Part shown: piece by piece, positions 1 to 64,000 of the stretch
Layout: the number at the start of each line of letters is the position of its first letter
Numbering within the stretch: position 1 is the first letter of the stretch
DNA from: Filimonas lacunae
GTDB taxonomy: Bacteria > Bacteroidota > Bacteroidia > Chitinophagales > Chitinophagaceae
DNA: 64,000 bases
Assembly (NCBI RefSeq): GCF_002355595.1
Contig: NZ_AP017422.1
Span: forward strand, 6,700,823-6,764,822
Direction of reading: 5' to 3'
Notes under the pieces: generated by a model
The model's database searches: none
What the model saw: only the letters and a program-made list of their open reading frames with translations
Told to the model about the DNA's origin: nothing
Made by a program: the position numbers and the translations under genes

Positions 1-2
1 CT

Positions 3-998
3 AAGAAACATCCTTTTTATGAACATGCCGAAATTCAGCTGTTCCTGGCATACGACAACAACCAGGTAACCGGGCGCATTGCTGCCATTTTAAATAAAAA
101 CCACAATCATTACAACAACGTAAACGAAGGCTTCTTTGGCTTCTTTGATTGTATTGATGATGTGGAAACAGCCAAAAGCCTGTTCAGCAGTGCAGAACAA
201 TGGTTACGCAACAAAGGTGTTACCGGTAAAATAAAAGGACCGGTTAACCCATCTACCAACGAAACCTGTGGTGTGCTGGTAGATGGTTTTCATAGCGCGC
301 CCAAAGTGTTAATGACGTATAACGCGCCCTACTACGATAAGCTGCTGCAAGCCTATGGCTTCCGCAAGCAAATAGATGTACTGGCTTATTTATATACCCG
401 CGAAAACTTCGACGACACCCGTTTGCGCCGTTTACAGGTATATATGGCCGAAAAGCTGAAAAAGAAGGGTATCACCATTCGCCCGGTGGTAATGAAAAAT
501 TTCAAAGACGAAGTTCCTAACATCAGAGAAGTATACAACTCGGCCTGGGACAAAAACCTTGGTTTTGCTCCCATGAGCGATAAAGAGTTTGATTATATGG
601 CCAAAGACCTGAAAATGATCATGAACCCCGAGTTGTGCCTGGTAGCAGAACACGAAGGTAAAATGGTAGGTTTTGGCGCTGCCATTCCCAATATCAACGA
701 AATTCTCATTAGAATAAATCGTGGCCGTCTGTTTCCGTTTGGCATTGTAAAACTGCTTACCGGGATAAAAAAGGTAAAAAGCCTGCGTATTCCATTATTG
801 GGTGTGGTAGAAGGTTATCGCAAACTGGGCATTGAAATATTCTTTTACATGGCCTTTATTGAATACTTTATCAAACACCCGCATATTGGTGAAGTAGAAG
901 CTTCCTGGATACTGGAAGACAACGTTATGATGAACAAAGCCATTATTGACATTGGCGCAACACTGGATAAAACTTACCGTTTATACGAAAAAGACTAG
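3..998 (+). CDS. GNAT-like N-acetyltransferase family protein, 5' truncated by the window edge
   Basis: The reading frame is open from the first full codon at position 3 to the TAG at 996-998, so the N-terminus lies outside the window and 331 residues are visible. A GTG at 162 could be taken as a start, but the residues before it (KKHPFYEHAEIQLFLAY, then a VTGRIAA strand) are clearly part of the same fold. The sequence resembles the uncharacterised YghO-like family, whose members carry two acetyltransferase-like halves: 'GPVNPSTNETCGVLVDG' in the middle and a second alpha/beta part with 'ELCLVAEHEGKMVGFGAAIPN'. The family has no established substrate. It is followed directly by a strong hairpin terminator. 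Family assignment is reasonable; biochemical role unknown. Confidence 0.75.
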   Translation, partial: KKHPFYEHAEIQLFLAYDNNQVTGRIAAILNKNHNHYNNVNEGFFGFFDCIDDVETAKSLFSSAEQWLRNKGVTGKIKGPVNPSTNETCGVLVDGFHSAPKVLMTYNAPYYDKLLQAYGFRKQIDVLAYLYTRENFDDTRLRRLQVYMAEKLKKKGITIRPVVMKNFKDEVPNIREVYNSAWDKNLGFAPMSDKEFDYMAKDLKMIMNPELCLVAEHEGKMVGFGAAIPNINEILIRINRGRLFPFGIVKLLTGIKKVKSLRIPLLGVVEGYRKLGIEIFFYMAFIEYFIKHPHIGEVEASWILEDNVMMNKAIIDIGATLDKTYRLYEKD

Positions 999-1009
999 CA
1001 CTATAAACT

Positions 1010-1041
1010 AAAAGCCCCGCAGCAAAACTGCGGGGCTTTTT
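1010..1041. terminator. Bidirectional intrinsic terminator
   Basis: A perfect 13-bp stem (AAAAGCCCCGCAG at 1010-1022 with CTGCGGGGCTTTT at 1028-1040) closes a 5-nt loop. The GC core is flanked by A and T runs on opposite sides, so it can end both the rightward acetyltransferase gene and the leftward thioredoxin-like gene, which converge here. Confidence 0.9.
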
Positions 1042-1096
1042 AATATCCTTGCATTACCGAAAAACTGTTGCAAAGCCGCCATCATTGGCTTACCCT

Positions 1097-1711
1097 TTAA
1101 TCGTTCAATAATGACTGTATAAATTTCTCCGATTTAGCGCTGCCATAATCTGCCCCACCTTCATGGCGCATAGCAATTTTGCCTTTTTTATTCAGCACCA
1201 CCGTTGTAGGAATGGCATTGCCTAAAAAGGATGAAGGAATAGCACTCGCAGGCACATACAGCGGAAAGTTGTAGTTGTTCTGTTTTACAAAACGGTTGCT
1301 TTGTTCATACTTTCCGTCTACATCCACCATAATAAACACCATGTTGCTGCTATCTTTAAACTTATTGTACAAAGTGTTGATAGAAGGCATTTCTGCACGG
1401 CAGGGAGGACACCAGGTAGCCCAGAAATTAATAAACACTACCTTACCCTTTAAAGAAGACAAGGAAACACTATTTCCCGATCCATCTCTAAACACCACAT
1501 CCTCTGCAGCTGTAGCTTCCGGCAAAGCAGCCACCGCTGTATCGGCCGACATGTGCAACTGAAAAAAGCCCACTTCCATTAAGCCACGGATAGCCCAGGC
1601 CTTGGCTTCTGTATTAAAAGCAATAACCAGCGCCAGCGCCGGAATTGTCCAGGAAAGAATAGTAGATAAAACACTTTTTTTGCCCTTGGGGCTCACTGTT
1701 GGTTGTGCCAT
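1097..1711 (-). CDS. TlpA/ResA-like membrane-anchored thioredoxin-family protein
   Basis: A 204-residue protein with one hydrophobic N-terminal segment (about residues 17-33) that should anchor it in the inner membrane with the thioredoxin domain outside. The domain begins near residue 70 and holds 'VVFINFWATWCPPCRAEMP', so the redox-active CxxC is C101-P-P-C104. A cis-Pro region follows ('AIPTTVVLNKKGKI'). Family members reduce or exchange disulfides on exported proteins, for example during cytochrome c maturation. No cytochrome or Dsb gene is adjacent, so the partner is not predictable. It ends at the shared terminator at 1010-1041. Confidence 0.9.
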   Translation of the reverse strand: MAQPTVSPKGKKSVLSTILSWTIPALALVIAFNTEAKAWAIRGLMEVGFFQLHMSADTAVAALPEATAAEDVVFRDGSGNSVSLSSLKGKVVFINFWATWCPPCRAEMPSINTLYNKFKDSSNMVFIMVDVDGKYEQSNRFVKQNNYNFPLYVPASAIPSSFLGNAIPTTVVLNKKGKIAMRHEGGADYGSAKSEKFIQSLLND

Positions 1712-1757
1712 ATAATTTTTACTGTCTGACTAAATTACAGAATAGCCAATATAAATG

Positions 1758-1795
1758 ATTGCTAATTCATGCGGGGAAAGGAGAGGGTTAGCAAT
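1758..1795. repeat. Inverted repeat ATTGCTAA...TTAGCAAT upstream of the TlpA-like gene
   Basis: Perfect 8-bp arms at 1758-1765 and 1788-1795 with a 22-bp purine-rich spacer, about 50 bp upstream of the leftward TlpA-like start. It could be an operator; nothing else in the sequence proves this. Confidence 0.35.
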
Positions 1796-1868
1796 TGTCT
1801 ATACTTCACCGGCTTGTTATACTGTATGGCCGGGTTTCACCTGGGGAAGGATATCCCGCAAGCAGTAA

Positions 1869-1887
1869 AGCACCTGTTACAGGTGCT
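1869..1887. repeat. 19-bp near-perfect palindrome
   Basis: AGCACCTGT-T-ACAGGTGCT: 9-bp arms around one central base. It lies just downstream of the small leftward gene ending at 1933 and may serve as a weak terminator (TTTA follows on the minus strand) or as a dimeric regulator site. Confidence 0.35.
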
Positions 1888-1932
1888 GCGTCAATCAGGT
1901 GGTGTGTATCACAGAAGGGGGATACCGGCCAA

Positions 1933-2148
1933 TTAAGAACCTGCCAGTACGTTTCTCCTGGTTGGGATAACTGTTTTTTCATCATCACTCAGAAAAACCC
2001 AAAACTCACCCAGTTGAAAAATATCGCCTGGTTGCTTTTTGCCTGCTTCCTCGCTTGGACGTTCCCAACTGCCCAGCAATTCGCCATGATACTTAATTTC
2101 CACTAATTTTTGTTCGAGGGTCAACGTTTTAAATTGCTCAATGGTCAT
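1933..2148 (-). CDS. Small hypothetical protein (71 aa)
   Basis: An ATG-initiated frame encoding an acidic/aromatic protein starting MTIEQFKTLTLEQKL. It has a helical start followed by a beta-rich end with 'FWVFLSDDEKTVIPTRRNVLAG'. No transmembrane segment, signal peptide or metal-binding motif is visible. The composition looks like a real protein, and competing frames across the same bases look like shadows. The family is not recognised. It lies between the TlpA-like gene and an AraC regulator, all leftward, but gaps of over 100 bp argue against a tight operon. Confidence 0.6.
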   Translation of the reverse strand: MTIEQFKTLTLEQKLVEIKYHGELLGSWERPSEEAGKKQPGDIFQLGEFWVFLSDDEKTVIPTRRNVLAGS

Positions 2149-2270
2149 ATCTGGAATCAGTTATAATGAAATCTGCTGCAATTTAAACACCTTTCACAGA
2201 GAACACAAATGTTTCCGTTGATAACCTGCATTTTTAAGCCCTGCCTGCCTGTACACCCCAAAAAAAGGTA

Positions 2271-3206
2271 TTAAAAGAGATAGCAGCTTTGGTAAGCCTT
2301 GGGGGTGGTGCCTTCTGTTTTCTTAAATACCCTGATAAAATAATTCACATCGCTAAACCCACACATATTACTCACCGCCTGCACACTATTCTGCTGCTGC
2401 ACCAGTAGTTGCTTAGCCAGCTTTACCCTTTCGCGGTTAATATAATCCAGTGGCGTAATGCCAAACTGCTCTTTAAACCATTTATAAAAAATATTCCGGC
2501 TTACATACGCCTTGCGGCTCAAAGCATCAATGGCTATTTTTTCAGTCAAATGCTCGTGTATGTAATGCAACACATAGTGCAACCGGCTTTTATTCTGGTG
2601 CACACTTTTGGCTGTATCTACCTGTTGCAAATGCTGGCTCTGAATTAATCGTATCAACAATTCTTTCAAATGCAGGTCGGCATAAATATCCCTGCTGGCA
2701 TTACTGCTGCTGCACACCCCTATCAGTTTATTAATGAGAGAAGTAACATCTGTGTCGTTTTCAAAATGATATTGGTTACAATGCAGCTGCCATTGATGCT
2801 GCTCGTTGCCTGCCCCGTAATATTCATTCAGATAATCAAGCGTACTGTTAATATAGGTGGCATCTATAGCCAGTGCTATACATTGGGTAGGATTTTCCGA
2901 AGCCGCTTCCGGAAAATCAATCACCATGGTTTCCCCGGCGGGCACAATCACTGTTTCACCGGGCAGGTAATCAAAAGCGGGCTTATCCATTAAATGCATA
3001 ATCTTTTTACCCCTTACCATGCTGGTGATCACAAAATCATTGAATGTAAGCGGGATATGATAGGCTTGCTGATAGCTCTCAAACACATTCAGTTCACAGG
3101 TGTTCAGGTTAAATACACGCCGGTTTTCCACCAATGTCTGCAACTGGGAACCTGGCGTTAATTGAATTCGCTGCAAATAATTTTTTACCTGCATGGCCGC
3201 AATCAT
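2271..3206 (-). CDS. AraC-family transcriptional regulator, probable aldehyde dehydrogenase regulator
   Basis: A 311-residue protein with an N-terminal sensing/dimerisation domain (about residues 10-190) and a C-terminal AraC double helix-turn-helix (about 205-305), including 'IAIDALSRKAYVSRNIFYKWFKEQFGI' split over two helices and the second-HTH signature 'VSNMCGFSDVNYFIRVFKK'. It is transcribed divergently from an aldehyde dehydrogenase gene across a 146-bp gap. AraC regulators beside exaC/aldB-type aldehyde dehydrogenases and DUF779 genes are a recurring arrangement, so it probably activates the dehydrogenase in response to an aldehyde or alcohol. A second start at codon 5 is possible. Effector identity is inference. 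Confidence 0.88.
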   Translation of the reverse strand: MIAAMQVKNYLQRIQLTPGSQLQTLVENRRVFNLNTCELNVFESYQQAYHIPLTFNDFVITSMVRGKKIMHLMDKPAFDYLPGETVIVPAGETMVIDFPEAASENPTQCIALAIDATYINSTLDYLNEYYGAGNEQHQWQLHCNQYHFENDTDVTSLINKLIGVCSSSNASRDIYADLHLKELLIRLIQSQHLQQVDTAKSVHQNKSRLHYVLHYIHEHLTEKIAIDALSRKAYVSRNIFYKWFKEQFGITPLDYINRERVKLAKQLLVQQQNSVQAVSNMCGFSDVNYFIRVFKKTEGTTPKAYQSCYLF

Positions 3207-3352
3207 TTAAGTCTTACAATTTACCTCATTTTTAAGCCGGGCCCAATAAAAATGGTACGATTGTGCTATAAATAAGTACTAAAGTCCCTGCCTTTGCCCC
3301 TAGAATACCCAACCTTAGCGGTATTGTTTAACGATTAAAAATTGCTTCCATC

Positions 3353-4885
3353 ATGAGTACTTCCACCGCTACTGCCCCTCAGGCAAACGTAGCATCACGC
3401 CCCCGTTTTAAAGACAAATATGATCATTTCATTGGCGGAGAATGGGTTGCCCCTGCCAGCGGTGAATATTTCGACAATATCTCCCCTATTGATGGCAAAG
3501 TGTTTACCAGGGCTGCCCGTGGCAATGCCCAGGATATTGACAAAGCCATTACTGCCGCACACGAAGCTTTTGCCACCTGGGGCAAATCAGGCGCTGCCTA
3601 TCGCAGCAACCTGTTATTAAAAATAGCCCAGGTAATAGAAGACAACCTGGAATACCTGGCTACGGTAGAAACCATCGATAATGGCAAAGCCATCCGCGAA
3701 ACCCGCGCAGCCGATCTGCCATTGGCTGTAGATCATTTCCGGTATTTTGCCGGCGTATTGCGTAGCGAAGAAGGCACCATCAGCGAACACGACGAAAGCA
3801 CCGTAAGCATTAACCTGCACGAGCCCATTGGCGTAGTAGGCCAAATCATTCCCTGGAACTTTCCCCTTTTAATGGCTGCCTGGAAGATAGCCCCGGCACT
3901 GGCTGCCGGCTGTTGCGTGGTAGTGAAACCCGCAGAACAAACACCTACCAGCATTATGTGCCTGATGGAGCTGATCGGCGACATTTTACCTAAGGGGGTT
4001 TTGAATATTGTTACCGGCTTTGGCGTAGAAGCAGGCAAACCATTGGCCAGCTCGCCCCGCATTCAAAAAGTGGCCTTTACCGGCGAAACCACTACCGGCC
4101 GCTTGATTATGCAATACGCATCTGAAAACCTCATTCCGTTAACCATGGAATTAGGTGGCAAAAGTCCCAACATCTTTTTTGAAAGCGTGGGCGATGCAGA
4201 TGATGCCTTCTTTGATAAAGCAGTAGAGGGCGCAGTGCTTTTTGCCTTGAACCAGGGCGAAGTGTGTACCTGCCCCAGCCGCATACTGGTGCACGAAAAA
4301 ATATATGATAAGTTTATGAGCCGCGTGATACAACGCACCAAGGCTATTAAAATGGGCAATCCGTTGGATGCCACTGTAATGATGGGCGCGCAGGCCAGTG
4401 AAGATCAATACCAGAAAATACTCAGCTACCTCGATATTGGCAAACAGGAAGGGGCACAGGTGCTGTGTGGCGGCGAAGCTTTTCATCAAAACAGCGGACT
4501 GGAGCACGGCTACTATATCCAGCCTACCATTTTTAAAGGCAGCAATAAAATGCGCATCTTCCAGGAAGAGATATTCGGCCCGGTAGTATGCGTTACCACT
4601 TTCTCTTCTACCGAAGAAGCCATTCAAATTGCCAACGATACTTTATATGGCCTGGGAGCGGGCGTGTGGACACGTGATGCACATGAGTTATACCAGGTGC
4701 CACGCGCCATTCAGGCCGGACGTGTGTGGGTAAACTGTTACCATGCTTACCCCGCACACGCACCATTTGGCGGCTATAAAAAATCAGGATTCGGCCGCGA
4801 AACACACAAAATGATGCTGAACCATTACCGCCAGACCAAAAACATGCTCATTAGTTACAGCAAAGACAAATTGGGATTCTTTTAG
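3353..4885 (+). CDS. NAD(P)+-dependent aldehyde dehydrogenase (AldB/ExaC type)
   Basis: A 510-residue ALDH-superfamily enzyme oxidising an aldehyde to its carboxylate in the cytoplasm. Visible landmarks: '[12 protein letters not shown]' (about 163-174) for cofactor binding, the 'FTGETTTGR' glycine motif near 242-250, the general-base glutamate in 'MELGGK' (E266) and the catalytic cysteine in '[11 protein letters not shown]' (C305 by alignment with the usual active-site position). The [11 protein letters not shown] form is typical of the acetaldehyde dehydrogenase II group. It sits between a divergent AraC regulator and a DUF779 gene downstream, the usual context of this group. The ATG at 3353 gives a normal family length. 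Substrate (acetaldehyde or another short aldehyde) is inferred. Confidence 0.95.
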
Positions 4886-4923
4886 GGGGATACACGAAGT
4901 GAGTAAGCAAGAGTGAAGAGGGC

Positions 4924-4954
4924 AACACCGTGGGGCTGTAAAGCCTCCGGTGTT
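4924..4954 (+). promoter_or_regulatory. Stable hairpin between aldehyde dehydrogenase and DUF779 genes
   Basis: AACACCG (4924-4930) pairs with CGGTGTT (4948-4954), and GGGGCT (4932-4937) pairs with AGCCTC (4942-4947, one G-U), closing a GUAA tetraloop of the GNRA class with one bulged base. There is no T-run long enough for a classical terminator, so it may be a partial terminator or an mRNA processing/stability element inside the operon. Confidence 0.55.
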
Positions 4955-4983
4955 TGCAATTTATACACACCAACACCGTTAAT

Positions 4984-5340
4984 ATGGTAGAAAGAATTAC
5001 AGCCACCGACGCCGCCATTGACTTGATTGAAAAGCTAAGAAAACAACATGGACCGCTGATGTTTCATCAAAGCGGCGGCTGCTGCGATGGATCGCAACCG
5101 ATGTGCTTTCCGGAAGGAGAATTTAAAACAGGCGCCAGCGATATATGCCTTGGCACTATTGCCGGTTGCCCGTTTTACATGAGCCGCGATCAATTTGAAT
5201 ACTGGAAACATACCCAACTTACATTGGATGTTATCAATGGCCGTGGTAGCAGTTTTTCTTTGGAAATACCGTTAGGTGTGCGTTTTCATATTCGTTCGCG
5301 TGTGTTTACCGAAGAAGAGATTCAACAACTGGCTATATAA
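4984..5340 (+). CDS. DUF779 family protein, aldehyde-dehydrogenase-associated
   Basis: The ATG at 4984 (MVERITATDAA) gives 118 residues and is preferred over an upstream TTG at 4954, which falls inside the preceding hairpin. The protein has the hallmark cysteine-rich stretch 'HQSGGCCDGSQPMCFP' (about residues 27-42) and further cysteines in 'DICLGTIAGCPFYM', suggesting metal or thiol chemistry. DUF779 proteins are small, biochemically uncharacterised, and commonly encoded beside AldB/ExaC-type dehydrogenases, as here. A helper or protective role for the dehydrogenase is inference. It ends 12 bp from the convergent sigma/FecR-like gene. Confidence 0.85.
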   Translation: MVERITATDAAIDLIEKLRKQHGPLMFHQSGGCCDGSQPMCFPEGEFKTGASDICLGTIAGCPFYMSRDQFEYWKHTQLTLDVINGRGSSFSLEIPLGVRFHIRSRVFTEEEIQQLAI

Positions 5341-5351
5341 ATAATAGTGCG

Positions 5352-6320
5352 CTAATGCAGGTTGTCATATACCGTAGTGTCGTGGCAACTATCCAGCAAT
5401 TCAACCCGGGGGTCTACAGTTTCGCTATCCTCTTCGGCGGGTTGTTTCATTACTACCAGCTTTTGCATGGCTTCGAGGTGGTAAATAGCTCTACTCTTAT
5501 TCCTTCTTTTTAAAGTAACCCTGGCTTTACCCGATATGTTAGCAGTAATATCTGCCAACTCTTCCGGATAGCTTCGTATCTGAAAAGTAGAATCCGCGTC
5601 ATTTATTTCCATGGCCACTGTATGCACAATAAACGACCGTGCGCTATCGTGCTTCACCTCAAAAACGCCTGCCCCTTTTAACTCCATTTCCCGCCTTTTA
5701 TCGCCATAACCACCCGCAAGCCTTAGCATGCTTTTTCCATATAAACGCACTTTGGAACCATCTGGCAAAATAAATGTTCTGTGCTCACCCGCTTTGGTGG
5801 CATAGGTATGAAACGCATTATAATAACCATTAAACCAGAACGCCCCAGCGCCTATTATACCCGTAACCACTACAGCCACCAGCATATACTTCCATTGCAA
5901 CGACCGCTGTTGCCCGTGTAAACGCGACGTAATTTTTGCATACAACACATCAGCCTCCTGCGGGCTTAGCGTTAACATACTTTTCTCTGCCGGCAGCTCT
6001 TCCTCATTCTCCACAATTCTTGCTTCCAGCAAAGCCACCTCTTCCCCTGTAGTACCTCCATCCAACAGATGTTTACACAGCAACACATGCAGGTAAGCCG
6101 GCACATTAAAAACTCCTTCCAGCGCATCCCTGTCGCGCCAGATATCCAGGAAGATAGCCTGTAAGGCTTGACGCGACCTGCTTTCACTCCGAACTATGCT
6201 ATAGGAAATATGATACAATTGGTAACAATACTGGTAATACAAAACCTTTAAAGCAGTTTCGTCTCCTTCTCCAATCCGCGTAAGAACAAGATGGTTGATA
6301 TGTGAATAAGTATAGGTCAA
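5352..6320 (-). CDS. Fused ECF sigma region 2 - transmembrane - FecR anti-sigma-like protein
   Basis: A 322-residue ORF with two parts that are normally separate proteins. Residues 10-86 read as ECF sigma region 2 ('GEGDETALKVLYYQYCYQLY', then 'QAIFLDIWRDRDALEGV' and 'NVPAYLHVLLCKHLLD'). No region 4 follows. Residues 90-140 resemble the cytoplasmic tail of Bacteroidota FecR proteins ('LTLSPQEADVLYAKI'). A transmembrane helix lies at about 144-163, and a periplasmic FecR domain at 171-260 ('GEHRTFILPDGSKVRLYG', 'GVFEVKHDSARSFIVHT'). The usual FecR ends in an STN-interacting C-terminus; here the tail is short and acidic. No TonB receptor or separate sigma gene is adjacent. Domain reading is confident; regulatory action is inferred. 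Confidence 0.82.
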   Translation of the reverse strand: MTYTYSHINHLVLTRIGEGDETALKVLYYQYCYQLYHISYSIVRSESRSRQALQAIFLDIWRDRDALEGVFNVPAYLHVLLCKHLLDGGTTGEEVALLEARIVENEEELPAEKSMLTLSPQEADVLYAKITSRLHGQQRSLQWKYMLVAVVVTGIIGAGAFWFNGYYNAFHTYATKAGEHRTFILPDGSKVRLYGKSMLRLAGGYGDKRREMELKGAGVFEVKHDSARSFIVHTVAMEINDADSTFQIRSYPEELADITANISGKARVTLKRRNKSRAIYHLEAMQKLVVMKQPAEEDSETVDPRVELLDSCHDTTVYDNLH

Positions 6321-6544
6321 TGCTGATATTCTAAAAATAACACATTTAAACTACACAGAAAAGCTGGCCAGGTAACATATAGATGAATAGCCACATTTAA
6401 TCGCTGGCAAAACAAAAAGAACAGTTCTAATTTAATAATACTATAATATGTAAAATAGCTTCTATTAATAGGCGCACTGAACATTTCCGCAGCCGAAGCC
6501 GTGGGAGCTGGCCTATATGGACTAATGCAGTCTGCATAAAAATA

Positions 6545-6575
6545 AAACAGGCCTGTACATGGTACAGGCCTGTTT
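6545..6575 (-). terminator. Intrinsic terminator of the desaturase gene
   Basis: Perfect 14-bp arms (AAACAGGCCTGTAC at 6545-6558 with GTACAGGCCTGTTT at 6562-6575) around a 3-nt loop. On the minus strand the stem runs into TTTTATTTTTATG, as expected for a rho-independent terminator 19 bp after the desaturase stop codon. Confidence 0.88.
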
Positions 6576-6593
6576 GCTTATTGTTCAAATATT

Positions 6594-7652
6594 TTATACC
6601 AGACTATTCTCATCAATTTTATTTTTCTGAGCCATAAACGGCTCATGATGCCTTTCCAGAAATTGCTTTTTAGAGTCTTTATAACTGGTAACCGCTCCTA
6701 TGCTTTTTAAGGTACGGATATAGCACCAGGCCAGATCCAGCTGGTAGGGCAGGAAACCGGAGCGCGCACTGGAAGGAAACAAATGGTGATTATTATGCCA
6801 CTCGCCGGCAACATAGCCCGGCCAAAGCTGGTTGATGGAATTGTCTTCGCGGTTAAAATCAGTTCCGTCTTTTTGTTTTTCTTTATCTCCTTTAGCATGG
6901 CCTTCATAGTTAAAGGTTCTTACACCTACTGCCCAAAAAAAGGCGCCGCCAAACAAAGCACAGGCAAGCCCGTGTCCACCTATGAAATAAAAAGTAGTAT
7001 ACCAGAAGCCCCAATTCAATAGCCAGTGCATAATACTTTGCAAAGGACAGGCAATGGAACCCCATTTCACATATCTTTTATAGCTATTGCTTTTTACACC
7101 TGTATGTTCCATCAATCGCACCACACGATCGTAGTCGGTTTCATCTAACGCTCTGGATATAGGCTGATGATTAACGTCTGCCAGGAAACAATACAAAAAA
7201 CCGCCCGTAGCATTATAGGGATCGCCTGGCTGATCTGACTTGGCATGATGCACATGATGCGATATCACATAAATCTCTTCCGGGATAATTTTAAGAGAAA
7301 GATTGCGTGTAATAAAACGCCAGAAATTATTTCTAAAAGTGTAGGCCTGGTGGGTACAATACCGGTGATGCCAGATAGTACCGTGTGTGCCCATTAATAC
7401 CATACTGTACAGGAAGCCTGCGATAAAGAAAGGCCATGAGAAATGGTAACAGATAAATAATACAAAAAAGGGCAGCAGCGCCGCCACTTTCATCCAGCTA
7501 AAAAACGAAAGCCAGTTTTTTTTATTTTTAAAGATATTCAATCTTGAAAAAAATTCTGACAGCAATTGCTTGTTAGTGGGAGTAATGAGCGCACCGGAGG
7601 CATCCTTCCAGCCATAGGAAGGACTTTCCAGCACATGATCTAAGAAGGCCAT
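6594..7652 (-). CDS. Membrane fatty acid desaturase (acyl-CoA/acyl-lipid type)
   Basis: A 352-residue integral membrane di-iron desaturase. All three histidine boxes are present: HHRYCTH (H96-x4-H101), HHVHH (H132-H136) and EWHNNHH (H286-H290), with hydrophobic segments before and between them (about 55-90 and 200-245). Such enzymes put a cis double bond into acyl chains using O2. It stands alone, with a 125-bp upstream gap and its own terminator, unlike the second, shorter desaturase gene at 18.8-19.5 kb that heads a lipid operon. Position specificity cannot be read from the sequence. Confidence 0.92.
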   Translation of the reverse strand: MAFLDHVLESPSYGWKDASGALITPTNKQLLSEFFSRLNIFKNKKNWLSFFSWMKVAALLPFFVLFICYHFSWPFFIAGFLYSMVLMGTHGTIWHHRYCTHQAYTFRNNFWRFITRNLSLKIIPEEIYVISHHVHHAKSDQPGDPYNATGGFLYCFLADVNHQPISRALDETDYDRVVRLMEHTGVKSNSYKRYVKWGSIACPLQSIMHWLLNWGFWYTTFYFIGGHGLACALFGGAFFWAVGVRTFNYEGHAKGDKEKQKDGTDFNREDNSINQLWPGYVAGEWHNNHHLFPSSARSGFLPYQLDLAWCYIRTLKSIGAVTSYKDSKKQFLERHHEPFMAQKNKIDENSLV

Positions 7653-7777
7653 GGGGAACTGTTGGGGGATGATGAATATTGGTTATAAATTCAGTGTACT
7701 GCTACACCCATACAAGATAGGGTATTTTTATACAACTAAAGTGCTAATGTTTCGCCAACGGCATCCCCCCAACCCGT

Positions 7778-8152
7778 TTAGATATAAAACTCCACCAGGG
7801 AACGGAAGTAGGCATCGTCCCAACCTTCTACAATATCATCATATTCGCTGTCGGGAATATTAGAATGGCGCACTTCCACCGAAGTGCCTTGCTTATGCGG
7901 ATGCAATTTAATAGTCACAATGGAAGGCTCTTCCTGGTCAAAATACCACTGCTGCACAATCTTCTTTCCTTCTTCAAATTCCAGGTTTTTGCCCACAATA
8001 CTTTCATCCCACAACGCAAACTCCGAATCAGGCTCTGTGCTCATTACCGCTGGCTCGCCCGTCCATAACTGTATGGTTGCAGGATTGGTTAAAGCCACAT
8101 AAACTTCTTCCGGTTCTGCCGGCAGGATATAGTATTTTTTAAAATCTTTCAT
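7778..8152 (-). CDS. SRPBCC/AHSA1-like domain protein
   Basis: A 124-residue soluble protein of the START/Bet v1-like fold seen in the Hsp90 ATPase activator homologue family. Features include the opening 'YYILPAEPEEVYVALTNPATIQLWTG', a central acidic stretch and the final helix 'GWDDAYFRSLVEFYI'. These folds hold a hydrophobic ligand pocket. The gene starts 11 bp after the stop of the C39 ABC transporter and is probably the last gene of the peptide export operon. Whether it serves the peptide system (for example immunity or peptide handling) or is only co-transcribed is not known. Confidence 0.82.
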   Translation of the reverse strand: MKDFKKYYILPAEPEEVYVALTNPATIQLWTGEPAVMSTEPDSEFALWDESIVGKNLEFEEGKKIVQQWYFDQEEPSIVTIKLHPHKQGTSVEVRHSNIPDSEYDDIVEGWDDAYFRSLVEFYI

Positions 8153-8163
8153 ACGAATAAAGG

Positions 8164-10380
8164 CTATTGCGGCGAAGATAAATCTATTTTAGAGAGACGT
8201 TGCTGCCTTATTTGCGCTATCATAGGAAACTGCTGTTCCCACATGGTATAGTAAACAGTGCCTGGATGTAGTAGTGTTCCATGGCTGCCCTGCTCTATTA
8301 TTTTGCCCTCATGCATTACCAGTATATTATCTGCCTGCACCACCGAGCTTAACCGGTGCGCTATCAGTATCACCGTTTTGCCCGCAGTGCCCAATTGCCG
8401 TATACACTGTTGAATATGCAGCTCCGATTGCGAATCCAGTGCAGAAGTAGCTTCGTCCAGTATTAATATTTCCGGGTTACGATACAGCGCCCGGGCAATA
8501 GCCAGCCTTTGCCGCTGCCCGCCCGATAAGCTGGCCCCGTTTTCGCCAAGGTAAGTACCCAGCCCATTCGGTAACCGCTCAATCATTTCCAATATACCTA
8601 CCGCCTTACACACGGTTAACAACCGGGGCAGGTCTGGCTCATATTCACCCACCGCAATGTTTTCAATCACATTACCGGCAAACAAATCTATTTTCTGTGG
8701 CACTACCGACACAATGCTTCGCAGGCTACCCGGGCTAATGTAACGGATATCCGTGTCGCCTATGTAAATATGTCCCGACTGCAACGGATACATATGTTGC
8801 AGCAAAGAAAGCAACGTGGTTTTACCCGATCCACTCTCCCCTATTACTGCCGTTACCTTCCCTTTAGGTATAGTAAGTTGCAGACCATCAAAAACGTTTA
8901 CGCGCGATCCATACCGGAAGTGTACATCCTTAAACACAATATCCCCCACCATTTCCCTGGTTAACGTAATGGTTTGCCCTTCCGACTCCTTTTCCAGGTC
9001 CATAATCTCAAACAAGCGGTCTGCCGCAATAAAAGCATCCTGCATGGTTTTATTCATGCCTATTAACGACACCACCGGCGAAGTAAAATAACCGATGATG
9101 GCATAAAACGATAGTAGTTCCCCCGGTGTAATGCTATTGCTCAATACAAAGGAAGTGCCTACCCACAACAATAACACGGTAAACAACGAGTTGATAAACT
9201 GGCTTACGTTACCCGTCCACAAACCATTAGTGGCACTTTTAAACACAGTACGCAGCATTTTAATAAAACGGTCTTCCGTTTTCATATTGGCATACTCTTC
9301 CAGCCCAAAACGTTTAATGGTGCCTGCTGCGTTCACCGACTCCACCAATTGCGCTTCCAACTCAGCGCTGTTCTCCATCAGCTTTCGCTGTGTATGCTTA
9401 TTGGCTTTATTGGCATAGTAATACACTAAGGCATATAAAGGCACTATGCCCAGCATTAACATCGCCAGCTTCCAGTAAGAGGTGAACATCAAACCAAACG
9501 AAAAGAAAAGGATGAAAATATTCACCGCTATGCTAATGAGCACATCGTTGATAAACACACGAATTTTAACAGCATCATTCATGCGGGAAATAATTTCACC
9601 CACCCGCATGGTATCAAAAAACTGTTGGGGCAAGCGTAACAGATGTTTATAATATCCCAGTATTAAACGGGCATCTATTTGCTGCCCCGTTTTTACCGTT
9701 AAAATGGTTTTTACATGATTGATAAAAAATTGCAGTAACAAAATCACCACCATCACCATTCCCATCAGGTTCAGCAATTTTCTATTGCCATCAGGCATTA
9801 CATTATCTACAATCTTCTGCAAAAAGATAGCGGTAGATAAACCCAGCAAGGTATACACTACCGCCCCCAGCAACACCTGCATCATCACCGCACGGTGCGG
9901 CTGCATCAGATATAAAAAGCGACTGAATACCGACACTTTATTGTCACCTTTTTCAAACGCCGCCCCTGGTGCCAGCAACACCAGCACGCCGGTCCATTTT
10001 TTTTGAAAAGCGTCTGTCTCCCACACCTCCAGCCTGCCCTCAAAAGGGTCCATTACGGTAACGCCTTTTGGGGAAACGGCATATACTACCACATAATGGC
10101 TAATGCGCTCGTGCACTACCACATGTGCTATCACAGGCAACGGCAATTGCTGCAGGTTTTCCATATCAGCCTTCACCGCCTTGGCCGAAAAACCTAAACG
10201 GGAAGCGGCTTCCATCAATCCTAGCACATTGGTTCCTTTCTGATCGGTAGAAGCATACTGCCTTATTCTGGCCACAGGCATCTTCAGTCCATACCAGGTA
10301 GCGACAGATGCCAGGCAAGCAGCACCACAATCTGTAATATCCCGTTGCTTTACTATTGTTTTTTTGAGGGCACGTTTCAT
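8164..10380 (-). CDS. C39-peptidase ABC exporter for a double-glycine peptide
   Basis: A 738-residue peptidase-containing ABC transporter that cleaves double-glycine leaders and exports the mature peptide. The N-terminal C39 domain (1-135) has Q12, C18 in 'DITDCGAAC', H95 in 'ISHYVVV' and D111 in 'VMDPFEG', the complete catalytic set. A six-helix membrane domain covers about 165-450. The nucleotide-binding domain has Walker A GESGSGKT (514-521), the signature LSGGQ (618-622), Walker B ILILDE (638-643) and the switch histidine H675. Its start overlaps the stop of the HlyD gene by 4 bp (ATGA type), indicating translational coupling. The substrate is probably the peptide encoded at 11620-11862. 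Confidence 0.95.
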   Translation of the reverse strand: MKRALKKTIVKQRDITDCGAACLASVATWYGLKMPVARIRQYASTDQKGTNVLGLMEAASRLGFSAKAVKADMENLQQLPLPVIAHVVVHERISHYVVVYAVSPKGVTVMDPFEGRLEVWETDAFQKKWTGVLVLLAPGAAFEKGDNKVSVFSRFLYLMQPHRAVMMQVLLGAVVYTLLGLSTAIFLQKIVDNVMPDGNRKLLNLMGMVMVVILLLQFFINHVKTILTVKTGQQIDARLILGYYKHLLRLPQQFFDTMRVGEIISRMNDAVKIRVFINDVLISIAVNIFILFFSFGLMFTSYWKLAMLMLGIVPLYALVYYYANKANKHTQRKLMENSAELEAQLVESVNAAGTIKRFGLEEYANMKTEDRFIKMLRTVFKSATNGLWTGNVSQFINSLFTVLLLWVGTSFVLSNSITPGELLSFYAIIGYFTSPVVSLIGMNKTMQDAFIAADRLFEIMDLEKESEGQTITLTREMVGDIVFKDVHFRYGSRVNVFDGLQLTIPKGKVTAVIGESGSGKTTLLSLLQHMYPLQSGHIYIGDTDIRYISPGSLRSIVSVVPQKIDLFAGNVIENIAVGEYEPDLPRLLTVCKAVGILEMIERLPNGLGTYLGENGASLSGGQRQRLAIARALYRNPEILILDEATSALDSQSELHIQQCIRQLGTAGKTVILIAHRLSSVVQADNILVMHEGKIIEQGSHGTLLHPGTVYYTMWEQQFPMIAQIRQQRLSKIDLSSPQ

Positions 10381-11531
10381 GCGGCATTATTAGGGTTTAA
10401 CCAATCATCAATTTTATCGTACAACAGCTGATACAGCGTACGGCTGGTAATTAAAAATCGGGCATGCATAGTCATGCCCTTTTTTATCTGCGCCTTGTAG
10501 CCATTGCGCAACTGCAGGGCACTATTGCCTATAACGCAACGCACTTTAAAATAAGGTGGCTGCCCTTCGGCCGTAAACACATCTTCCGAAACGGACTGCA
10601 CCGTACCGGTAAGCATGCCCCAGCTATTGTAATCAAAAGCATCTACCTGCATACGCACCGGCGTACCCTTTTTCAACAACCCAATATCGGTGGTGCTTAC
10701 ATACGCTTCGGCAATCAATCCGTTATCAGGCGTTATCTCACCCAACAACTCTCCGGCCGACACAAAGCTTCCTTTTTGTATGCCCTTCAATTGCTGCACA
10801 TAGCCACTCACGGGCGCATTCACTGTGTATAGCCCCTTCTCCTGCGCAGTTACCTGCCGGCTCGCCTGCAACTCCTGCAGTTGCAGGCGCAACTGCATCA
10901 TATCGCCATGCCATTGACTAAACTGTTGTTGCTTTATAAGCGACAGCTCGCCTTCGGCTGCATTTTTTTCATATTCATATTTTTCAAACTCTGCCGAGCT
11001 TACCACATTACCTTTGTATAAAGAGGAATAGCGGTTATAGGTTCTGCTGGCAGTATTGAGTTTTACACGAGCATCTGTAATACGCTGCTGATAAAGGCTG
11101 TATTGCTGACGGTATACGCGTGTTTGCAAAGGCGCTTCCGAACTGCCGGTAATAATCTCCAAGTCGTGTAACTGGGCCTGCAATTCGGCATAATGATTAT
11201 TTTCCAGGGCACTTTTTTCATTCACCTGCCGGGCATCTACTTTAAACAAGGGCTGCCCGGCACTAACCGGTGCATTTTCGGCCACGGATACCGATTCTAC
11301 CACACCACTGACCGAAGCACGGATCTCTGTTCGCTCCGTTACCGAACGAAAAGCACCGGCGCTTCTTACAGAGATATCTACTTTAATAAAGAATAAAGAA
11401 ACAAATGCGATGAGTATAGCAGCTAATACAACCAGGTAAATAGCTTTGGTTTGGGGGTGATAATCGTGAAAGTGTTTTTCAACACTGTTTTCGATAACCC
11501 CTGCGGGAAATATTTTCGTTTGCACAGGCAT
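10377..11531 (-). CDS. HlyD-family membrane fusion protein of the peptide exporter
   Basis: A 384-residue periplasmic adaptor with a short cytoplasmic N-terminus and one transmembrane helix (about 29-48). A biotinyl-lipoyl-like half motif follows ('RASVSGVVESVSVAENAPVSAGQPLFKVD', about 88-116, split by strands). Next is a long coiled-coil hairpin (about 120-220), the second lipoyl half ('NAPVSGYVQQLKGIQKGSFV') and a beta-barrel with the conserved 'AYVSTTDIGLLKKGTPVRMQVDAF' region. Such adaptors link an inner-membrane ABC exporter to an outer-membrane TolC-like channel. No TolC gene is in the window, so the channel must be encoded elsewhere. It lies between the peptide gene and the ABC transporter. 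Confidence 0.93.
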   Translation of the reverse strand: MPVQTKIFPAGVIENSVEKHFHDYHPQTKAIYLVVLAAILIAFVSLFFIKVDISVRSAGAFRSVTERTEIRASVSGVVESVSVAENAPVSAGQPLFKVDARQVNEKSALENNHYAELQAQLHDLEIITGSSEAPLQTRVYRQQYSLYQQRITDARVKLNTASRTYNRYSSLYKGNVVSSAEFEKYEYEKNAAEGELSLIKQQQFSQWHGDMMQLRLQLQELQASRQVTAQEKGLYTVNAPVSGYVQQLKGIQKGSFVSAGELLGEITPDNGLIAEAYVSTTDIGLLKKGTPVRMQVDAFDYNSWGMLTGTVQSVSEDVFTAEGQPPYFKVRCVIGNSALQLRNGYKAQIKKGMTMHARFLITSRTLYQLLYDKIDDWLNPNNAA

Positions 11532-11571
11532 CGTGTAGAAGTAAGCGAATAAGGGAGAGAAGAAATGAACA

Positions 11572-11602
11572 AAAAAGGATGACCTTCAAGATCATCCTTT
11601 TT
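11572..11602 (-). terminator. Attenuating terminator between peptide gene and exporter genes
   Basis: 11-bp arms (AAAAAGGATGA at 11572-11582 with TCATCCTTTTT at 11592-11602) and a 9-nt loop. On the minus strand the stem ends in six Ts. It lies 18 bp after the peptide stop codon and 41 bp before the HlyD start, so most transcripts would stop after the peptide and only read-through would make the exporter, a usual way to keep peptide in excess. Confidence 0.82.
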
Positions 11603-11619
11603 ATGCCAATGCCTATGGC

Positions 11620-11862
11620 TTACAGGCCACCCAGCAAACCGCCCAGGTTCAGGCCGCTTAACAGGTTGCCTAAGTTCAGGCTACCTAAGCCAAGATCGCT
11701 TAACGCATCCACAACAGTACCTAAACCAGCATTGATTTCGGTTGACTGTGTGTTGCCGTTTGAGGTAGTAGTAAGTTTAATGTTCAGGTTCAACAGGCCG
11801 CTTAAACCAGCGCCACCATTTGTGTTTACCATTTCATCAAAAGTCAGTTCTTGCATTTTCAT
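11620..11862 (-). CDS. Double-glycine-leader secreted peptide (bacteriocin- or pheromone-like), 80 aa
   Basis: An 80-residue precursor whose first 17 residues form a leader ending in GG (MKMQELTFDEMVNTNGG). Relative to the cut after G17 it has L at -12, E at -8, hydrophobic M at -7 and G-G at -2/-1, the C39-cleaved leader pattern; only -4 (T) is not hydrophobic. The predicted 63-residue mature peptide has no cysteine, one lysine and three acidic residues, and is rich in Gly, Leu, Asn and Thr. Its end carries a 9-residue tandem repeat (LNLGNLLSG, LNLGGLLGG). It is directly upstream of HlyD and C39-ABC genes. No modification enzyme or obvious immunity gene is adjacent. Antibacterial action is not shown; signalling or a surface role is also possible. 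Confidence 0.85.
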   Translation of the reverse strand: MKMQELTFDEMVNTNGGAGLSGLLNLNIKLTTTSNGNTQSTEINAGLGTVVDALSDLGLGSLNLGNLLSGLNLGGLLGGL

Positions 11863-12092
11863 AATTACCAGGTATTAAAGAAATAGAATAGCGCCTACTC
11901 TTTTATTTGTAAGGCTTTTCGGCATACACCTCCTGGTTCTTCAATAAAGGACAAGCTGGATCTTAAATGCATTAATGCTTTTTGTAATTACACGGCCAAG
12001 TTCGACAAACATTTTACCAAATCAAAGCCTAATGGTTTTTATTTTAAAAACCAATCCAAAAGCATTTCGTTTACGTAAAGCAACAAAAACAT

Positions 12093-12126
12093 TAAAAAAA
12101 TGGCATGCATCATAAATGCACGCCAT
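12093..12126 (-). terminator. Terminator of the lipid modification operon
   Basis: 11-bp arms (12100-12110 with 12116-12126, one mismatch that is an A-C on one strand) around a 5-nt loop. On the minus strand the stem ends GCCAT followed by seven Ts. It sits 34 bp beyond the stop of the last gene of the leftward lipid operon. Confidence 0.8.
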
Positions 12127-12160
12127 ATGAGTCAGTTTGTCACTGATATAAAATATTTTT

Positions 12161-13405
12161 TTAACGTGTCAGTGTATTAGGGCGCACATATACTAATTGC
12201 ATAACATTTATATTACGCATAGCGAAAGCTGCTTCGCAATATGAAAAATAATAATTCCATTTTCTTACGAATGAATCACTAAATCCTAATAGCCTTACCT
12301 GCTGCAACTGCTTATTAAAACGATCGCACCATATGGCCAATGTTGCAGCATAATCCAATCCCATATCTTTCACATCTACTAATGTTAAATCACCTGTATT
12401 GTTCATAGCCTTATTAATAGCTCCTATAGAAGGCAATAAAGATCCGGGGAAAATATGCTTCTGTATCCAGTCTACCCCATTGCGCAACTGATCAAAACGC
12501 GAATCAGGACAGGTAATAGCCTGAATAGCCAGTATGCCATTACGTTTTAATAAGGCATAACAGGTTTTGCAATATTCTTCCAGGTATTCTGCTCCTACAG
12601 CTTCTATCATTTCAATAGACACTATCTTATCAAAACTGCCTTTTATATATCTGTAATCCTGCAACAGTACCTCTATCCTATCTTCCAGGCCTGCTTCTTT
12701 TATCTTTTCCACCGCATAACGATGCTGCTCTTCCGAAATAGTAACAGTAGTTACACGGCACCCGTAATGTTTTGCGATATAAATAGCATTACCACCCCAG
12801 CCGCTGCCTATTTCCAATACATGATCGGCAGGTTGCAAATGTAATTGCCTGCACAAACGATCGTATTTGGCATATTGCCCTTCTTCCAGGCTCATTCCCT
12901 CCTTATAAAAGTAAGCAGAAGAATAAGTCATCGTTTTATCCAGGAACAAAGCAAAAAAATCATTATTTAAATCGTAATGTGCTGCAATATTCTTTTTTGA
13001 TCCAATAATGCTATTGCCCCGCCTGCTATGCAACAGGCGGTTCCATATTTTCAACCCATTCAATAACACCGACTTTACATGACTACCCGATACAGAAGGT
13101 GCATGATCAATGTTCAGTAAAAACCATTGCAATACATGGGTGATATTATCGGTATTCCACTCCCCCACTTCGTATGCTTCACCAAAACCAATATCACCAT
13201 ACAATACGCAACGCTTAAAAAAATTCTTATGCACAATGGAAATACTGGCAGTTACCCCTCCTTCTCCATTACCCAGTGTAATAGTTTCGCCGGAAGGCAT
13301 GGTGATATACAACCGGCCTTTATTCATTTTTGCTAATAAGGAAAGCAATATTTTTTCGTAAAAACTTCTCTGGGTCAGGATACTGGCCAACGCTGTAGAC
13401 GACAT
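12161..13405 (-). CDS. SAM-dependent methyltransferase, cyclopropane-fatty-acid-synthase family (copy 1)
   Basis: Start taken at the ATG at 13405 (MSSTALASILTQ), giving 414 residues. A longer frame to 13531 would overlap the upstream DUF1365 gene by about 98 bp. The N-terminal part (1-110) is the lipid-binding domain typical of CFA synthases. The core has 'AAHYDLNNDFFALFLDKTMTYSSAYF' in two adjoining motifs and the SAM-binding 'VLEIGSGWGG', followed by 'FDKIVSIEMIEAVGAEY'. Family enzymes add a methylene or methyl group across or next to double bonds of membrane acyl chains. It is last in an eight-gene operon, after FAD oxidoreductase and DUF1365 genes, an association conserved in many bacteria. 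Exact product (cyclopropane, methyl branch or furan precursor) is unknown. Confidence 0.9.
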   Translation of the reverse strand: MSSTALASILTQRSFYEKILLSLLAKMNKGRLYITMPSGETITLGNGEGGVTASISIVHKNFFKRCVLYGDIGFGEAYEVGEWNTDNITHVLQWFLLNIDHAPSVSGSHVKSVLLNGLKIWNRLLHSRRGNSIIGSKKNIAAHYDLNNDFFALFLDKTMTYSSAYFYKEGMSLEEGQYAKYDRLCRQLHLQPADHVLEIGSGWGGNAIYIAKHYGCRVTTVTISEEQHRYAVEKIKEAGLEDRIEVLLQDYRYIKGSFDKIVSIEMIEAVGAEYLEEYCKTCYALLKRNGILAIQAITCPDSRFDQLRNGVDWIQKHIFPGSLLPSIGAINKAMNNTGDLTLVDVKDMGLDYAATLAIWCDRFNKQLQQVRLLGFSDSFVRKWNYYFSYCEAAFAMRNINVMQLVYVRPNTLTR

Positions 13406-13433
13406 ACTGATAAGATGCTGATGATGAAATTGT

Positions 13434-14231
13434 TTATCGGGGTATATGTTTTTTATATACGTTTTTCTGTAAATGCTGGTTTGCGGCCTTGGAATGCCAG
13501 GGTATTTTTTTACGCCATAGCAATAAAGCATTCCAAAGTATCAGCAGCATCACTTTCCCCGTAATAAAAGGAAAACGGATGGTATACCATAACAACACAC
13601 GGTTGCCCAGCGGCACTTTATCCCCCATAAGTTGAGTGATAAAAAAACGCTGCCCGTTTTTATAGTCATCTATGGAAATCTCCAGCTTACGGCCGGGTAT
13701 ACGCAGTTGAAAATGAAAATCAACATCATGATCTATAAAAGGCGATACGTAGAAATATTTGGCAGTGCGCAAAGTAAACACCCCTTTATCCAATTGATCT
13801 GGACCCAGCAAATAAGGTTTCATTTCCCGGAATGTATTGCTCACCTCCGCCACACAACATAAAGGCATACCACTACTGTCAAAACAGTAGTAAAAAGAAA
13901 CAGGATTAAAATTGTAACCCAATACATTCAGGTTGGTAAGCAACATAATCTTTCCCTCCCCCAGTTCCATTCCGTTTTCATGCAGCCATGCAGTAATATG
14001 TTCGCGGGTAGTACGGGTAGTATCGGGTTTATCGGCCGGCAATTGCAAATGTTCTTTTTCGCGAAAACTGAAAAAATTAAACCGGTTGTGGCTTATCATC
14101 CAATATTTACGGCACAGCTCAGGCAACTCATCCAGATCGATATAAAACATATACACGTTATAACTGAACCAGTGCTTTTGAGGTTGCAACCGGTGATGCA
14201 TTACCGAAGCAGTATACAAACAGCTATTCAT
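13434..14231 (-). CDS. DUF1365 family protein
   Basis: A 265-residue protein beginning MNSCLYTASVMHHRLQPQKHW, with 'FSYNVYMFYIDLDEL', 'NLNVLGYNFNPVSFYYCFD' and 'HVDF'-like aromatic strands typical of DUF1365. Members have no assigned reaction but are almost always encoded between an FAD-dependent oxidoreductase and a CFA-synthase-like methyltransferase, exactly as here. Homologous sets are reported in the RpoE-ChrR regulon of Rhodobacter sphaeroides, where neighbours are linked to unusual fatty acids. The start overlaps the upstream oxidoreductase gene by 8 bp, suggesting coupled translation. Confidence 0.88.
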   Translation of the reverse strand: MNSCLYTASVMHHRLQPQKHWFSYNVYMFYIDLDELPELCRKYWMISHNRFNFFSFREKEHLQLPADKPDTTRTTREHITAWLHENGMELGEGKIMLLTNLNVLGYNFNPVSFYYCFDSSGMPLCCVAEVSNTFREMKPYLLGPDQLDKGVFTLRTAKYFYVSPFIDHDVDFHFQLRIPGRKLEISIDDYKNGQRFFITQLMGDKVPLGNRVLLWYTIRFPFITGKVMLLILWNALLLWRKKIPWHSKAANQHLQKNVYKKHIPR

Positions 14232-15477
14232 GCTTCAACAGTTTGCTGAGTGATACTGCACTGGCATAAGCATCTTCATGAAACCCATAGCGGAAATAAC
14301 TGCCACAATAATATAAAGGTCCATCTGCATTAAGTCCCGGCAATTCCTTTTGCGCCATCACAGCAGGCACATCAAACAACGGATGTTCATAATCTATTTC
14401 CCGGATAATTTTGCCGGCATCAATACTACCTGGCAAAGCATTAATGGATACAAAATAATTACGGGTATCCGACACCTGCTGCAAACGATTCATCCAGTAA
14501 ATAGTGGTAGGCACCTGTTTGCCATCCCGCTCTTCTACCCGGTAATTCCAACTGCTCCACACACGCCTGTTCAAAGGCATAATGCTTTCATCAGTATGCA
14601 CAGTAGCCTTATTATACTGGTATTGAAAGCGGCTAAGCAGATATTGCTCGCGCGGGGTAGGATTATCCAGCAGGCGAAGGGCCTGATCGGCATGACAGGC
14701 AAATATAACCTTATCAAAGGTGCTGGTGAGGCCATTGGCCGTTTGCACCAGGGCCTTGCCCTGCATCCGTTTTACATTTATCACCGCATTGTTCAGTTGA
14801 ATACGATGCCGGAATGGCTCTATTAACAGTTTCCGGTAAGCCTGGCTTCCATTGTGTAAAGTATACCACTGGTGTTGTGTATGTAAACCTAAGAATCCGT
14901 GGTTTTTAAAAAACCGAATCAGCGTGTGCGCCGGAAAATCCAGCATCAGCTCCATAGGCGTACTCCACACAGCCGAACTCATAGGTACCAGGTACTTCCA
15001 CAACATGTCTTTTCCATACCCGCGTTCTTCTATAAAATCCTTCAGTGAATACTGTTCATAGGCAGGGTTATCCAGTATGCCTATCGCCTCTTTATTAAAC
15101 CGGGTTATTTGCCAGAGCATTTTTATAAAAGAACCATTTACCAGGTTCCTGCGTTGGGCAAACAAACCATTCAGTCCCGAACCACAATATTCCAGTCTGG
15201 TAGGCACATGTTGTACACTGAAAGACATGTCTGTTTTTTTTACAGGCGCCTGAATATCTTCAAACAAACCACAAAGGTGCGGATAGGTGGCATAATTAAA
15301 TACCATAAAACCCGTGTCTATATAAACAGGCCTGCCATTCTCTTCTACCGAAATAGTATTTGTGTGCCCACCCACATAATCATTCTGCTCAAACAGGGTA
15401 ATATCGTATTTGTGTTGCAGGTGATGTGCACATCCCATGCCTGCAATACCTGTTCCTATAATAGCTAACTTTTCCAT
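14224..15477 (-). CDS. FAD-dependent oxidoreductase (amine-oxidase-like) of the lipid operon
   Basis: A 417-residue flavoprotein with the N-terminal dinucleotide-binding motif 'LAIIGTGIAGMGCAHHL' (GxGxxG at 8-13) and the adjoining 'ITLFEQNDYVGGHTNTI' that binds the FAD ribose. A 'VYIDTGFMVFN' strand follows, and the usual C-terminal 'LYYCGSYFRYGFHEDAYASAVS' FAD-binding stretch is split over two strands. It belongs to the amine oxidase/phytoene desaturase-like superfamily group that travels with DUF1365 and CFA-like methyltransferases. It probably oxidises or isomerises an acyl chain in the membrane; the substrate is inferred. It starts 10 bp after the esterase gene's stop. Confidence 0.88.
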   Translation of the reverse strand: MEKLAIIGTGIAGMGCAHHLQHKYDITLFEQNDYVGGHTNTISVEENGRPVYIDTGFMVFNYATYPHLCGLFEDIQAPVKKTDMSFSVQHVPTRLEYCGSGLNGLFAQRRNLVNGSFIKMLWQITRFNKEAIGILDNPAYEQYSLKDFIEERGYGKDMLWKYLVPMSSAVWSTPMELMLDFPAHTLIRFFKNHGFLGLHTQHQWYTLHNGSQAYRKLLIEPFRHRIQLNNAVINVKRMQGKALVQTANGLTSTFDKVIFACHADQALRLLDNPTPREQYLLSRFQYQYNKATVHTDESIMPLNRRVWSSWNYRVEERDGKQVPTTIYWMNRLQQVSDTRNYFVSINALPGSIDAGKIIREIDYEHPLFDVPAVMAQKELPGLNADGPLYYCGSYFRYGFHEDAYASAVSLSKLLKHE

Positions 15478-15487
15478 TCCAATGGGG

Positions 15488-16618
15488 TTATTGGGTTACT
15501 GAGTGAATAAAATGTTCTACCGCATAAGCAGTTAATTGCCCTGCCGGACTGTTGATATTATAATCGCACCCATGCGTGGCATAAGGCATTCGTAAGAAAT
15601 AATTACGTACACCACAAGCGGTAAGCCTGTTGGATAAATGCACACTATGCACAGAAGACACCAGCGGATCTATATCACCATGTATTAATAAAGTAGGGGG
15701 CGACTTCCTGTTCACATATTCACAGGCCGATGCTTTTTTAAACACCTCCGGCACCTGTGTATACACCCCGCCAAAATATCCTTTGTAAATGCTATTAGTA
15801 TTTAATACCCAATCACTCACTTTCACCCGCCCACCCCAAACCATATCAGCTGGTGCATATAAATCTACCACCCCCTTAATGCTGTTGTCAGGCAAACTGT
15901 AAGCAGCCACCAGCGCCACCTGCCCGCCGGCCGAACGTCCCAGCAGCACTATATTATTGGTATCGGCATGTAAAACTGCTGCCTGCTTTTTTATATAGGC
16001 TATTACCTTCCTGGTATCTTCTACAGGTGCCGGAAACTGGTATTGCGGTGCCAGCCGGTAATTGATAGCTGCTACATTATAGCCCCTGTTTGCCAGGAAG
16101 CTGTTTAGCGCGGGCAACTGTTTGCTATCACCGCTTTCCCACGAACCACCATGAATCACAATCACTACGGGAGAAGGCTCTTTTGTATAAGAAGGATAAT
16201 AATCAAACGTAAGCACCTTATCACCGGCATTGGCATAAACAATGGTACTGGCAGATACCGGGGTAATGCTTAACCCCGTAAACATACGGATGCCACTAAA
16301 AGGCTGTGCTTTTGTTGCATTCAGCTGCTTATCCGGAAAAACAGCAGTTAGCGCATCAGCAATCCCCTTTCCTGCATAACAGGCGTTTGCTATGGGCAAA
16401 GCATACAGGCAAAAAGCCATACCATTCATGCATAAAGCCACCAGGTGGCATTTTCCTCCGGTAAATGCCCAGGTAGCTACAACAGCGCTCAACAACATAA
16501 AAACATAGGGATAACAGGTAACCACCACCGATAGCTGCCATAAAAAGTGAGTGGGCGCCTTCACTACTACCAGCAGCGACAACAACAATAGCACTACTGC
16601 AATCAGCATTCGCAGCAT
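15488..16618 (-). CDS. Membrane-anchored alpha/beta-hydrolase (esterase/lipase, HGG type)
   Basis: A 376-residue protein with three hydrophobic segments in the first 80 residues, then an alpha/beta-hydrolase domain of the hormone-sensitive-lipase-like group. It has the oxyanion-hole HGG (156-158), the nucleophile in GRSAGG (S229), the acid in 'IHGDIDPL' (D315 or D317) and H349 in 'PYATHG'. The catalytic domain should lie on the outer face of the inner membrane. Within a lipid operon it may release or transfer an acyl group. It begins 3 bp after the stop of the upstream methyltransferase, so the two are co-transcribed. Confidence 0.87.
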   Translation of the reverse strand: MLRMLIAVVLLLLSLLVVVKAPTHFLWQLSVVVTCYPYVFMLLSAVVATWAFTGGKCHLVALCMNGMAFCLYALPIANACYAGKGIADALTAVFPDKQLNATKAQPFSGIRMFTGLSITPVSASTIVYANAGDKVLTFDYYPSYTKEPSPVVIVIHGGSWESGDSKQLPALNSFLANRGYNVAAINYRLAPQYQFPAPVEDTRKVIAYIKKQAAVLHADTNNIVLLGRSAGGQVALVAAYSLPDNSIKGVVDLYAPADMVWGGRVKVSDWVLNTNSIYKGYFGGVYTQVPEVFKKASACEYVNRKSPPTLLIHGDIDPLVSSVHSVHLSNRLTACGVRNYFLRMPYATHGCDYNINSPAGQLTAYAVEHFIHSVTQ

Positions 16619-16621
16619 AGT

Positions 16622-17650
16622 TTATTTTTTTTGAAACAGGTAATGACTCACCATCCACTCCTGCCCGTTGTTGTATTTCCATAATTCCGAGCAGCTCATA
16701 AAAAAAATGCGCCAATACACCCACCACTTTACCGCATTCTTTTTACCGTAGGTTTCTTTAAAAAGCGGCATGATGTCCGCTTTATGCCTGTCCATATTTT
16801 GCAACCAGGCTTCTGCCGTTTTACTATAATGCAAACCGCTTACATGCCAGTGGTCCTGGATAGATACATGTTGATTGAAATATAAAAGCAGGTGATCACT
16901 GGGCATAATGCCACCGGTAAAAAAATACTTGCTCATCCAGTCGCTCTCATCCATTACCTCAAACTTGTAGGCATAACTTTTATGCGTAAAAATGTGCACA
17001 AACAACTTGCCTTCCGGCTTTAGAAATGAAGCCACCTTCTGCATCAGCATTTCATAGTTACGCATGTGTTCAAACATTTCCACCGATACCACCCGATCAA
17101 ACCGCTGTTCGGTAGTAAACAGGTTCATGTCTGCCGTAACTACTGTAAGGTTGGTAATACCTTGTAAACGCGCCTGCTCATCTATATGCATTTTCTGAGT
17201 ACGCGAATTAGACACTACCGTAAAGCTGCTTTGCGGATAACGTACAGCCATAAACAACGACAACGATCCCCAGCCACAGCCCAGCTCCAGCACCTCTTGT
17301 CCGTTCTGCAGTTGCGCACGATCGCAGGTTAACAGCAACATGTCTTTTTCTGAAGTATGAATATCTGTTACACCTTCTTTCCAATACCCGCTGCTGTACT
17401 TTAAATGTGGCCCCAGGCAATATTGATAAAAACGCGTAGGCACTTCATAATGCTGCTCATTGGCATCTGTTGTATTCACTGCAATAGGCGAGTCTTTCAA
17501 CTCCTGTATCAACTGTAGCAAATGCTGTTGCTGTACCTCAGTGCATCCTTTGTTTTCATTCTGTAAACGCTGTTTCAATAATCGGCGTATGCCAGTGCGG
17601 ATAAGGGAGTCAGGGAAATAATCTTTTTCAAGTAATGAGTTATACCACAT
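16622..17650 (-). CDS. SAM-dependent methyltransferase, cyclopropane-synthase-like (copy 2)
   Basis: A 342-residue second CFA-family enzyme, lacking the long N-terminal lipid-binding domain of copy 1. Landmarks are 'YEVPTRFYQYCLGPHLKYSSGYW', spread over two motifs, and the SAM-binding loop 'VLELGCGWGS', followed by 'FDRVVSVEMFEHMRNY' and a C-terminal helical part with 'FFMSCSELWKY', characteristic of the short CFA-like group found with DUF1295 and FAD-oxidoreductase genes. Two different CFA-like enzymes in one operon suggest successive or alternative methyl transfers. The upstream DUF1295 gene ends 42 bp before it. Confidence 0.9.
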   Translation of the reverse strand: MWYNSLLEKDYFPDSLIRTGIRRLLKQRLQNENKGCTEVQQQHLLQLIQELKDSPIAVNTTDANEQHYEVPTRFYQYCLGPHLKYSSGYWKEGVTDIHTSEKDMLLLTCDRAQLQNGQEVLELGCGWGSLSLFMAVRYPQSSFTVVSNSRTQKMHIDEQARLQGITNLTVVTADMNLFTTEQRFDRVVSVEMFEHMRNYEMLMQKVASFLKPEGKLFVHIFTHKSYAYKFEVMDESDWMSKYFFTGGIMPSDHLLLYFNQHVSIQDHWHVSGLHYSKTAEAWLQNMDRHKADIMPLFKETYGKKNAVKWWVYWRIFFMSCSELWKYNNGQEWMVSHYLFQKK

Positions 17651-17692
17651 AATTCCTGGTTCAGGTATAGCATATACGTGAACAGGAGAAGG

Positions 17693-18481
17693 TTAGTTTT
17701 TCTTGCGCCAGGGAATAAATACGCTGGTAGTTTGCTGATATTGACGATAAGCATCGCCTTTGCTTCGGAGGTTTTGTTCTTCGGTAAGAGGAATACCGGT
17801 TACTTTAAACAAGAGATAACCGATAGATACAGGACTGATAAAAGCCAACCATCCATAAGGGCTGCCTATAGCCATTACAAACACTCCTATCCATATCAAT
17901 AACTGAAAAAAGTAATTAGGATGACGGGAGTAATTCCAAAGTCCTTTGTTACATACTTTACCTTTATTGGCCGGGTTCTTTTTAAAAGCTGCCAGCTGTG
18001 CATCAGCCACCGTTTCGCCCACAATTGCCAGCAGCCAGATAGCCGCTCCTGCATATTCGGTAAAAAACATGCCGGCTTTCACATTCGCTGCCATAATAAA
18101 CCAGGGAATTGCCAACCAGATATTACTTACTGCCTGCGCCTGAAAAAACAGGAAGAATTTCAGCAGTAACTGGTTCCGCCATTCGTAGCGTAACTGTTTA
18201 TAACGTCCCTCTTCTTCGCCCAGGTGCCATAAAACCCGCTTGCCTAAATGCCAGGTTAAACGCAGGCTCCATAAACAGGCCAGGCCACTCACCCATAGTT
18301 TACGCACCCCATCGCCAGGGGCCAGCCACCAGATTAATACACCTATAATGGTAAAGTTAAAAGCCCAGAACACATCCACTATACCGGCATTGGATATACG
18401 GGTTGCCCATATCCATACACATAACATTACACAGCAAACAGTTGCCAGGGAAATAAGAGCAGGAAAGTAAAAGGAATGCAT
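17693..18481 (-). CDS. DUF1295 membrane protein (steroid 5-alpha-reductase-like fold)
   Basis: A 262-residue polytopic protein with about six membrane helices. The C-terminal half contains 'GLWNYSRHPNYFFQLLIWIGVF' in two contiguous motifs and 'GIPLTEEQNLRSKGDAYRQYQQTTSVFIPW'-type DUF1295 ending. The RHPNY motif is shared with isoprenylcysteine methyltransferases and steroid reductases, which bind a nucleotide or SAM cofactor near the membrane. A role in reducing or modifying an acyl chain within this operon is a fair inference. It starts 3 bp after the stop of the DUF1475-like gene. Confidence 0.88.
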   Translation of the reverse strand: MHSFYFPALISLATVCCVMLCVWIWATRISNAGIVDVFWAFNFTIIGVLIWWLAPGDGVRKLWVSGLACLWSLRLTWHLGKRVLWHLGEEEGRYKQLRYEWRNQLLLKFFLFFQAQAVSNIWLAIPWFIMAANVKAGMFFTEYAGAAIWLLAIVGETVADAQLAAFKKNPANKGKVCNKGLWNYSRHPNYFFQLLIWIGVFVMAIGSPYGWLAFISPVSIGYLLFKVTGIPLTEEQNLRSKGDAYRQYQQTTSVFIPWRKKN

Positions 18482-18484
18482 AGG

Positions 18485-18817
18485 TTAGTTATTAGCGGCG
18501 AAGATATTTTTAACAGGCTCACCTGCTTTTAATTTAAACAGTTGCACCAACACGTAGGCACAGGTTCCAATACTGCCTAAAACCGCAAATAATACAATCC
18601 AGAAAATCTTTTGTAACAGGGAGGTTTCTTTATAACAAACCCAGGTACTTAGCACCAGCACGTTTGCGTAAAAATCCCAAAGGGTGGCGCGCATCCAGGG
18701 AATGCCTGCCAGGTAGTTCCATTCCTCAAACAAATTACTTTTCAGCGAAGTGTCAATAACCTGGTAACACATAAATAACAAAACGGCACTGAAAAGCAAT
18801 TTGAGAGAAGTTATCAT
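18485..18817 (-). CDS. DUF1475-like small membrane protein
   Basis: A 110-residue protein with three hydrophobic segments (about 3-20, 45-62 and 68-92). The middle has 'TLWDFYANVLVLSTWVCYKE' and then 'LGSIGTCAYVLVQLFKL', resembling DUF1475 as I know it. It lies between the desaturase and DUF1295 genes with 3-bp gaps on both sides, so it is firmly part of the lipid operon. It has no known activity; a small membrane subunit or scaffold is possible. Confidence 0.72.
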   Translation of the reverse strand: MITSLKLLFSAVLLFMCYQVIDTSLKSNLFEEWNYLAGIPWMRATLWDFYANVLVLSTWVCYKETSLLQKIFWIVLFAVLGSIGTCAYVLVQLFKLKAGEPVKNIFAANN

Positions 18818-18820
18818 ACT

Positions 18821-19546
18821 TTATCTTTTTATCTGGATAATCCGCATCCGGTCTAATAACACAATTACCGGATAGGTAGGATCAAACTCAAACCATTTTT
18901 TGGCAAAATTTAAACTGTTGGGGCTTTTATGGTGGTTATTCTGCATCAGTTCACCCATCAGAAAGATATCTACCGGTATCGTGTTTTTACTATGATCCTG
19001 GTTGTCGAAACTGGAATAACCATACTTATGACCGCACCAGTTTACAATAGCTCCATGTACGGGGCCCATGAAAAAGTGGATTGGTAATAATAAAAACATC
19101 CACCACTGGGTAGCAAAAAAGCAATAAAAGGCTACATAGCCCAGGCCAAACATAATACGCACGCTCCAGTAGTTGGTTATTTTATCCAGCAAAGGCCACT
19201 CGGGGTAATTGCCACGAAAAGCTTTATCCGGTTCTACTTTGTGTTTAGCGTAATTCAGATAAATGTCTTTGGTTTTCATGGTCATTTCCCACACATCTTT
19301 AAAAAAATGGGGAGAATGCGGGTCTTTTTCGGTGTCGCTATACGCATGGTGCATCCTGTGCATAATGGCATAGGCTCTTGGGTTTAAGAAAGAAGCCCCT
19401 TGGGTAAAAATGGTAAAGCCATAGAAAAAACGCTCCCAGAACTTGTTCATGGAGAACATCTTGTGCGATGCATATCGATGAAGGAAGAAGGTTTGACAGA
19501 AAAGGGATAAGAACCAATGTGCCAGAAAAAAAATGAGAATAGCCAT
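18821..19546 (-). CDS. Fatty acid desaturase heading the lipid modification operon
   Basis: The ATG at 19546 (MAILIFFLAHWFLSLF) gives 241 residues and is chosen over a GTG at 19588. Three histidine boxes are visible: HRYASH, HRMHH and QNNHH, the last followed by 'KSPNSLNFAKKWFEFDP', typical of the short acyl-CoA desaturase group. Hydrophobic segments surround them. As first gene of an eight-gene leftward operon it could make the double bond that the two CFA-like methyltransferases and the FAD enzyme then modify. It is distinct in length and boxes from the stand-alone desaturase gene at 6.6-7.7 kb. Confidence 0.9.
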   Translation of the reverse strand: MAILIFFLAHWFLSLFCQTFFLHRYASHKMFSMNKFWERFFYGFTIFTQGASFLNPRAYAIMHRMHHAYSDTEKDPHSPHFFKDVWEMTMKTKDIYLNYAKHKVEPDKAFRGNYPEWPLLDKITNYWSVRIMFGLGYVAFYCFFATQWWMFLLLPIHFFMGPVHGAIVNWCGHKYGYSSFDNQDHSKNTIPVDIFLMGELMQNNHHKSPNSLNFAKKWFEFDPTYPVIVLLDRMRIIQIKR

Positions 19547-19664
19547 AAAATCACAAATCTTTTTAATTACATAAATACTCCACGCCACAGCAAAGAGGGC
19601 CCGCGAAGATAATCTTTGCCAGCCGCTATACTGGCATCTATTTTTTTAACATATATATAATGCG

Positions 19665-19693
19665 AAAAAGGGCGGTTCCTGAAGAAACCACCC
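19665..19693 (-). terminator. Terminator of the small membrane protein gene
   Basis: GGGCGGTT (19670-19677) pairs with AACCACCC (19686-19693) with one G-U on the minus-strand RNA, followed there by TTTTT. It ends the small gene at 19.7-19.9 kb before the lipid operon begins. Confidence 0.72.
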
Positions 19694-19727
19694 ATTCACT
19701 AAATTGTAAACGCTTGAAAAAAGTAGC

Positions 19728-19928
19728 TTAAGCCATTGCGTGGTTAACCTCTCTTTTAGCCTCTTTATTGGATTTTCTGAAGAACCTTCTTACGCCTTCA
19801 TGGGCATCTCCGGCTGCATCAGCTACATCATGTAATGTTTGAGAAGTTTTATTGCGGTTCCTCATATACAACAATACACCAGCGGCGGCAGCGCCCGCTA
19901 TTCCTGCGGCAATTAAAATGTTTTTCAT
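19728..19928 (-). CDS. Small YtxH-like single-span membrane protein (66 aa)
   Basis: The ATG at 19928 gives MKNILIAAGIAGAAAAGVLLYMRN, one Ala/Gly-rich membrane helix, followed by a charged amphipathic tail ('DVADAAGDAHEGVRRFFRKSNKEAKREVNHAMA' in two parts). A TTG 36 bp upstream is less likely. The layout matches YtxH-type stress-associated envelope proteins common in Bacteroidota. Function is not established. It is monocistronic with its own terminator. Confidence 0.7.
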   Translation of the reverse strand: MKNILIAAGIAGAAAAGVLLYMRNRNKTSQTLHDVADAAGDAHEGVRRFFRKSNKEAKREVNHAMA

Positions 19929-20041
19929 AAAAAAATATTTTTGGTTATACCTATGTAAATTCAAGAGTTATGCCAAAAAGAAAAACCGTTTTACGCGGTT
20001 TACTTATTTTTAAAGGCACATTTTAAATTACTGCTTTAGTT

Positions 20042-21916
20042 ATGTTGAAATTACTCAGTGGCTGCCTGGCAGCCGGCTTACTTACGGCAACAGTTCAGGC
20101 ACAGGAACTATATAAGCCCCGCAATATTCAAAATGCATATAATGCCGGCACGCGTGCAGCTAACGGCGCACCCGGCAAAAAATACTGGCAAAACAAAGGG
20201 AAGTACGATATATCCCTTACCGTTAACCCACCCAATAAAACGATATACGGCAGTGAAAACATCGACTACATCAACAATAGTCCCGACACACTGTACTCAC
20301 TGGCCATCCGGCTAATTTGCAACCTGCACAAGCCGCAGTCGCCACGTTCAGGCTATATCAGCCATGATTTTCTAAGCAAAGGCGTTATCATCGACACCTT
20401 TTACGTAGGCAACAGGGCCATCAATTTTAACAACGATGTAGGCACCGTGGCCAATGTATCGCTGGCCAAAGCATTATATCCTAAAGAAACAGCCCGCCTG
20501 CACATTGCCTGGCATTATGATATGTCGGTAGAAAGTGGCCGGGAGGGGATGATTGACAGCACAACCTTCTATCTTGCGTATTTTTATCCCCGTATTTCCG
20601 TTTACGACGATTATAATGGCTGGGACAGAATTGAGCATACCGATCGCGTAGAGTTTTACAGCGACTTCAACGACTACGAAGTCTCTATCAAAGCCCCTAA
20701 GAATTTTGTGGTATGGGGCACCGGCGACCTGGTAAACCCCGGAGAAGTGCTGCAACCCGAAGTAGCTAAAAAACTGGCCGCTTCGTATCTGTCAGATGAA
20801 ATAACCCATATGGCCACCTTCCAGGATATGCAACAGCATCGTGTTACGCAACAAAACGACTGGAATACCTGGAAAATGAAAGCCAGCCATATTGCAGATG
20901 TTACCTATGGCGTAAGCGATCATTATGTATGGGATGCCTCCAGCGTAGTAGTAGACAGTAGCACTAAACGCCGATCCAGCGTACAGGCCGCTTATAACGA
21001 TACTGCCAAAGACTTCCGTTATTCGGTAGCCAATGGCCGCTACGCCCTTAACTGGTTTTCGCATCAATGGCCGGGCGTTCCGTATCCTTTTTCTAAAATG
21101 ACCGCTTTTCAGGGCTACGCCGATATGGAATATCCTATGATGGTGAATGATGCTACTACGGATGATGTGGGTTTTTCGCAACTGGTGCAGGACCATGAAA
21201 TTGCACACACGTATTTTCCTTTCTATATGGGCATTAACGAAACACGCTATGCTTTTATGGATGAAGGCTGGGCTACCACCTTTGAATACCTGATTGGCAT
21301 TGCCGAAAAAGGCCAGGAAAAAGCAGACGAGTTTTATAAGCAGTTTCGTGTGGTACGGTATATCAACGATCCTTCTACCGAAGAAGATCAACCTATCATA
21401 TCCATGTCGTCACAACTCAGTGGCGTGGGCTATGGCAACAATGCCTACGGCAAGCCTTCCCTGGCCTACCTGGCTTTAAAAGATATGCTGGGCGATGCCG
21501 CGTTTAAAAAGGCCCTGCACAGCTATATGAGCCGCTGGAATGGCAAACACCCTATTCCGTGGGATTTCTTTTACTCCATCAATGATGCCTGTGGGCAAAA
21601 CCTGGATTGGTTTTGGAACAGCTGGTTCTTCAGCAATAATTATATCGACCTCGTATTGCAAAACGTGGAAAAAAAGGGCGATTCAGCGGTACTTACTATT
21701 CAAAACAAAGGTGGATTTCCCATTCCTTTTGATGTAGTGGTTACCTATAAAAATGCACAGCCCCTGCGTCTGCATCAAACACCAGCTGTTTGGAAAAGCA
21801 ACCAGCCACAAATACAAATTACCATTCCCGCTACTGATAAAATAAAACAGGTTCAGCTGGATGGCAAGCTGTTTATGGATGCTACACCACAAAACAACAA
21901 CTACCCGGTTAAATAA
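20042..21916 (+). CDS. Secreted M1-family zinc metallopeptidase
   Basis: A 624-residue protein with a signal peptide (residues 1-20, ending VQA-Q). The gluzincin motif HEIAH (385-389) is followed after 18 residues by E408 in 'MDEGWATTFE', so the HExxH-x18-E zinc site is complete. The upstream 'ADMEYPMMVND' is the substrate-binding region, a variant of the classical GAMEN. The N-terminal beta domain (about 50-230) precedes the catalytic domain. M1 enzymes are aminopeptidases; the exported location suggests periplasmic or surface peptide breakdown. It is monocistronic and ends before a convergent terminator. Confidence 0.93.
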   Translation: MLKLLSGCLAAGLLTATVQAQELYKPRNIQNAYNAGTRAANGAPGKKYWQNKGKYDISLTVNPPNKTIYGSENIDYINNSPDTLYSLAIRLICNLHKPQSPRSGYISHDFLSKGVIIDTFYVGNRAINFNNDVGTVANVSLAKALYPKETARLHIAWHYDMSVESGREGMIDSTTFYLAYFYPRISVYDDYNGWDRIEHTDRVEFYSDFNDYEVSIKAPKNFVVWGTGDLVNPGEVLQPEVAKKLAASYLSDEITHMATFQDMQQHRVTQQNDWNTWKMKASHIADVTYGVSDHYVWDASSVVVDSSTKRRSSVQAAYNDTAKDFRYSVANGRYALNWFSHQWPGVPYPFSKMTAFQGYADMEYPMMVNDATTDDVGFSQLVQDHEIAHTYFPFYMGINETRYAFMDEGWATTFEYLIGIAEKGQEKADEFYKQFRVVRYINDPSTEEDQPIISMSSQLSGVGYGNNAYGKPSLAYLALKDMLGDAAFKKALHSYMSRWNGKHPIPWDFFYSINDACGQNLDWFWNSWFFSNNYIDLVLQNVEKKGDSAVLTIQNKGGFPIPFDVVVTYKNAQPLRLHQTPAVWKSNQPQIQITIPATDKIKQVQLDGKLFMDATPQNNNYPVK

Positions 21917-21948
21917 GGGAGTTACTATACCTTATACCCCCCATAAAA

Positions 21949-21978
21949 AGGCCAGCCCTATTACATAAGGCCGGCCTT
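21949..21978. terminator. Bidirectional terminator between convergent genes
   Basis: 10-bp arms (AAGGCCAGCC at 21949-21958 with GGCCGGCCTT at 21969-21978), one mismatch or G-U, with A-rich flanks on both sides. It separates the M1 peptidase gene and the DUF695-like gene. Confidence 0.75.
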
Positions 21979-22002
21979 GTTGTATAAAAAAGTTGTTAGT
22001 TG

Positions 22003-22479
22003 TTAATTTAAAAAACCACCTACCGCATTCCACTCCTCATCTTCTTCAATAGCAAAGTTAATCCCTCTCTCCTTCATCACTTCATCACAAAACTGGTTCA
22101 CCTCTTCCTGTTCCAGCCTGGGCTCATCAATATAAATGAGTAAATCGCGAAAGTTTTTCCTGTTTACACGGCCCACCAGGTGCACCACCTGTTTGCTCTT
22201 TAAAAAGTCTATCACATCCTGCTCTACACGATTTAATCTTACCGTGTCATTTTCGGTAGCATATCCTTCGTCATCGGTATAAATAGCTTCCAGTTCTACT
22301 AACACCTGGTAACCATATAACCTCTTGTTAGGATATCCATTGTAAGCCTTGTTAATAAACGCAGCAGCAGGACCGTCAACTGTTTCACATTCCAGTTCCA
22401 CAAAGTCTTCACCAGGAAAAATAGGTTCAATAGGAGCAGGAGGCTCTTGTGCATCAAACAATTTCTTAAAAAATGACAT
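22003..22479 (-). CDS. DUF695-like domain protein
   Basis: The ATG at 22479 (MSFFKKLFDAQ) gives 158 residues; the longer frame needs a TTG. The middle and C-terminal parts ('LYGYQVLVELEAIYTDDEG', 'VEQDVIDFLKSKQVVHLVGRV', 'FRDLLIYIDEPRLEQEEVNQF') resemble DUF695, a small acidic cytoplasmic fold of unknown function that measures near 130 residues. A proline-rich linker precedes it. It is divergent from the HD hydrolase gene. Confidence 0.65.
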   Translation of the reverse strand: MSFFKKLFDAQEPPAPIEPIFPGEDFVELECETVDGPAAAFINKAYNGYPNKRLYGYQVLVELEAIYTDDEGYATENDTVRLNRVEQDVIDFLKSKQVVHLVGRVNRKNFRDLLIYIDEPRLEQEEVNQFCDEVMKERGINFAIEEDEEWNAVGGFLN

Positions 22480-22580
22480 ATCGAAAGGAGGGTTGATTTC
22501 TATTCGCTGATTCAAGGTAAATACTTCTTTGCGAAATAAAAAAACTAATCACTTTTGTAACGATTAATTTATATAGCACT

Positions 22581-23243
22581 ATGTCTTCTATATCACTTCA
22601 ACAATGGGAAGCTTTGTTTATACAATATCTTACACAGCACGCCCCCACCAACGATGCGTCTCACAACATCAGCCACTTTACACGCGTGTGGAACACTTGC
22701 TGCACTATTAATGAAGCAGAAGGCCATAAGGCAGATGCCCTGATATTATTAACAGCGAGTTATTTTCACGACCTGGTTTCTGTACCTAAAAACAGCCCTG
22801 ATCGTAACAAAGCTTCTTTGCTAAGCGCCGAAAAAACCGAACAGTTGTTAACACACCACTTTGCCCATTATCCTGCCGATAAAATAGCTGGTGTGAAACA
22901 TGCCATACATGCACATAGTTTCTCCGCAGCTATTGCCACCGAAACCTACGAAGCAGCCATTTTGCAGGATGCCGACCGTATGGAAGCACTGGGTGCCATA
23001 GGCATTGCACGCACTTTTTACACCGCAGGGATGCTGCACACACAAATGTTTCACCCCACCGATCCACTGGCACAGCACAGGCCTTTAAATGATACCACCT
23101 ATGCGCTGGACCATTTCCAGGTAAAGTTGCTACAATTGCCCGGCAAAATGAATACGGCTACCGGCAAACAACTGGCCACACAACTGGCAGCAGTGCTTAC
23201 ACAGTTTATGCAACAGTTAGTACAGGAAACAACAGGGGTATAA
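22581..23243 (+). CDS. HD-domain metal-dependent phosphohydrolase-like protein
   Basis: A 220-residue all-helical cytoplasmic protein of the YedJ-like HD group. The metal ligands are spread as H (in 'NISHFTRVW'), HD in 'SYFHDLVS' and D in 'LQDADRMEALGAIGIAR'. A further 'IHAHSF' may add a ligand. Such proteins hydrolyse phosphoester or nucleotide substrates that are mostly unidentified. It stands alone between divergent and convergent neighbours. Confidence 0.85.
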   Translation: MSSISLQQWEALFIQYLTQHAPTNDASHNISHFTRVWNTCCTINEAEGHKADALILLTASYFHDLVSVPKNSPDRNKASLLSAEKTEQLLTHHFAHYPADKIAGVKHAIHAHSFSAAIATETYEAAILQDADRMEALGAIGIARTFYTAGMLHTQMFHPTDPLAQHRPLNDTTYALDHFQVKLLQLPGKMNTATGKQLATQLAAVLTQFMQQLVQETTGV

Positions 23244-23262
23244 ACAAGCCCCTGCACGCTGT

Positions 23263-23649
23263 TTATTCTAATACTTTAACGGGATGCTTATGCTCATCAA
23301 TAGCTACAAACGTAAACGTACCGGTAATGGCTTTCTCTCTTTCAAAAGAATACATCTCTTCAATGTAAATTTCCACGGATACTTTCATGCTGGTGTTGCC
23401 AACATCTGTAACCTTTCCTACCAGCTCTATAATAGTACCTGCCGGAATAGGTTTGGTAAAGTTGATACGGTCGCTGGAGATAGTCACCATTCTTTTGCGG
23501 CTAAAACGCGTAGCAGTAATAAAAGCCACTTCGTCCATCAACATCATAGCCGTACCACCAAATAAAGTATCGTAGTGATTGGTAGTGCCAGGGAATACTG
23601 CTTTAAATATACGCGTCTCAGAATGCTGCAATCTTTCGTCTAATGTCAT
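23263..23649 (-). CDS. Acyl-CoA thioesterase (hotdog fold, YciA-like)
   Basis: A 128-residue single hotdog domain beginning MTLDERLQHSETRIFKAVFPG. The conserved 'NHYDTLFGGTAMMLMDEVAFITA' region carries the central helix and catalytic acid (D in 'LMDEV'), and 'RINFTKPIPAGTIIELVGKV' follows. Members hydrolyse short or medium acyl-CoA thioesters. Length is typical. No operon partner. Confidence 0.9.
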   Translation of the reverse strand: MTLDERLQHSETRIFKAVFPGTTNHYDTLFGGTAMMLMDEVAFITATRFSRKRMVTISSDRINFTKPIPAGTIIELVGKVTDVGNTSMKVSVEIYIEEMYSFEREKAITGTFTFVAIDEHKHPVKVLE

Positions 23650-23714
23650 TATGCCGGATTTGGATTTTCAGGCTATAAATGTATAGCAAAAGTTACAAGC
23701 AACTGCTGATATAG

Positions 23715-24338
23715 TTATAAAGCACTTCTGTCTACACCAAAAGCCCTGTCTAACCCATACACCACTGTTTGTGGCAGCTGCGCATTGGGCACAAACCTGC
23801 GCAAAGGCTCTGTTATTTTAGGATACTCATCAATAAAGGCCAGCTTTGTTTTTTGTGGAATACCTAAGTCCAGCATCAGCTGCACAAAAGCCGCCTTATC
23901 ACTTCCCCAAAACTTGATATACTTACTCTCTGTAACAAACAATTCTACCAACTGCGCTTTGGTATGCAGCAACAGGCCAAACTCCAGCATCGCATCTTTT
24001 GCCAGCTCTGTAGCATATTTCTGCAGCTGTGCCATTACCTGCTGTTTGGGAAAATAATCTGTAGTAACCGGTTCTTCTTCATACAATCCATATACACAAC
24101 TCAACTCCTCATCCGGAAACAATTGCGATAAGGCAGTAAACACTTCCCATAAACGGGAATTATTGACATTAATAGCAGCATAAAATGTAAAGGGCAATTG
24201 CTGCGTTTCATTGGCAGTGTACACAAAACCTTCTTCTATAGGGGCCAGTTTGCGCCTGGCTAACAGCTCCTCTATATCAACACGATGTGCCATTTCTTCC
24301 GGCAATGGCACCCGAATGGTAACAGGCATTTCTAACAT
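23715..24338 (-). CDS. Hypothetical protein, 207 aa
   Basis: A soluble mixed alpha/beta protein without signal peptide, membrane span or recognisable catalytic motif. It begins MLEMPVTIRVPLPEEMAH; M4 is an alternative start. A TATCTTTG box at 24350-24343 on the minus strand (TAnnTTTG type) lies so close to the first ATG that, if it is the promoter, the mRNA would be nearly leaderless or would use M4. The gene is divergent from the radical SAM gene across 50 bp. I do not recognise the family. Confidence 0.6.
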   Translation of the reverse strand: MLEMPVTIRVPLPEEMAHRVDIEELLARRKLAPIEEGFVYTANETQQLPFTFYAAINVNNSRLWEVFTALSQLFPDEELSCVYGLYEEEPVTTDYFPKQQVMAQLQKYATELAKDAMLEFGLLLHTKAQLVELFVTESKYIKFWGSDKAAFVQLMLDLGIPQKTKLAFIDEYPKITEPLRRFVPNAQLPQTVVYGLDRAFGVDRSAL

Positions 24339-24342
24339 GTAG

Positions 24343-24350
24343 CAAAGATA
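24343..24350 (-). promoter_or_regulatory. Candidate Bacteroidota -7 box (TATCTTTG)
   Basis: On the minus strand this is an exact TAnnTTTG match, 5-12 bp upstream of the hypothetical protein's first ATG. No good TTTG is seen about 19 bp further upstream, so it is a weak call. Confidence 0.3.
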
Positions 24351-24388
24351 AGCAATCCAAATGCTACACTTTTTAGTATTTTTAGCAT

Positions 24389-25648
24389 ATGAACGACCGG
24401 ATCAGTGAAAAATTGAGCATATTGGCCGATGCTGCCAAGTATGATGTGAGCTGTTCTTCCAGCGGAAGCAAACGCGAAAATGTGAACAAAGGGCTGGGCA
24501 ATGCGGCCGGCGGCATGGGCATTTGCCATGCCTACACCGAAGACGGGCGCTGCGTTTCGCTGTTAAAAATACTATTGACCAATTACTGTATTTTTAATTG
24601 CGCCTACTGCGTAAGCCGCAGTAGCAACGACGTAAAAAGAGCCGCTTTTACCGTAGACGAAGTGGTAGAGCTTACCATTAATTTTTACCGGCGCAACTAT
24701 ATCGAAGGGCTGTTTTTAAGCTCCGGCATCTTTAAAAATGCCGACTATACCATGGAAAGACTGGTACTGATTGCTAAAAAACTACGCACCGAACACAACT
24801 TTCACGGCTACATTCACCTGAAAGCCATTCCGGGCGCCAGCAATGAACTGATGAGGCAGGCCGGGCTGTATGCGGACAGGCTAAGCGTGAACGTAGAAAT
24901 GCCTACGGAACAAAGCCTGCAATTGCTGGCCCCTGAAAAAAACAGGCAGGACATGTTGCAACCTATGCACTATCTGAAAACCCAGATTCTGCAACACCAG
25001 GAAGAAAAGAAAACCAGCCGGCACCTGCCCCTGTTTGCCCCTGCCGGCCAAAGCACCCAGATGGTAATTGGGGCCACGCCCGAAAACGATATGCAGGTGC
25101 TGCTGATGGCCAACTATTTCTATAAAAAGATGCAGTTAAAGCGGGTATACTACTCCGGCTATGTGCCTATCAGCAACGATAACCGCCTGCCGGCTATTGG
25201 CACACCCGTGCCTATGATACGCGAAAACCGCCTGTACCAGGCAGATTGGCTAATGCGGTTTTACGGCTTTGCAGCCGGCGAACTGGTAGCCCCCGATCAT
25301 CCGCACCTGGATATGGATATAGACCCCAAACTAAGCTGGGCATTACGCAACCTGCATGTATTTCCTTTAGACGTTAATAAAGCTGATGTAGAACTGATCA
25401 TGCGTGTGCCTGGCATTGGCGTAGGCTCGGCGCACAAAATAGTTGCAGCCCGGCGTTTTAACCTGCTTACCCACGATCATTTGCAAAAAATAGGCATTGC
25501 TTATAACAGGGCTAAATACTTTATCACCTGTAAAGGTCCCGGCACCCTGGTAAAAGACTACACCCCCCTGCAAATAAAACAGCAGATACTGGCCATGCAG
25601 CATAGCAAGTACCAACCCAATTTTTCACCACAGCTTACCCTCTTTTAA
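24389..25648 (+). CDS. Putative DNA modification/repair radical SAM protein with helix-hairpin-helix
   Basis: A 419-residue protein with the radical SAM cluster motif CxxxCxxC at C67-C71-C74 ('NYCIFNCAYC') and a TIM-barrel-like core. A C-terminal helix-hairpin-helix, typical of DNA binding, is visible in 'LIMRVPGIGVGSAHKIVAARR', split over the hairpin. This fits the family described as radical SAM proteins linked to uracil-DNA glycosylase-like partners. The next gene, 3 bp downstream, is the usual companion (DUF4130/TIGR03915). The pair is thought to act in DNA repair or base modification; the reaction is not established. Cytoplasmic. Confidence 0.9.
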   Translation: MNDRISEKLSILADAAKYDVSCSSSGSKRENVNKGLGNAAGGMGICHAYTEDGRCVSLLKILLTNYCIFNCAYCVSRSSNDVKRAAFTVDEVVELTINFYRRNYIEGLFLSSGIFKNADYTMERLVLIAKKLRTEHNFHGYIHLKAIPGASNELMRQAGLYADRLSVNVEMPTEQSLQLLAPEKNRQDMLQPMHYLKTQILQHQEEKKTSRHLPLFAPAGQSTQMVIGATPENDMQVLLMANYFYKKMQLKRVYYSGYVPISNDNRLPAIGTPVPMIRENRLYQADWLMRFYGFAAGELVAPDHPHLDMDIDPKLSWALRNLHVFPLDVNKADVELIMRVPGIGVGSAHKIVAARRFNLLTHDHLQKIGIAYNRAKYFITCKGPGTLVKDYTPLQIKQQILAMQHSKYQPNFSPQLTLF

Positions 25649-25651
25649 ACT

Positions 25652-26419
25652 ATGCACACACTCGTATTTGACGGCAGCTTTCAGGGATTGTTATCAGCAG
25701 TATTTACCGTGTTTGAATACAAACTGCAACAGGTACAACTAGTTACCCCACAACAGCCCTTGCCCCTGTTTGGGAACCGGCAGGAAGTGATTACCCACAC
25801 CGCCCAGGCACAACGCGTATGGAACGGCTTATTGCGCTATATCTCCCCCGAAGCCCGGCAGCAACTGTATAAAGCGTTTTTATCAGAACAGGATACCATG
25901 CCTCAAATCCTGCTTACGTATATGCAATATGCTTTTGCCCAACAGGCCGCAGTAGAAAAAAACTTTAGTCATCCGGCTGTGCTGGCCGTGCATCAGACTG
26001 CACAAAAGGTGCACCGCGAAAAGCACCGTATGGAAGCTTTTGTGCGCTTTCACCTTACTAAAGACCAGCTATACTACGCCGTAGTAGAACCCGACTTTAA
26101 TGTACTTCCCCTGATAAGCGAGCATTTTGAAAAAAGATATGCCGATCAGCAATGGATGATCTACGATGCCCGCAGAAAATATGGCATCTACTACGATTTA
26201 ACCACTGTAACCGCCATTGAAATGGATTTTAACACCTCCCTGCAACAAGGCAGGAATATTGCTGCCGCTTACGATGAAAAAGAAGAACAGTACCAGCATT
26301 TATGGCAACAATACTTTGCGCATGTAAATATTGCTGCCCGAAAAAATACCGCCCTGCATATCAGGCACATGCCCCTGCGTTACTGGAAATACCTGCCCGA
26401 AAAACAACCTGCCCGGTAA
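25652..26419 (+). CDS. DUF4130 (TIGR03915-type) DNA-metabolism protein
   Basis: A 255-residue cytoplasmic protein beginning MHTLVFDGSFQGLLSAVFTVFEYK, the characteristic start of this family. It continues with 'MEAFVRFHLTKDQLYYAVVEPDFNVLPLISEHFEKRY' in adjoining motifs and 'WMIYDARRKYGIYYD'. It follows the radical SAM gene by 3 bp and is its conserved partner. In some bacteria the family is fused to a uracil-DNA-glycosylase-like domain; here the C-terminus stops without one. Function in DNA repair is inferred from context. Confidence 0.88.
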   Translation: MHTLVFDGSFQGLLSAVFTVFEYKLQQVQLVTPQQPLPLFGNRQEVITHTAQAQRVWNGLLRYISPEARQQLYKAFLSEQDTMPQILLTYMQYAFAQQAAVEKNFSHPAVLAVHQTAQKVHREKHRMEAFVRFHLTKDQLYYAVVEPDFNVLPLISEHFEKRYADQQWMIYDARRKYGIYYDLTTVTAIEMDFNTSLQQGRNIAAAYDEKEEQYQHLWQQYFAHVNIAARKNTALHIRHMPLRYWKYLPEKQPAR

Positions 26420-26466
26420 CGAACTGGCAGGATAATTGAACCTGGTATAGAATAAAACTTACCATT

Positions 26467-26667
26467 ATGAAACAGATAGCAGTCCTGTTGCTGGTTGTAG
26501 CATTTACTACCAGCTGTGGCAATAATAATAGCAACCAGGTACCATCCGATTCTCTTCCTCCAGGCGATCATACCATACAGCAAGACACTATAGGCCAGGG
26601 AGATACCATCAACAGAAACAAGGTTATGACAGACACTATTGCACGTAAACGCGCTCCTATGAATTAG
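26467..26667 (+). CDS. Small predicted lipoprotein (66 aa)
   Basis: Starts MKQIAVLLLVVAFTTSCGNNN: a short signal peptide followed by a lipobox-like TTSC, then an Asn/Ser/Asp/Thr-rich tail with no fold. Such short lipoproteins are common in Bacteroidota. It lies 47 bp after the DUF4130 gene and may be transcribed with it or alone. No function can be given. Confidence 0.6.
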   Translation: MKQIAVLLLVVAFTTSCGNNNSNQVPSDSLPPGDHTIQQDTIGQGDTINRNKVMTDTIARKRAPMN

Positions 26668-26790
26668 CAAACAGTAGTTAGGCCATAATTTAAGATGGAT
26701 TATAATAAAGGCAGAATCCTTAAAATAAGTTTAAGAGAATCACCCCTTCCGCTTGAAGTAGTTATTTTGCGGCTTTAATTCTACAGGCAC

Positions 26791-27906
26791 ATGGCAGAAA
26801 AGCTTTCAGCAAACACAGCCGAAAGAGAGGAACAATTACGCCTTCAGGCGGTAAAAATATATCGCCACGGAAAACACAACTGGCAAAACGAGTTACAGGA
26901 AATGGTGGTGTTAGCTGCTTCTATCACAGGTGCCCCTGTGGTATTCCTTTCCATCATCGATGATGCGCAACAATACCTGATTGCTTCACAAGGTTGCATC
27001 CTCACAACTATTGCCAAAGAGCTTTCGCCTTGTGTGCAAATAATACAACAGCAAACAATACTTATCAGTAATAAAGGATTGCCACCCCATCACCCCTTTA
27101 CACAAACCTATGCCCCCTTACCTTTTTATGCCGGCATACCGCTTACCACCGCAGAAGGCTATATTATAGGCAGTCTTTGCATTATGGATACCACCACGCG
27201 GCAATTAACACCACAAGAAGTAGTAAGCCTGCAAGCCATTGCCCGTCAGGCAATGGAGATTATGAACAATGCTATTCACTTACAATATATCATAGGATGT
27301 AAAGAAGAAATGGCCGAAGCTGCTTTTTCCCTTCGCTCTGTACTGGACAACTCGCCCACCTTTCAGATACTGGTAAATACGCAGATGGAAATACTGGCGT
27401 TCAATGCAGCCGCCAACGAATTTGTAAAATTTGCCATAGGCAAAGGTTTGCAACAAGGCGAAAACATTATTCACTACTCCCCTCCCTCTTCTATCAGCAG
27501 CCTTATCAACAGCTTTAACAGAGCACTCAGTGGCGAAAGAGTATATGGCGAAAGGCAATTGAATTACGATGGCGGAGTAGAAACCTGGTGGGATGTGGTG
27601 TACTCTCCTGTACGCAGCAGCAAAGGAGATATTGTAGGCGTGGCTTTTAACGCCACAGACATTACCAGCCGCAAACAGAACGAACAAAAGCTACTGGTGC
27701 AAAACGAAAAGCTGAAAGAAATTGCCCAGATACAGTCGCATCAGGTTCGTGGCCCGCTTACGTCTATACTGGGCATTCTTAGCCTGATCAAAGAAGATAA
27801 CTACCAGGCCAGTACCGAATATTTATTACTGTTGGAAAAAGCCGCTATTCAAATGGATGAAAACATCCGCCGCATTGTAACCCTTAACAGGAAAAGCAAT
27901 GCTTAA
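26791..27906 (+). CDS. GAF-PAS sensor protein with histidine phosphoacceptor helix but no kinase domain
   Basis: A 371-residue cytoplasmic protein. A GAF domain covers about 20-155 ('VVFLSIIDDAQQYLIASQG', 'GSLCIMDTTTRQLTPQE'), and a PAS domain about 180-295 ('VLDNSPTFQILVNTQMEILAFNAAA', 'PVRSSKGDIVGVAFNATDIT'). A histidine-kinase dimerisation helix follows with a candidate phosphoacceptor in 'IQSHQVRGPLTSILG' (about 310-325). The sequence then ends after about 45 residues without the HATPase domain. It may be a scaffold or act in trans with a phosphotransfer partner. The stop overlaps the convergent GH43 stop. No frameshift scar is visible downstream, which is the GH43 coding region. Confidence 0.82.
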   Translation: MAEKLSANTAEREEQLRLQAVKIYRHGKHNWQNELQEMVVLAASITGAPVVFLSIIDDAQQYLIASQGCILTTIAKELSPCVQIIQQQTILISNKGLPPHHPFTQTYAPLPFYAGIPLTTAEGYIIGSLCIMDTTTRQLTPQEVVSLQAIARQAMEIMNNAIHLQYIIGCKEEMAEAAFSLRSVLDNSPTFQILVNTQMEILAFNAAANEFVKFAIGKGLQQGENIIHYSPPSSISSLINSFNRALSGERVYGERQLNYDGGVETWWDVVYSPVRSSKGDIVGVAFNATDITSRKQNEQKLLVQNEKLKEIAQIQSHQVRGPLTSILGILSLIKEDNYQASTEYLLLLEKAAIQMDENIRRIVTLNRKSNA

Positions 27907-29414
27907 TAGATATTACACTCCCATAAGCCAGCAGCGCCACCGGTTATTTTAATACGTATATAACGCGCCTTGCCAATAGCATTCACCACATGCGGGCTGC
28001 ACACTTTCTGCTCTGGCTGTGTACCACACACGGTCCAGTGAATGCCATCCACCGATTTCTCCATTATCCAGCTATTGCCATAGGTAGGAAATACAAAATA
28101 CATTTCGCAGGAATTAACCGTTTGCGTTTTACCTAAATCAAACTGAATCCAGGGCGCTTTATCGGCAGTATCTGCCCACCAGCGTGTTCCGTTACTGCCA
28201 TCCGCCGCATTAGCAGGTGTATAGGTAAAAGTTCGGCTGATTTCCTTTACACCTTTAAAAGCACCTTCGCCTCCTTCCGGATCAGCTTCTATTTTAGTGG
28301 TCACTACTTTTTCTTTTCTATAGCCCGATGCGGTGATCACCGCTTTGGCCGCTTTATTCAACCGCGGTCTCACCTTATATCTGCTCCACCACACTCCCTT
28401 GCCATCTACCTGCATAGGCTTTATAGTACCATCTGCATTAAACTGCATGCGGTTGGCAAACACCTGGCGGGTAGTACCCCCTTCGCCATATTCCAGGTAC
28501 AGGAAAATAAACTCATCCGTGCCCGGAAACTGAAACACGTTGCCATGCCCCGGCCCCCAGATGCCGGTGGCAGTATCAGAGCGGATAAAGATGTTTTTAC
28601 CTGCCGGCACTTCAAAAGCGCTTAACGGACTTTTACGACTGATCATATACCCATTGCAATAACTGGCGTGGCCCGATAAAGTGTAGAAGTAATAGTAAAT
28701 GCCTTTTCTTTTAAACAGGCCCGGCCCCTCGGAGTAGCCTTGCAGCTTAGTTGGGATACTTACCACATCCCCCTGCCTGGTAAGCAAATCATCCTGCAAG
28801 GCCGATGCAAAACGCCTGCGCCAATAGAGATAGGCTTTGCCATCCTCCTCTACAAAAGGCTCACCATCTATATCATCTGCTACCGGCTTCGTTTGCTCAG
28901 CAGCTTTATCGGGCTGGTTAAAATAAATACCTGTGCCATTGGTAAAAGCAAACGGACCAGCAGGATTATCTGCCACCACTGTATAAGTACCCACCTTATC
29001 ATCGGGTGTAACAATGGTAGGAAACAGGTAATACTTCCCGTTTTTATACACGGCTTTCCCAGGCGCCCAATAACGGAAATAGCCTGTTTTTTCCTTTCCT
29101 TTGGCATCGGTGAAAGCATAAGGCTTATCCCAATCCAACCCTGGCAGGGTTAAAGGGCCATCAAAATGCCAGTGAATAAAATCGGTTGACTTCCACACTA
29201 CCGGCGTGCCGCCTTTAGCCAGGCCGGCATCCACATCGGTAGTGGCATACAGGTAAAAAGTATCTTTAAACATTACCAGCGAAGGGTCGGCAATATTATC
29301 TGGCACCAGCGGGTTATAGGCTTTTGTTGCGGAGGTTCGTTGTTGCGCCCCGGCAGGTATCATACTTACACCAGCCAGCAATGCAGCGGTTACAACACGG
29401 GATAAGGGGTTCAT
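27903..29414 (-). CDS. Secreted glycoside hydrolase family 43 protein with C-terminal F5/8-type C domain
   Basis: A 503-residue exported enzyme (signal peptide ending AGA-Q near residue 23). GH43 five-bladed propeller catalytic acids are visible as D43 in 'NIADPSLVMF' (base), D183 in 'DIDGEPFVEED' (pKa modulator) and E229 in 'GYSEGPGLFKR' (acid). A discoidin-like carbohydrate-binding domain occupies about 365-503 ('GTRWWADTADKAPWIQFDLGK', split at the loop, and 'RYIRIKITGG'). GH43 enzymes remove arabinose, xylose or galactose from polysaccharides. It is the last gene of the polysaccharide operon. Confidence 0.92.
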   Translation of the reverse strand: MNPLSRVVTAALLAGVSMIPAGAQQRTSATKAYNPLVPDNIADPSLVMFKDTFYLYATTDVDAGLAKGGTPVVWKSTDFIHWHFDGPLTLPGLDWDKPYAFTDAKGKEKTGYFRYWAPGKAVYKNGKYYLFPTIVTPDDKVGTYTVVADNPAGPFAFTNGTGIYFNQPDKAAEQTKPVADDIDGEPFVEEDGKAYLYWRRRFASALQDDLLTRQGDVVSIPTKLQGYSEGPGLFKRKGIYYYFYTLSGHASYCNGYMISRKSPLSAFEVPAGKNIFIRSDTATGIWGPGHGNVFQFPGTDEFIFLYLEYGEGGTTRQVFANRMQFNADGTIKPMQVDGKGVWWSRYKVRPRLNKAAKAVITASGYRKEKVVTTKIEADPEGGEGAFKGVKEISRTFTYTPANAADGSNGTRWWADTADKAPWIQFDLGKTQTVNSCEMYFVFPTYGNSWIMEKSVDGIHWTVCGTQPEQKVCSPHVVNAIGKARYIRIKITGGAAGLWECNIY

Positions 29415-29453
29415 TGTTCAGTATTAAATGGAAGGTAAATGTAATAATAAACA

Positions 29454-30770
29454 CTAAAAAACAGGTTTCCACTCCAGCACGCTTACCGGTCTGGGCGGCA
29501 CATTTTCGGTTTTCTCTCCATCTCCCTGCGCCACCTGTTGCACAAACAAATGCAGTAACCCTTTGGTGTGCCACACATCTGTATCATACAAAGGCTCCCA
29601 TTGGTCTACCGATGCTTCGTAAATATCTTTTATCTCCCACTGCGAACGGGCTATGTTTTTACAGGTAGCTACCGAAATTTTACTTCCCCTTTCCGCATCA
29701 CGGAATATCACACAGGCGCTTACCTGTTTGCCTTTATTATTGACCACTACCTGCGGACGCGACACCGGTATTTTTTTGGTGCCCGTGCCACTTAAACTAA
29801 AAGAGGTAATGCGGCGGGTAATGATACTGCTGTGCCATTGACCCTGGTGATAATACACCAGCTGAAACTGTGGCACCTGCGTGCCTGCTGGCTTCCAGTA
29901 AGTGGCAATATAAGGGTTGCCCTTTTCATCGGCATACATGGCAGTTTGATTAATCAGCTCGCTTTGCTGCGGAATGCGGCAGGCATATTCTGCGGTAGCA
30001 GCAGTAATGGGCAGTGTATATTTTTCACCCGTTGTTTTTTCCCAGGTGATACCCCCATCTGTGCTGCGGGCATAACACATATCGTGATTAGTGGCCACAT
30101 CCGGCGATTCTCGCCATACCCACGAAATATGTATAGCGCCCTTTGCATCTACCGTTGTTTGGCAGTAGGCATTTCTTTTGCCTTCCCCATCTATCAGGTT
30201 ATCCTGTAACTGCACCCACTGGCGGGTAGCTATATCATATGTATTCACTACCAGGTTACCATTGCCTGATGCGCCATCGCGGTATAAAAAAAGCAGGTTG
30301 CCGCCGGGTAACTTATAAAACTCAGGGTACGCTACTTTTTGTTCGTGCTTACCTGTCATAACCATAGGCGCTTCCATTTGCAAAGCACCAGGCGCAACAC
30401 TACGCGTATAGTGTAACACATTGTTATGATGATCCCACGACAGGTGCAAATACCCCTTACCATCGGTCATAATGCTAATGGCATTATGTGCATCACTGGC
30501 ATTACCGGTAAAAGCGGTGGTATGTAATATCCATTGGCTTTTCCCCAGCTTTCTTTTACCCAGCACCACCTGTTTATTCACATTATAAAAAGCAATAAAC
30601 TGCGTATCCTTATAAGTAGTTAAGGCATTCTTTCTAAAAATCACCGCATTCACCGAGTTGGCAGCCCATCCATCGGCCACTGGTATCAATTGCGCTTTTT
30701 GCTGGGCTATAGCACCTATGCCATAACACAGCGTGGCTGCACACAGCAAGCCTATTCCTCGCTTTCTCAT
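29454..30770 (-). CDS. Secreted BNR_4-repeat protein, candidate polysaccharide lyase
   Basis: A 438-residue exported protein (signal peptide to about residue 22) with a repeated beta-propeller pattern: 'HLSWDHHNNVLHYTRS', 'NTYDIATRQWVQL', 'HISWVWRESPDVATNHDMCYARSTDGG'. The 'SWDHHNNVLHYTRS' stretch and paired histidines are typical of the BNR_4 group, which contains PL24/PL25 ulvan lyases and rhamnose-glucuronate lyases. A lyase producing an unsaturated glucuronyl end would feed the neighbouring GH88. Its start overlaps the GH88 stop by 4 bp. Lyase activity is inference from fold and neighbour. Confidence 0.78.
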   Translation of the reverse strand: MRKRGIGLLCAATLCYGIGAIAQQKAQLIPVADGWAANSVNAVIFRKNALTTYKDTQFIAFYNVNKQVVLGKRKLGKSQWILHTTAFTGNASDAHNAISIMTDGKGYLHLSWDHHNNVLHYTRSVAPGALQMEAPMVMTGKHEQKVAYPEFYKLPGGNLLFLYRDGASGNGNLVVNTYDIATRQWVQLQDNLIDGEGKRNAYCQTTVDAKGAIHISWVWRESPDVATNHDMCYARSTDGGITWEKTTGEKYTLPITAATAEYACRIPQQSELINQTAMYADEKGNPYIATYWKPAGTQVPQFQLVYYHQGQWHSSIITRRITSFSLSGTGTKKIPVSRPQVVVNNKGKQVSACVIFRDAERGSKISVATCKNIARSQWEIKDIYEASVDQWEPLYDTDVWHTKGLLHLFVQQVAQGDGEKTENVPPRPVSVLEWKPVF

Positions 30771-31966
30771 AATGCTTTATAACGTAACATGGCTTCTACA
30801 AAATAATAATCGGCATAAGTAAGTGGCACATCTATCTCGGTTTTGTTAGGCATATGCCCTACACAATGCTGAATCATATATCCACCATTAGCGCCACCGG
30901 TAGCCTGGTAATGCGAAGAAGACAAGCCGCGCAACATGGTTTCCGCTGTATGTACATATCCGCTGCCTGTTTTGGCCGGCACGTACTTGCTTAATTCTAA
31001 AAATGCCGAAGCCATCACGCTGGCGGCAGAAGCATCACGCAAGGCATAGGGAATGCCAGGTGCATTAAAATCCCAGTAAGGAATTTTATCGGCGGGCATA
31101 TTCGGATGGTTCAGTATAAAAGAAGCAATATGATTGGCCTGGTCCAGGTATTTACGATCGTGTGTTTCGCGATACATTACCGTATAGCCATATAAACCCC
31201 AGGCCTGTCCGCGGGCCCAGGCCGAAGAATCCGCATTCCCCTGTGCTGTTTTCTTTTCCTTTACCGCACCGGTTTCTGCATTGTAGTTAACTACATGGTA
31301 CGAGCTGTAATCGTGGCGAAAATGGTTTTTCATAGTAGTGTTGGCATGCGTTACCGCTATCTGGTAAAAAGAAGAATCGCCTGTTACATGCGTGGCCCAA
31401 AACAGCAATTCCAGGTTCATCATGTTATCAATGATCACCAGGAAGTCGCCCGGCTTTGAGTCCCACGATTTAATACAACCCGTAACCGGGTTAAAACGGC
31501 TGGCCAGCGATTTGGCGCTGTTGATGAGTATCTGTTTATATTTTTCCCGGGGCTGTACATAGTTGGCATTACCAAAACTGCAAAACATCATAAAACCCAG
31601 GTCGTGCGTAGTAGTGTTGTACTGTTCTTTTTCCAGTGACTGTAAACGAAGCAATGCTTCATTGTAAGAAGCGGTGTCGCCGGTAGCTTTATACAGGTAC
31701 AATAAAGTGCCGGGATAAAAACCACTGCACCACCATTCACTGGTAGAGGTTTCGGCACTTTGTTTATTGCTATGCCAGGTTTTAGGAAAGCGGCCTGCCG
31801 GAGTGTTTTGCTTTAGCACCCGGTATTGTGCTACTCCATTAGACAGGTTTTTGTCTATCTGCTGTAACAACGCTTTGTCTTTCTTTACTTTCTGAGCCAT
31901 GCCGGCATTACTTCCCCAGCTCATCATACTTAGTAACCCTGCTGCAAGCAAACTGATCTTTCGCAT
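30767..31966 (-). CDS. Glycoside hydrolase family 88 unsaturated glucuronyl hydrolase
   Basis: A 399-residue exported protein (signal peptide to about residue 24) with an alpha/alpha-barrel. The two family acids are D122 in 'THDLGFMM' and D180 in 'LVIIDNMMNLELL', and the binding-site stretch 'SAWARGQAWGLYGYTVMYRE' follows. GH88 removes 4,5-unsaturated glucuronic acid from oligosaccharides made by lyases, by vinyl-ether hydration. It implies that a polysaccharide lyase acts earlier in the pathway. Flanked by the beta-helix gene (9-bp gap) and the BNR_4 gene (4-bp overlap). Confidence 0.93.
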   Translation of the reverse strand: MRKISLLAAGLLSMMSWGSNAGMAQKVKKDKALLQQIDKNLSNGVAQYRVLKQNTPAGRFPKTWHSNKQSAETSTSEWWCSGFYPGTLLYLYKATGDTASYNEALLRLQSLEKEQYNTTTHDLGFMMFCSFGNANYVQPREKYKQILINSAKSLASRFNPVTGCIKSWDSKPGDFLVIIDNMMNLELLFWATHVTGDSSFYQIAVTHANTTMKNHFRHDYSSYHVVNYNAETGAVKEKKTAQGNADSSAWARGQAWGLYGYTVMYRETHDRKYLDQANHIASFILNHPNMPADKIPYWDFNAPGIPYALRDASAASVMASAFLELSKYVPAKTGSGYVHTAETMLRGLSSSHYQATGGANGGYMIQHCVGHMPNKTEIDVPLTYADYYFVEAMLRYKAL

Positions 31967-31975
31967 AGTATTGGT

Positions 31976-33580
31976 TTAACGATTGCATTGCTGTATACCC
32001 ACTGAAGGCTTTTCGCCAATGCCAATCCAATTTCCAAAATAATCTTTCAATGGTTTGTTCCCGATAGGTATGCCATGTCCTGCGCAGGATGCAGTATCTT
32101 TTAGCCGGAAAGCAGCAGGTTGGTTACCTGCAAAAACATCTTCCGTAACAAAAGCAGGCGGCTGGATAATGGCAAAACTATCTTCCGGCAAAATAGGAAA
32201 TAAACCGTAATACATATTATTACAAAATCGAATTAAAGAACTATTGCCATATTTCACCCCCGTGCCTTCCTGTAAACAAAACATATTATTTGCCAGCAAC
32301 ACATCGGCCGCAAAACCACCCCAGTTATCAAAAGCAATAAAGTTGCTATCCAGTTTACTGCCAGCCCGCTGTTTACGCACCACCAGGTTATTGTAAATGC
32401 GCGCATTTTTTACCGGCCCCGGCACATGTATCAGCGGCGAAAAACCGGCATGCCTGCCCGTGCTTCTGAACCCATCATTAATGCTGATGTTATAACGCAC
32501 CACTGTTCCGGTATTGCCTGCACTCACCGGGTGCTTTACCCCGCCATCATCACATATCAGCAAAAAGCCCCCTTCATTATCATGGCTATAGTTGTATTGT
32601 ATCACCGTGTTGTTACAATTCCAGTCTGCATCAAATCCCTGCCCGTCCCAGGGCGCTTTATGGTCGCTTACTTCGTTATACTGTATCACCGTGTTATCGC
32701 AACTCCAGGGCCATATACCCGCCGCTGCTTCGCCATCGGGCAGCAAACGCGGGCAGTTTTTCATGCGGTTATATTCCACCAGGGCACTATCGCATCCGGT
32801 GGGTACAATGCCATCGCCTGGTACCCCCTCTATCACATTACCCCGTATCACCACCTGCTTATTGGGCAGCCACGCATGCCGCTCCCAGTTACCATTGATC
32901 AGTATGCCGTTGCGGGCACAGTTGCTGATAACGCAATGCTCAATCCATACATCTTCATACCACGAAGGCGTTTGCTTACCTGTATTACTCACTATAATCC
33001 CTGCCCCGCCACCTTTGTTTTTTACCAGGCTGCCGTTTACCTCTTTCACCTCCAGTTGTTGCAGGCGTATATGGCGGGCTACACCATAGTTATTTAATTC
33101 TACCCACACACCACAACGGCCTGGCGCCCGTTCTGTTCCGGTATTGGAAACCGCCAGATTCATCACCTGCCAACCCTGTGTGTTATACAAATGAATGGCC
33201 GCTACACTTTTACCAGCTGCCCTTATCTCTGGCTTTGCTCCCGGACCATAACTGGCTATGGTAATTACTCCCGGCAACCCGTTGGCCACTTTATCGCTCC
33301 GCTTCGGCTGCAAACAGCCTTCAAACACCTCACCAGCTTTCAACAACAGGCTATCTCCTGCTGCAAACCGGTGGGCATTTACCCTGTTCAGGGTTTTCCA
33401 GGCCTGCTTTTTATCCGTGCCCTTACAGGCATCGTTGCCAGCTGCCGCATCTACATAATACGTTATTCCCGTTTGGGCTGTTGCATGCCCTATATGCCCA
33501 AAGCAGGCACAGGCACATACAAAGGCAGCCACTATGCTATTAGTCGCCTGGTTCATCTGCTCATCGTTTAGGTAATACAA
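31976..33580 (-). CDS. Secreted right-handed parallel beta-helix protein
   Basis: A 534-residue exported protein with many short 20-25-residue beta-helix turns ('NNYGVARHIRLQQLEV', 'VWIEHCVISNCARNGILINGN', 'VIRGNVIEGVPGDGIVP', 'NTVIQYNEVSDHKAPWDGQGFD', 'NNTVIQYNYSHDNEGGFLLICDD'). Folds of this kind include several polysaccharide lyases, epimerases and non-catalytic carbohydrate proteins. No clear PL catalytic lysine/arginine pattern can be assigned by eye. It is encoded between the lipoproteins and the GH88 gene, so it probably acts on the same uronate-containing glycan. A start at M9 (33556) is equally good and gives a cleaner signal peptide. Confidence 0.85.
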   Translation of the reverse strand: MYYLNDEQMNQATNSIVAAFVCACACFGHIGHATAQTGITYYVDAAAGNDACKGTDKKQAWKTLNRVNAHRFAAGDSLLLKAGEVFEGCLQPKRSDKVANGLPGVITIASYGPGAKPEIRAAGKSVAAIHLYNTQGWQVMNLAVSNTGTERAPGRCGVWVELNNYGVARHIRLQQLEVKEVNGSLVKNKGGGAGIIVSNTGKQTPSWYEDVWIEHCVISNCARNGILINGNWERHAWLPNKQVVIRGNVIEGVPGDGIVPTGCDSALVEYNRMKNCPRLLPDGEAAAGIWPWSCDNTVIQYNEVSDHKAPWDGQGFDADWNCNNTVIQYNYSHDNEGGFLLICDDGGVKHPVSAGNTGTVVRYNISINDGFRSTGRHAGFSPLIHVPGPVKNARIYNNLVVRKQRAGSKLDSNFIAFDNWGGFAADVLLANNMFCLQEGTGVKYGNSSLIRFCNNMYYGLFPILPEDSFAIIQPPAFVTEDVFAGNQPAAFRLKDTASCAGHGIPIGNKPLKDYFGNWIGIGEKPSVGIQQCNR

Positions 33581-33584
33581 TAGA

Positions 33585-33639
33585 GCCCCCTTTACCAGTG
33601 GCGTAAAGCAACTGCTATTTCACCGCGTGTAAAGGGGGC
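33585..33639 (-). promoter_or_regulatory. Long intercistronic stem-loop between lipoprotein and enzyme parts of the operon
   Basis: Perfect 11-bp outer arms (GCCCCCTTTAC at 33585-33595 with GTAAAGGGGGC at 33629-33639) and a partly paired 33-nt interior. It is just upstream of the beta-helix gene and has no terminal T-run, so it fits an RNA-stability or processing element that lets SusC/SusD/lipoprotein mRNA persist relative to the enzyme genes. Confidence 0.6.
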
Positions 33640-33663
33640 AAATCAACAAAAAAGAGGGGCTTA

Positions 33664-34881
33664 TTATTCCAGTTTCAAAAACTTCAACCGCACAGCAGTC
33701 ACCTTACAGTACTGCCCGGTAGAGCTATTGCCGGCGAGTGTGGCCGCCAGGCCCAATGTCACCACCTGCTCATCCGGCAGGGTGAAAGACACCTGCTTGG
33801 TACCGGGTGTAACAAAGGCAATATTGCCCAGTGGCGGGCTGGCGGTGAAAGTAGTGATATCAGGTAAGGCAGTGCCCAGGGCCGCAACCACATACATGGC
33901 GCCCGAACTGCTACAGGCATCCACTACCGCCTCAAATACATATTTACCTGGGGGCAGGGTTACCGTCTGGTATATTTTTCCTTCCGTTACATTGGGCAAG
34001 CCCCAGCCTGCTTCAAACGACAACACGCCCACATTCGACCGCAGCTCGTAACCTCCATACCCCGATGCATTTTTCACCGGGCTGTTGGTGGTCCAGTTGG
34101 CCAGTATGCCCCAGCGCTTGGCATCCCACGAAGAATAGTTGAACGGGCCGCCCGTATTGGCCAGGTATTGTTTGGTTACATTCATTAACACATTCACCGT
34201 TTGATAGCCGGTGTAAAAAGTATCAATGCTTAAGCTATCGGGTAAAAACAGTGTGCGGTAGGTAAAGGTGGTGCCATACTTATAAGGCTTTAACACCGTA
34301 TCAACAATAGCAATAGGCACCCGAACGGTTTGCAGCACGCCAAAAGTATCGGTGAAGGTGACATCGCTGGCAAACACCCCGCTGGTTAAATCCATACCGC
34401 CCCATGAGACAGAAGTTTTGGCACTCCCATCCAGCTCGCTGTTGTTAACAGGCCGGTTAATTAAAAACGCCTGGTAACGCTCGCCATACGCCGTACCCGT
34501 ACCATTCACTATTACCGATTTACGCTGAAAGGTATCGTAGGTAACTACTTCAAAACTATGCACGCCTTCTTCCAGGTTTTCAATCAACTGCGATAAGGTA
34601 TCTACCCCATGGGTTCTGGCCACCGGCACCAGCACCGAATCTTTACGGCTATCCCAGTATATTTTACACGACACAATATTCGGATCGGCTATAAACAAGC
34701 CCTTTACCAGCACCCGGTTACGGCCGGAGTATATTTTTAAGGAATCTAATTTTCCCGCATAGGCTATTTCCCCGCCTTCGGCATACTTGCGGTATTCATC
34801 CATTTTAGAACAGGCTGCTAACTGCAGGCACACAAAGGCCAGCAGCAGCAGGTATATCCCGGTAGAATAATTCTTTTTCAT
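33664..34881 (-). CDS. DUF4998/DUF5013-type surface lipoprotein of the glycan locus
   Basis: The ATG at 34881 (MKKNYSTGIYLLLLAF) starts a signal peptide with a lipobox near 'LQLAACSK' (Cys about residue 24), giving 405 residues; the longer frame would overlap the upstream gene. An N-terminal Ig-like DUF4998 region with 'YAGKLDSLKIYSGRNRVLVKG' style strands is followed by a C-terminal region with 'GYGGYELRSNVGVLSFEAGWG' and 'GKIYQTVTLPPGKYVFEAVV', typical of DUF5013 carbohydrate-binding lipoproteins downstream of SusCD. It probably binds the glycan at the cell surface. Confidence 0.85.
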   Translation of the reverse strand: MKKNYSTGIYLLLLAFVCLQLAACSKMDEYRKYAEGGEIAYAGKLDSLKIYSGRNRVLVKGLFIADPNIVSCKIYWDSRKDSVLVPVARTHGVDTLSQLIENLEEGVHSFEVVTYDTFQRKSVIVNGTGTAYGERYQAFLINRPVNNSELDGSAKTSVSWGGMDLTSGVFASDVTFTDTFGVLQTVRVPIAIVDTVLKPYKYGTTFTYRTLFLPDSLSIDTFYTGYQTVNVLMNVTKQYLANTGGPFNYSSWDAKRWGILANWTTNSPVKNASGYGGYELRSNVGVLSFEAGWGLPNVTEGKIYQTVTLPPGKYVFEAVVDACSSSGAMYVVAALGTALPDITTFTASPPLGNIAFVTPGTKQVSFTLPDEQVVTLGLAATLAGNSSTGQYCKVTAVRLKFLKLE

Positions 34882-34915
34882 CTTACTGTTTTTAGCATCA
34901 ACAAATAGGCAGTTA

Positions 34916-36136
34916 TTAACGGGCATCGCCATACACCTGCACTTCCGATATCATGGGAAACGTGGTGCCTACCCAGTTTTCTTTACACCGCACACGCAGG
35001 TAGCGCATTTTAGGCACATCAATGCGAAAGTCCCAGCTAAAGCCTGCATAAGCCATATCGTAATCTTCTGTGGTTTGTATGCCATAGGCGCTGCCCGAAG
35101 GTTTTACCTCGGTAAACTCGCCCAGCAAAGTCCAGCTATCCCAGCTGCCATCCGTAGCAGGATTGGCCGAGCCCCATACCTCAAAACGCTTCATACACCC
35201 CCGGTAGTAATAAATACGGCCGTTGTTCAGATATTCGGGGTAATCCCATATCACAATGCGGCTGAGTTGCGCCAGCTGCCCCAGGTCGAACGTAAAACTT
35301 TGCGGGGCCAGGTTGGTAGGCGTACCAGCCAAACAACTGGGCCAGTTAATGATATCTCCATCCCATATTTTAGGAATGCCTACCCCGGCAGTACCTGACG
35401 ACGAATTGGTCATGGGTGCATCGCCCGGCCATATTACCGGTGTCATGGTTTTATAATTGCTTTTAGGCAAAGCCGCTTCATACAAGGGCGTGAGTGTAGT
35501 AAACAACGTATCAGTGCTGTTTAAAAAACGGTCGCGCACAAACACCGCCAGCTTGGTGGCTTTAATACTTAAACCCCGGATAGGCTGGTTAATAGAATCG
35601 GTAGAAGTATAAATACCTCTCAGTAACACATACTCATACGTAGTATCTACCATAGCTATAATAGACACATTGGCGCGCACCGGGTTTTTAGAAATAATCC
35701 GCACGCCGGCAAAATCGGCCAGCACTTTTAAATTGCGGTACACCGCCCATATCGGGTTTTCCAACGGCTTCACCGTAATGGCTACCGGCTCTGATGCTAC
35801 CTCAGATTTATTCACTGCATACAATGTAATCACGTGTGGCAACGTATCGCCAAAGCCATCCACCACCAGGGTGTTGGTATACTGCGAAGCTTTTACTTCC
35901 CTTTTTACCCCCGAGCGCAAATCATATACGGCTTTCACATAAGCCAGGTCGGGATTGCCAGGCAAAGTATAGGTAAGCGTAGCCTGCCCATTCTCGTTTA
36001 CAATACCAATGTTGCTCACTTTGCCCGGCGTACCGCTGCTGCTGTTGAGCGGCTTTTGTACATCTTCCTTACAGGCCGTTACTGCGCAAGCCAGTAGTAT
36101 GTATATATAAGTGGATAAGAATAATACCTTTTTCAT
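34916..36136 (-). CDS. DUF4959/DUF5126/DUF5000-type surface lipoprotein of the glycan locus
   Basis: The ATG at 36136 (MKKVLFLSTYIYILLACAV) begins a lipoprotein signal with cysteine in 'VTACKED', 406 residues; the longer frame to 36313 runs into the SusD gene and is rejected. Three segments are seen: an N-terminal DUF4959-like domain ('PGKVSNIGIVNENGQATLTYTLP'), a middle DUF5126-like domain ('ANVSIIAMVDTTYEYVL'), and a C-terminal DUF5000/discoidin-like domain ('QSFTFDLGQLAQLSRIVIWDYPE', 'RYLRVRCKENW'). This domain set is common immediately after SusD in Bacteroidota glycan loci and is thought to bind carbohydrate. Function is inferred from family context. Confidence 0.85.
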   Translation of the reverse strand: MKKVLFLSTYIYILLACAVTACKEDVQKPLNSSSGTPGKVSNIGIVNENGQATLTYTLPGNPDLAYVKAVYDLRSGVKREVKASQYTNTLVVDGFGDTLPHVITLYAVNKSEVASEPVAITVKPLENPIWAVYRNLKVLADFAGVRIISKNPVRANVSIIAMVDTTYEYVLLRGIYTSTDSINQPIRGLSIKATKLAVFVRDRFLNSTDTLFTTLTPLYEAALPKSNYKTMTPVIWPGDAPMTNSSSGTAGVGIPKIWDGDIINWPSCLAGTPTNLAPQSFTFDLGQLAQLSRIVIWDYPEYLNNGRIYYYRGCMKRFEVWGSANPATDGSWDSWTLLGEFTEVKPSGSAYGIQTTEDYDMAYAGFSWDFRIDVPKMRYLRVRCKENWVGTTFPMISEVQVYGDAR

Positions 36137-36162
36137 GTAACCTCGTTTTAAATGAATGCACA

Positions 36163-38070
36163 TTACCAGCCCGGGTTTTGCACCAGGTTGGGATTTACGG
36201 TAAAGTTGTACTGTTTGATGGGCCACAGATAATCGCGTGGCGCCACAAACTGTTGCTGGTAAACAGCACGCGGCTGGTAATACGAAAGCGCAGTGCTTTG
36301 ATAAATACTCCACCCGGTAATAGGCTGGTTTAACAGTTGCACCGCATCTTTCCAGCGACGTAAATCCCAGAAGCGGCTGCCTTCAAAAGCCAGCTCTATA
36401 CCACGCTCTTGTTTAATAATAGCCCGCATGCCCTCTTTAGTGGTGAATTTGGTGGGGTTGTTAGAGAAGTTGGTCCATGCTTCTTCAATAGCAGGAATAC
36501 CCGCACGGGCACGTATCTTATTCAGGTAAGTGAACTCTTCGGCTACCGGCGCGCCGTTGGCTTCGTTCAATGCTTCTGCATACAGCAGGTACAGATCGGC
36601 CAGCCGCACCTCGGGCCATTCATAAAACCGGACAGAAGAGGCTGAATTGGTAGCAGAAAAATTCCAGTCTACCAGCTTCTTAATAAAGTAACCCGTTTCG
36701 TTATAAAAACCTTCGGTACCATTATTACCAAACTGCGTAAACTTGGCCTGCATTACATAAGTGCCTTCATCGGTGCCGGTAGGACTATTATACATATACC
36801 ATACACCACCATCAAAACCCAGGTCGGCATAAAAACGTGGCTCCCTGTCAAAGTTCAGACGGGCAGTAGTATAATTTTCTCCTATATAAAACCGCTCGTC
36901 GTGTGTGCCTATGCGCAACTGTGACAGATTGCTAAAGTCCAGCGTTTTATCCTCATTAATAGGCACTCCGTTTTTAGTATAAAACAGCTGCGCCATTTTT
37001 AAAGGAGCCGCAAACTGCCCGTACGACAACTTGGAATTGCCGCCCGACACTAGCACACCCATGCAAATAGCCTGTAATTCCCAGGCCAGGCTATTGCTTA
37101 AGCCCCATACCCTTTCGCTGTTCCATCTTTCGGTAATAGCATTACGTATGCTCATTTGCCGCTTAGTGGTATCCGATAATGTCATAGCTGCCCCCGGAAA
37201 CTCATACAACTTCATCCCTACACCTTCACAAGCATCTACTGCTGCCTTACAGGCACTGGCTGCCAGCTGCCATTTAGCAGCACTGTAGGTGGCAGAAAAC
37301 ATGCTGGCTCCATCTTTATTTTTAAATCCGGCATAATCGGCATTACCATTAAACAAAGGGCTGGCAGCCATTACCAGCAGTTTAGCTTTCACAGATAAAG
37401 CAATAGGTTTGGTAACACGGCCTAATTCATTAGCGGTTTCGGTAATCATATCCGGTAGCTTTACGGCGGCACTGTCCAGCAGATTACTGATATAGGTTAC
37501 ACACGAATCAAAAGGCACACGGCTTACCTTTACTTCATCAGGCGAAGCATATACCGGGATATTTTTATCGGTAACAGGTATAGGGCCATACATGCGCAAT
37601 AACACGTAATGATAATAAGCCTTTAAAAATTGCACCTCCCCTATCCAGCGCATTCTTTCATCCAGGGTAAGATCAGGTACCTTACTCAGGTCTGTAACAT
37701 TCTCCAGGAATGTATTACATACACGAATAGCCTTGGGAATATTATCCCATTGATTTTGCCAGGGGTTGTTTACGTTCTGGTTACCCAACGCTATATACCA
37801 CGAAGTAGCGCCACTGATAGTACCCAGCTGTGTTTTGGGCAACCATATTTCATCACCGCCGGTAAAACCAATATTACCCGTGGCCGTGCCATCTTGTGGC
37901 AGGTACGAATAACAGGTAAACAAATACTTTTCTGCTTCAATGCGCAAAGCAAAAGCGTTATCAATAGTGGCTACATTATCAGGCACCACATTCAGGTATT
38001 TTTTACAGGAGGAAAAAAATACCTGCACCAGCAACAGCAAAGTGGTTATAGCAATTATTTTATGTTTCAT
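36163..38070 (-). CDS. SusD/RagB-family nutrient-binding outer-membrane lipoprotein
   Basis: A 635-residue lipoprotein (lipobox in 'VFFSSCKKYLNVVPDN', cysteine at about 22). The SusD fold is shown by the TPR-like N-terminal half with 'RWIGEVQFLKAYYHYVLLRMYGPIPV' in contiguous motifs, and the C-terminal 'EWPEVRLADLYLLYAEALNEANG' and 'IKQERGIELAFEGSRFWDLRRWKDA' signatures. SusD proteins form a lid over the SusC channel and bind oligosaccharides. It begins 37 bp after the SusC stop, the standard pair order. Confidence 0.97.
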   Translation of the reverse strand: MKHKIIAITTLLLLVQVFFSSCKKYLNVVPDNVATIDNAFALRIEAEKYLFTCYSYLPQDGTATGNIGFTGGDEIWLPKTQLGTISGATSWYIALGNQNVNNPWQNQWDNIPKAIRVCNTFLENVTDLSKVPDLTLDERMRWIGEVQFLKAYYHYVLLRMYGPIPVTDKNIPVYASPDEVKVSRVPFDSCVTYISNLLDSAAVKLPDMITETANELGRVTKPIALSVKAKLLVMAASPLFNGNADYAGFKNKDGASMFSATYSAAKWQLAASACKAAVDACEGVGMKLYEFPGAAMTLSDTTKRQMSIRNAITERWNSERVWGLSNSLAWELQAICMGVLVSGGNSKLSYGQFAAPLKMAQLFYTKNGVPINEDKTLDFSNLSQLRIGTHDERFYIGENYTTARLNFDREPRFYADLGFDGGVWYMYNSPTGTDEGTYVMQAKFTQFGNNGTEGFYNETGYFIKKLVDWNFSATNSASSVRFYEWPEVRLADLYLLYAEALNEANGAPVAEEFTYLNKIRARAGIPAIEEAWTNFSNNPTKFTTKEGMRAIIKQERGIELAFEGSRFWDLRRWKDAVQLLNQPITGWSIYQSTALSYYQPRAVYQQQFVAPRDYLWPIKQYNFTVNPNLVQNPGW

Positions 38071-38107
38071 AACAATTCTATTTATAGATAAACAAGGGGA
38101 AGTGGTG

Positions 38108-41100
38108 CTATAATGCCATGTTTACACCAATGTTAAACACACGCTGCAAAGGATACCCCAGGCCATTACCCCCCATTTCCACATCCCATAATTTAAAGGA
38201 AGAAAACGTATACAGGTTGCTGCCATTGGCATAAATGCGGGTAGCGCCAATGCCCCATTTACGCAACACGTGCTGCGGCACATTAAAACCAACTTCCACT
38301 GTTTTCAGGCGTAAAAACTTACCATTACGCAGCCACCAGCTGGAAGTTTGATTGTTATTAGCTACAAAAAAATTACTGAGCCTTGGCCACAACGCATAGC
38401 TATTGCGATTGTCTTCACTCCAGTGGTTTTTAGCCAGCACATCCAGCAAGCCATTTTGCGCGCCGCCATTAATTACAAAAGGAGAAATGTTTTCAGGATT
38501 GATAAAGAAAGAAGAACGGGCCGATCCCTGGAAAAAAGCGCTGATATCCAAAGCCCCATGCCCTACCGAAAACCCAAAGCCATATACTATTTCAGGCGTA
38601 GTAGGATAACCCAGCGGTATTACATCATTGCTGGTAATGCGGCCATCTTTATCCATATCATGATACTTCAAATCGCCCCCCATCACCTTTTGCACACTGC
38701 TAAAGCTTTGCAAAGGCGAGTTGGCCGCTTCGGCATCATCGTTAAATAAACGCTCGGCCAGGTAGCCAAAGGTTTGTTTGATACTATGCCCGGCACGGTA
38801 TAAATACGACAGGTTATCGCCCCATACCGGCTCGTCGTACACCGTCATTTTATTAGAGGCATAGGTAAAGTTGGCCCGGGTTTGTATCCACCATTTATTA
38901 CCCAGCTCTTTATTGAAGTCGGCCGAAATATCTACCCCCTTGCTTTCCACCTTTCCAATATTCGCCGACACTCCCGCCTCCAGCCCCATAGTGGTAGGTA
39001 CATAGGAACGTGGCATCAGAATATTGCTGCGGTTTTGACGGTAAGCATCTATCACAATGTTCAGCGAACGCAACAGGGTAATATCGGCACCAAGGTTTAT
39101 TTGCTTGCTCAGCTCCCAGGTAATCTGGTCATTGGCATAACGGGAAATGCTCACACCAGGACGGCCATACAGGTAATCCTGCCCAAACTGAGCGCCATAC
39201 CCGCTGTTGTTCATGTTTACATTGCTCATGTAAAAGAACCTGTCCGAGCTTGCGCCAATCTGGTCGTTCCCCACCAGGCCGTAAGTAGCCCTTAGTTTTA
39301 ACCTCGACACTACAGGGGTAAGTGGCTCAAAAAAGCGTTCGCTGGAAATATTGTAACCCACTCCTACAGAGGGGAACAGTCCAAAACGGTTATTGGCCGA
39401 AAAACGTTCCGACCCATTATAACCGAAATTAAATTCCATCATATAACGATTATCATATCCATAGGTAAAACGGCCCGATACTCCCATGTTACGACCCGGC
39501 AGGGAAGCCTGCAAGTCGCCGGCATTCGCAGTCTGATAACTGCGCATAATGCCTATTACCATACCCGACACAGCATGTACGCTGTTAAACAGGCGGCTAT
39601 AGTTAATGGCCCCCTCGGCATAAAAGGTAGTGTTCAATACTTTATTGCCTTCGTTATAGCTCAGGTATTCGGTGCCTACAGCGCCTATAGAAGTGCTGGA
39701 ACCATCGTTTAACGGAATCAGCTTTTCTATGCCCTTACCATCAATGGTACTGGGTGAATAGAAAAACGGATTGTATTGCCGCGCCAGATCGAAGTAAGAA
39801 TAGCGGTTGGTATACGCCATACCACGTATGTTCAACCCCTGGGCAATAACGCTTAAATCCTGCTTTAACTCTACCTGCGCCAGCATGGTACTGCTTTTAT
39901 ACTGCTGGTAGCCCGAAATAGTGGAAGCATAGGGGTTGATATACAAACTTTTGGTACCCGGTATTAAGGCATTGCCAAACAAAGGGTGTTTGGCCAAAGG
40001 CATATACGAAGCAGGATATACCGCCGGGAACATTACCGGGTTCGACCATATAGCCCTGCGAAAAGCCACCTGGCCACCATTGATACGATTGCCATTATCA
40101 TCATAACCACCTACCGGGCCGCTGTAATCATCAAACTGGCCATAAAGCCGGATGATAGCTTCGGTAGTTTTGGTAAACTTAAAGTTAACGTTGCTTCTGA
40201 TGGCATAGTTACGCAGCTTAATGTTATTGCTGAAGCTGTTCAGCTCATTGCCTTTTAAAAGTCCGTTATCCACATTATAGGTGCCGGAAAGATAATATTG
40301 CGCATTAGGCGCACCACCCGAAACGTTGAGATTAAACCGCTGGTTGGCGGTATAGTCTTTTATCAGTTGTTGAATCCAGTTGTTACTGGGATATAACAGC
40401 GGATTATCGCCCGCTTCGGTATGGTCTATTTTATTCTGCGAATAAGGCAATAGTTGCTCCGGTGTTCTGGTAAGCACCGCCTCATTGGCCAGCTTCATGT
40501 AAGTGATGTTATCGGAGAAACCGAAGTTGCGGGTGTTGGTAGAAATAGAATTTTCGGCCCGGAAACCGAATTTGGTTTTACCCGATTCACCTCTTTTGGT
40601 AATCACCAGCACCACTCCATTCGCGCCCCTTGCCCCATACACGGCGGCAGCGGTAGCATCTTTCAACACCGAAAAAGAAGCAATATCATCCGGCTGCAAA
40701 CGCGCCAGGTCGGTACTGCTCGATTCTACGCCATCTATCAGAATCAGCGGATCTACCTTGCCCGAACCAAACGAGCCCAGGCCCCTGATAAAAAACGAAG
40801 CATTGTCGGCCCCCGGCTCTCCACTTTGCTGGTAAGCAATCAAACCCGCTATTCTACCGGCCAGCATGGTAGTAAGGTTGCCTGTTGGCCCTTTCAGCTC
40901 TTTGGGGTTGATGGTGGTAACCGAGCTTACCATGCTTATTTTACGCTGAGTGCCATAGCCCACTACTGCTACATCATTTAAACCATTGTCTTCCAGGGTT
41001 AGCTTTACCTCTATCAGTGTGCGGCTTTGTATGGCCACTTCGTATGGCTTATACCCTACAAATGAAAACACCAGCGTATCGCCGGCAGCTGCCCTGATGG

Positions 41101-41314
41101 AGTAAAAACCTTTTTCGTTGGTGCGGGCAATGATTTTAGGAGCAGATTTGGCCCTTACAATGGCTCCTTCTAACAGTGCAGAATCGGAACTTACGGTTCC
41201 TGTAATCAATAGCCGGTTATCCTGGGCGCCGGCAGGTAACGCTCCATAACCCACTATCAAACAAAACAACAGGATAAAACGTATCCGTTTTTCCCAAAAG
41301 CAGTTGCTGGTCAT
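38108..41314 (-). CDS. SusC/RagA-family TonB-dependent glycan transporter
   Basis: A 1068-residue outer-membrane protein. A signal peptide (to about residue 30) precedes a carboxypeptidase-like regulatory domain (about 36-112, 'ITGTVSSDSALLEGAIVRAK', 'GFYSIRAAAGDTLVFSFVGYKPYEV'). A plug domain follows with the SusC signature 'ARLQPDDIASFSVLKDATAAAVYGARGANGVVLVITKRG' split across motifs (about 205-245), and a 22-strand barrel ends in a short aromatic-rich C-terminus. It imports oligosaccharides using the TonB system. There is no STN domain at its N-terminus, consistent with HTCS rather than sigma/anti-sigma control. First gene of the glycan operon. Confidence 0.97.
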   Translation of the reverse strand: MTSNCFWEKRIRFILLFCLIVGYGALPAGAQDNRLLITGTVSSDSALLEGAIVRAKSAPKIIARTNEKGFYSIRAAAGDTLVFSFVGYKPYEVAIQSRTLIEVKLTLEDNGLNDVAVVGYGTQRKISMVSSVTTINPKELKGPTGNLTTMLAGRIAGLIAYQQSGEPGADNASFFIRGLGSFGSGKVDPLILIDGVESSSTDLARLQPDDIASFSVLKDATAAAVYGARGANGVVLVITKRGESGKTKFGFRAENSISTNTRNFGFSDNITYMKLANEAVLTRTPEQLLPYSQNKIDHTEAGDNPLLYPSNNWIQQLIKDYTANQRFNLNVSGGAPNAQYYLSGTYNVDNGLLKGNELNSFSNNIKLRNYAIRSNVNFKFTKTTEAIIRLYGQFDDYSGPVGGYDDNGNRINGGQVAFRRAIWSNPVMFPAVYPASYMPLAKHPLFGNALIPGTKSLYINPYASTISGYQQYKSSTMLAQVELKQDLSVIAQGLNIRGMAYTNRYSYFDLARQYNPFFYSPSTIDGKGIEKLIPLNDGSSTSIGAVGTEYLSYNEGNKVLNTTFYAEGAINYSRLFNSVHAVSGMVIGIMRSYQTANAGDLQASLPGRNMGVSGRFTYGYDNRYMMEFNFGYNGSERFSANNRFGLFPSVGVGYNISSERFFEPLTPVVSRLKLRATYGLVGNDQIGASSDRFFYMSNVNMNNSGYGAQFGQDYLYGRPGVSISRYANDQITWELSKQINLGADITLLRSLNIVIDAYRQNRSNILMPRSYVPTTMGLEAGVSANIGKVESKGVDISADFNKELGNKWWIQTRANFTYASNKMTVYDEPVWGDNLSYLYRAGHSIKQTFGYLAERLFNDDAEAANSPLQSFSSVQKVMGGDLKYHDMDKDGRITSNDVIPLGYPTTPEIVYGFGFSVGHGALDISAFFQGSARSSFFINPENISPFVINGGAQNGLLDVLAKNHWSEDNRNSYALWPRLSNFFVANNNQTSSWWLRNGKFLRLKTVEVGFNVPQHVLRKWGIGATRIYANGSNLYTFSSFKLWDVEMGGNGLGYPLQRVFNIGVNMAL

Positions 41315-41419
41315 AGTTAACCCGTTTTATATGAACAAATAATCTGCATAAAGCAAAAAATAAATGCTCACTGCCCACGGGGCTAAATTCAGCTTTCAAC
41401 AGGGGTAAATCCGGTTTGT

Positions 41420-42253
41420 TTACCGGGCGTCGGGTATGCGTTGCAACATCTTCTTCAAGGTCTCTTCCAGCATGTAAATACGCGCTTCCGTATCTGCCAC
41501 GCGGGTAAAAATTTCGGCCGGGGCACGCATCTGCCGGCTCATAAAAGCAATACCGTACCACACCTCCAGCACATCTTCGGGATGTACTACAATAGGTGGA
41601 AACTCTTCGCGATGGCGGTAGTTATCCGATTTTAAAATCAGTTTATTATCACGGGTAATCCGGTTCAATACTCTTTTTACCACCACCCCATCCTGGCGGG
41701 TTACTATCACATACACCCTGTCGTCGCGTATATCGTTGAGGTTTTCTACAAACTGGGTGATCAGTACGTCGTTATCATCAAAGGTGGGATGCATGCTTAA
41801 ACCTGATACCTCAAACATGCGGTAAGTGCCGGTGGCAAAACCCGGTAAACGGTAATTGGGCAGGGAGGCAACATAAGAAGGATCGTCATACCCATTCAGG
41901 TAACCCGCCCGGGCCCTTCCCGGCACCATTACCATGTTTTCATTCCCCGAATTATCCACCGTTACTACCTGCGGCATACGCAACAGGGTATTGGCGGGGT
42001 TGCCAATGGCGGGCGTTGTGGCTTGTTCTTTTAAAAGATGTACATCATCGGCCAGGTTATGCACCAGCAACATATTGAGCGAAACGCCAAAAAAGCTGGC
42101 AATGCTAACTATTTGATCAATATTGGGTTGCGACACCCCCATCTCATAATTGTTCCAGGTGGTGCGCTTAATGCCAAGCGCATCCAGCATTTCGGCCTGT
42201 TTCAGGCCTTTGAATTTTCTGAGAAACTGAATGTTGGATGCAAAATGGTTCAT
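41420..42253 (-). CDS. XRE-family S24 (LexA/CI-like) transcriptional repressor
   Basis: The ATG at 42253 gives 277 residues. The N-terminal helix-turn-helix (about 5-60) includes 'LKQAEMLDALGIKRTTWNNYE'-type sequence in two adjacent helices. The C-terminal S24 domain has an A-G cleavage-like pair in 'RARAGYLNG' (A116-G117), a nucleophile serine in 'SGLSMHPTF' (S153) and a general-base lysine in 'GVVVKRVLN' (K193), so self-cleavage looks possible. A short coiled tail follows. Such repressors often govern stress-induced or mobile functions. It is divergent from a DnaA-domain-IV-like gene, with operator-like repeats between them, and sits inside the glycan locus between SusC and its regulator gene. 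Target genes are inferred. Confidence 0.9.
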   Translation of the reverse strand: MNHFASNIQFLRKFKGLKQAEMLDALGIKRTTWNNYEMGVSQPNIDQIVSIASFFGVSLNMLLVHNLADDVHLLKEQATTPAIGNPANTLLRMPQVVTVDNSGNENMVMVPGRARAGYLNGYDDPSYVASLPNYRLPGFATGTYRMFEVSGLSMHPTFDDNDVLITQFVENLNDIRDDRVYVIVTRQDGVVVKRVLNRITRDNKLILKSDNYRHREEFPPIVVHPEDVLEVWYGIAFMSRQMRAPAEIFTRVADTEARIYMLEETLKKMLQRIPDAR

Positions 42254-42278
42254 ACACAAAAATAAAAAAATTTAAAAT

Positions 42279-42431
42279 TTGGACTAATTAAATTAGCAAA
42301 GCCAATTATTTAGTCATATCTTTGCTAAGCAATCGGAAAAGGAACACAAAGATGCAGCCAAAAGTCCAACAAAATGACATTTTGACCAATTTTGTGTCAC
42401 AACCTTGGACAATTAAGATTAGCAAGGCAAA
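42279..42431. promoter_or_regulatory. Operator-like repeat array between S24 repressor and DnaA-like gene
   Basis: Two near-identical 27-bp direct copies (42279-42305 and 42405-42431, both beginning TTGGAC and containing TTAGCAA[A/G]G) flank the region. Inside, TTAGCAAAG (42293-42301) and CTTTGCTAA (42320-42328) form a perfect 9-bp inverted repeat. CTAATT-A-AATTAG (42284-42296) and CAAAATG-A-CATTTTG (42370-42384) are further palindromes. They overlap the -7 box at 42317-42324, as expected for a repressor site. The binding protein is inferred to be the adjacent S24 repressor. Confidence 0.7.
42317..42324 (+). promoter_or_regulatory. -7 box TATCTTTG for the DnaA-like gene
   Basis: An exact TAnnTTTG match. 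A TTAG at 42293-42296, 20 bp upstream, approximates the -33 TTTG. The inverted repeat half CTTTGCTAA overlaps this box, so binding there would block transcription. Confidence 0.55.
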
Positions 42432-42448
42432 AGAAAGATCCAATATAT

Positions 42449-42844
42449 ATGAAAAGAGTAAACCCAATTCCTGGTATTCACGACTGGTTTTATGAACACA
42501 AAGGCGTTTACACCTTACATGAAATCTTACAACAAACCTGTAAAGCCTTTCACGTTTCGGAGGACATAATTACAGAAGGAAAAAGTGTAAGATGGATAGT
42601 TTCGATACGACAAGTGTTCTGCTATTTCGCCAGCCATTTAACAGAAGAAAAATGGACAACCATTGGTGAGTTTATCAACACAGATCATGCTACCGCTATC
42701 CGTGGCGCTAAAAAAATAAGCGACTACCTGGATACCGCTGATGACATCACAATAGAAAAAGTAAAAAGAGTATATCACTATTTTCAAATACTCAACAACA
42801 GCATGGAAGCACACGCTAACAAAAGATATGCTGCTGTTTGCTAA
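42449..42844 (+). CDS. Orphan DnaA domain-IV-like DNA-binding protein
   Basis: The ATG at 42449 (MKRVNPIPGIHDW) gives 131 residues; the longer frame begins with TTG. Residues 50-95 match the DNA-binding domain IV of DnaA: 'VSIRQVFCYFASHLTEEKW' for the first helices and 'INTDHATAIRGAKKI' (76-90), equivalent to the DnaA GxRDHTTVxxAxxKI signature, with R of RDH changed (TDH). No AAA+ domain is present. Small proteins with this domain occur in Bacteroidota and some mobile elements; they may bind DnaA-box-like DNA. It is divergent from the S24 repressor gene. Confidence 0.82.
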   Translation: MKRVNPIPGIHDWFYEHKGVYTLHEILQQTCKAFHVSEDIITEGKSVRWIVSIRQVFCYFASHLTEEKWTTIGEFINTDHATAIRGAKKISDYLDTADDITIEKVKRVYHYFQILNNSMEAHANKRYAAVC

Positions 42845-42851
42845 CCAGTTT

Positions 42852-45800
42852 TTAGTTTTTTATGGCCGTTGCGGGCATGCGCACCACATGCCCATCTAAC
42901 CTATATGTTTTTTGAAACGATTTACGGTACTTCCGGATATAATCAGAAGGGTTGCTTCCAAACAGTTTATAAAATTGCTCCCTGAAATATTTGCTATCGT
43001 TAATTCCCACCATGATAGCAGCTTCATTTACGTTGCACGAGCTGTTAATAAACAGCTCGGCAGCCCTTCTGAGCCGGATGTACCGTATAAATCCGTTAAC
43101 GGTTTGCCCCGAAATAGCTTTCACTTTTTTATACAGGTTGCTATGGCTCATGCCAATGGCAGTAGACAGGGTTTTAATACTAAACTCTTCATTATCGATG
43201 TGCTGTTCTACAATAGCAATACACCTGTCTAAAAAGTCTTTGTACTCTCCTGATATTTTTAAGTTGTGAGGCTGTAAGGTTATTTCGTTAAAGAAATACT
43301 GTTGCAGGTTGTTCCTGCTTTTCAACAATGCTTCTACCCTGGCTTCCAATAATTCCTTTTCAAAAGGCTTAGTGATATAATCATCTGCGCCGCAGGCCAC
43401 GCCTTTCAACTTCACCGATGCCGATGTGCTGGCCGTGAGCAACACCAATGGAATATGGCTGAACGCCTTATCGGCTTTTAACTGGTTGCATAGCTCAATG
43501 CCACTGATTCCTGGCATTACCACATCACTGATAATAATATCCGGCATTAACTGTTTTACCAGTTGCAAACCTTGCTCGGCATTCTCCGCTTCGTGCAAAT
43601 GAAAGCGTTTTTTAAACAGCTTACCTATATACTGCCGCACCTCCTGGTTATCATCTATCACCAGCATTAACGGGGCATCTGACACCAGGGCTTCTGCCGG
43701 CTCGTTCAGTGCTGTCTCTTCTGCTACCACCATTTCTTCTTCCTGCATCCATTCCTGTAGCCCTGCCGCCGGGGCCACATCTTGTGCAATAATATCTTCG
43801 GCTTTAAAATGCGCCTTCCCTTTTAGCAACTGCACACAAAAGGTGGCGCCGCCCTCTGTGTTATTACGATAGCTGATGTTGCCTGCATGATGTTCTACAA
43901 AATGCTTTACCAGGTATAAGCCAATGCCAAAACCCGACAAAGCTGCTTTACCACTACGTTTATCCTGGTAAAATTTATCAAATACATGGCGGCCTGCTTC
44001 GGCCGAAATACCACATCCCGTATCCGTTACCAGCACCTGTACCTGCTGTGCTGCTTCTGTTACATGCAACAACACCTTACCTCCATCGGGTGTAAACTTC
44101 AACGCATTGGCCACCAGGTTAAACAAGGCTATTTCCATTTTTTCCCTGTCCGCATATATTTCCAGCAAAGCATTATCACACGAAAACTCATATTCAATCT
44201 GCCTGTTTTTAGCCTGTTGAATAAAACACAGGTACACCTCGTAACACAACTCGTAAAAGTTAAGCGGCGCCACATGCAACTGATCGGCCTGACTATCTGC
44301 TTTTCTAAAAAGCAATAACTGGTCTACCAGGCTTAGCAACCGCCTGGCGTTTCTATGCACCACCCGCAGGTTTTCGGCATCTGCCTCTTTGCTGGTATTG
44401 CACAACAGCTCTTTTACCGGGTTAATGATCAAGGTTAATGGTGAACGGAATTCGTGCGAGATATTGGTAAAGAAAGAAAGCTTTTTTTCGTTCAGTTCTT
44501 TTTCTTTTTCCACCTCCAGGTGTGCCAGCTCTACCTCATAGGTAAGCCTGGCCTGCTTTTTCTGGTATAACAGGTACATGCGTATCGCTGCAAAAGCCAC
44601 TGCGCCATACAGCACCCATGCCCACCAGCTGCGGTACCAGGGGGGCAACACGGTAATGGCAATTAAGCGCTCTTTGCTGCTCCATACCCCCTCGGCATTG
44701 GTGCATTTAATATGCAGGGTATACTTGCCCTCGTGCAGGCGGGAATAGTTGGCTGTTTTCAGCTTACCATAACTCCAGTCTTTATCCCATCCTTCCAGGT
44801 AATAGGCGTAGGTAATTTTATCCGGTGCCGAATATTCCAGTGCCGCAAAATCAACCGACAACACCGCTTTATCATACGGCAGGCGTATGTTGGTGACATC
44901 ATAAATAGAAGTGCTACCGGTAAAGTAAGTTTTGTTATTGGCTGCAGGCTGGTTGTTAATGTGCATACCGGTTAACAGCAGGTCGGGCATAGCGCAGGTA
45001 CTTTGCACACTATCCGGATAAAACAGGTTAAACCCTTTAATACCCCCAAACAAAAACGCGCCGCTTTGCAAAGCCAGTGCCGCATTATAGTTAAACTGGT
45101 TGGTTTGTAAACCATCCGAACCGTAGAAGTTAGTAAACCTGCCTGTAGCCGGCTGCAGGCACGAAAGCCCATTGAAAGTACTGATCCACAAATTCCCTTT
45201 ACTATCCTCCAGCATGTTTAAAGCCGAGTTGCTGGCCAGCCCCTCTGTTTCCGACAACACCGTCCATTGCCCGGTGGCAGGGTTTAGTTGCAACACACCG
45301 CCCCCTTCTGTACCCACCCAATAGCGTCCGGCCTTATCCTGGTGAAAAAAACGAACCGGGAAATTGATCTCATACACACGATGTTGTTTTTTATGGGCAT
45401 CTATGCGTATCAGCTTGTTAAAAGTACCCGCCCATAAATTACCCAGGTTATCTTCTGCCAGTGTAATCACATCTGCCAACTGATCGTCAAACACCTCAAA
45501 CCTGTCGGCTTCACGGTTATAGCGATATAACCTCCCCGATGCACAGGTGCCCGCCCATAGTTGATGCCGCTTGTCTTCATACAGCTTCCACACATACCAA
45601 TCTTCATAATGATACTGTGCGTTATAGCAGGCATACCGTTTAAACGACTTTGTGGCAGCATCGTATTTATTAATGCCTGCTCCATAGGTAGCAATCCAGA
45701 TATCGTTGCGATAATCCTTTACAATGCTGGTGGCGTAATTATTACTTAACGAGGTGGTATTATCTGCCTCATGTTTAAAGGAAGTATATTGCTGGGTATG

Positions 45801-46982
45801 CCGGTTCCAGCAACTCACCCCTCCACCATCGGTACCTATCCAGATATTGTTTTTTTCATCCTCGCAAAACGATAATATAAAATCATTTACCAGGCTGTTG
45901 GTTTGTAGCGGGTCGCGACTGATGGTAACAAAGCGGTTCTTTTGTTTGTCAATCACATTGATCCCGCCGCGTAAGGTGCCAATCCACTTACGGCTTTCCT
46001 TATCCTCATATATAGCATAAATAGCGGCACTGGTTATGGTGTTTTTATCCTGCCCCGGCAGCATCCAGCTAAAGGTGCCTGTGGGAATGTGCAGTATGTT
46101 TACACCGCCGCCGTCTGTAGCAATCCATAGCTGTTGTTGTTTATCCAGGCACAGGCCCACCACCTTGCGGGCGCTAAGTCCCTTTTTACCCTCGTCAAAC
46201 ACCTGCACCGTATTCAGCCGTACATTATACATCACCAACCCAATTTCCGAACCCAGCCATACCGTGTCTTCATTACCCGCCAGCAGGCAGTTGCCGGTAT
46301 ATATCCGGCTGTTTACCAGTTGTATTTCATCGGCTTCCCGGGCATACTTACACAAACCATATCCCTGCACAAACACCCATAGCTGGCCCCTGGCATCAAA
46401 GCTGATAGCCTGTGCATGATAGTTAAGTATGCGTTGCGAAGCAATGTGTAAAGGAATGGTGTGTGCCGGTGCAGTATCGCCGGCTTTGTATTGCAGCAGT
46501 CCAATGCCTGCCGCCGCCACAAACATGTTGTGGTTGGTCGCTTTTTTAATATCGTTTACCGGCTGGGTTATCTTTTGTTTTTTGCCCTCGTGCCACACAT
46601 AGGCCGGAAAAAAGGCTTCACGGATATTGCAGTAAATGCTTAACCCTTTTTTAGTGCCTACCCATATGTTATTGTGTGCATCTTCCCCGATAGCCACAAT
46701 GCGATTGTCTATTAAGGTAGCAGTATCGTTGAGTTTGTTGCGAAAGGTTTTAAAATGATAGCCATCGTAACGGTTTAACCCGTCGTAGGTGCCAAACCAC
46801 ATAAAGCCTTTACTATCCTGCTGAATGCAGGTAACGGCATTGTTGCTTAGCCCCTGCTCAATGCCCAGGTATTCCACTTTCACCTGCTGGGCAATGGAGG
46901 GTAGCAGCGTTAGCAACACGCAACATAGGCATAGCGCAGCTGCACGCATATGCAGCCGGCAAATAGTAGCATTTGGCGTCAT
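42852..46982 (-). CDS. Hybrid two-component system sensor/regulator (HTCS) of the glycan locus
   Basis: A 1376-residue protein. Signal peptide (about 1-31), then two seven-bladed ligand-binding propellers made of Reg_prop repeats (about 35-710, many 'GLWFGT/IWIGT'-type blades such as 'KGFMWFGTYDGLNRYDG'), and a Y_Y_Y domain (about 715-785). One membrane helix follows ('SWWAWVLYGAVAFAAIRMYLLY' region). Then comes the HisKA with 'FFTNISHEFRSPLTLI', and HATPase with 'LFNLVANALKFTPDGG' and 'GFGIGLYLVKHF'. A receiver ('PDIIISDVVMPGISG', Asp phosphoacceptor) and a C-terminal AraC HTH ('MSHSNLYKKVKAISG') complete it. It should sense a periplasmic oligosaccharide and activate the SusCD operon. Confidence 0.97.
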   Translation of the reverse strand: MTPNATICRLHMRAAALCLCCVLLTLLPSIAQQVKVEYLGIEQGLSNNAVTCIQQDSKGFMWFGTYDGLNRYDGYHFKTFRNKLNDTATLIDNRIVAIGEDAHNNIWVGTKKGLSIYCNIREAFFPAYVWHEGKKQKITQPVNDIKKATNHNMFVAAAGIGLLQYKAGDTAPAHTIPLHIASQRILNYHAQAISFDARGQLWVFVQGYGLCKYAREADEIQLVNSRIYTGNCLLAGNEDTVWLGSEIGLVMYNVRLNTVQVFDEGKKGLSARKVVGLCLDKQQQLWIATDGGGVNILHIPTGTFSWMLPGQDKNTITSAAIYAIYEDKESRKWIGTLRGGINVIDKQKNRFVTISRDPLQTNSLVNDFILSFCEDEKNNIWIGTDGGGVSCWNRHTQQYTSFKHEADNTTSLSNNYATSIVKDYRNDIWIATYGAGINKYDAATKSFKRYACYNAQYHYEDWYVWKLYEDKRHQLWAGTCASGRLYRYNREADRFEVFDDQLADVITLAEDNLGNLWAGTFNKLIRIDAHKKQHRVYEINFPVRFFHQDKAGRYWVGTEGGGVLQLNPATGQWTVLSETEGLASNSALNMLEDSKGNLWISTFNGLSCLQPATGRFTNFYGSDGLQTNQFNYNAALALQSGAFLFGGIKGFNLFYPDSVQSTCAMPDLLLTGMHINNQPAANNKTYFTGSTSIYDVTNIRLPYDKAVLSVDFAALEYSAPDKITYAYYLEGWDKDWSYGKLKTANYSRLHEGKYTLHIKCTNAEGVWSSKERLIAITVLPPWYRSWWAWVLYGAVAFAAIRMYLLYQKKQARLTYEVELAHLEVEKEKELNEKKLSFFTNISHEFRSPLTLIINPVKELLCNTSKEADAENLRVVHRNARRLLSLVDQLLLFRKADSQADQLHVAPLNFYELCYEVYLCFIQQAKNRQIEYEFSCDNALLEIYADREKMEIALFNLVANALKFTPDGGKVLLHVTEAAQQVQVLVTDTGCGISAEAGRHVFDKFYQDKRSGKAALSGFGIGLYLVKHFVEHHAGNISYRNNTEGGATFCVQLLKGKAHFKAEDIIAQDVAPAAGLQEWMQEEEMVVAEETALNEPAEALVSDAPLMLVIDDNQEVRQYIGKLFKKRFHLHEAENAEQGLQLVKQLMPDIIISDVVMPGISGIELCNQLKADKAFSHIPLVLLTASTSASVKLKGVACGADDYITKPFEKELLEARVEALLKSRNNLQQYFFNEITLQPHNLKISGEYKDFLDRCIAIVEQHIDNEEFSIKTLSTAIGMSHSNLYKKVKAISGQTVNGFIRYIRLRRAAELFINSSCNVNEAAIMVGINDSKYFREQFYKLFGSNPSDYIRKYRKSFQKTYRLDGHVVRMPATAIKN

Positions 46983-47095
46983 TTCTCACAATAGTTTAAG
47001 CAGCTGTTTCTGATGGGCATACAGTAGCCCTTATTGTCCAAACAAAACAATACATATGGCAATGCAAAACAGCAATCTGTTTAAATCGTTCTTAT

Positions 47096-47103
47096 CAAAT
47101 TTA
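47096..47103 (-). promoter_or_regulatory. Candidate -7 box (TAAATTTG) for the HTCS gene
   Basis: Exact TAnnTTTG on the minus strand, about 114 bp upstream of the HTCS ATG. No convincing -33 TTTG at the expected spacing, so modest confidence. Confidence 0.35.
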
Positions 47104-47166
47104 ATCTATATAACGAATTTCATTAGCATTATTTTAACATATATAAGCAGTTTTCCTGCCAATCGC

Positions 47167-47174
47167 TAATTTTG
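47167..47174 (+). promoter_or_regulatory. Candidate -7 box (TAATTTTG) for the DUF2071 gene
   Basis: Exact TAnnTTTG, ending 20 bp before the ATG at 47195. That would leave a short 5' leader. The -33 element is not clear. Confidence 0.4.
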
Positions 47175-47194
47175 TATTCTACCTATCCCCTGTT

Positions 47195-47929
47195 ATGCCC
47201 ATACATAATTTATTAAAAGACACGGCACACCGCCCCTGGCCTTTACCCGAAAAGCAATGGCGGTATTACCAGGAATGGAACAGTTTATTGTTTTTACATT
47301 GGGAAGCAGATGCCGCCGCACTGGAACCTTTTATTCCGGCCGGCACCACATTGGATACGTTTGAAGGAAAAGCATGGCTGTCGATAGTGCCGTTTACCAT
47401 GCAGAAGATACGACCTAAGTTTCTGCCTTCTTTTAAACCCGTTTCCGATTTTCATGAAATAAACGTGCGCACTTATGTAACTAAAGATGGGCAGCCGGGT
47501 GTGTTTTTCTTTAGCATAGAAGCACAGAAAGCAGTTTCGGCCTTTTTATCGCGCAAGCTGTCGGGCATGCCTTACGAAAAGGCACATATTGTGCGGGCTG
47601 TGGGCGGGAATGAGCATCAGTACTATGCTAACAATGCTAACAAGCAATTTCGCCTGAACGTGGCGTTTTCCGTTGAGAAGGCAAACACTGCCAAAACCGC
47701 ACTGGATTTGTTTTTAACCGAACGGTATTGTGTATACATTACCCTGGATGGCCTACTATACCGATACCATGTGCATCATGCACCCTGGCCATTGCACCAC
47801 ATTACGCTGAAAGATTTATCCCTGCAATATAAGGCCGGACACCTGTCTGTTACGCCTGATACCCCGCCTGCATTGATTCATTATTCACCCGGCGTAAAAG
47901 TGGTAGCCTGGAATAAAGAGCTGGCGTAA
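47195..47929 (+). CDS. DUF2071 (YqjF-like) family protein
   Basis: A 244-residue cytoplasmic protein. The DUF2071 pattern is seen in 'WNSLLFLHWEADAAALEPFIPAG', 'GKAWLSIVPFTMQKIRP' and 'FHEINVRTYVTKDGQPGVFFFSIEA', followed by a second beta domain. The fold resembles acetoacetate decarboxylase, but the function of the family is not established. It is divergent from the HTCS gene and converges with the DUF3857 gene 7 bp away. Confidence 0.9.
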   Translation: MPIHNLLKDTAHRPWPLPEKQWRYYQEWNSLLFLHWEADAAALEPFIPAGTTLDTFEGKAWLSIVPFTMQKIRPKFLPSFKPVSDFHEINVRTYVTKDGQPGVFFFSIEAQKAVSAFLSRKLSGMPYEKAHIVRAVGGNEHQYYANNANKQFRLNVAFSVEKANTAKTALDLFLTERYCVYITLDGLLYRYHVHHAPWPLHHITLKDLSLQYKAGHLSVTPDTPPALIHYSPGVKVVAWNKELA

Positions 47930-47936
47930 TACGCCC

Positions 47937-49985
47937 TTACTTTTTCATCCACCAGGCCATACCGGCAAAAATCAGCACTACCAGCACAATAGAACCTATA
48001 ATGGAAATGATGTTGGTAGAAGCACTTTTATTAGCGGATTGAATGCTGGACACATGATCGTCCCACACCACAATGCCCAACGCATCTTCCACTTTTTCTA
48101 TGTTAGCCATATATTCTGTAGCCTTTTCAGGAGCAATATAGTCGCTAAAGTTTTGGTATGTATAGGTAGTAGCGGCGTTGAGCCCTGCGTAATTGAACTC
48201 CTTTTTGGTAAACAAAAACGCATCTGATTTTACTTCTTTGTAGGTATCATACGATTTAAACCCACCCGGCATAAACACTTCAATGGTTTCTTCAAATTTT
48301 GCCGGGAAAACAAGCCGCATCGGCATTTTTCTATTCTGTTCATCCGACCGCCTCACCACACCACTGAGCACAAACGGTTCAATACCCTTGGTTTCGGCGC
48401 CTTTCCCTTCCCAGAAATCATTGATGCGGTAATATTCCCATACCGATATTTCGCCCGTTACCGGGTTATCGGTGTGCTTAAGGCTATCTATTTCAATTTT
48501 ATCGTAGAAGCGATGATAGAAGTCTTTATAATCATCCTTCATTTCACGCATGCTTTTACTCATAAACTTGCTACGCACATCATCGGCATAGCCTCCGGAA
48601 TACACCGTAACCACCTCCATAGACACCTCCGCCAAATGCCGGGTTATTCTAATGATATCCCGTATTTTAACCATGCCCGTAGGGTGATAGGTAATAGTGG
48701 TAAGCCCCGTAGTGGTGTCTGTTAACACCAGGCCACACTGATAATCGGGATAGTCGATATTGTCAATACTGCCCCGTTGATAAGAGATAGTTGGATCGAA
48801 ATAATAATGTTTGTTATTGAGGGTAACCCTTACCGTGGCATGATCAAAAGCCTGTGCCGAAGGTAGCTTGTCACGTAATCTGGCCTTGGCGCTGGTGTTA
48901 ATCAATACAATATGCGCTTCCACGCCCATGGCCTTTAGCATCTGGCACAGCAGGTACGACTTCTCTTTACAATCGCCAAAACGCTGCTCAAACACTTTAC
49001 CGGGCGTTGCCGGACGAAACGAGCACTCGCCCATTTCAATGCCCATATACCGTATATCGTCCTGCACAAATTGCAACGCCGCCAATACCTGTTTTTCGGG
49101 CGTGGTGTTGGCCTGGGTAATTTCTTTTATTTTCTGTTGCAAGCCGGTAGAAAGCGGTACGTTTTGCGGGAACAGGGTGATAGCCCATTGACTTACCTCC
49201 TTCCAGCTTTTACACTCTGTTACGTTAATGCCCGACAGGGGATTATACCAGGTGGGTAAATAGCTTTCCCACTTCACCCCTGGTACCAGTTCCTGCTTCC
49301 ATTCATATATGGTTTGCTGCGCCTGTTTGGTGATTACCGGTTGCAGCGTACTGTTGTGGTTGGCGATGGACACCTCTTTGCCGGCAGGCACCAATAGCCT
49401 GGCATAAAAATGATACAGGGGGTAACCCGGCGTGATTTCAAAAAAATCGCTGTACTTACCCTCAAATACCGGGTTCCAGCCTTTAACAGAGTAACTGTAT
49501 TCAATCACATCTCCCGGTTGCGTATTTTCCAATATACGAACCGCCTGCAAAGTGCCGTTGTAAACAAAGGACTTCAACTCTGTTTCTTCATGAATCACCT
49601 TTATTTTATCGGCCTGCAGCTGGTTCATCACCTGCCCTTTCCTGATCACGTCAATGGAATGAAACTGCACCGTTTCGTAAGCCGGATCGTACTCCACCTT
49701 TACCTGCGAAGCACTTTGTACGCCTGCGGCGTTCAATATTTTTAAACGGATTTTATAATAGGTACATTTTTCGGCAATGGACACCTGCTTTTCATACGCT
49801 TCATCCATATAACCATCTTCCGCTTCCTCGTCCATAGAAGTGTTGGCATCATCAATAGCATGCACCGTTACCCAGCCAGGCGTTTTGGCAATAACCGGTT
49901 TTTTGTTTTGTGCCGTAAGCGTAGTAGCATGAAAAAGCCCAACTATCATTGCAGCCGTGAGCAGGGCGTGCCTAAAGTAGTTCAT
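47937..49985 (-). CDS. DUF3857 and transglutaminase-like domain protein
   Basis: A 682-residue exported protein (signal peptide to about residue 25). The N-terminal half (about 45-250) is DUF3857, with 'FKSFVYNG'-like strands and 'QPGDVIEYSYSVKGW'. A transglutaminase-like domain follows with the cysteine in 'RFGDCKEKSYLLCQMLKAMGV', the histidine in 'FDHATVRV' and the aspartate in 'YYFDPTIS'. A C-terminal beta region and one membrane helix ('SIIGSIVLVVLIFAGMAWWM') end the protein. Such proteins are common in Bacteroidota envelopes; the substrate is unknown. No downstream partner, since it is convergent with DUF2071. Confidence 0.92.
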   Translation of the reverse strand: MNYFRHALLTAAMIVGLFHATTLTAQNKKPVIAKTPGWVTVHAIDDANTSMDEEAEDGYMDEAYEKQVSIAEKCTYYKIRLKILNAAGVQSASQVKVEYDPAYETVQFHSIDVIRKGQVMNQLQADKIKVIHEETELKSFVYNGTLQAVRILENTQPGDVIEYSYSVKGWNPVFEGKYSDFFEITPGYPLYHFYARLLVPAGKEVSIANHNSTLQPVITKQAQQTIYEWKQELVPGVKWESYLPTWYNPLSGINVTECKSWKEVSQWAITLFPQNVPLSTGLQQKIKEITQANTTPEKQVLAALQFVQDDIRYMGIEMGECSFRPATPGKVFEQRFGDCKEKSYLLCQMLKAMGVEAHIVLINTSAKARLRDKLPSAQAFDHATVRVTLNNKHYYFDPTISYQRGSIDNIDYPDYQCGLVLTDTTTGLTTITYHPTGMVKIRDIIRITRHLAEVSMEVVTVYSGGYADDVRSKFMSKSMREMKDDYKDFYHRFYDKIEIDSLKHTDNPVTGEISVWEYYRINDFWEGKGAETKGIEPFVLSGVVRRSDEQNRKMPMRLVFPAKFEETIEVFMPGGFKSYDTYKEVKSDAFLFTKKEFNYAGLNAATTYTYQNFSDYIAPEKATEYMANIEKVEDALGIVVWDDHVSSIQSANKSASTNIISIIGSIVLVVLIFAGMAWWMKK

Positions 49986-50064
49986 AAAGATCCAGTGGTT
50001 GAATGAGACTTTAAAATTACATATTTATGCGCCACCTGCCGGGAAATATAGGTGGCCAGCGGGG

Positions 50065-50532
50065 TTAATTCAGTTTGTAAATAGTATAGTTTAAAGCAGT
50101 AGCAAAACTTACCCATGCCAGGTAAGGCACCAGCAACCAGGCCGACACCCTGCTGATACGGCTAAAACCCGCTATGCACAAAATGATGAATAGCAGCAGC
50201 AAAATAATATCCACCAATGCCCAGGCTATCAGATGAAACTCGAAAAAGAGGAACGACCATAAAAAGTTGAGGGCCAGTTGCGCCATAAACAACTTCAACG
50301 CATTGTTGCGGGTAACACTGGCAGGTAGCTTCCAGATACAATACAGGCTTATGCCCATGATCACATATAAGGTTGTCCATACCGGCGCAAACAGCCAGTT
50401 GGGCGGGTTAAAGCCGGGTTTGTTAATGGTTACATACCAGTTGCGCACATTTCTACTGGTAGGAATGCTGGCTAAAGAACCTACCAGTATAGGCAACAGA
50501 ATAGACAATACTAATTTCCTGTTTGCTTTCAT
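50065..50532 (-). CDS. tspO: TspO/MBR-family membrane protein
   Basis: A 155-residue five-helix membrane protein. The family signature is visible in 'KPGFNPPNWLFAPVWTTLYVIMG', divided over loop and helix, 'QLALNFLWSFLFF' and the C-terminal 'VPYLAWVSFATALNYTIYKLN'. TspO proteins bind tetrapyrroles and steroids and are linked to stress or light responses. A TATATTTG box at 50649-50642 on the minus strand and a 12-bp palindrome (CAACTGCAGTTG, 50556-50567) in the leader suggest regulation. Confidence 0.94.
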   Translation of the reverse strand: MKANRKLVLSILLPILVGSLASIPTSRNVRNWYVTINKPGFNPPNWLFAPVWTTLYVIMGISLYCIWKLPASVTRNNALKLFMAQLALNFLWSFLFFEFHLIAWALVDIILLLLFIILCIAGFSRISRVSAWLLVPYLAWVSFATALNYTIYKLN

Positions 50533-50555
50533 AAGGCTGTTTATTTTTTAAACTG

Positions 50556-50567
50556 CAACTGCAGTTG
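50556..50567. promoter_or_regulatory. 12-bp palindrome in the tspO leader
   Basis: CAACTGCAGTTG, a perfect palindrome 24 bp upstream of the tspO start, inside the probable 5' untranslated region. Could be an operator; no further support. Confidence 0.3.
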
Positions 50568-50641
50568 TTGTAATTTCTTTTGCCGCACTGCGTATTTTTT
50601 AACGCGTGAGGAGCAGAATAGTTGCGCAAGGGAACACAATA

Positions 50642-50649
50642 CAAATATA
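50642..50649 (-). promoter_or_regulatory. Candidate -7 box (TATATTTG) for tspO
   Basis: Exact TAnnTTTG on the minus strand, about 110 bp upstream of tspO. The -33 element is not clear. Confidence 0.35.
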
Positions 50650-51054
50650 ATTTTTCAATACATTCTCACAACATCCGTTACTGCTATTTCATTTTCAATC
50701 GTTTATGAATGCTCATTTTACATATCCTATGCGAGTATCATAAATAACGGAGTCACGCATATATAATTCTATAATAGTCAGCACACTACAACACATCAAT
50801 GTTTCACACATTTGTTTAAGCACCTTTTTTAAAAGTTTTTTTCCGCGTCCAAACTGCATTTGAGCCTGGTTATGCATAAGTTATGGTGAAAAAATGAACG
50901 ACGCATGTTGCAGCTTTGCATTCAGACGAGAGAAAATACAGAACGGCCGTTCGCCCACACAGCACGCTTCCTTTTCTACTGGTTATTGCGCAAGGAAAAT
51001 AGCGGACTGTTGGAAAATATTTCTTCTCTGAATTTTTAAAAATTGCGGCTGAAT

Positions 51055-51081
51055 TTTTTCCACTTGTCTCTGGTGGAAAAA
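51055..51081. repeat. Short hairpin TTTTTCCAC/GTGGAAAAA
   Basis: 9-bp perfect arms (51055-51063 and 51073-51081) with a 9-nt loop. Its right arm directly abuts the left arm of the longer 23-bp repeat. Confidence 0.8.
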
Positions 51082-51350
51082 TTTATGTCTCTGAATATTT
51101 TTTATATGCGGCGAAGTGAAGCAAAATAGGAGCTCCCTTTTGCGTCACTTCTTCTTCTGGAAAAGAATTCAGGCACAGATAAAATTTATTGGTGCCGATA
51201 TAAGAAAAAATCAGTGCTCATTTTTTTTCCTTGAGACACGGAGAAGAAGTGTAGCGCGCAGATTTTTATTCACTTCGCCACCAATAAATTTTACTCAGCC
51301 GCAAGTTTTATTTTTTGCGGCGCAAGTAAAAAATATTCAGAGACATAAAT
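51081..51350. repeat. Outer 23-bp perfect inverted repeat with nested inner inverted repeats
   Basis: ATTTATGTCTCTGAATATTT plus TTT (51081-51103) is the exact reverse complement of 51328-51350. Within the 224-bp interior lie further inverted pairs: GGCGAAGTGAA (51110-51120) with 51269-51279, CACTTCTTCT (51146-51155) with 51242-51251, and AAAATTTATTGGTG (51181-51194) with 51279-51292. The first two are nested inside the outer pair in a single fold; the last competes with the second. Confidence 0.8.
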
Positions 51351-51382
51351 GCTTTCAGCAGGCGCAGGTAAAAAATATTCAG
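51319..51382. repeat. 22-bp direct repeat
   Basis: GGCGCA[A/G]GTAAAAAATATTCAG occurs at 51319-51340 and 51361-51382, one base different. The second copy runs into GCCGC, whose reverse complement also appears at 51045-51053. Confidence 0.8.
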
Positions 51383-51437
51383 CCGCATTTTTTTCTCCCT
51401 GACCCAACTATTTTTTTAACAGCTAAATAAAATAAAC

Positions 51438-52064
51438 ATGAATAGTAACTATAAACATTACTTACCCTCGAACGATGCCGAATTACAGCAGTGGACCAAC
51501 ACCTTTCACGAAAAAATTGTGGTGTTAGGCTCCATAGTAGGTTTGTCGGCTACCCAGATCACAGAACTGGAAACGGCTTCCAGCGAGTTATCCAGCTCTT
51601 TACAAAAAGTAAAGACTAAAAAGCAGGAGCAAAAAGAAGCTATTTCAGCTAAAGACCTGGCTAAGAAAAATCAATTGAAGGTAATTACCTCTATAGCCGC
51701 AAATATAAAAAGAGCCCCCGGCTATACAGAAAACCTGGGCCAGGAACTGGGCATTGTGGGCAGCAGCACCAGCACTGAAAAAAGGACATTAACACCTACT
51801 ATAAAGCTAACGCGTTACCCTGATTATATAGAAGTTGCTTTTGTAAAACAAAATCAGCCAGGCATATCTATTTACTCCCGGGTAAAAGGCAGCGAAGATT
51901 GGAAAAAGTTAATTGGCGGTGCAACCAAATCTCCTTACAACGATTACTCACCTGTTCAGCCCGGCCAAAGCACAGAAGTGCGCGAATACAAAGCACGCTT
52001 CTGGGATAATGGAGTAGAAATAGGACAGGATAGCGTTGGCGTATACACAGTTGTTGGAAGCTAA
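51438..52064 (+). CDS. Hypothetical protein: N-terminal helical region and C-terminal Fn3-like region
   Basis: A 208-residue protein without a signal peptide. Residues 1-100 form amphipathic helices starting 'YLPSNDAELQQWTNTFHEKI', with a charged Lys/Glu/Gln stretch at about 55-70. A helical 'TSIAANIKRAPGYTENLGQELGI' link follows. Residues 120-208 look like a fibronectin-III-type beta sandwich ('GISIYSRVKGSEDWKKLIG', 'REYKARFWDNGVEIGQDS'). Similar two-part proteins occur as uncharacterised entries in several phyla. It follows the repeat region and is isolated from other genes. Confidence 0.8.
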   Translation: MNSNYKHYLPSNDAELQQWTNTFHEKIVVLGSIVGLSATQITELETASSELSSSLQKVKTKKQEQKEAISAKDLAKKNQLKVITSIAANIKRAPGYTENLGQELGIVGSSTSTEKRTLTPTIKLTRYPDYIEVAFVKQNQPGISIYSRVKGSEDWKKLIGGATKSPYNDYSPVQPGQSTEVREYKARFWDNGVEIGQDSVGVYTVVGS

Positions 52065-52135
52065 GCATATTCACCTGAAACGATGGGCCTGCCTGAAAAG
52101 GCGGGCCCTTTTTCGGCATAAAAAAACAACAAGCT

Positions 52136-53365
52136 TTATAAATGGATACAGAAATTAGCACTGCTATACCGGGGCGACATGCTATACTCGTTCCCCTCTG
52201 CATACACACCTGTAAAAACAGAGTTCACGTATAGTTCAAACCGCTTCATCAGCAATACGCCTACCCTAAAATGACAGGAAGTCCAGTTACTACCTACCTT
52301 AAAATAGTCGTTGATCACTGTTGTTTCTAAACCGGTAGCTCTTTGATGCATTTCATTCTTTTTTAAAGAGATCAAATTATAAGCGCCTCCTATTCCTGCA
52401 TATATTTTACATTTTTCTCTACGGAAAACGTTGTACAACAGCGATAACGACAAACGGGTATCGCTTCCCTTTAGATAGTAGTCGTATTTAAAGTAATCAG
52501 CTGCATCACTCATGGTGCTGGTATAATTGTAAGGCAAATACGACACATCAAACCTGAACACCAGATCCTGCAAGCTTCTCACCGCATAGATATTCACACC
52601 CGCTTCTACCGTTCCTGTGGTATTGCGACTTAACTGCACATTACTCATCTTGCCCGCCATATTTATTTTACCACTCGCCAATCCCCCACCTATGAAAAAG
52701 CTAAACAGCCTTCCCCGGGGACGTTTATAAGCATACTGCAACTGATCATTGTTAATAGTGGCTATCACTTTTTTAATATCACGTTCCGCATACTCCGTTG
52801 ATTCAATCATCTCTTTTGCCCCTTCCGATGCAAAGCGGGTAGCCAATCCATTTAACTGATCTTTATAAATGGGCAATGTAACCACCTGTCCATTACTGTT
52901 CAATCCCATTTTATATTCCAGCAGTGTAAACACATCCGGATCGGCTTCGGTATAAAGATGTAATTTATCCTCATTCAATTCATACAAATTCAGCTTCTTA
53001 CCCAACAGTAAGGCTCTTAGCAATACCGTGTCTTTTTGTATCGCTTCCTGCTCTATCGGCAATAAGCTATTCATATCCACAGGACGTAAGTCTTTGGTGA
53101 CAATCGCCTTTTTGTAAATATCAAAACCGGTAATCTCCAGGTAATGCACATCGTTGACAGTATATGTCACTGACTTTCCTGTAGCAGAATCGCTATAAAA
53201 AGTGAATGATTTCGGATTTTTCCGCCAGGCTTTGTAGTTGATCCACCCATACAGGGTATCGCCATTGTTCAGCACCACCAGACCTTGCTTTTTTTGAATT
53301 TGGGCATAAGAAGTAGTAACCAAAAGCACGGCTATGAGCAAAAAGTAAAGCGTTTTAGTTTTCAT
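52136..53365 (-). CDS. Secreted protein with C-terminal outer-membrane beta-barrel-like region
   Basis: A 409-residue exported protein (signal peptide ending SYA-Q near residue 22). The N-terminal half has 'GLVVLNNGDTLYGWINYKAW', a common opening in Bacteroidota envelope proteins. The C-terminal half from about 215 alternates aromatic and hydrophobic residues in short strands ('LFSFFIGGGLASGKI', 'LVFRFDVSYLPYNY', 'TRLSLSLLYNVF', 'KIYAGIGGAYNLI') typical of an eight- to ten-stranded barrel, ending in a hydrophobic 'NFCIHL'. No function can be given. Confidence 0.82.
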   Translation of the reverse strand: MKTKTLYFLLIAVLLVTTSYAQIQKKQGLVVLNNGDTLYGWINYKAWRKNPKSFTFYSDSATGKSVTYTVNDVHYLEITGFDIYKKAIVTKDLRPVDMNSLLPIEQEAIQKDTVLLRALLLGKKLNLYELNEDKLHLYTEADPDVFTLLEYKMGLNSNGQVVTLPIYKDQLNGLATRFASEGAKEMIESTEYAERDIKKVIATINNDQLQYAYKRPRGRLFSFFIGGGLASGKINMAGKMSNVQLSRNTTGTVEAGVNIYAVRSLQDLVFRFDVSYLPYNYTSTMSDAADYFKYDYYLKGSDTRLSLSLLYNVFRREKCKIYAGIGGAYNLISLKKNEMHQRATGLETTVINDYFKVGSNWTSCHFRVGVLLMKRFELYVNSVFTGVYAEGNEYSMSPRYSSANFCIHL

Positions 53366-53674
53366 TGTATAGTTATTATAGAAATTATGGTTTAAGAACT
53401 TTTTATATCCTGTTAAGTAATTCAGACATTGTCTTTATCGTCTCTAACAATCAAAGCTGCACAGATTAGCCATGGCATTTACATTCAGAGATTTCATCGG
53501 GTGTTGCAGTGATGTTTTTTACAGAAGGTGCACATAGCAATAAAATAACAAAAAAGAAGTATTAATAATCAAACTTAGACAAGCTTCTACAGCAGCTCAT
53601 ACATTCGTTTATTTGACTGCTCATAAAAGAATAAGCAGTCAAGCTGTTACTATATTTATGCAACAGTTTGCACC
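53366..53674. other. Intergenic region, no gene found
   Basis: Lies between the barrel protein start and the SMC operon terminator. AT-rich. I see no ORF, tRNA or exact TAnnTTTG element for the leftward barrel gene. Confidence 0.5.
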
Positions 53675-53711
53675 AAGCACAAAGGGCCGCTGTCAGCGGC
53701 CCTTTGTGCTT
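53675..53711 (-). terminator. Strong stem-loop after the SMC operon
   Basis: 17-bp perfect arms (53675-53691 with 53695-53711; GC core GGGCCGCT/AGCGGCCC) and a 3-nt loop, 17 bp after the SMC-like stop codon. The T-run lies inside the stem (TTTGTGCTT), so it acts as a terminator or a 3'-end protecting hairpin. Confidence 0.8.
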
Positions 53712-53727
53712 ACAATGTATAGGTATA

Positions 53728-56700
53728 TTATTCAGCTACCTCTTCCATCTTTTCCTTCAGCTCTTTCAACGTCATATTATACATCTCGCTATGACGGTTG
53801 TTAATGCGCTGGGCAAGGTGTACGTGGGCAATGAACTCCTGTACTATCTGTATCTTATCACTTGGTGTTACTACCAGCAACTGCAGGTGCAGCTGCTTAC
53901 ACAGCTCCATCAGGTAAGTGGCTTTTTCTTCATCCTGGTTACTGAAGCTTTCATCTACTGCGATAAACCGCAGGCTTTTGCTGTTGCTGCCTTCGCGGGT
54001 AATACCAAACTGGTAAGCAATAGCACTACACAAAATGGTGTAGGTTAACTGCGCTTTTTCACCACCGGATAACTGGCCCATCTGGCGATAGGTTTTCTTG
54101 AGTTCATCCGTGTTGCGATACTTTTCATCGGCCCAGAATTCAAACCAGTTGCGCACATCCAATACACGGGCGCGATAGGTTTCGCTTTCGTCCAGGCTGG
54201 CTATTAACGGCTGCACTTTGCTGCGGAAATGCCAGGCCTTATCTTCAAAACTGTTCTGCTGCCAATTGGCCGATTGTGGCAAGGCTTCCAGCAACTTGTT
54301 ACGGAATTCTTTTACGGCCGTGTCGGTAACAGAGCGTTTGCCTAACTGTATATAGGTATCGGGCAGGCGGTTAAAGTTGATGCCCCCCAGGCTTTGATTG
54401 AGTTTAATGACGCTGTTGTTAATACTGCGCTCCCAGTTTTCCAGCTCTTCGCTTAGCTCGCCCATTTTATATACCATGGTTTCGTGCAGGTAGCGCTCGA
54501 AATCTTTTTTGAAGCGCGGCAGGTTTTCCGATTCCAGCTTATCCAACCACTCTACATATTCGTTGGTATAAGCCGCATCGTCGGGCAAACGTTGCACATC
54601 GCCATTCCAATCCGGGAAACGTTGTTGTAGCTCGGTGGAAGGGTTTTTAATACGGTTAATGCTTTTGTTCAGCAGCGTTTCTTCGCGGTACACAGCATCC
54701 TGCAACCTTTCCACACCCCCCTCTATCTGCTGGCGCAGGGCAGTAGATACCTGCTCAATAGTAGTGAGCGTAGGCACACCTATCTGCTCGGCATAGTGCT
54801 GCTGAAACTGTAGCAGTTTGTCTTTATCTTCTTCATTAATAAACTGCAATATCATGCGCAGGCCCTCCTGCTCTTCCTGCATGCGGGTGATGCTGTTTTG
54901 CACCGTTGCCCGTTCGCCCAGCAATTCTTCGCGCTGCATTTCCAGTCCCGCACGTTTCTGCTGCAACTCGTCCAGTTGTTTGGTTAATTCCTTTAACTGG
55001 TTATTGCTCTGGCTCAGTGATTTCATCTGCTCTTCTATCGTGCGGATGTTGCGTTGCAAAGCAGCCACATCTATTTCAGAAAAACCGCTGTGTTGCTGAA
55101 TACGGCTTAAGGCCAGCGCCTCTTTGTTCAGCTTATCCTTTTTGCGTTTACAACGTTGCAGGGTTTCTTCTGCCAGCGCAATAGTATCGGCCAGCTGGTT
55201 ACGCTTTTTAATCAGCGTTTCTTTTTTGCGTTCGTTGTTCCAACCCATTACATAACCACCGGCATCGTTGCGATGCGCACGATCGTCTTTTTCGTGACGG
55301 TCGCGGTTTTTAATCAGGCCGTATAACGTAATGGCCCTGTCGTAACGGTCCAGCGTTTTTTCATCATCCAGGCAGCTGTAAGCGAACTGTTGCACCACCT
55401 GTTGTTCTACCCAGGGAGATAAAGGATGATCGGGGTGGAAGTCCAGTTTGTAATACACCGTTCCGCTATCGGCATGCTGCTGTAAGGCGGTATCATTTAC
55501 GTGATAGTACACCAGCCTGCCCCGCAGGTTGGTATTGTTCACATACTTGTTTACTTTTTTATAGTGTTTGGCAGGCACCAGCATACGCAGGGCAAAGCCG
55601 TGTAACAGCTTTTCCAGTGCAGGCTGCCAGGCCAGTTCATCCGATTTTACCTGCATCAGCTCACCCGCAAAAGGCAGTTCGGTAGTATCTATTTTCAGGG
55701 CATCGCACAAATCCCTACGGGTCTGTATCAGGTTACCCGGTATGTTGTTCCTGCTATGCAGCAACACGTTCAGTTCAGACTCTATCTGTTCTTTTTCCTG
55801 TGTGCCCTTGGTAGAAGCACTACGGCTGTCAAACTCGTCATCTTCGTTTAAACGGGTTTCGCGTTCAATACGCAGGCTGGCTTTATGTGCTTCTGTTTTT
55901 ACGCGTTTGTAACTGGCTTCATCTGCAATATTGGTTTCTGCAATATGCAGCGTATCGCACCAATCGCTGAACTGTGTTAAAGATGTTTCGGCATGTTTTA
56001 ATTTATCCCGCGTATCCTCCAGGTCTTTCTCCAGCTGTTGTAAACGCTGACCGGCTTTGTTCTGATCAATCTGGTTGCGGGTTACGCGCTCTTCTTCAAT
56101 CAGATCATCCACTTCTTTTTTAGCGCCTTCCAGTCGTTGCTGTAGCTCGGACAAAGTGGTTTGTGATTGCAGCACCACTTCCTGCAACAAATGATGTTTG
56201 GTATAGCGGTTCCAGATAGTAGCGGTTTCGGCCTGTTGCTTTAAATGCTGTAGCTGCTGCTGGTTTTGCTGGTGGCTGGTGTATAGCTGTCCCAGCGGTT
56301 GCAACAGTTTTATCTGCTCTTCTACTTTTTCAATATTGCGTTGCGCTTCCAGCAAGGTGCCCAGGTGCTTTTTCAGATCGAGAAACTGCTCTTCCATATT
56401 ACGCGGTTCCAGCATGTGCATCCGGATAAACTCATCCAGGTTGCCCAATACTTTAATACCCACGGTTTGGTTAAACAGGCTCAGGGCCTGCAAACTTTGC
56501 ATACCCAGCACTTCTGTTAAACGCTGTGCATAACCGCTGGCTGCGGAAAACCATTCCACCTGGCGGCGTGTGCCTTTGTTGTATTGTTTATCTATACGGC
56601 GTTTCCAATCGCCTGCCAGATCAAAAGGTTTGAAATCGCCTTCAATGCTTAACGCTTTATGCGCCACACCAAACATGCGCTTCATATCGCCGTTGCTGAA

Positions 56701-57120
56701 ATAACGCACCTGGAACAGGGTTACCAGTTGCTGCGCTTCGTTGGCAAAATGTGCCAGTAGTATGCTATACGCTTCTTCCTTGCTTTCGCGCAGGTATAAG
56801 GTTTTGGTAGTGTTGGTACTTTCGCTGTTGATGGTACCATAGCCACCTAATACATAGGTTTCTTCGGTACGGTCGCCTTTTTTTTCACTACCGGACGACT
56901 GGTTATAAAAACGGTATTTTTTTTCCGGAACAATGAGGGTAAGCAGCGCATCCACAAACGTGGTTTTACCGCTACCGTTGGATCCTGTAAGCAAAGAAGT
57001 TTCGCCACCCGGACGGATGCTATGTATCACCCCATCGAAAGTGCCCCAGTTAAACACTTCCATGTACTGAAGGCGGAAACCGGATTTATGACTGTCGGTG
57101 CTGAATACGTTTAGCTGCAT
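53728..57120 (-). CDS. mksB: SMC-like ATPase of the MksB/JetC (MukB-like) family
   Basis: A 1130-residue condensin-type ATPase. Walker A GSNGSGKT at 46-53 opens the N-terminal half-head. Long coiled coils (about 240-480 and 620-760, Gln/Glu/Lys/Leu rich) flank a hinge-like middle. The C-terminal head has LSGGEKAQLTYTIL (signature, from 1017) and Walker B 'LRFIAVDESF' (D1056-E1057). It should form a ring with the kleisin and KITE subunits encoded just upstream and act on DNA topology. Its start overlaps the DUF4194 gene by 35 bp. Same family as JetC of the Wadjet plasmid-defence system. Confidence 0.93.
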   Translation of the reverse strand: MQLNVFSTDSHKSGFRLQYMEVFNWGTFDGVIHSIRPGGETSLLTGSNGSGKTTFVDALLTLIVPEKKYRFYNQSSGSEKKGDRTEETYVLGGYGTINSESTNTTKTLYLRESKEEAYSILLAHFANEAQQLVTLFQVRYFSNGDMKRMFGVAHKALSIEGDFKPFDLAGDWKRRIDKQYNKGTRRQVEWFSAASGYAQRLTEVLGMQSLQALSLFNQTVGIKVLGNLDEFIRMHMLEPRNMEEQFLDLKKHLGTLLEAQRNIEKVEEQIKLLQPLGQLYTSHQQNQQQLQHLKQQAETATIWNRYTKHHLLQEVVLQSQTTLSELQQRLEGAKKEVDDLIEEERVTRNQIDQNKAGQRLQQLEKDLEDTRDKLKHAETSLTQFSDWCDTLHIAETNIADEASYKRVKTEAHKASLRIERETRLNEDDEFDSRSASTKGTQEKEQIESELNVLLHSRNNIPGNLIQTRRDLCDALKIDTTELPFAGELMQVKSDELAWQPALEKLLHGFALRMLVPAKHYKKVNKYVNNTNLRGRLVYYHVNDTALQQHADSGTVYYKLDFHPDHPLSPWVEQQVVQQFAYSCLDDEKTLDRYDRAITLYGLIKNRDRHEKDDRAHRNDAGGYVMGWNNERKKETLIKKRNQLADTIALAEETLQRCKRKKDKLNKEALALSRIQQHSGFSEIDVAALQRNIRTIEEQMKSLSQSNNQLKELTKQLDELQQKRAGLEMQREELLGERATVQNSITRMQEEQEGLRMILQFINEEDKDKLLQFQQHYAEQIGVPTLTTIEQVSTALRQQIEGGVERLQDAVYREETLLNKSINRIKNPSTELQQRFPDWNGDVQRLPDDAAYTNEYVEWLDKLESENLPRFKKDFERYLHETMVYKMGELSEELENWERSINNSVIKLNQSLGGINFNRLPDTYIQLGKRSVTDTAVKEFRNKLLEALPQSANWQQNSFEDKAWHFRSKVQPLIASLDESETYRARVLDVRNWFEFWADEKYRNTDELKKTYRQMGQLSGGEKAQLTYTILCSAIAYQFGITREGSNSKSLRFIAVDESFSNQDEEKATYLMELCKQLHLQLLVVTPSDKIQIVQEFIAHVHLAQRINNRHSEMYNMTLKELKEKMEEVAE

Positions 57121-57688
57121 GTTCGCTCAATTGTTGCTTAAACTGATCTAATATTTCGCCATCCACCCTGGCTTTGATAATCTTTTTAATGCGGAATTTC
57201 TGTTCATCCGCAATATCGTTGTTCTCTATCCTGTCCAGGAATCCGTTTTCCTCGGCACGATCAATCAACCTGTCCAGTTCTTTCACAAACTTTACACGGC
57301 TGGCGTTTTCTTTAAAGAACAACTCCCCATATTCTTTTATCTCCCGGCGCTTTTTAATCAGCTCGCGGTTGGTTACTTCTCCTACTTCAAACTCAGCCAT
57401 CATATCGCGCAGCAATACCAGCAGCACGCTTTCATCGTAAGTAAGCGGACGGCGCTGCATCCAGCTCACCGTAGCCTCATCTTCCTCCGAGCTGGTATGA
57501 CGCAGGTAGGCATAGCCATCATCTTCATCCAGCACCAGGGTTAAACCCAGCTGCTGCACAAAGCGGGTAAGTTCTGTTTTGTATTGTAACAGTCTTTCCC
57601 AGGCCGATTTTTCCACATACTCCACCGGCCCCTTTAATAGCTTAATGAATACCGGTGTGTAGGGTAATATTTTATCAGGAATATTCAT
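57086..57688 (-). CDS. mksE: DUF4194 protein, MksE/JetB-like (KITE subunit)
   Basis: A 200-residue cytoplasmic protein with tandem winged-helix character. DUF4194 features include 'YEVEKSA'-like helices, 'ATVSWMQRRPLTYDESVLLVLLRDMMAEFE' in contiguous motifs, and 'GFLDRIENNDIADEQKFRIKKII'. MukE/MksE-type subunits bridge the kleisin and DNA. It sits 6 bp after the DUF3375 gene and overlaps the SMC gene, so the three are translated together. Confidence 0.9.
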   Translation of the reverse strand: MNIPDKILPYTPVFIKLLKGPVEYVEKSAWERLLQYKTELTRFVQQLGLTLVLDEDDGYAYLRHTSSEEDEATVSWMQRRPLTYDESVLLVLLRDMMAEFEVGEVTNRELIKKRREIKEYGELFFKENASRVKFVKELDRLIDRAEENGFLDRIENNDIADEQKFRIKKIIKARVDGEILDQFKQQLSEHAAKRIQHRQS

Positions 57689-57694
57689 TCGTTA

Positions 57695-59164
57695 TTATTT
57701 GCTGAACAACAGGTAAGGCACCTCTATAAACTTGGTTTGCTGTTCATTTACTGGTATATGTTCGGTAATATTTTTCATAATCTGTACGCGGCTGCCTTTA
57801 TCGCGTAAGAAGCTGTAATAGGCTACAATTTCCGCTACCCCGTTTTCCAGCCCTGTGGTTTCGATAATCTCTTTCAAGGTGGCAGTGTCCCGCTTTTTCA
57901 AAATGGTTTCCACATGGCCCCACAGCTTTTTCTTATCAATAAAGCTGGTATTGAGTAAGCGGTTGAAACGCTCCATGTCGCCAATTTTTTCCTCGCTGGC
58001 CAAAGGCTGCTTCAAGGTACCTGCCACTTTCTTTTGTTCGGTGGTGAGCTTGCGATCCATAGCCAGTTTTATTTCCACCGGCTGATCCAGCATAATACCT
58101 GCCTGCACCGGCTCTTCGTCATCCATTAGCTCAAACACCAGTTCTTTAATGTTACTGATCTGCTGACGCAGGCGGCGGTGGTAAGCAATTTCTTTTTCGG
58201 TGATGATACGGCTTAGTTTCTCCGCCATCCGGTCGTTGGCATCATATACCGCACGGCCCTGTTGTAATAACAGCGATTTAATGTTTTGCAGAAAATCGTG
58301 ATCGGCGTTTATCTCCCGCTCGCTCAGCAACTGCATCAGCTCGTCGGTAAGACTACGCCAGTCGTCCTGACCGGCACGGGATATCAGGAAGTCGTAAAAC
58401 GCATAGAAGCTTTTGCCCTGGTCACTGTTACGCAGTGAATCGTACGATTCAAAAGCATAGCCGATAATAGCGCCCTTATTCAATTCTGCACGGGTGTGCT
58501 GCTCTACGATGTTGCGGTGTATTTGTTTGAAGTTGTCTTCCACCTCACGGAAATCACTGATGAGTTCATAGCACAAACGGGTGAACAGCTCCAATCTTTC
58601 CTGTACCTGGGCGTTGCTGTATACCTCTACCGGCGCCCCCATTTCCAGGGCTTTGATCTCTTTGTCAATTTCGGCCCGTCTGTTTTTCAGTTCTTCCAAA
58701 CGCACTACGCGGTCGTCTTCTGTTTTTTCCACCATATCGCGCAGGGAAGAAAACAGCATTTTAAACCGGCTTTCGGTGCCCACAAACTGGCGCTTTTGTA
58801 AACTTTGCAGCCATTGGAACAGCTTTTCGGTATGGGCGCTCAGTTGGTAAATGACTTCGCCTTCGGGCCCGGGCAGATCCTGTAACAGTCTCTTTTGCAC
58901 CCAGTTGAGCAGATATTTACGGGCGCGGCTTTCTTCATCTTCGCCAAATTCAATCCGCGCTTCCTCCATCACCTCCGTACCATCGGCATGCGTAGCCAGC
59001 GTATCCACCAGCAGACTCACCAGTTGCGGCTCCTGGATAGAGAAGATATTGGCTTCTTTAAACACCTCGTACAAAAAAGGCAGTACCCAATGCGCATTTC
59101 GCATGCGCAGCATTTGCACTGCAGGAGAATTTTCGATAATAAATGCGATATCTGAACCTGGCAT
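57695..59164 (-). CDS. mksF: DUF3375 protein, MksF/JetA-like (kleisin)
   Basis: A 489-residue cytoplasmic protein starting MPGSDIAFIIENSPAVQMLRMRNA, with the N-terminal winged-helix region typical of DUF3375 ('WVLPFLYEVFKEANIFSIQE'). Helical and coiled segments fill the middle ('DRVVRLEELKNRRAEIDKEIKALEMG'), and a C-terminal winged-helix part ends 'IEVPYLLFSK'. Kleisins join the SMC heads. First gene of the SMC operon; the CorA gene lies 61 bp upstream on the same strand with no terminator seen between, so read-through is possible. Confidence 0.9.
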   Translation of the reverse strand: MPGSDIAFIIENSPAVQMLRMRNAHWVLPFLYEVFKEANIFSIQEPQLVSLLVDTLATHADGTEVMEEARIEFGEDEESRARKYLLNWVQKRLLQDLPGPEGEVIYQLSAHTEKLFQWLQSLQKRQFVGTESRFKMLFSSLRDMVEKTEDDRVVRLEELKNRRAEIDKEIKALEMGAPVEVYSNAQVQERLELFTRLCYELISDFREVEDNFKQIHRNIVEQHTRAELNKGAIIGYAFESYDSLRNSDQGKSFYAFYDFLISRAGQDDWRSLTDELMQLLSEREINADHDFLQNIKSLLLQQGRAVYDANDRMAEKLSRIITEKEIAYHRRLRQQISNIKELVFELMDDEEPVQAGIMLDQPVEIKLAMDRKLTTEQKKVAGTLKQPLASEEKIGDMERFNRLLNTSFIDKKKLWGHVETILKKRDTATLKEIIETTGLENGVAEIVAYYSFLRDKGSRVQIMKNITEHIPVNEQQTKFIEVPYLLFSK

Positions 59165-59225
59165 AAGTATTACAAGCTACGGAAAAAGGGGAATGAAGGT
59201 AATGTATTTGCCTTTTCCACTGCAA

Positions 59226-60173
59226 TTATAACCACTTTCTACGCCGGAACCAGATATAAATACACAGCGTAATAACCCCCATCAGCACCAGCGAACCAGG
59301 ATAGCCCCAGGCCCAATCCAATTCGGGCATATGCTTGAAATTCATGCCATAAATACCCACAATAAAGGTGAGCGGCATGAAAAACACCGAGAAAATGGTG
59401 AGAATACGGATAGTTTCGTTCGTTTTTTGGGAGGAAATATTGAAATAAATGTTCAGCAGGTGGTTGGTGTTTTCGGTGAGGGAATCGAAAATAGCCTGCT
59501 GCTTAATATGCAGATCGCGTAAATCGCGGGTGTATACATTGGAATGGTTGGGTGGATCTATTTTATCTACCATATCAAAACTCATGGTCATCAGGCGGCG
59601 AAAAACATCCGCCTTCCGTTTCAGGTAATACAGCCCTTTTAAAATAGGAGCTTTGCGGTTTTTCAGAAACACCTGTTTTTCGTAAAACTCAATTTCATCG
59701 GTCAGCTCCCCGGCCGGCTGGTTAAACGACTTCAGGCCTGCTTTTATCAGTTCTATCAGCACATGTTCCGTTTTTTTACAAACCCCTTCTTTTACCACAC
59801 CATTACTGATGTTTTCAATTTCTTTCCACGGATTTTTGTGAATGGTAATAATATGGGAATCAGCCATAAAAATGGCTATTTTATTGGTCAGTTCTTTTAC
59901 CGTATCGGCTACTTTACTGTCTTGCGGATCGTATACCCGTAATATTACAAATGTGTATTCCTGCAAACGCTCGTATTTAGGCAGGTGGTCATTTTCCAGA
60001 GAATCCTTTATCGAAGCTTCATGCAGACCGTATTCTTTGGCCACACGCATAATTTCAGACTCATCCGCCCCGTTAATATTAATCCATTCAAAGGGCAAAC
60101 CGTTTTTTTCGGCCAGTTTTTGTATCATAGAAGTTGTTGCTGTACCCGGTAGGTAATTCAACTGCTGTGCCAA
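59226..60173 (-). CDS. corA: CorA-family divalent cation transporter
   Basis: A 315-residue protein with a large cytoplasmic N-terminal domain (about 1-250), two C-terminal membrane helices and the signature YGMNF (Y275-G276-M277-N278) at the end of the first helix, followed by 'KHMPEL' and a basic tail RRRKWL. It transports Mg2+ (also Co2+/Ni2+) as a pentamer. The gene is upstream of the SMC operon on the same strand. Confidence 0.95.
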   Translation of the reverse strand: MAQQLNYLPGTATTSMIQKLAEKNGLPFEWININGADESEIMRVAKEYGLHEASIKDSLENDHLPKYERLQEYTFVILRVYDPQDSKVADTVKELTNKIAIFMADSHIITIHKNPWKEIENISNGVVKEGVCKKTEHVLIELIKAGLKSFNQPAGELTDEIEFYEKQVFLKNRKAPILKGLYYLKRKADVFRRLMTMSFDMVDKIDPPNHSNVYTRDLRDLHIKQQAIFDSLTENTNHLLNIYFNISSQKTNETIRILTIFSVFFMPLTFIVGIYGMNFKHMPELDWAWGYPGSLVLMGVITLCIYIWFRRRKWL

Positions 60174-60198
60174 TTGGTAGCATACACCTTCCGGAAAT

Positions 60199-60246
60199 AA
60201 AAAGCCCCCGGACCTATCAGCAGGGTTGCTGTAGTGCCGAAGGGCT
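60199..60246 (-). terminator. Terminator after the GH27 gene
   Basis: An interrupted stem (AGCCCCCGG at 60203-60211 with CCGAAGGGCT at 60237-60246) enclosing a smaller CAGCA/TGCTG hairpin. On the minus strand it runs into TTTTTATTT, 20 bp after the GH27 stop. Confidence 0.65.
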
Positions 60247-60265
60247 GTAAACAGTTATAGTAACA

Positions 60266-61495
60266 CTACTTCATTTTCACCAACCGCAGCATCAGCACAT
60301 CATGCGCTGGCACTACGGCCTGTAATGGCGTGTTGGTGGTAGTGGCCTTCTTGTTTTCCCATACGTTTTGTACGGAATATTTCTCTTGGGTGGGGTTGAA
60401 GTCCCTGTGTGATAAAGTATCGGTAACAATGGTCCAGTTGTGATTCAACGCAACCGGCTTGCTGCTTCTGTTCAAAAAACAAACCGCCCAAGCACCATCT
60501 GCCAATGGTTTGTACCAGGTATCCACGCTGTCTTTAGCGGTGTGTTTAAAACCTTGTATGCCTAGTGTGTCCTGGTTGATAGCCAGTGCCTGTTTGTTGG
60601 TAAGGATAGCCAGTGTTTGTGGGGTCATGTTTTTTAAATCGTTGCCGGAAATCAGCGGGGCGGCCAGCATACACCACATGGAGAAATGTGCGCGGTCTTC
60701 GTTTGCGGGCATACCATTGCCTACTTCCAGCATATCGGGATCGTTCCAATGGCCCGGGCCGGCGTACTTGCGTAAGCCTTCCTGTTTGTCGAGAATGGCC
60801 ATTACGCCAAACGATTTCCAGGTGCCGTGGTCTTCTATGCAATCAAAGCAATTGTAAATATCACCGGTGGTGCGCCACAGGTGGCCTACGTTCTGGCCCC
60901 AGGCCCACGGAGTATCGTTGCCCCATTCGCAGATGCTTAAAACAATCGGGCGGCCTGCTTTGCGCAGGGCCGCAGTGATGGTTTTATAAGCGCCTTCTGC
61001 TTTTAAGCCTTCGGTATTGCACCAGTCGTATTTTAAATAATCTACGCCCCACGAAGCATACGTCAATGCATCCTGGAACTCGTAACCACGGCTACCCGGC
61101 CGGCCACCGCAGGTTTGGGAACCGGCATCGGAGTAGATGCCCAGCTTCAGACCTTTGGAATGGATGTAATCGGCTAAGGCTTTCATGCCGGAAGGAAAAC
61201 GTTTGGTATCGGGATGAATAAAACCCAGGCTATCCCTATCGCCATGCCAGCAGTCGTCGATATTGATGTAAGTGTAGCCAGCGTCGCGCATACCTGTGGT
61301 AACCATGGCATCGGCCATTTGTTTAATCAGCGCTTCGCTTACGTTACAGGCAAATTTGTTCCAACTGTTCCAGCCCATAGGCGGGGTAGCGGCCAGGCCA
61401 GGATACTTGGTATAATTTTGTACATAGTTGTTGCCCTGTGCAAAAACAGTCACTGCCAGCGTGATGGCCGCCAGTGAAGAAATCAGTTTTTTCAT
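60266..61495 (-). CDS. Secreted glycoside hydrolase family 27 alpha-galactosidase-like enzyme
   Basis: The ATG at 61495 (MKKLISSLAAITLAVTVFA) gives 409 residues with a signal peptide; the longer frame has no such signal. The family landmarks are 'GWNSWNKFACNVSE', 'INIDDCWH', the nucleophile in 'DYLKYDWCN' (D157) and the likely acid/base D212 in 'WRTTGDIYNC'. GH27 removes alpha-1,6-galactose from galactomannan and galacto-oligosaccharides. It is 19 bp after the GH3 gene, in one operon with it. Confidence 0.93.
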   Translation of the reverse strand: MKKLISSLAAITLAVTVFAQGNNYVQNYTKYPGLAATPPMGWNSWNKFACNVSEALIKQMADAMVTTGMRDAGYTYINIDDCWHGDRDSLGFIHPDTKRFPSGMKALADYIHSKGLKLGIYSDAGSQTCGGRPGSRGYEFQDALTYASWGVDYLKYDWCNTEGLKAEGAYKTITAALRKAGRPIVLSICEWGNDTPWAWGQNVGHLWRTTGDIYNCFDCIEDHGTWKSFGVMAILDKQEGLRKYAGPGHWNDPDMLEVGNGMPANEDRAHFSMWCMLAAPLISGNDLKNMTPQTLAILTNKQALAINQDTLGIQGFKHTAKDSVDTWYKPLADGAWAVCFLNRSSKPVALNHNWTIVTDTLSHRDFNPTQEKYSVQNVWENKKATTTNTPLQAVVPAHDVLMLRLVKMK

Positions 61496-61514
61496 TATTG
61501 TTGGTACTATAGCG

Positions 61515-63761
61515 TTATTGTAATTCAAATGTGGCTTCCTGCACGTCTTTGGAGTTGCCACCTACCATTACAGAGAACTTGCCTTTTTCCAGCACTGGTG
61601 CGCCAGTGGCATCGTAAAAGTGGAGCAGGTCATCTGTAATAGTGAACGTTATCTGTTTGCTTTCGCCTTTTTTCAAGGCTATTTTCTGGAAGCCTTTTAG
61701 CTCCTGTACCGGGCGGATAAGCGAAGCGGCATGATCGCGCAGGTATAATTGCACCACTTCTTCGCCATCGTAGTTGCCGGTGTTGGCTACGGTAATAGTA
61801 GCCTGTATAGAAGCGCCTTTTTGCTTGGTAGTTTTGCTTAGCTGCAGGTTGGAATAAGTATAGCTGGTGTAGCTTAAACCATATCCGAAAGGATATAATG
61901 GCTCGCGGGGGATATCGCGGTAACGGCTATACCAGTTGCCCATGCCGTCTGTTTCTTTAGGACGGCCGGTGTTGTAATGATTGTAATATACCGGTATCTG
62001 GCCTATGGCATAAGGAAAGCTCATCACCGTTTTGGCGGTGGGGTTATAAGCACCTGATAACACATGTGCAATGGCATTACCGCTTTCTGTGCCTAATATC
62101 CAGCTATACACAATGGCATCTACCAAACCTTCTGTGGCGGTTAATACCAGTGGCCGGCCGGAGGATACAACTGCAACTACTTTTTTACCGGTGGCTTTTA
62201 AGGCTTTCAATAAAGCAATTTGATTGGCGGGGATTTCAGGCGCGGCCAGGGAACGGTCTTCACCGGCCATTTTACCACTCAGGCCAATGTTTACCACTAC
62301 TACATCAGCAGCCTGTGCATTGGTTACTGCTTCATTCACCAGTGCTTCATTGGCACTACCATCGGCCTGGTAGCCTGCGGCATAGCTTACTTTATCCGCA
62401 CCCCATGCTTTTTCCAAACCTTCGCGTAAGGATACTGCCTGTTTGTAATCACCTTGTGCAATCCAGAAGTCAAACATATCCTCTTTGCTGCTGGCGTATA
62501 AACCTACCAGGGCTATTTTGCTGCTGGTTTGCAGCGGCAGCGCCTGGTTATTGTTCTTAAGCAATACAATGCTGCCTTCGGCTGCACGTAGCGCTTCCTG
62601 TCTGTGTGCTGTGGTGAATAAAGTAGATTGTTCACGGCCATCTATATTGTATTTATACGGCGTATCGAACAGGCCCAGGGTAAACTTGATACTTAAAATG
62701 CGGGCAACGGTTTCGTCCAGTTCCCTTTCGGTAATCTTGCCTTGCTTTACCAGTTCGGGGATATGGGCAAAGGTGACTTTCGATTCCATGTCAATCATGC
62801 TACCTGCTTTAAATGCTTTTAAGGCAGCGTCTTCTTCATTCTCAGCATATCCCCAGGTGATCATTTCGCCAAACGATGCCCAGTCACTTACCAGGAAACC
62901 TTTAAAACCCCATTGTTTTTTCAGCACATCGGTTACCAGGTATTTGCTGGCGCTTACCGGCACGTTTTCAAAAATATTAAAGCCGTTCATTACACTGGCG
63001 GCCCCCGCATCTACTGCGGCTTTATAAGGTGGAAGGTATTTGTTCCATAAAGCCACACGGCTTACATCGGTGTAGTTATACTCACGGCCCGATTCTACCA
63101 CGCCATAACCGGCAAAGTGCTTAACACAGGCCAATATATGCTCGTTATCCAAACCTGCCTGTAACCCTTTTACCCGGGCGGCAGATACTAAGCTCCCATA
63201 CCAGGGATCTTCCCCTATGCCTTCCATTACACGGCCCCAGCGTGGATCGTTGCTGATATCGCACATAGGTGCAAACGTCCAGGTAATACCTGCGGAAGAA
63301 GCTTCTTTAGCGGCCACGCCTGCGTTGGCGGTTATCTGGTTCAGGTTCCAGCTACAGGCTTCGGCCAATGGTATCGGGAAAATTGTTTTATAGCCATGTA
63401 TCACATCATAACCAAACAACAGGGGAATACCCAGCCTGCTTTGTTCTACAGCAATGGTTTGCACAGCTTTGGTTTCGGCAGAACCTATTACGTTTAACAT
63501 AGACCCCACTTTGCCTTCACGCACCATCTGCATTTTGGCCTGCTGACCAGCATCGTTTAAAGCAGGGCCTGTAAATGCGCCGCCATTCAACTGGTTCAGC
63601 TGACCTGCTTTTTCGGTAACGGTCATGCGTTTGAGCAAATCTGCTACACGGGTAGCTACAGGAAGGTTTTTATTTTTATAGGCCGGAAGCGGCTCTTTGG
63701 TTTGTGCCATACCCAGCCCTGCCATAGCAGTAGCCAGGATAAATAATGCTGTTTTTTTCAT
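61515..63761 (-). CDS. bglX: Secreted glycoside hydrolase family 3 beta-glucosidase-like enzyme (BglX type)
   Basis: A 748-residue exported protein (signal peptide to about residue 19). The GH3 N-terminal barrel has 'LLFGYDVIHGYKTIFPIPLAEACSW', spread over neighbouring motifs, 'CVKHFAGYG' and the nucleophile D293 in 'GFLVSDWASFG'. The middle alpha/beta sandwich includes 'VVVVNIGLSGKMAGEDRSL' and the C-terminal Fn3-like domain ends 'VMVGGNSKDVQEATFELQ'. These hydrolyse beta-linked gluco-/manno-oligosaccharides. It lies between GH27 and an epimerase-like gene. Confidence 0.93.
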   Translation of the reverse strand: MKKTALFILATAMAGLGMAQTKEPLPAYKNKNLPVATRVADLLKRMTVTEKAGQLNQLNGGAFTGPALNDAGQQAKMQMVREGKVGSMLNVIGSAETKAVQTIAVEQSRLGIPLLFGYDVIHGYKTIFPIPLAEACSWNLNQITANAGVAAKEASSAGITWTFAPMCDISNDPRWGRVMEGIGEDPWYGSLVSAARVKGLQAGLDNEHILACVKHFAGYGVVESGREYNYTDVSRVALWNKYLPPYKAAVDAGAASVMNGFNIFENVPVSASKYLVTDVLKKQWGFKGFLVSDWASFGEMITWGYAENEEDAALKAFKAGSMIDMESKVTFAHIPELVKQGKITERELDETVARILSIKFTLGLFDTPYKYNIDGREQSTLFTTAHRQEALRAAEGSIVLLKNNNQALPLQTSSKIALVGLYASSKEDMFDFWIAQGDYKQAVSLREGLEKAWGADKVSYAAGYQADGSANEALVNEAVTNAQAADVVVVNIGLSGKMAGEDRSLAAPEIPANQIALLKALKATGKKVVAVVSSGRPLVLTATEGLVDAIVYSWILGTESGNAIAHVLSGAYNPTAKTVMSFPYAIGQIPVYYNHYNTGRPKETDGMGNWYSRYRDIPREPLYPFGYGLSYTSYTYSNLQLSKTTKQKGASIQATITVANTGNYDGEEVVQLYLRDHAASLIRPVQELKGFQKIALKKGESKQITFTITDDLLHFYDATGAPVLEKGKFSVMVGGNSKDVQEATFELQ

Positions 63762-63777
63762 ATAGCCGTTTTTATAG

Positions 63778-63999
63778 TTAGTTCTCCAATGTACTATTAT
63801 GCGATAAGCTTTCGTTGATACGCCGGATCAGCTCTATACAGGCCCGGCCATTGTGATAAGGACATTTCCAGAAACCTGCTTTATCTTCCCCATTCATGAT
63901 ACTGTAATCTTCTTTCACCCCCCAAAACCACTCGCCCCCTTCTTTATCTAAGATATGATTACGGGTAAACTCCCAGGTTTGTACAGATTGCTCCAGGTA
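63778..63999 (-). CDS. N-acylglucosamine/cellobiose 2-epimerase-like protein, C-terminal part (truncated by the window)
   Basis: The minus-strand frame entering at 63999 runs 73 residues to TAA at 63778-63780. Residues 'GEWFWGVKEDYSIMNGEDKAGFWKCPYHNGRACIE', read as two adjoining motifs, match the C-terminal active-site region of cellobiose 2-epimerases (the KCPYHN stretch). The enzyme would convert the reducing-end sugar of beta-1,4-disaccharides, for example mannobiose to mannosylglucose. Upstream of the GH3 gene on the same strand, 17 bp apart. Start lies outside the window. Confidence 0.8.
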   Translation of the reverse strand, partial: YLEQSVQTWEFTRNHILDKEGGEWFWGVKEDYSIMNGEDKAGFWKCPYHNGRACIELIRRINESLSHNSTLEN

Positions 64000-64000
64000 T

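Follow-up and report, generated by a model that had tools for sequence, protein, structure and literature searches.

A double-glycine peptide gene with a C39 exporter, a DUF805b RNA and a hairpin in Filimonas lacunae: a candidate microcin-like secretion unit

Results

The window, by which we mean the whole stretch of 64,000 nucleotides from Filimonas lacunae analysed here, carries a compact minus-strand unit in which a small double-glycine (GG) precursor gene directly precedes the genes for a membrane fusion protein and a peptidase-containing ABC exporter (PCAT), with a conserved RNA before the precursor gene and a long hairpin behind it. Our leading interpretation, to which we give close to an even chance, is that the unit encodes an unmodified antagonistic peptide resembling the class II microcins, secreted by a type I route and made in excess of its exporter. 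The features are as follows, in the order of reading.

11892-11932, minus strand: DUF805b RNA (Rfam RF02914), an H-type pseudoknot in the 5' region (34.3 bits, E 4.9e-7)
11620-11862, minus strand: precursor gene, 80 aa (open reading frame; 79% identical orthologue in G002, with mostly silent changes)
11812-11862, minus strand: GG leader of 17 codons, MKMQELTFDEMVNTNGG (no replacement changes relative to G002; cut predicted after G17)
11623-11811, minus strand: predicted mature peptide, 63 aa, A18-L80 (from the sequence; repeat indels relative to G002)
11572-11602, minus strand: hairpin of 14 pairs followed by a T run, a putative intrinsic terminator or attenuator (scan; recurrence in loci)
10377-11531, minus strand: HlyD-type membrane fusion protein, 384 aa (Pfam HlyD_3, 9.3e-24)
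8164-10380, minus strand: C39 peptidase-containing ABC exporter (PCAT), 738 aa (Peptidase_C39, 1.4e-34; TIGR01193)

The exporter and the predicted peptide

The sequence-only reading had described an 80-residue GG precursor directly before HlyD and a C39 ABC transporter with intact catalytic residues, and both points hold: all three genes lie at the minus-strand coordinates given above, and Q12, C18, H95 and D111 of the C39 domain are invariant across 17 aligned sequences. The ABC gene, which overlaps hlyD by 4 bases, has a product that also matches ABC_membrane and ABC_tran in Pfam and passes the NCBIfam model for peptide cleavage/export ABC transporters (TIGR01193; score 529.7, cut-off 523.85). 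Its nearest solved structure by sequence is PDB 4ry2 (E 7.7e-167, query residues 6-717), an ABC-type bacteriocin transporter of the PCAT kind that shares the C39, membrane and ATPase domains; the window exporter differs from it in its substrate and in having an HlyD partner.

The predicted mature peptide begins with a Gly/Leu stretch, continues with an alternating strand-turn-strand stretch and ends in repeats of the LNLGG/LLGG type. Its computed charge is -2.2 at pH 7, with no cysteine, 21% Gly and 29% Leu, which bears out the earlier description of an anionic, cysteine-free, Gly/Leu-rich product, and its calculated mass when unmodified is 6091.8. AlphaFold2 placed strands at residues 26-34 and 37-45 of the precursor with low confidence (pLDDT 54.4, pTM 0.27). 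Most bacteriocins are not acidic; the products of all 10 loci for which we computed a charge are acidic, in agreement with the product having been called atypical in this respect, and this counts against an antagonistic role. When the precursor alone was compared with curated families none scored above its cut-off, the best being the class IIb model TIGR03949 (lactobin A/cerein 7B) at 15.4 against 21.5, with the resemblance confined to the leader (residues 4-20). A sub-threshold Pfam match of the precursor to DUF945 (E 0.081) was taken as chance.

Conservation of the precursor and variation of its product

The unit is also present in another species of the same genus (G002), and a precursor that is 79% identical with mostly silent changes indicates more than a chance reading frame. 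The 17 leader codons differ at 5 silent and no replacement positions, and the mature part at 26 silent and 10 replacement codons in addition to the repeat indels. Within the genus, dN of 0.32 and dS of 1.40 (dN/dS about 0.23) point to purifying rather than diversifying selection on the product, a second point against antagonism. Outside the genus the precursor itself is rarely recovered: among 59 genomes (its own included) it had matches at E <= 0.1 in 4, convincing only in its own genome and G002, and those in G009 and G040 (E 0.06-0.1) look like low complexity.

Relatives were instead found through the exporter. In a search of genome contigs, 10 loci (L059-L068) among the at least 80 listed looked orthologous. 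Counting the window, 11 loci were seen whose exporter has 63% identity or more, and in 10 of them a precursor with the same type of leader stands directly before hlyD. The absence of homologous precursors beside such transporters, which the sequence-only reading had named as grounds for rejection, is thus not what is seen; the exception is G437, which has a similar exporter and neither such a precursor nor the RNA. In the eight loci, from four genera, whose exporters were the most similar in our first survey, leader and exporter are retained while the product varies, and M1, E5, L6, E10, N15, G16 and G17 of the leader are invariant in the eight precursors. The exporter falls in a clade that is found in several Bacteroidota groups and whose members are accompanied by GG peptides of many kinds; the export route as such is therefore not new. 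Of the 42 exporter loci read, which do not include the window, 33 have a GG peptide called by pattern and by eye (weakly in L176). In these calls SmpB matches in L044 and L156-L158 and a further match in L158 were disregarded, and contig ends truncate L026 and L160. What stands of the proposed new peptide system is a GG precursor with a dedicated PCAT/HlyD pair; a single conserved peptide and a new export route do not.

We used shuffled sequences to judge how far the products themselves are related. None of 2000 shuffles reached the score of the window's mature part with G130 or G459, while 662 did so for G005, 1097 for G231, 1359 for G173, 270 for G292 and 223 for G446. By this test the only loci beyond its genus with which the product demonstrably aligns are two, both from a single other genus, and homology of all products of the clade is unsupported. 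The scores of G292 and G446 mean that their Gly/Leu likeness to the window may be one of composition only.

This variation bears on whether the product is a weapon or a material. A Gly/Leu-rich peptide could form a film, a fibre or a cell coat, with the exporter serving bulk secretion and no target cell being involved. The high Gly (21-38%) and Leu (25-33%) contents in the window, G002, G292 and G446 would suit such a surface or matrix peptide, as would the number of repeat units, which differs between the window and G002, the alternating polar and hydrophobic stretches seen by eye, the purifying selection within the genus, the lack of a shared immunity gene and an excess of peptide over exporter of the kind that the hairpin suggests. 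A self-assembling surface peptide could likewise carry such Gly/Leu repeats, which counts against the antagonistic reading. A structural role would, however, be expected to change less: the products of G095, G173, G231 and G005 are short, contain cysteine or are less rich in Gly and Leu despite the same type of leader, RNA and exporter. We consider a surface role unlikely, though by no means negligible; if true, it would make this a GG-exported surface peptide. A constant leader beside a changing product is, on the other hand, what is expected of antagonistic peptides, and antagonism is in our judgement likelier than a structural or a signalling role from the sequence features at hand.

The RNA and the hairpin flanking the precursor gene

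Neither of the two flanking elements had been remarked on in the sequence-only reading. The DUF805b RNA ends 29 nt before the ATG, and its score lies just under the Rfam gathering score of 35.6. A match to RF02914 is found at the same place in all eight first-survey orthologous loci, 21-36 nt before the start codon, above the gathering score in four (G173 46.5, G095 42.6, G292 39.5, G231 36.3) and below it in G002 (28.3), G130 (26.5) and G005 (26.3). Two of the three loci found later also have RNA and precursor (the third is G437), and where two precursors occur, in G292, the RNA precedes only the second; both exceptions count against our leading interpretation. The window's pseudoknot has stems of 5 and 3 pairs, 2 of the 5 being G-U as counted by hand. 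Among 87 distinct copies of RF02914 the 3-pair helix is complete in 79, where no more than 62 were reached in any of 2000 shuffles, and 66 have a stem of at least 4 pairs, where 300 shuffles gave at most 56; by this count both helices of the pseudoknot form.

Between the precursor gene and hlyD, all eight loci have comparable stems: six were called by a scripted rule that includes the T run, and in the other two, G095 and G173, the stem was recognised by eye and no T run follows it. The hairpin also shows paired changes relative to G002. Terminator-like sites in 7600-12400 number 9 against 5.1 expected (sd 2.2), and a scan for sigma-70-type promoters gave 10 sites against 10.3 expected by chance, a result that counts against the leading interpretation. 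With site counts this near expectation the scan by itself is weak evidence, and the case for the hairpin is made by its length and recurrence.

Neighbouring genes

Besides the peptide, HlyD, the ABC protein and frames overlapping hlyD or the ABC gene, the eight loci have no ORF of at least 30 aa in common across genera; hence no immunity gene, modification enzyme or receptor, and no sensor kinase or response regulator, is common to them. In the window, AHSA1 and desaturase genes follow the unit and a cyclopropane synthase gene precedes it. The AHSA1 gene (7778-8152) was considered as a member of the unit or as an immunity gene and rejected: of the eight loci, the window and G002 alone have it behind the ABC gene, and in G001 (same genus) it has other surroundings, with no exporter match at E <= 1e-200 there.

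A pheromone sensed by the producer's own population, as with ComC/BlpC-type peptides, would leave through the same kind of exporter, as GG-leader pheromones do, and three leaders of relatives (L051, G231), not the window's, weakly resemble the ComC/BlpC models, far below cut-off. A sensor kinase or response regulator shared by the loci would be looked for in such a system and is not seen, and a repeat-bearing product of 63 residues would make a long pheromone; we regard signalling as improbable.

The absence of a modification enzyme, also noted earlier, is borne out both in the window's unit and as a recurring feature of the eight loci. A tailoring enzyme from elsewhere in the genome might nevertheless act on the precursor before export. 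The same genome has a separate, RNA-led cluster with a GG-type precursor beside what look by eye like a radical-SAM/SPASM enzyme and a nitroreductase, which could supply one; that cluster, however, comes with a separate C39 ABC exporter and its leader differs, and modification by this route seems very improbable.

A possible mechanism and its relation to known systems

In our leading interpretation, the three genes would be transcribed as one unit, the pseudoknot on the mRNA would control expression of the first gene, and the hairpin past the precursor stop codon would end or slow most transcripts before the exporter genes, so that precursor would be made in excess of exporter. The C39 domain would recognise the MKxQELTxxEMxxxNGG leader and cut after GG, and the ABC/HlyD pair would export the 63-residue product in one step, joined by a TolC-type channel whose gene lies elsewhere. 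(A TolC-like protein, read by eye, follows the ABC gene in G005; the window's unit has none.) Outside the cell the product may act as a class II microcin-like antagonist of close relatives, the strand-turn-strand part and the Gly/Leu repeats meeting an outer-membrane target, with no dedicated immunity protein, as reported for bacteroidetocins. Antagonism and its target are the least certain part of this explanation.

Some peptides beside related exporters pass bacteriocin models, which argues for antagonism: TIGR01847 is passed in G130 (18.6) and G004/L051 (17.4) against 15.7, and TIGR03949 in G426 (30.5 against 21.5). A search of the window's own genome with TIGR01847 as a leader model gave no match.

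Class II microcins of the MccV type (PMC9746304) share with the window a GG precursor, a PCAT with catalytic residues and a membrane fusion protein. Their GG (or GA) leader has its counterpart in the window, where it is present and conserved with cleavage predicted. The immunity gene described beside their precursors does not appear among the shared ORFs of at least 30 aa across the eight loci, which counts against antagonism although an immunity gene particular to single loci may exist, and the window differs further in its acidic Gly/Leu-rich product, DUF805b RNA, hairpin and phylum.

Bacteroidetocins, class IIa-like peptides (PMC6671954, PMC8546649), resemble the window in GG leader, C39 ABC exporter, occurrence in Bacteroidetes and the lack of an obvious immunity protein; their producers self-inhibit (PMC6671954) and their target is BamA (PMC8546649). 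Their leaders have 15-16 aa (17 in the window) and the first two products 42 aa (63 in the window). They are described with at least two Cys and 35-50 aa (PMC6671954), which the 63-residue product without Cys does not match, and their genes adjoin one for a TM protein and, in most cases, one for a thiol oxidoreductase, while the window's unit lacks both and has HlyD. This separation is drawn from described features. Should the window peptide be antagonistic, the few Bacteroidota peptide weapons known would gain a class that is acidic, free of cysteine and apparently without immunity. In either role, the leader, exporter, RNA and hairpin, which stay constant while the product changes, offer a simple handle for finding more members.

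DUF805b RNAs elsewhere

RF02914 matches at E <= 1 occur in 20 of 20 genomes but also in 14 of 14 control genomes, so weak matches are chance; no control exceeded the cut-off (0/14). We followed 95 records, among the matches listed and mostly at E <= 1e-4, and kept 91 after removing L206, which has no ORF, the weak matches L212 and L213, and a duplicate (the G173 core, L216). From matches listed for at least 93 genomes we also took 40, one per genome and chosen for spread across the phylum, of which 39 had an ORF. In both sets DUF805b RNAs often lie upstream of small exported proteins, as called with a crude hydrophobicity rule for Sec signals and control ORFs of unmatched size. The pseudoknot may be a shared control element of a Bacteroidota programme of small exported peptides keyed to one cellular state, with the window peptide as the GG-exported member in its clade; we hold this broader proposal to be rather unlikely. 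Such a programme would cover genes that encode GG-leader peptides, RiPP-type precursors, lipoproteins and short proteins with a Sec signal. Were it true, peptide function and the purpose of the orphan RNA could be solved together, and the link already gives this RNA family a concrete set of candidate target genes. The family was named for DUF805 genes, whereas here the same pseudoknot in the same pre-gene position stands before GG-peptide genes; a DUF805 gene downstream of the RNA was seen once, in L297.

Unit Layout and Exporter

The sequence-only reading had described a GG-leader precursor followed by HlyD and a C39 ABC exporter, and this observation is confirmed, with all of the genes placed on the minus strand of the window. 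In order of transcription the elements are:

11932-11892, minus strand: DUF805b RNA (Rfam RF02914), the first element
11862-11620, minus strand: precursor gene, after the RNA
11602-11572, minus strand: hairpin, between the precursor gene and hlyD
11531-10377, minus strand: hlyD
10380-8164, minus strand: C39 ABC exporter gene, the last element

The exporter exceeds the TIGR01193 cut-off (529.7 vs. 523.85), its closest solved structure by sequence search is the C39 peptidase-containing ABC exporter (PCAT) of 4ry2 (E 7.7e-167), and the catalytic residues Q12, C18, H95, and D111, earlier read as intact, are unchanged across 17 aligned sequences. The genome (G000, one contig of 7.81 Mb) contains four C39 matches. 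Near two other C39 genes (loci L002 and L004), at about 462400 of G000:C1 (L281 7402-7620, minus strand), lies a 72-aa Cys-rich GG-type peptide.

An RNA Element and a Hairpin Flank the Precursor

The match to the cis-regulatory family RF02914 at 11892-11932 has an E of 4.9e-7 and 34.3 bits against a gathering score of 35.6, and a whole-window Rfam scan at gathering level returned no entry. Such a match lies directly before the precursor, 21-36 nt from the ATG, at all eight loci with the most similar exporters in our first survey (genomes G000, the congeneric G002, G130, G292, G095, G173, G231, and G005; 20 whole genomes searched), with four of the eight above the gathering score. At G292 the RNA precedes the hlyD-adjacent precursor, and a second precursor of the same leader type, farther upstream, has none. 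As a later test, three more loci with exporters 64-66% identical were examined: a same-type precursor and the RNA occur in both G446 and G459 (41.7 and 29.3 bits), and G437 has neither. The check proposed in the sequence-only reading, for homologous precursors beside such transporters, thus gave a precursor of the same leader type directly before hlyD at 10 of the 11 loci whose exporter shares at least 63% identity, and the RNA accompanies all 10; the exceptional G437 has a different GG peptide after the exporter and a less similar HlyD.

The RNA was absent at E ≤ 0.1 from eight exporter loci of other groups (L051, L159, L163, L045, L048, L049, L046, and L167), and among six further loci (L285-L290) it occurs in one, L286 of G426, where it stands 24 nt ahead of another kind of GG peptide, which exceeds the TIGR03949 cut-off. 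Comparison of 87 distinct copies supports the predicted pseudoknot: its 3-pair helix is fully formed in 79 (shuffle mean 53.9, largest 62), with a first pair that varies among GC, AT, CG, and TA, and the other helix has at least 4 pairs in 66 (shuffle mean 44.6, largest 56).

In six of the eight loci a stem of 12-17 pairs followed by a T run starts 15-20 nt past the precursor stop, scoring 18 to 21 (9 of 1000 random sequences modelled on window intergenic DNA reach 12); G095 and G173 have stems of like length without the T run, as judged by eye. Where the stem of the window differs from that of G002, the changes are paired. We infer a terminator or attenuator, which would give more peptide than exporter.

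Upstream of the RNA lie three 10-base palindromes, GCATTAATGC (11969-11978), TGTAATTACA (11983-11992), and TTTACGTAAA (12070-12079), which are possible regulator sites. All are also upstream in G002; GCATTAATGC and TGTAATTACA are missing from the 190 nt upstream of the other six loci, a stretch outside which TTTACGTAAA lies. The stretch 12161-19588, which separates the precursor from a desaturase-like gene, encodes a cyclopropane synthase (CMAS), DUF1365, and other lipid-type enzymes (by eye), and since the desaturase-like gene adjoins the precursor in G002, this cluster was inserted or lost.

Exporter Clade and Its Peptides

In a 394-genome sample of the family, 41 genomes have an exporter match at E ≤ 1e-200. 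With the window left aside, GG-leader peptide candidates were recognised by pattern and eye at 33 of the 42 exporter loci inspected. Orthologue-like exporters were seen at 10 named loci among the matches listed; nine belong to Bacteroidota, including Pedobacter, Tenacibaculum, and Dyadobacter, and one is an Opitutae MAG. On this basis the window's genome is most likely also of the Bacteroidota. The eight loci (four genera, exporter identity to the window at least 63%) share a precursor directly before hlyD with a leader of type MKxQELTxxEMxxxNGG, in which seven alignment columns are invariant.

The products differ strongly among these loci. Beyond the genus, the window product aligns with those of G130 and G459 (0 of 2000 shuffles reach the score in either case), sharing LSGLL...TT..(N/D)G.T.ST..N.GLG, and a shuffle test gave no demonstrable alignment with G005, G231, G173, G292, or G446. 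The anionic character noted for the window product extends to all 10 computed products (charge -1.2 to -7.2), of which three contain Cys (G095, G173, and G231). Other exporter loci have other peptide kinds, some exceeding bacteriocin model cut-offs.

At L046 3043-5054 and L167 4589-4822 (reversed-locus coordinates) the product of a GG-leader peptide starts with a hydrophobic stretch that itself ends in a lipobox-like LLAGC/LVGGC, so that GG cleavage followed by lipidation is possible. Another exporter group (L047, L051, L052, L159, L161-L165, and L168) has sets of 2-3 opposite-strand GG peptides, about 56-63 aa and of LPIVGPILG type, with longer Gly/Ala-rich ones, possibly multi-peptide bacteriocins. 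In seven loci (L045, L051, L052, L161, L163, L164, and L168) the exporter is followed by a gene read by eye as an XRE-like regulator. A group II intron RNA match (RF02001, 87.4 bits) at L163 9760-9924, minus strand, lies less than 300 bases from a G281 gene for a GG peptide.

Selection on the Precursor and Role of the Product

The only convincing precursor orthologue among 59 genomes searched, the window's own included, is that of G002 (79%, E 9.7e-26), which adjoins the same hlyD and ABC genes. Against G002, 12 leader codons are identical and 5 differ silently, with 0 replacements; in the mature part 21 codons are identical, 26 silent, and 10 replacement, with indels within the Leu/Gly repeats. 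The precursor is a real gene under selection, with a fixed leader and a product that is constrained, yet less tightly than the exporter, given the Nei-Gojobori values (leader dN 0; mature part dN 0.32, dS 1.40; ABC gene dN 0.164, dS 2.29). The strand-turn-strand at 26-45 of a low-confidence AlphaFold2 model (pLDDT 54) agrees with the alternating sequence, though it is no proof.

We propose that the precursor would be made in excess under RNA control, cut by C39 after GG, and exported via the ABC protein and HlyD, with the outer-membrane channel supplied by a gene outside the unit. Export of the product, as such, is very probable. Outside the cell we tentatively favour antagonism of relatives, since the product changes on a fixed leader and exporter and its cousins are bacteriocin-type. 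Our second choice is a self-assembling surface peptide, with which the Gly/Leu repeats, the purifying selection, and the lack of an immunity gene would be consistent; a signalling peptide comes third.

Further shared genes were sought by comparing ORFs of at least 30 aa from 3.5 kb before the exporter gene start to 2.5 kb past its end at the eight loci. HlyD and ABC recur across genera in 8/8 and the peptide in 7/8 by BLAST (that of G292 is too different), and the only other recurring ORFs are frames overlapping hlyD and the ABC gene. No immunity gene, sensor, or modification enzyme common to the loci was seen among these flanking ORFs; the earlier statement that no modification enzyme accompanies the peptide agrees with the lack of one recurring at the eight loci. 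Bacteroidetocin regions likewise show no obvious immunity protein, and producers inhibit themselves (PMC6671954), so the missing common gene is still compatible with the favoured antagonistic toxin. The bacteroidetocin target is BamA (PMC8546649), which for the window peptide would be only an analogy.

As a candidate new peptide system the unit is supported in part: its kind of export is known (PCAT-exported GG peptides), and its RNA leader is unexpected. Among the open-library papers listed by our searches there was no description of this GG-peptide family and no account of its link with DUF805b; the RNA family's source paper, reportedly by Weinberg and colleagues in 2017, was outside this scope and may hold that link.

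Genes Following DUF805b RNA Elsewhere

Of 395 genomes from the phylum at least 93 have an RF02914 match at E ≤ 1e-6, against 0 of 14 control genomes. A survey of the next gene in 20 genomes covered 95 matches among those listed, mostly at E ≤ 1e-4, and kept 91 distinct genes (one duplicate, two weak matches, and one match without an ORF left out). By a crude rule 62 have a Sec-like start, 8 are GG precursors of the window's exporter clade, and 21 are other; 69 encode at most 150 aa. Control ORFs from exporter flanks are Sec-like in 156/465, or 141/355 among those of at least 120 aa (Fisher p 1.7e-9 and 1.7e-6 for the excess after RF02914). In a phylum sample of 40 chosen genomes (L291-L330; gene in 39 records) the rules gave 22 Sec-like, 1 GG, and 16 other, the last including by models a bacteriocin-like leader (L294), an rSAM-RiPP (L304), a DUF805 (L297), and a rhodopsin (L301). 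The targets are not all exported peptides.

The RNA is often upstream of short Sec-signal proteins (some near DUF6520, below cut-off), lipoproteins, and GG peptides, and not of DUF805 genes alone; at L313 it precedes an NHLP-leader-like RiPP precursor (39.3 bits vs. 50.9). One of the 21 other genes is a second RNA-led GG-type precursor of the window's own genome:

L243 2617-2817: GG-type precursor of 66 aa (ORF and RF02914)
L243 2556-10373 (G000:C1 about 1023555-1031372): its cluster, a putative modified-peptide cluster

The precursor is followed by a nitroreductase, a flavoprotein, and a radical-SAM/SPASM enzyme (by eye), then a C39 ABC and an HlyD-like gene, and G002 has a similar RNA-led precursor at L258.
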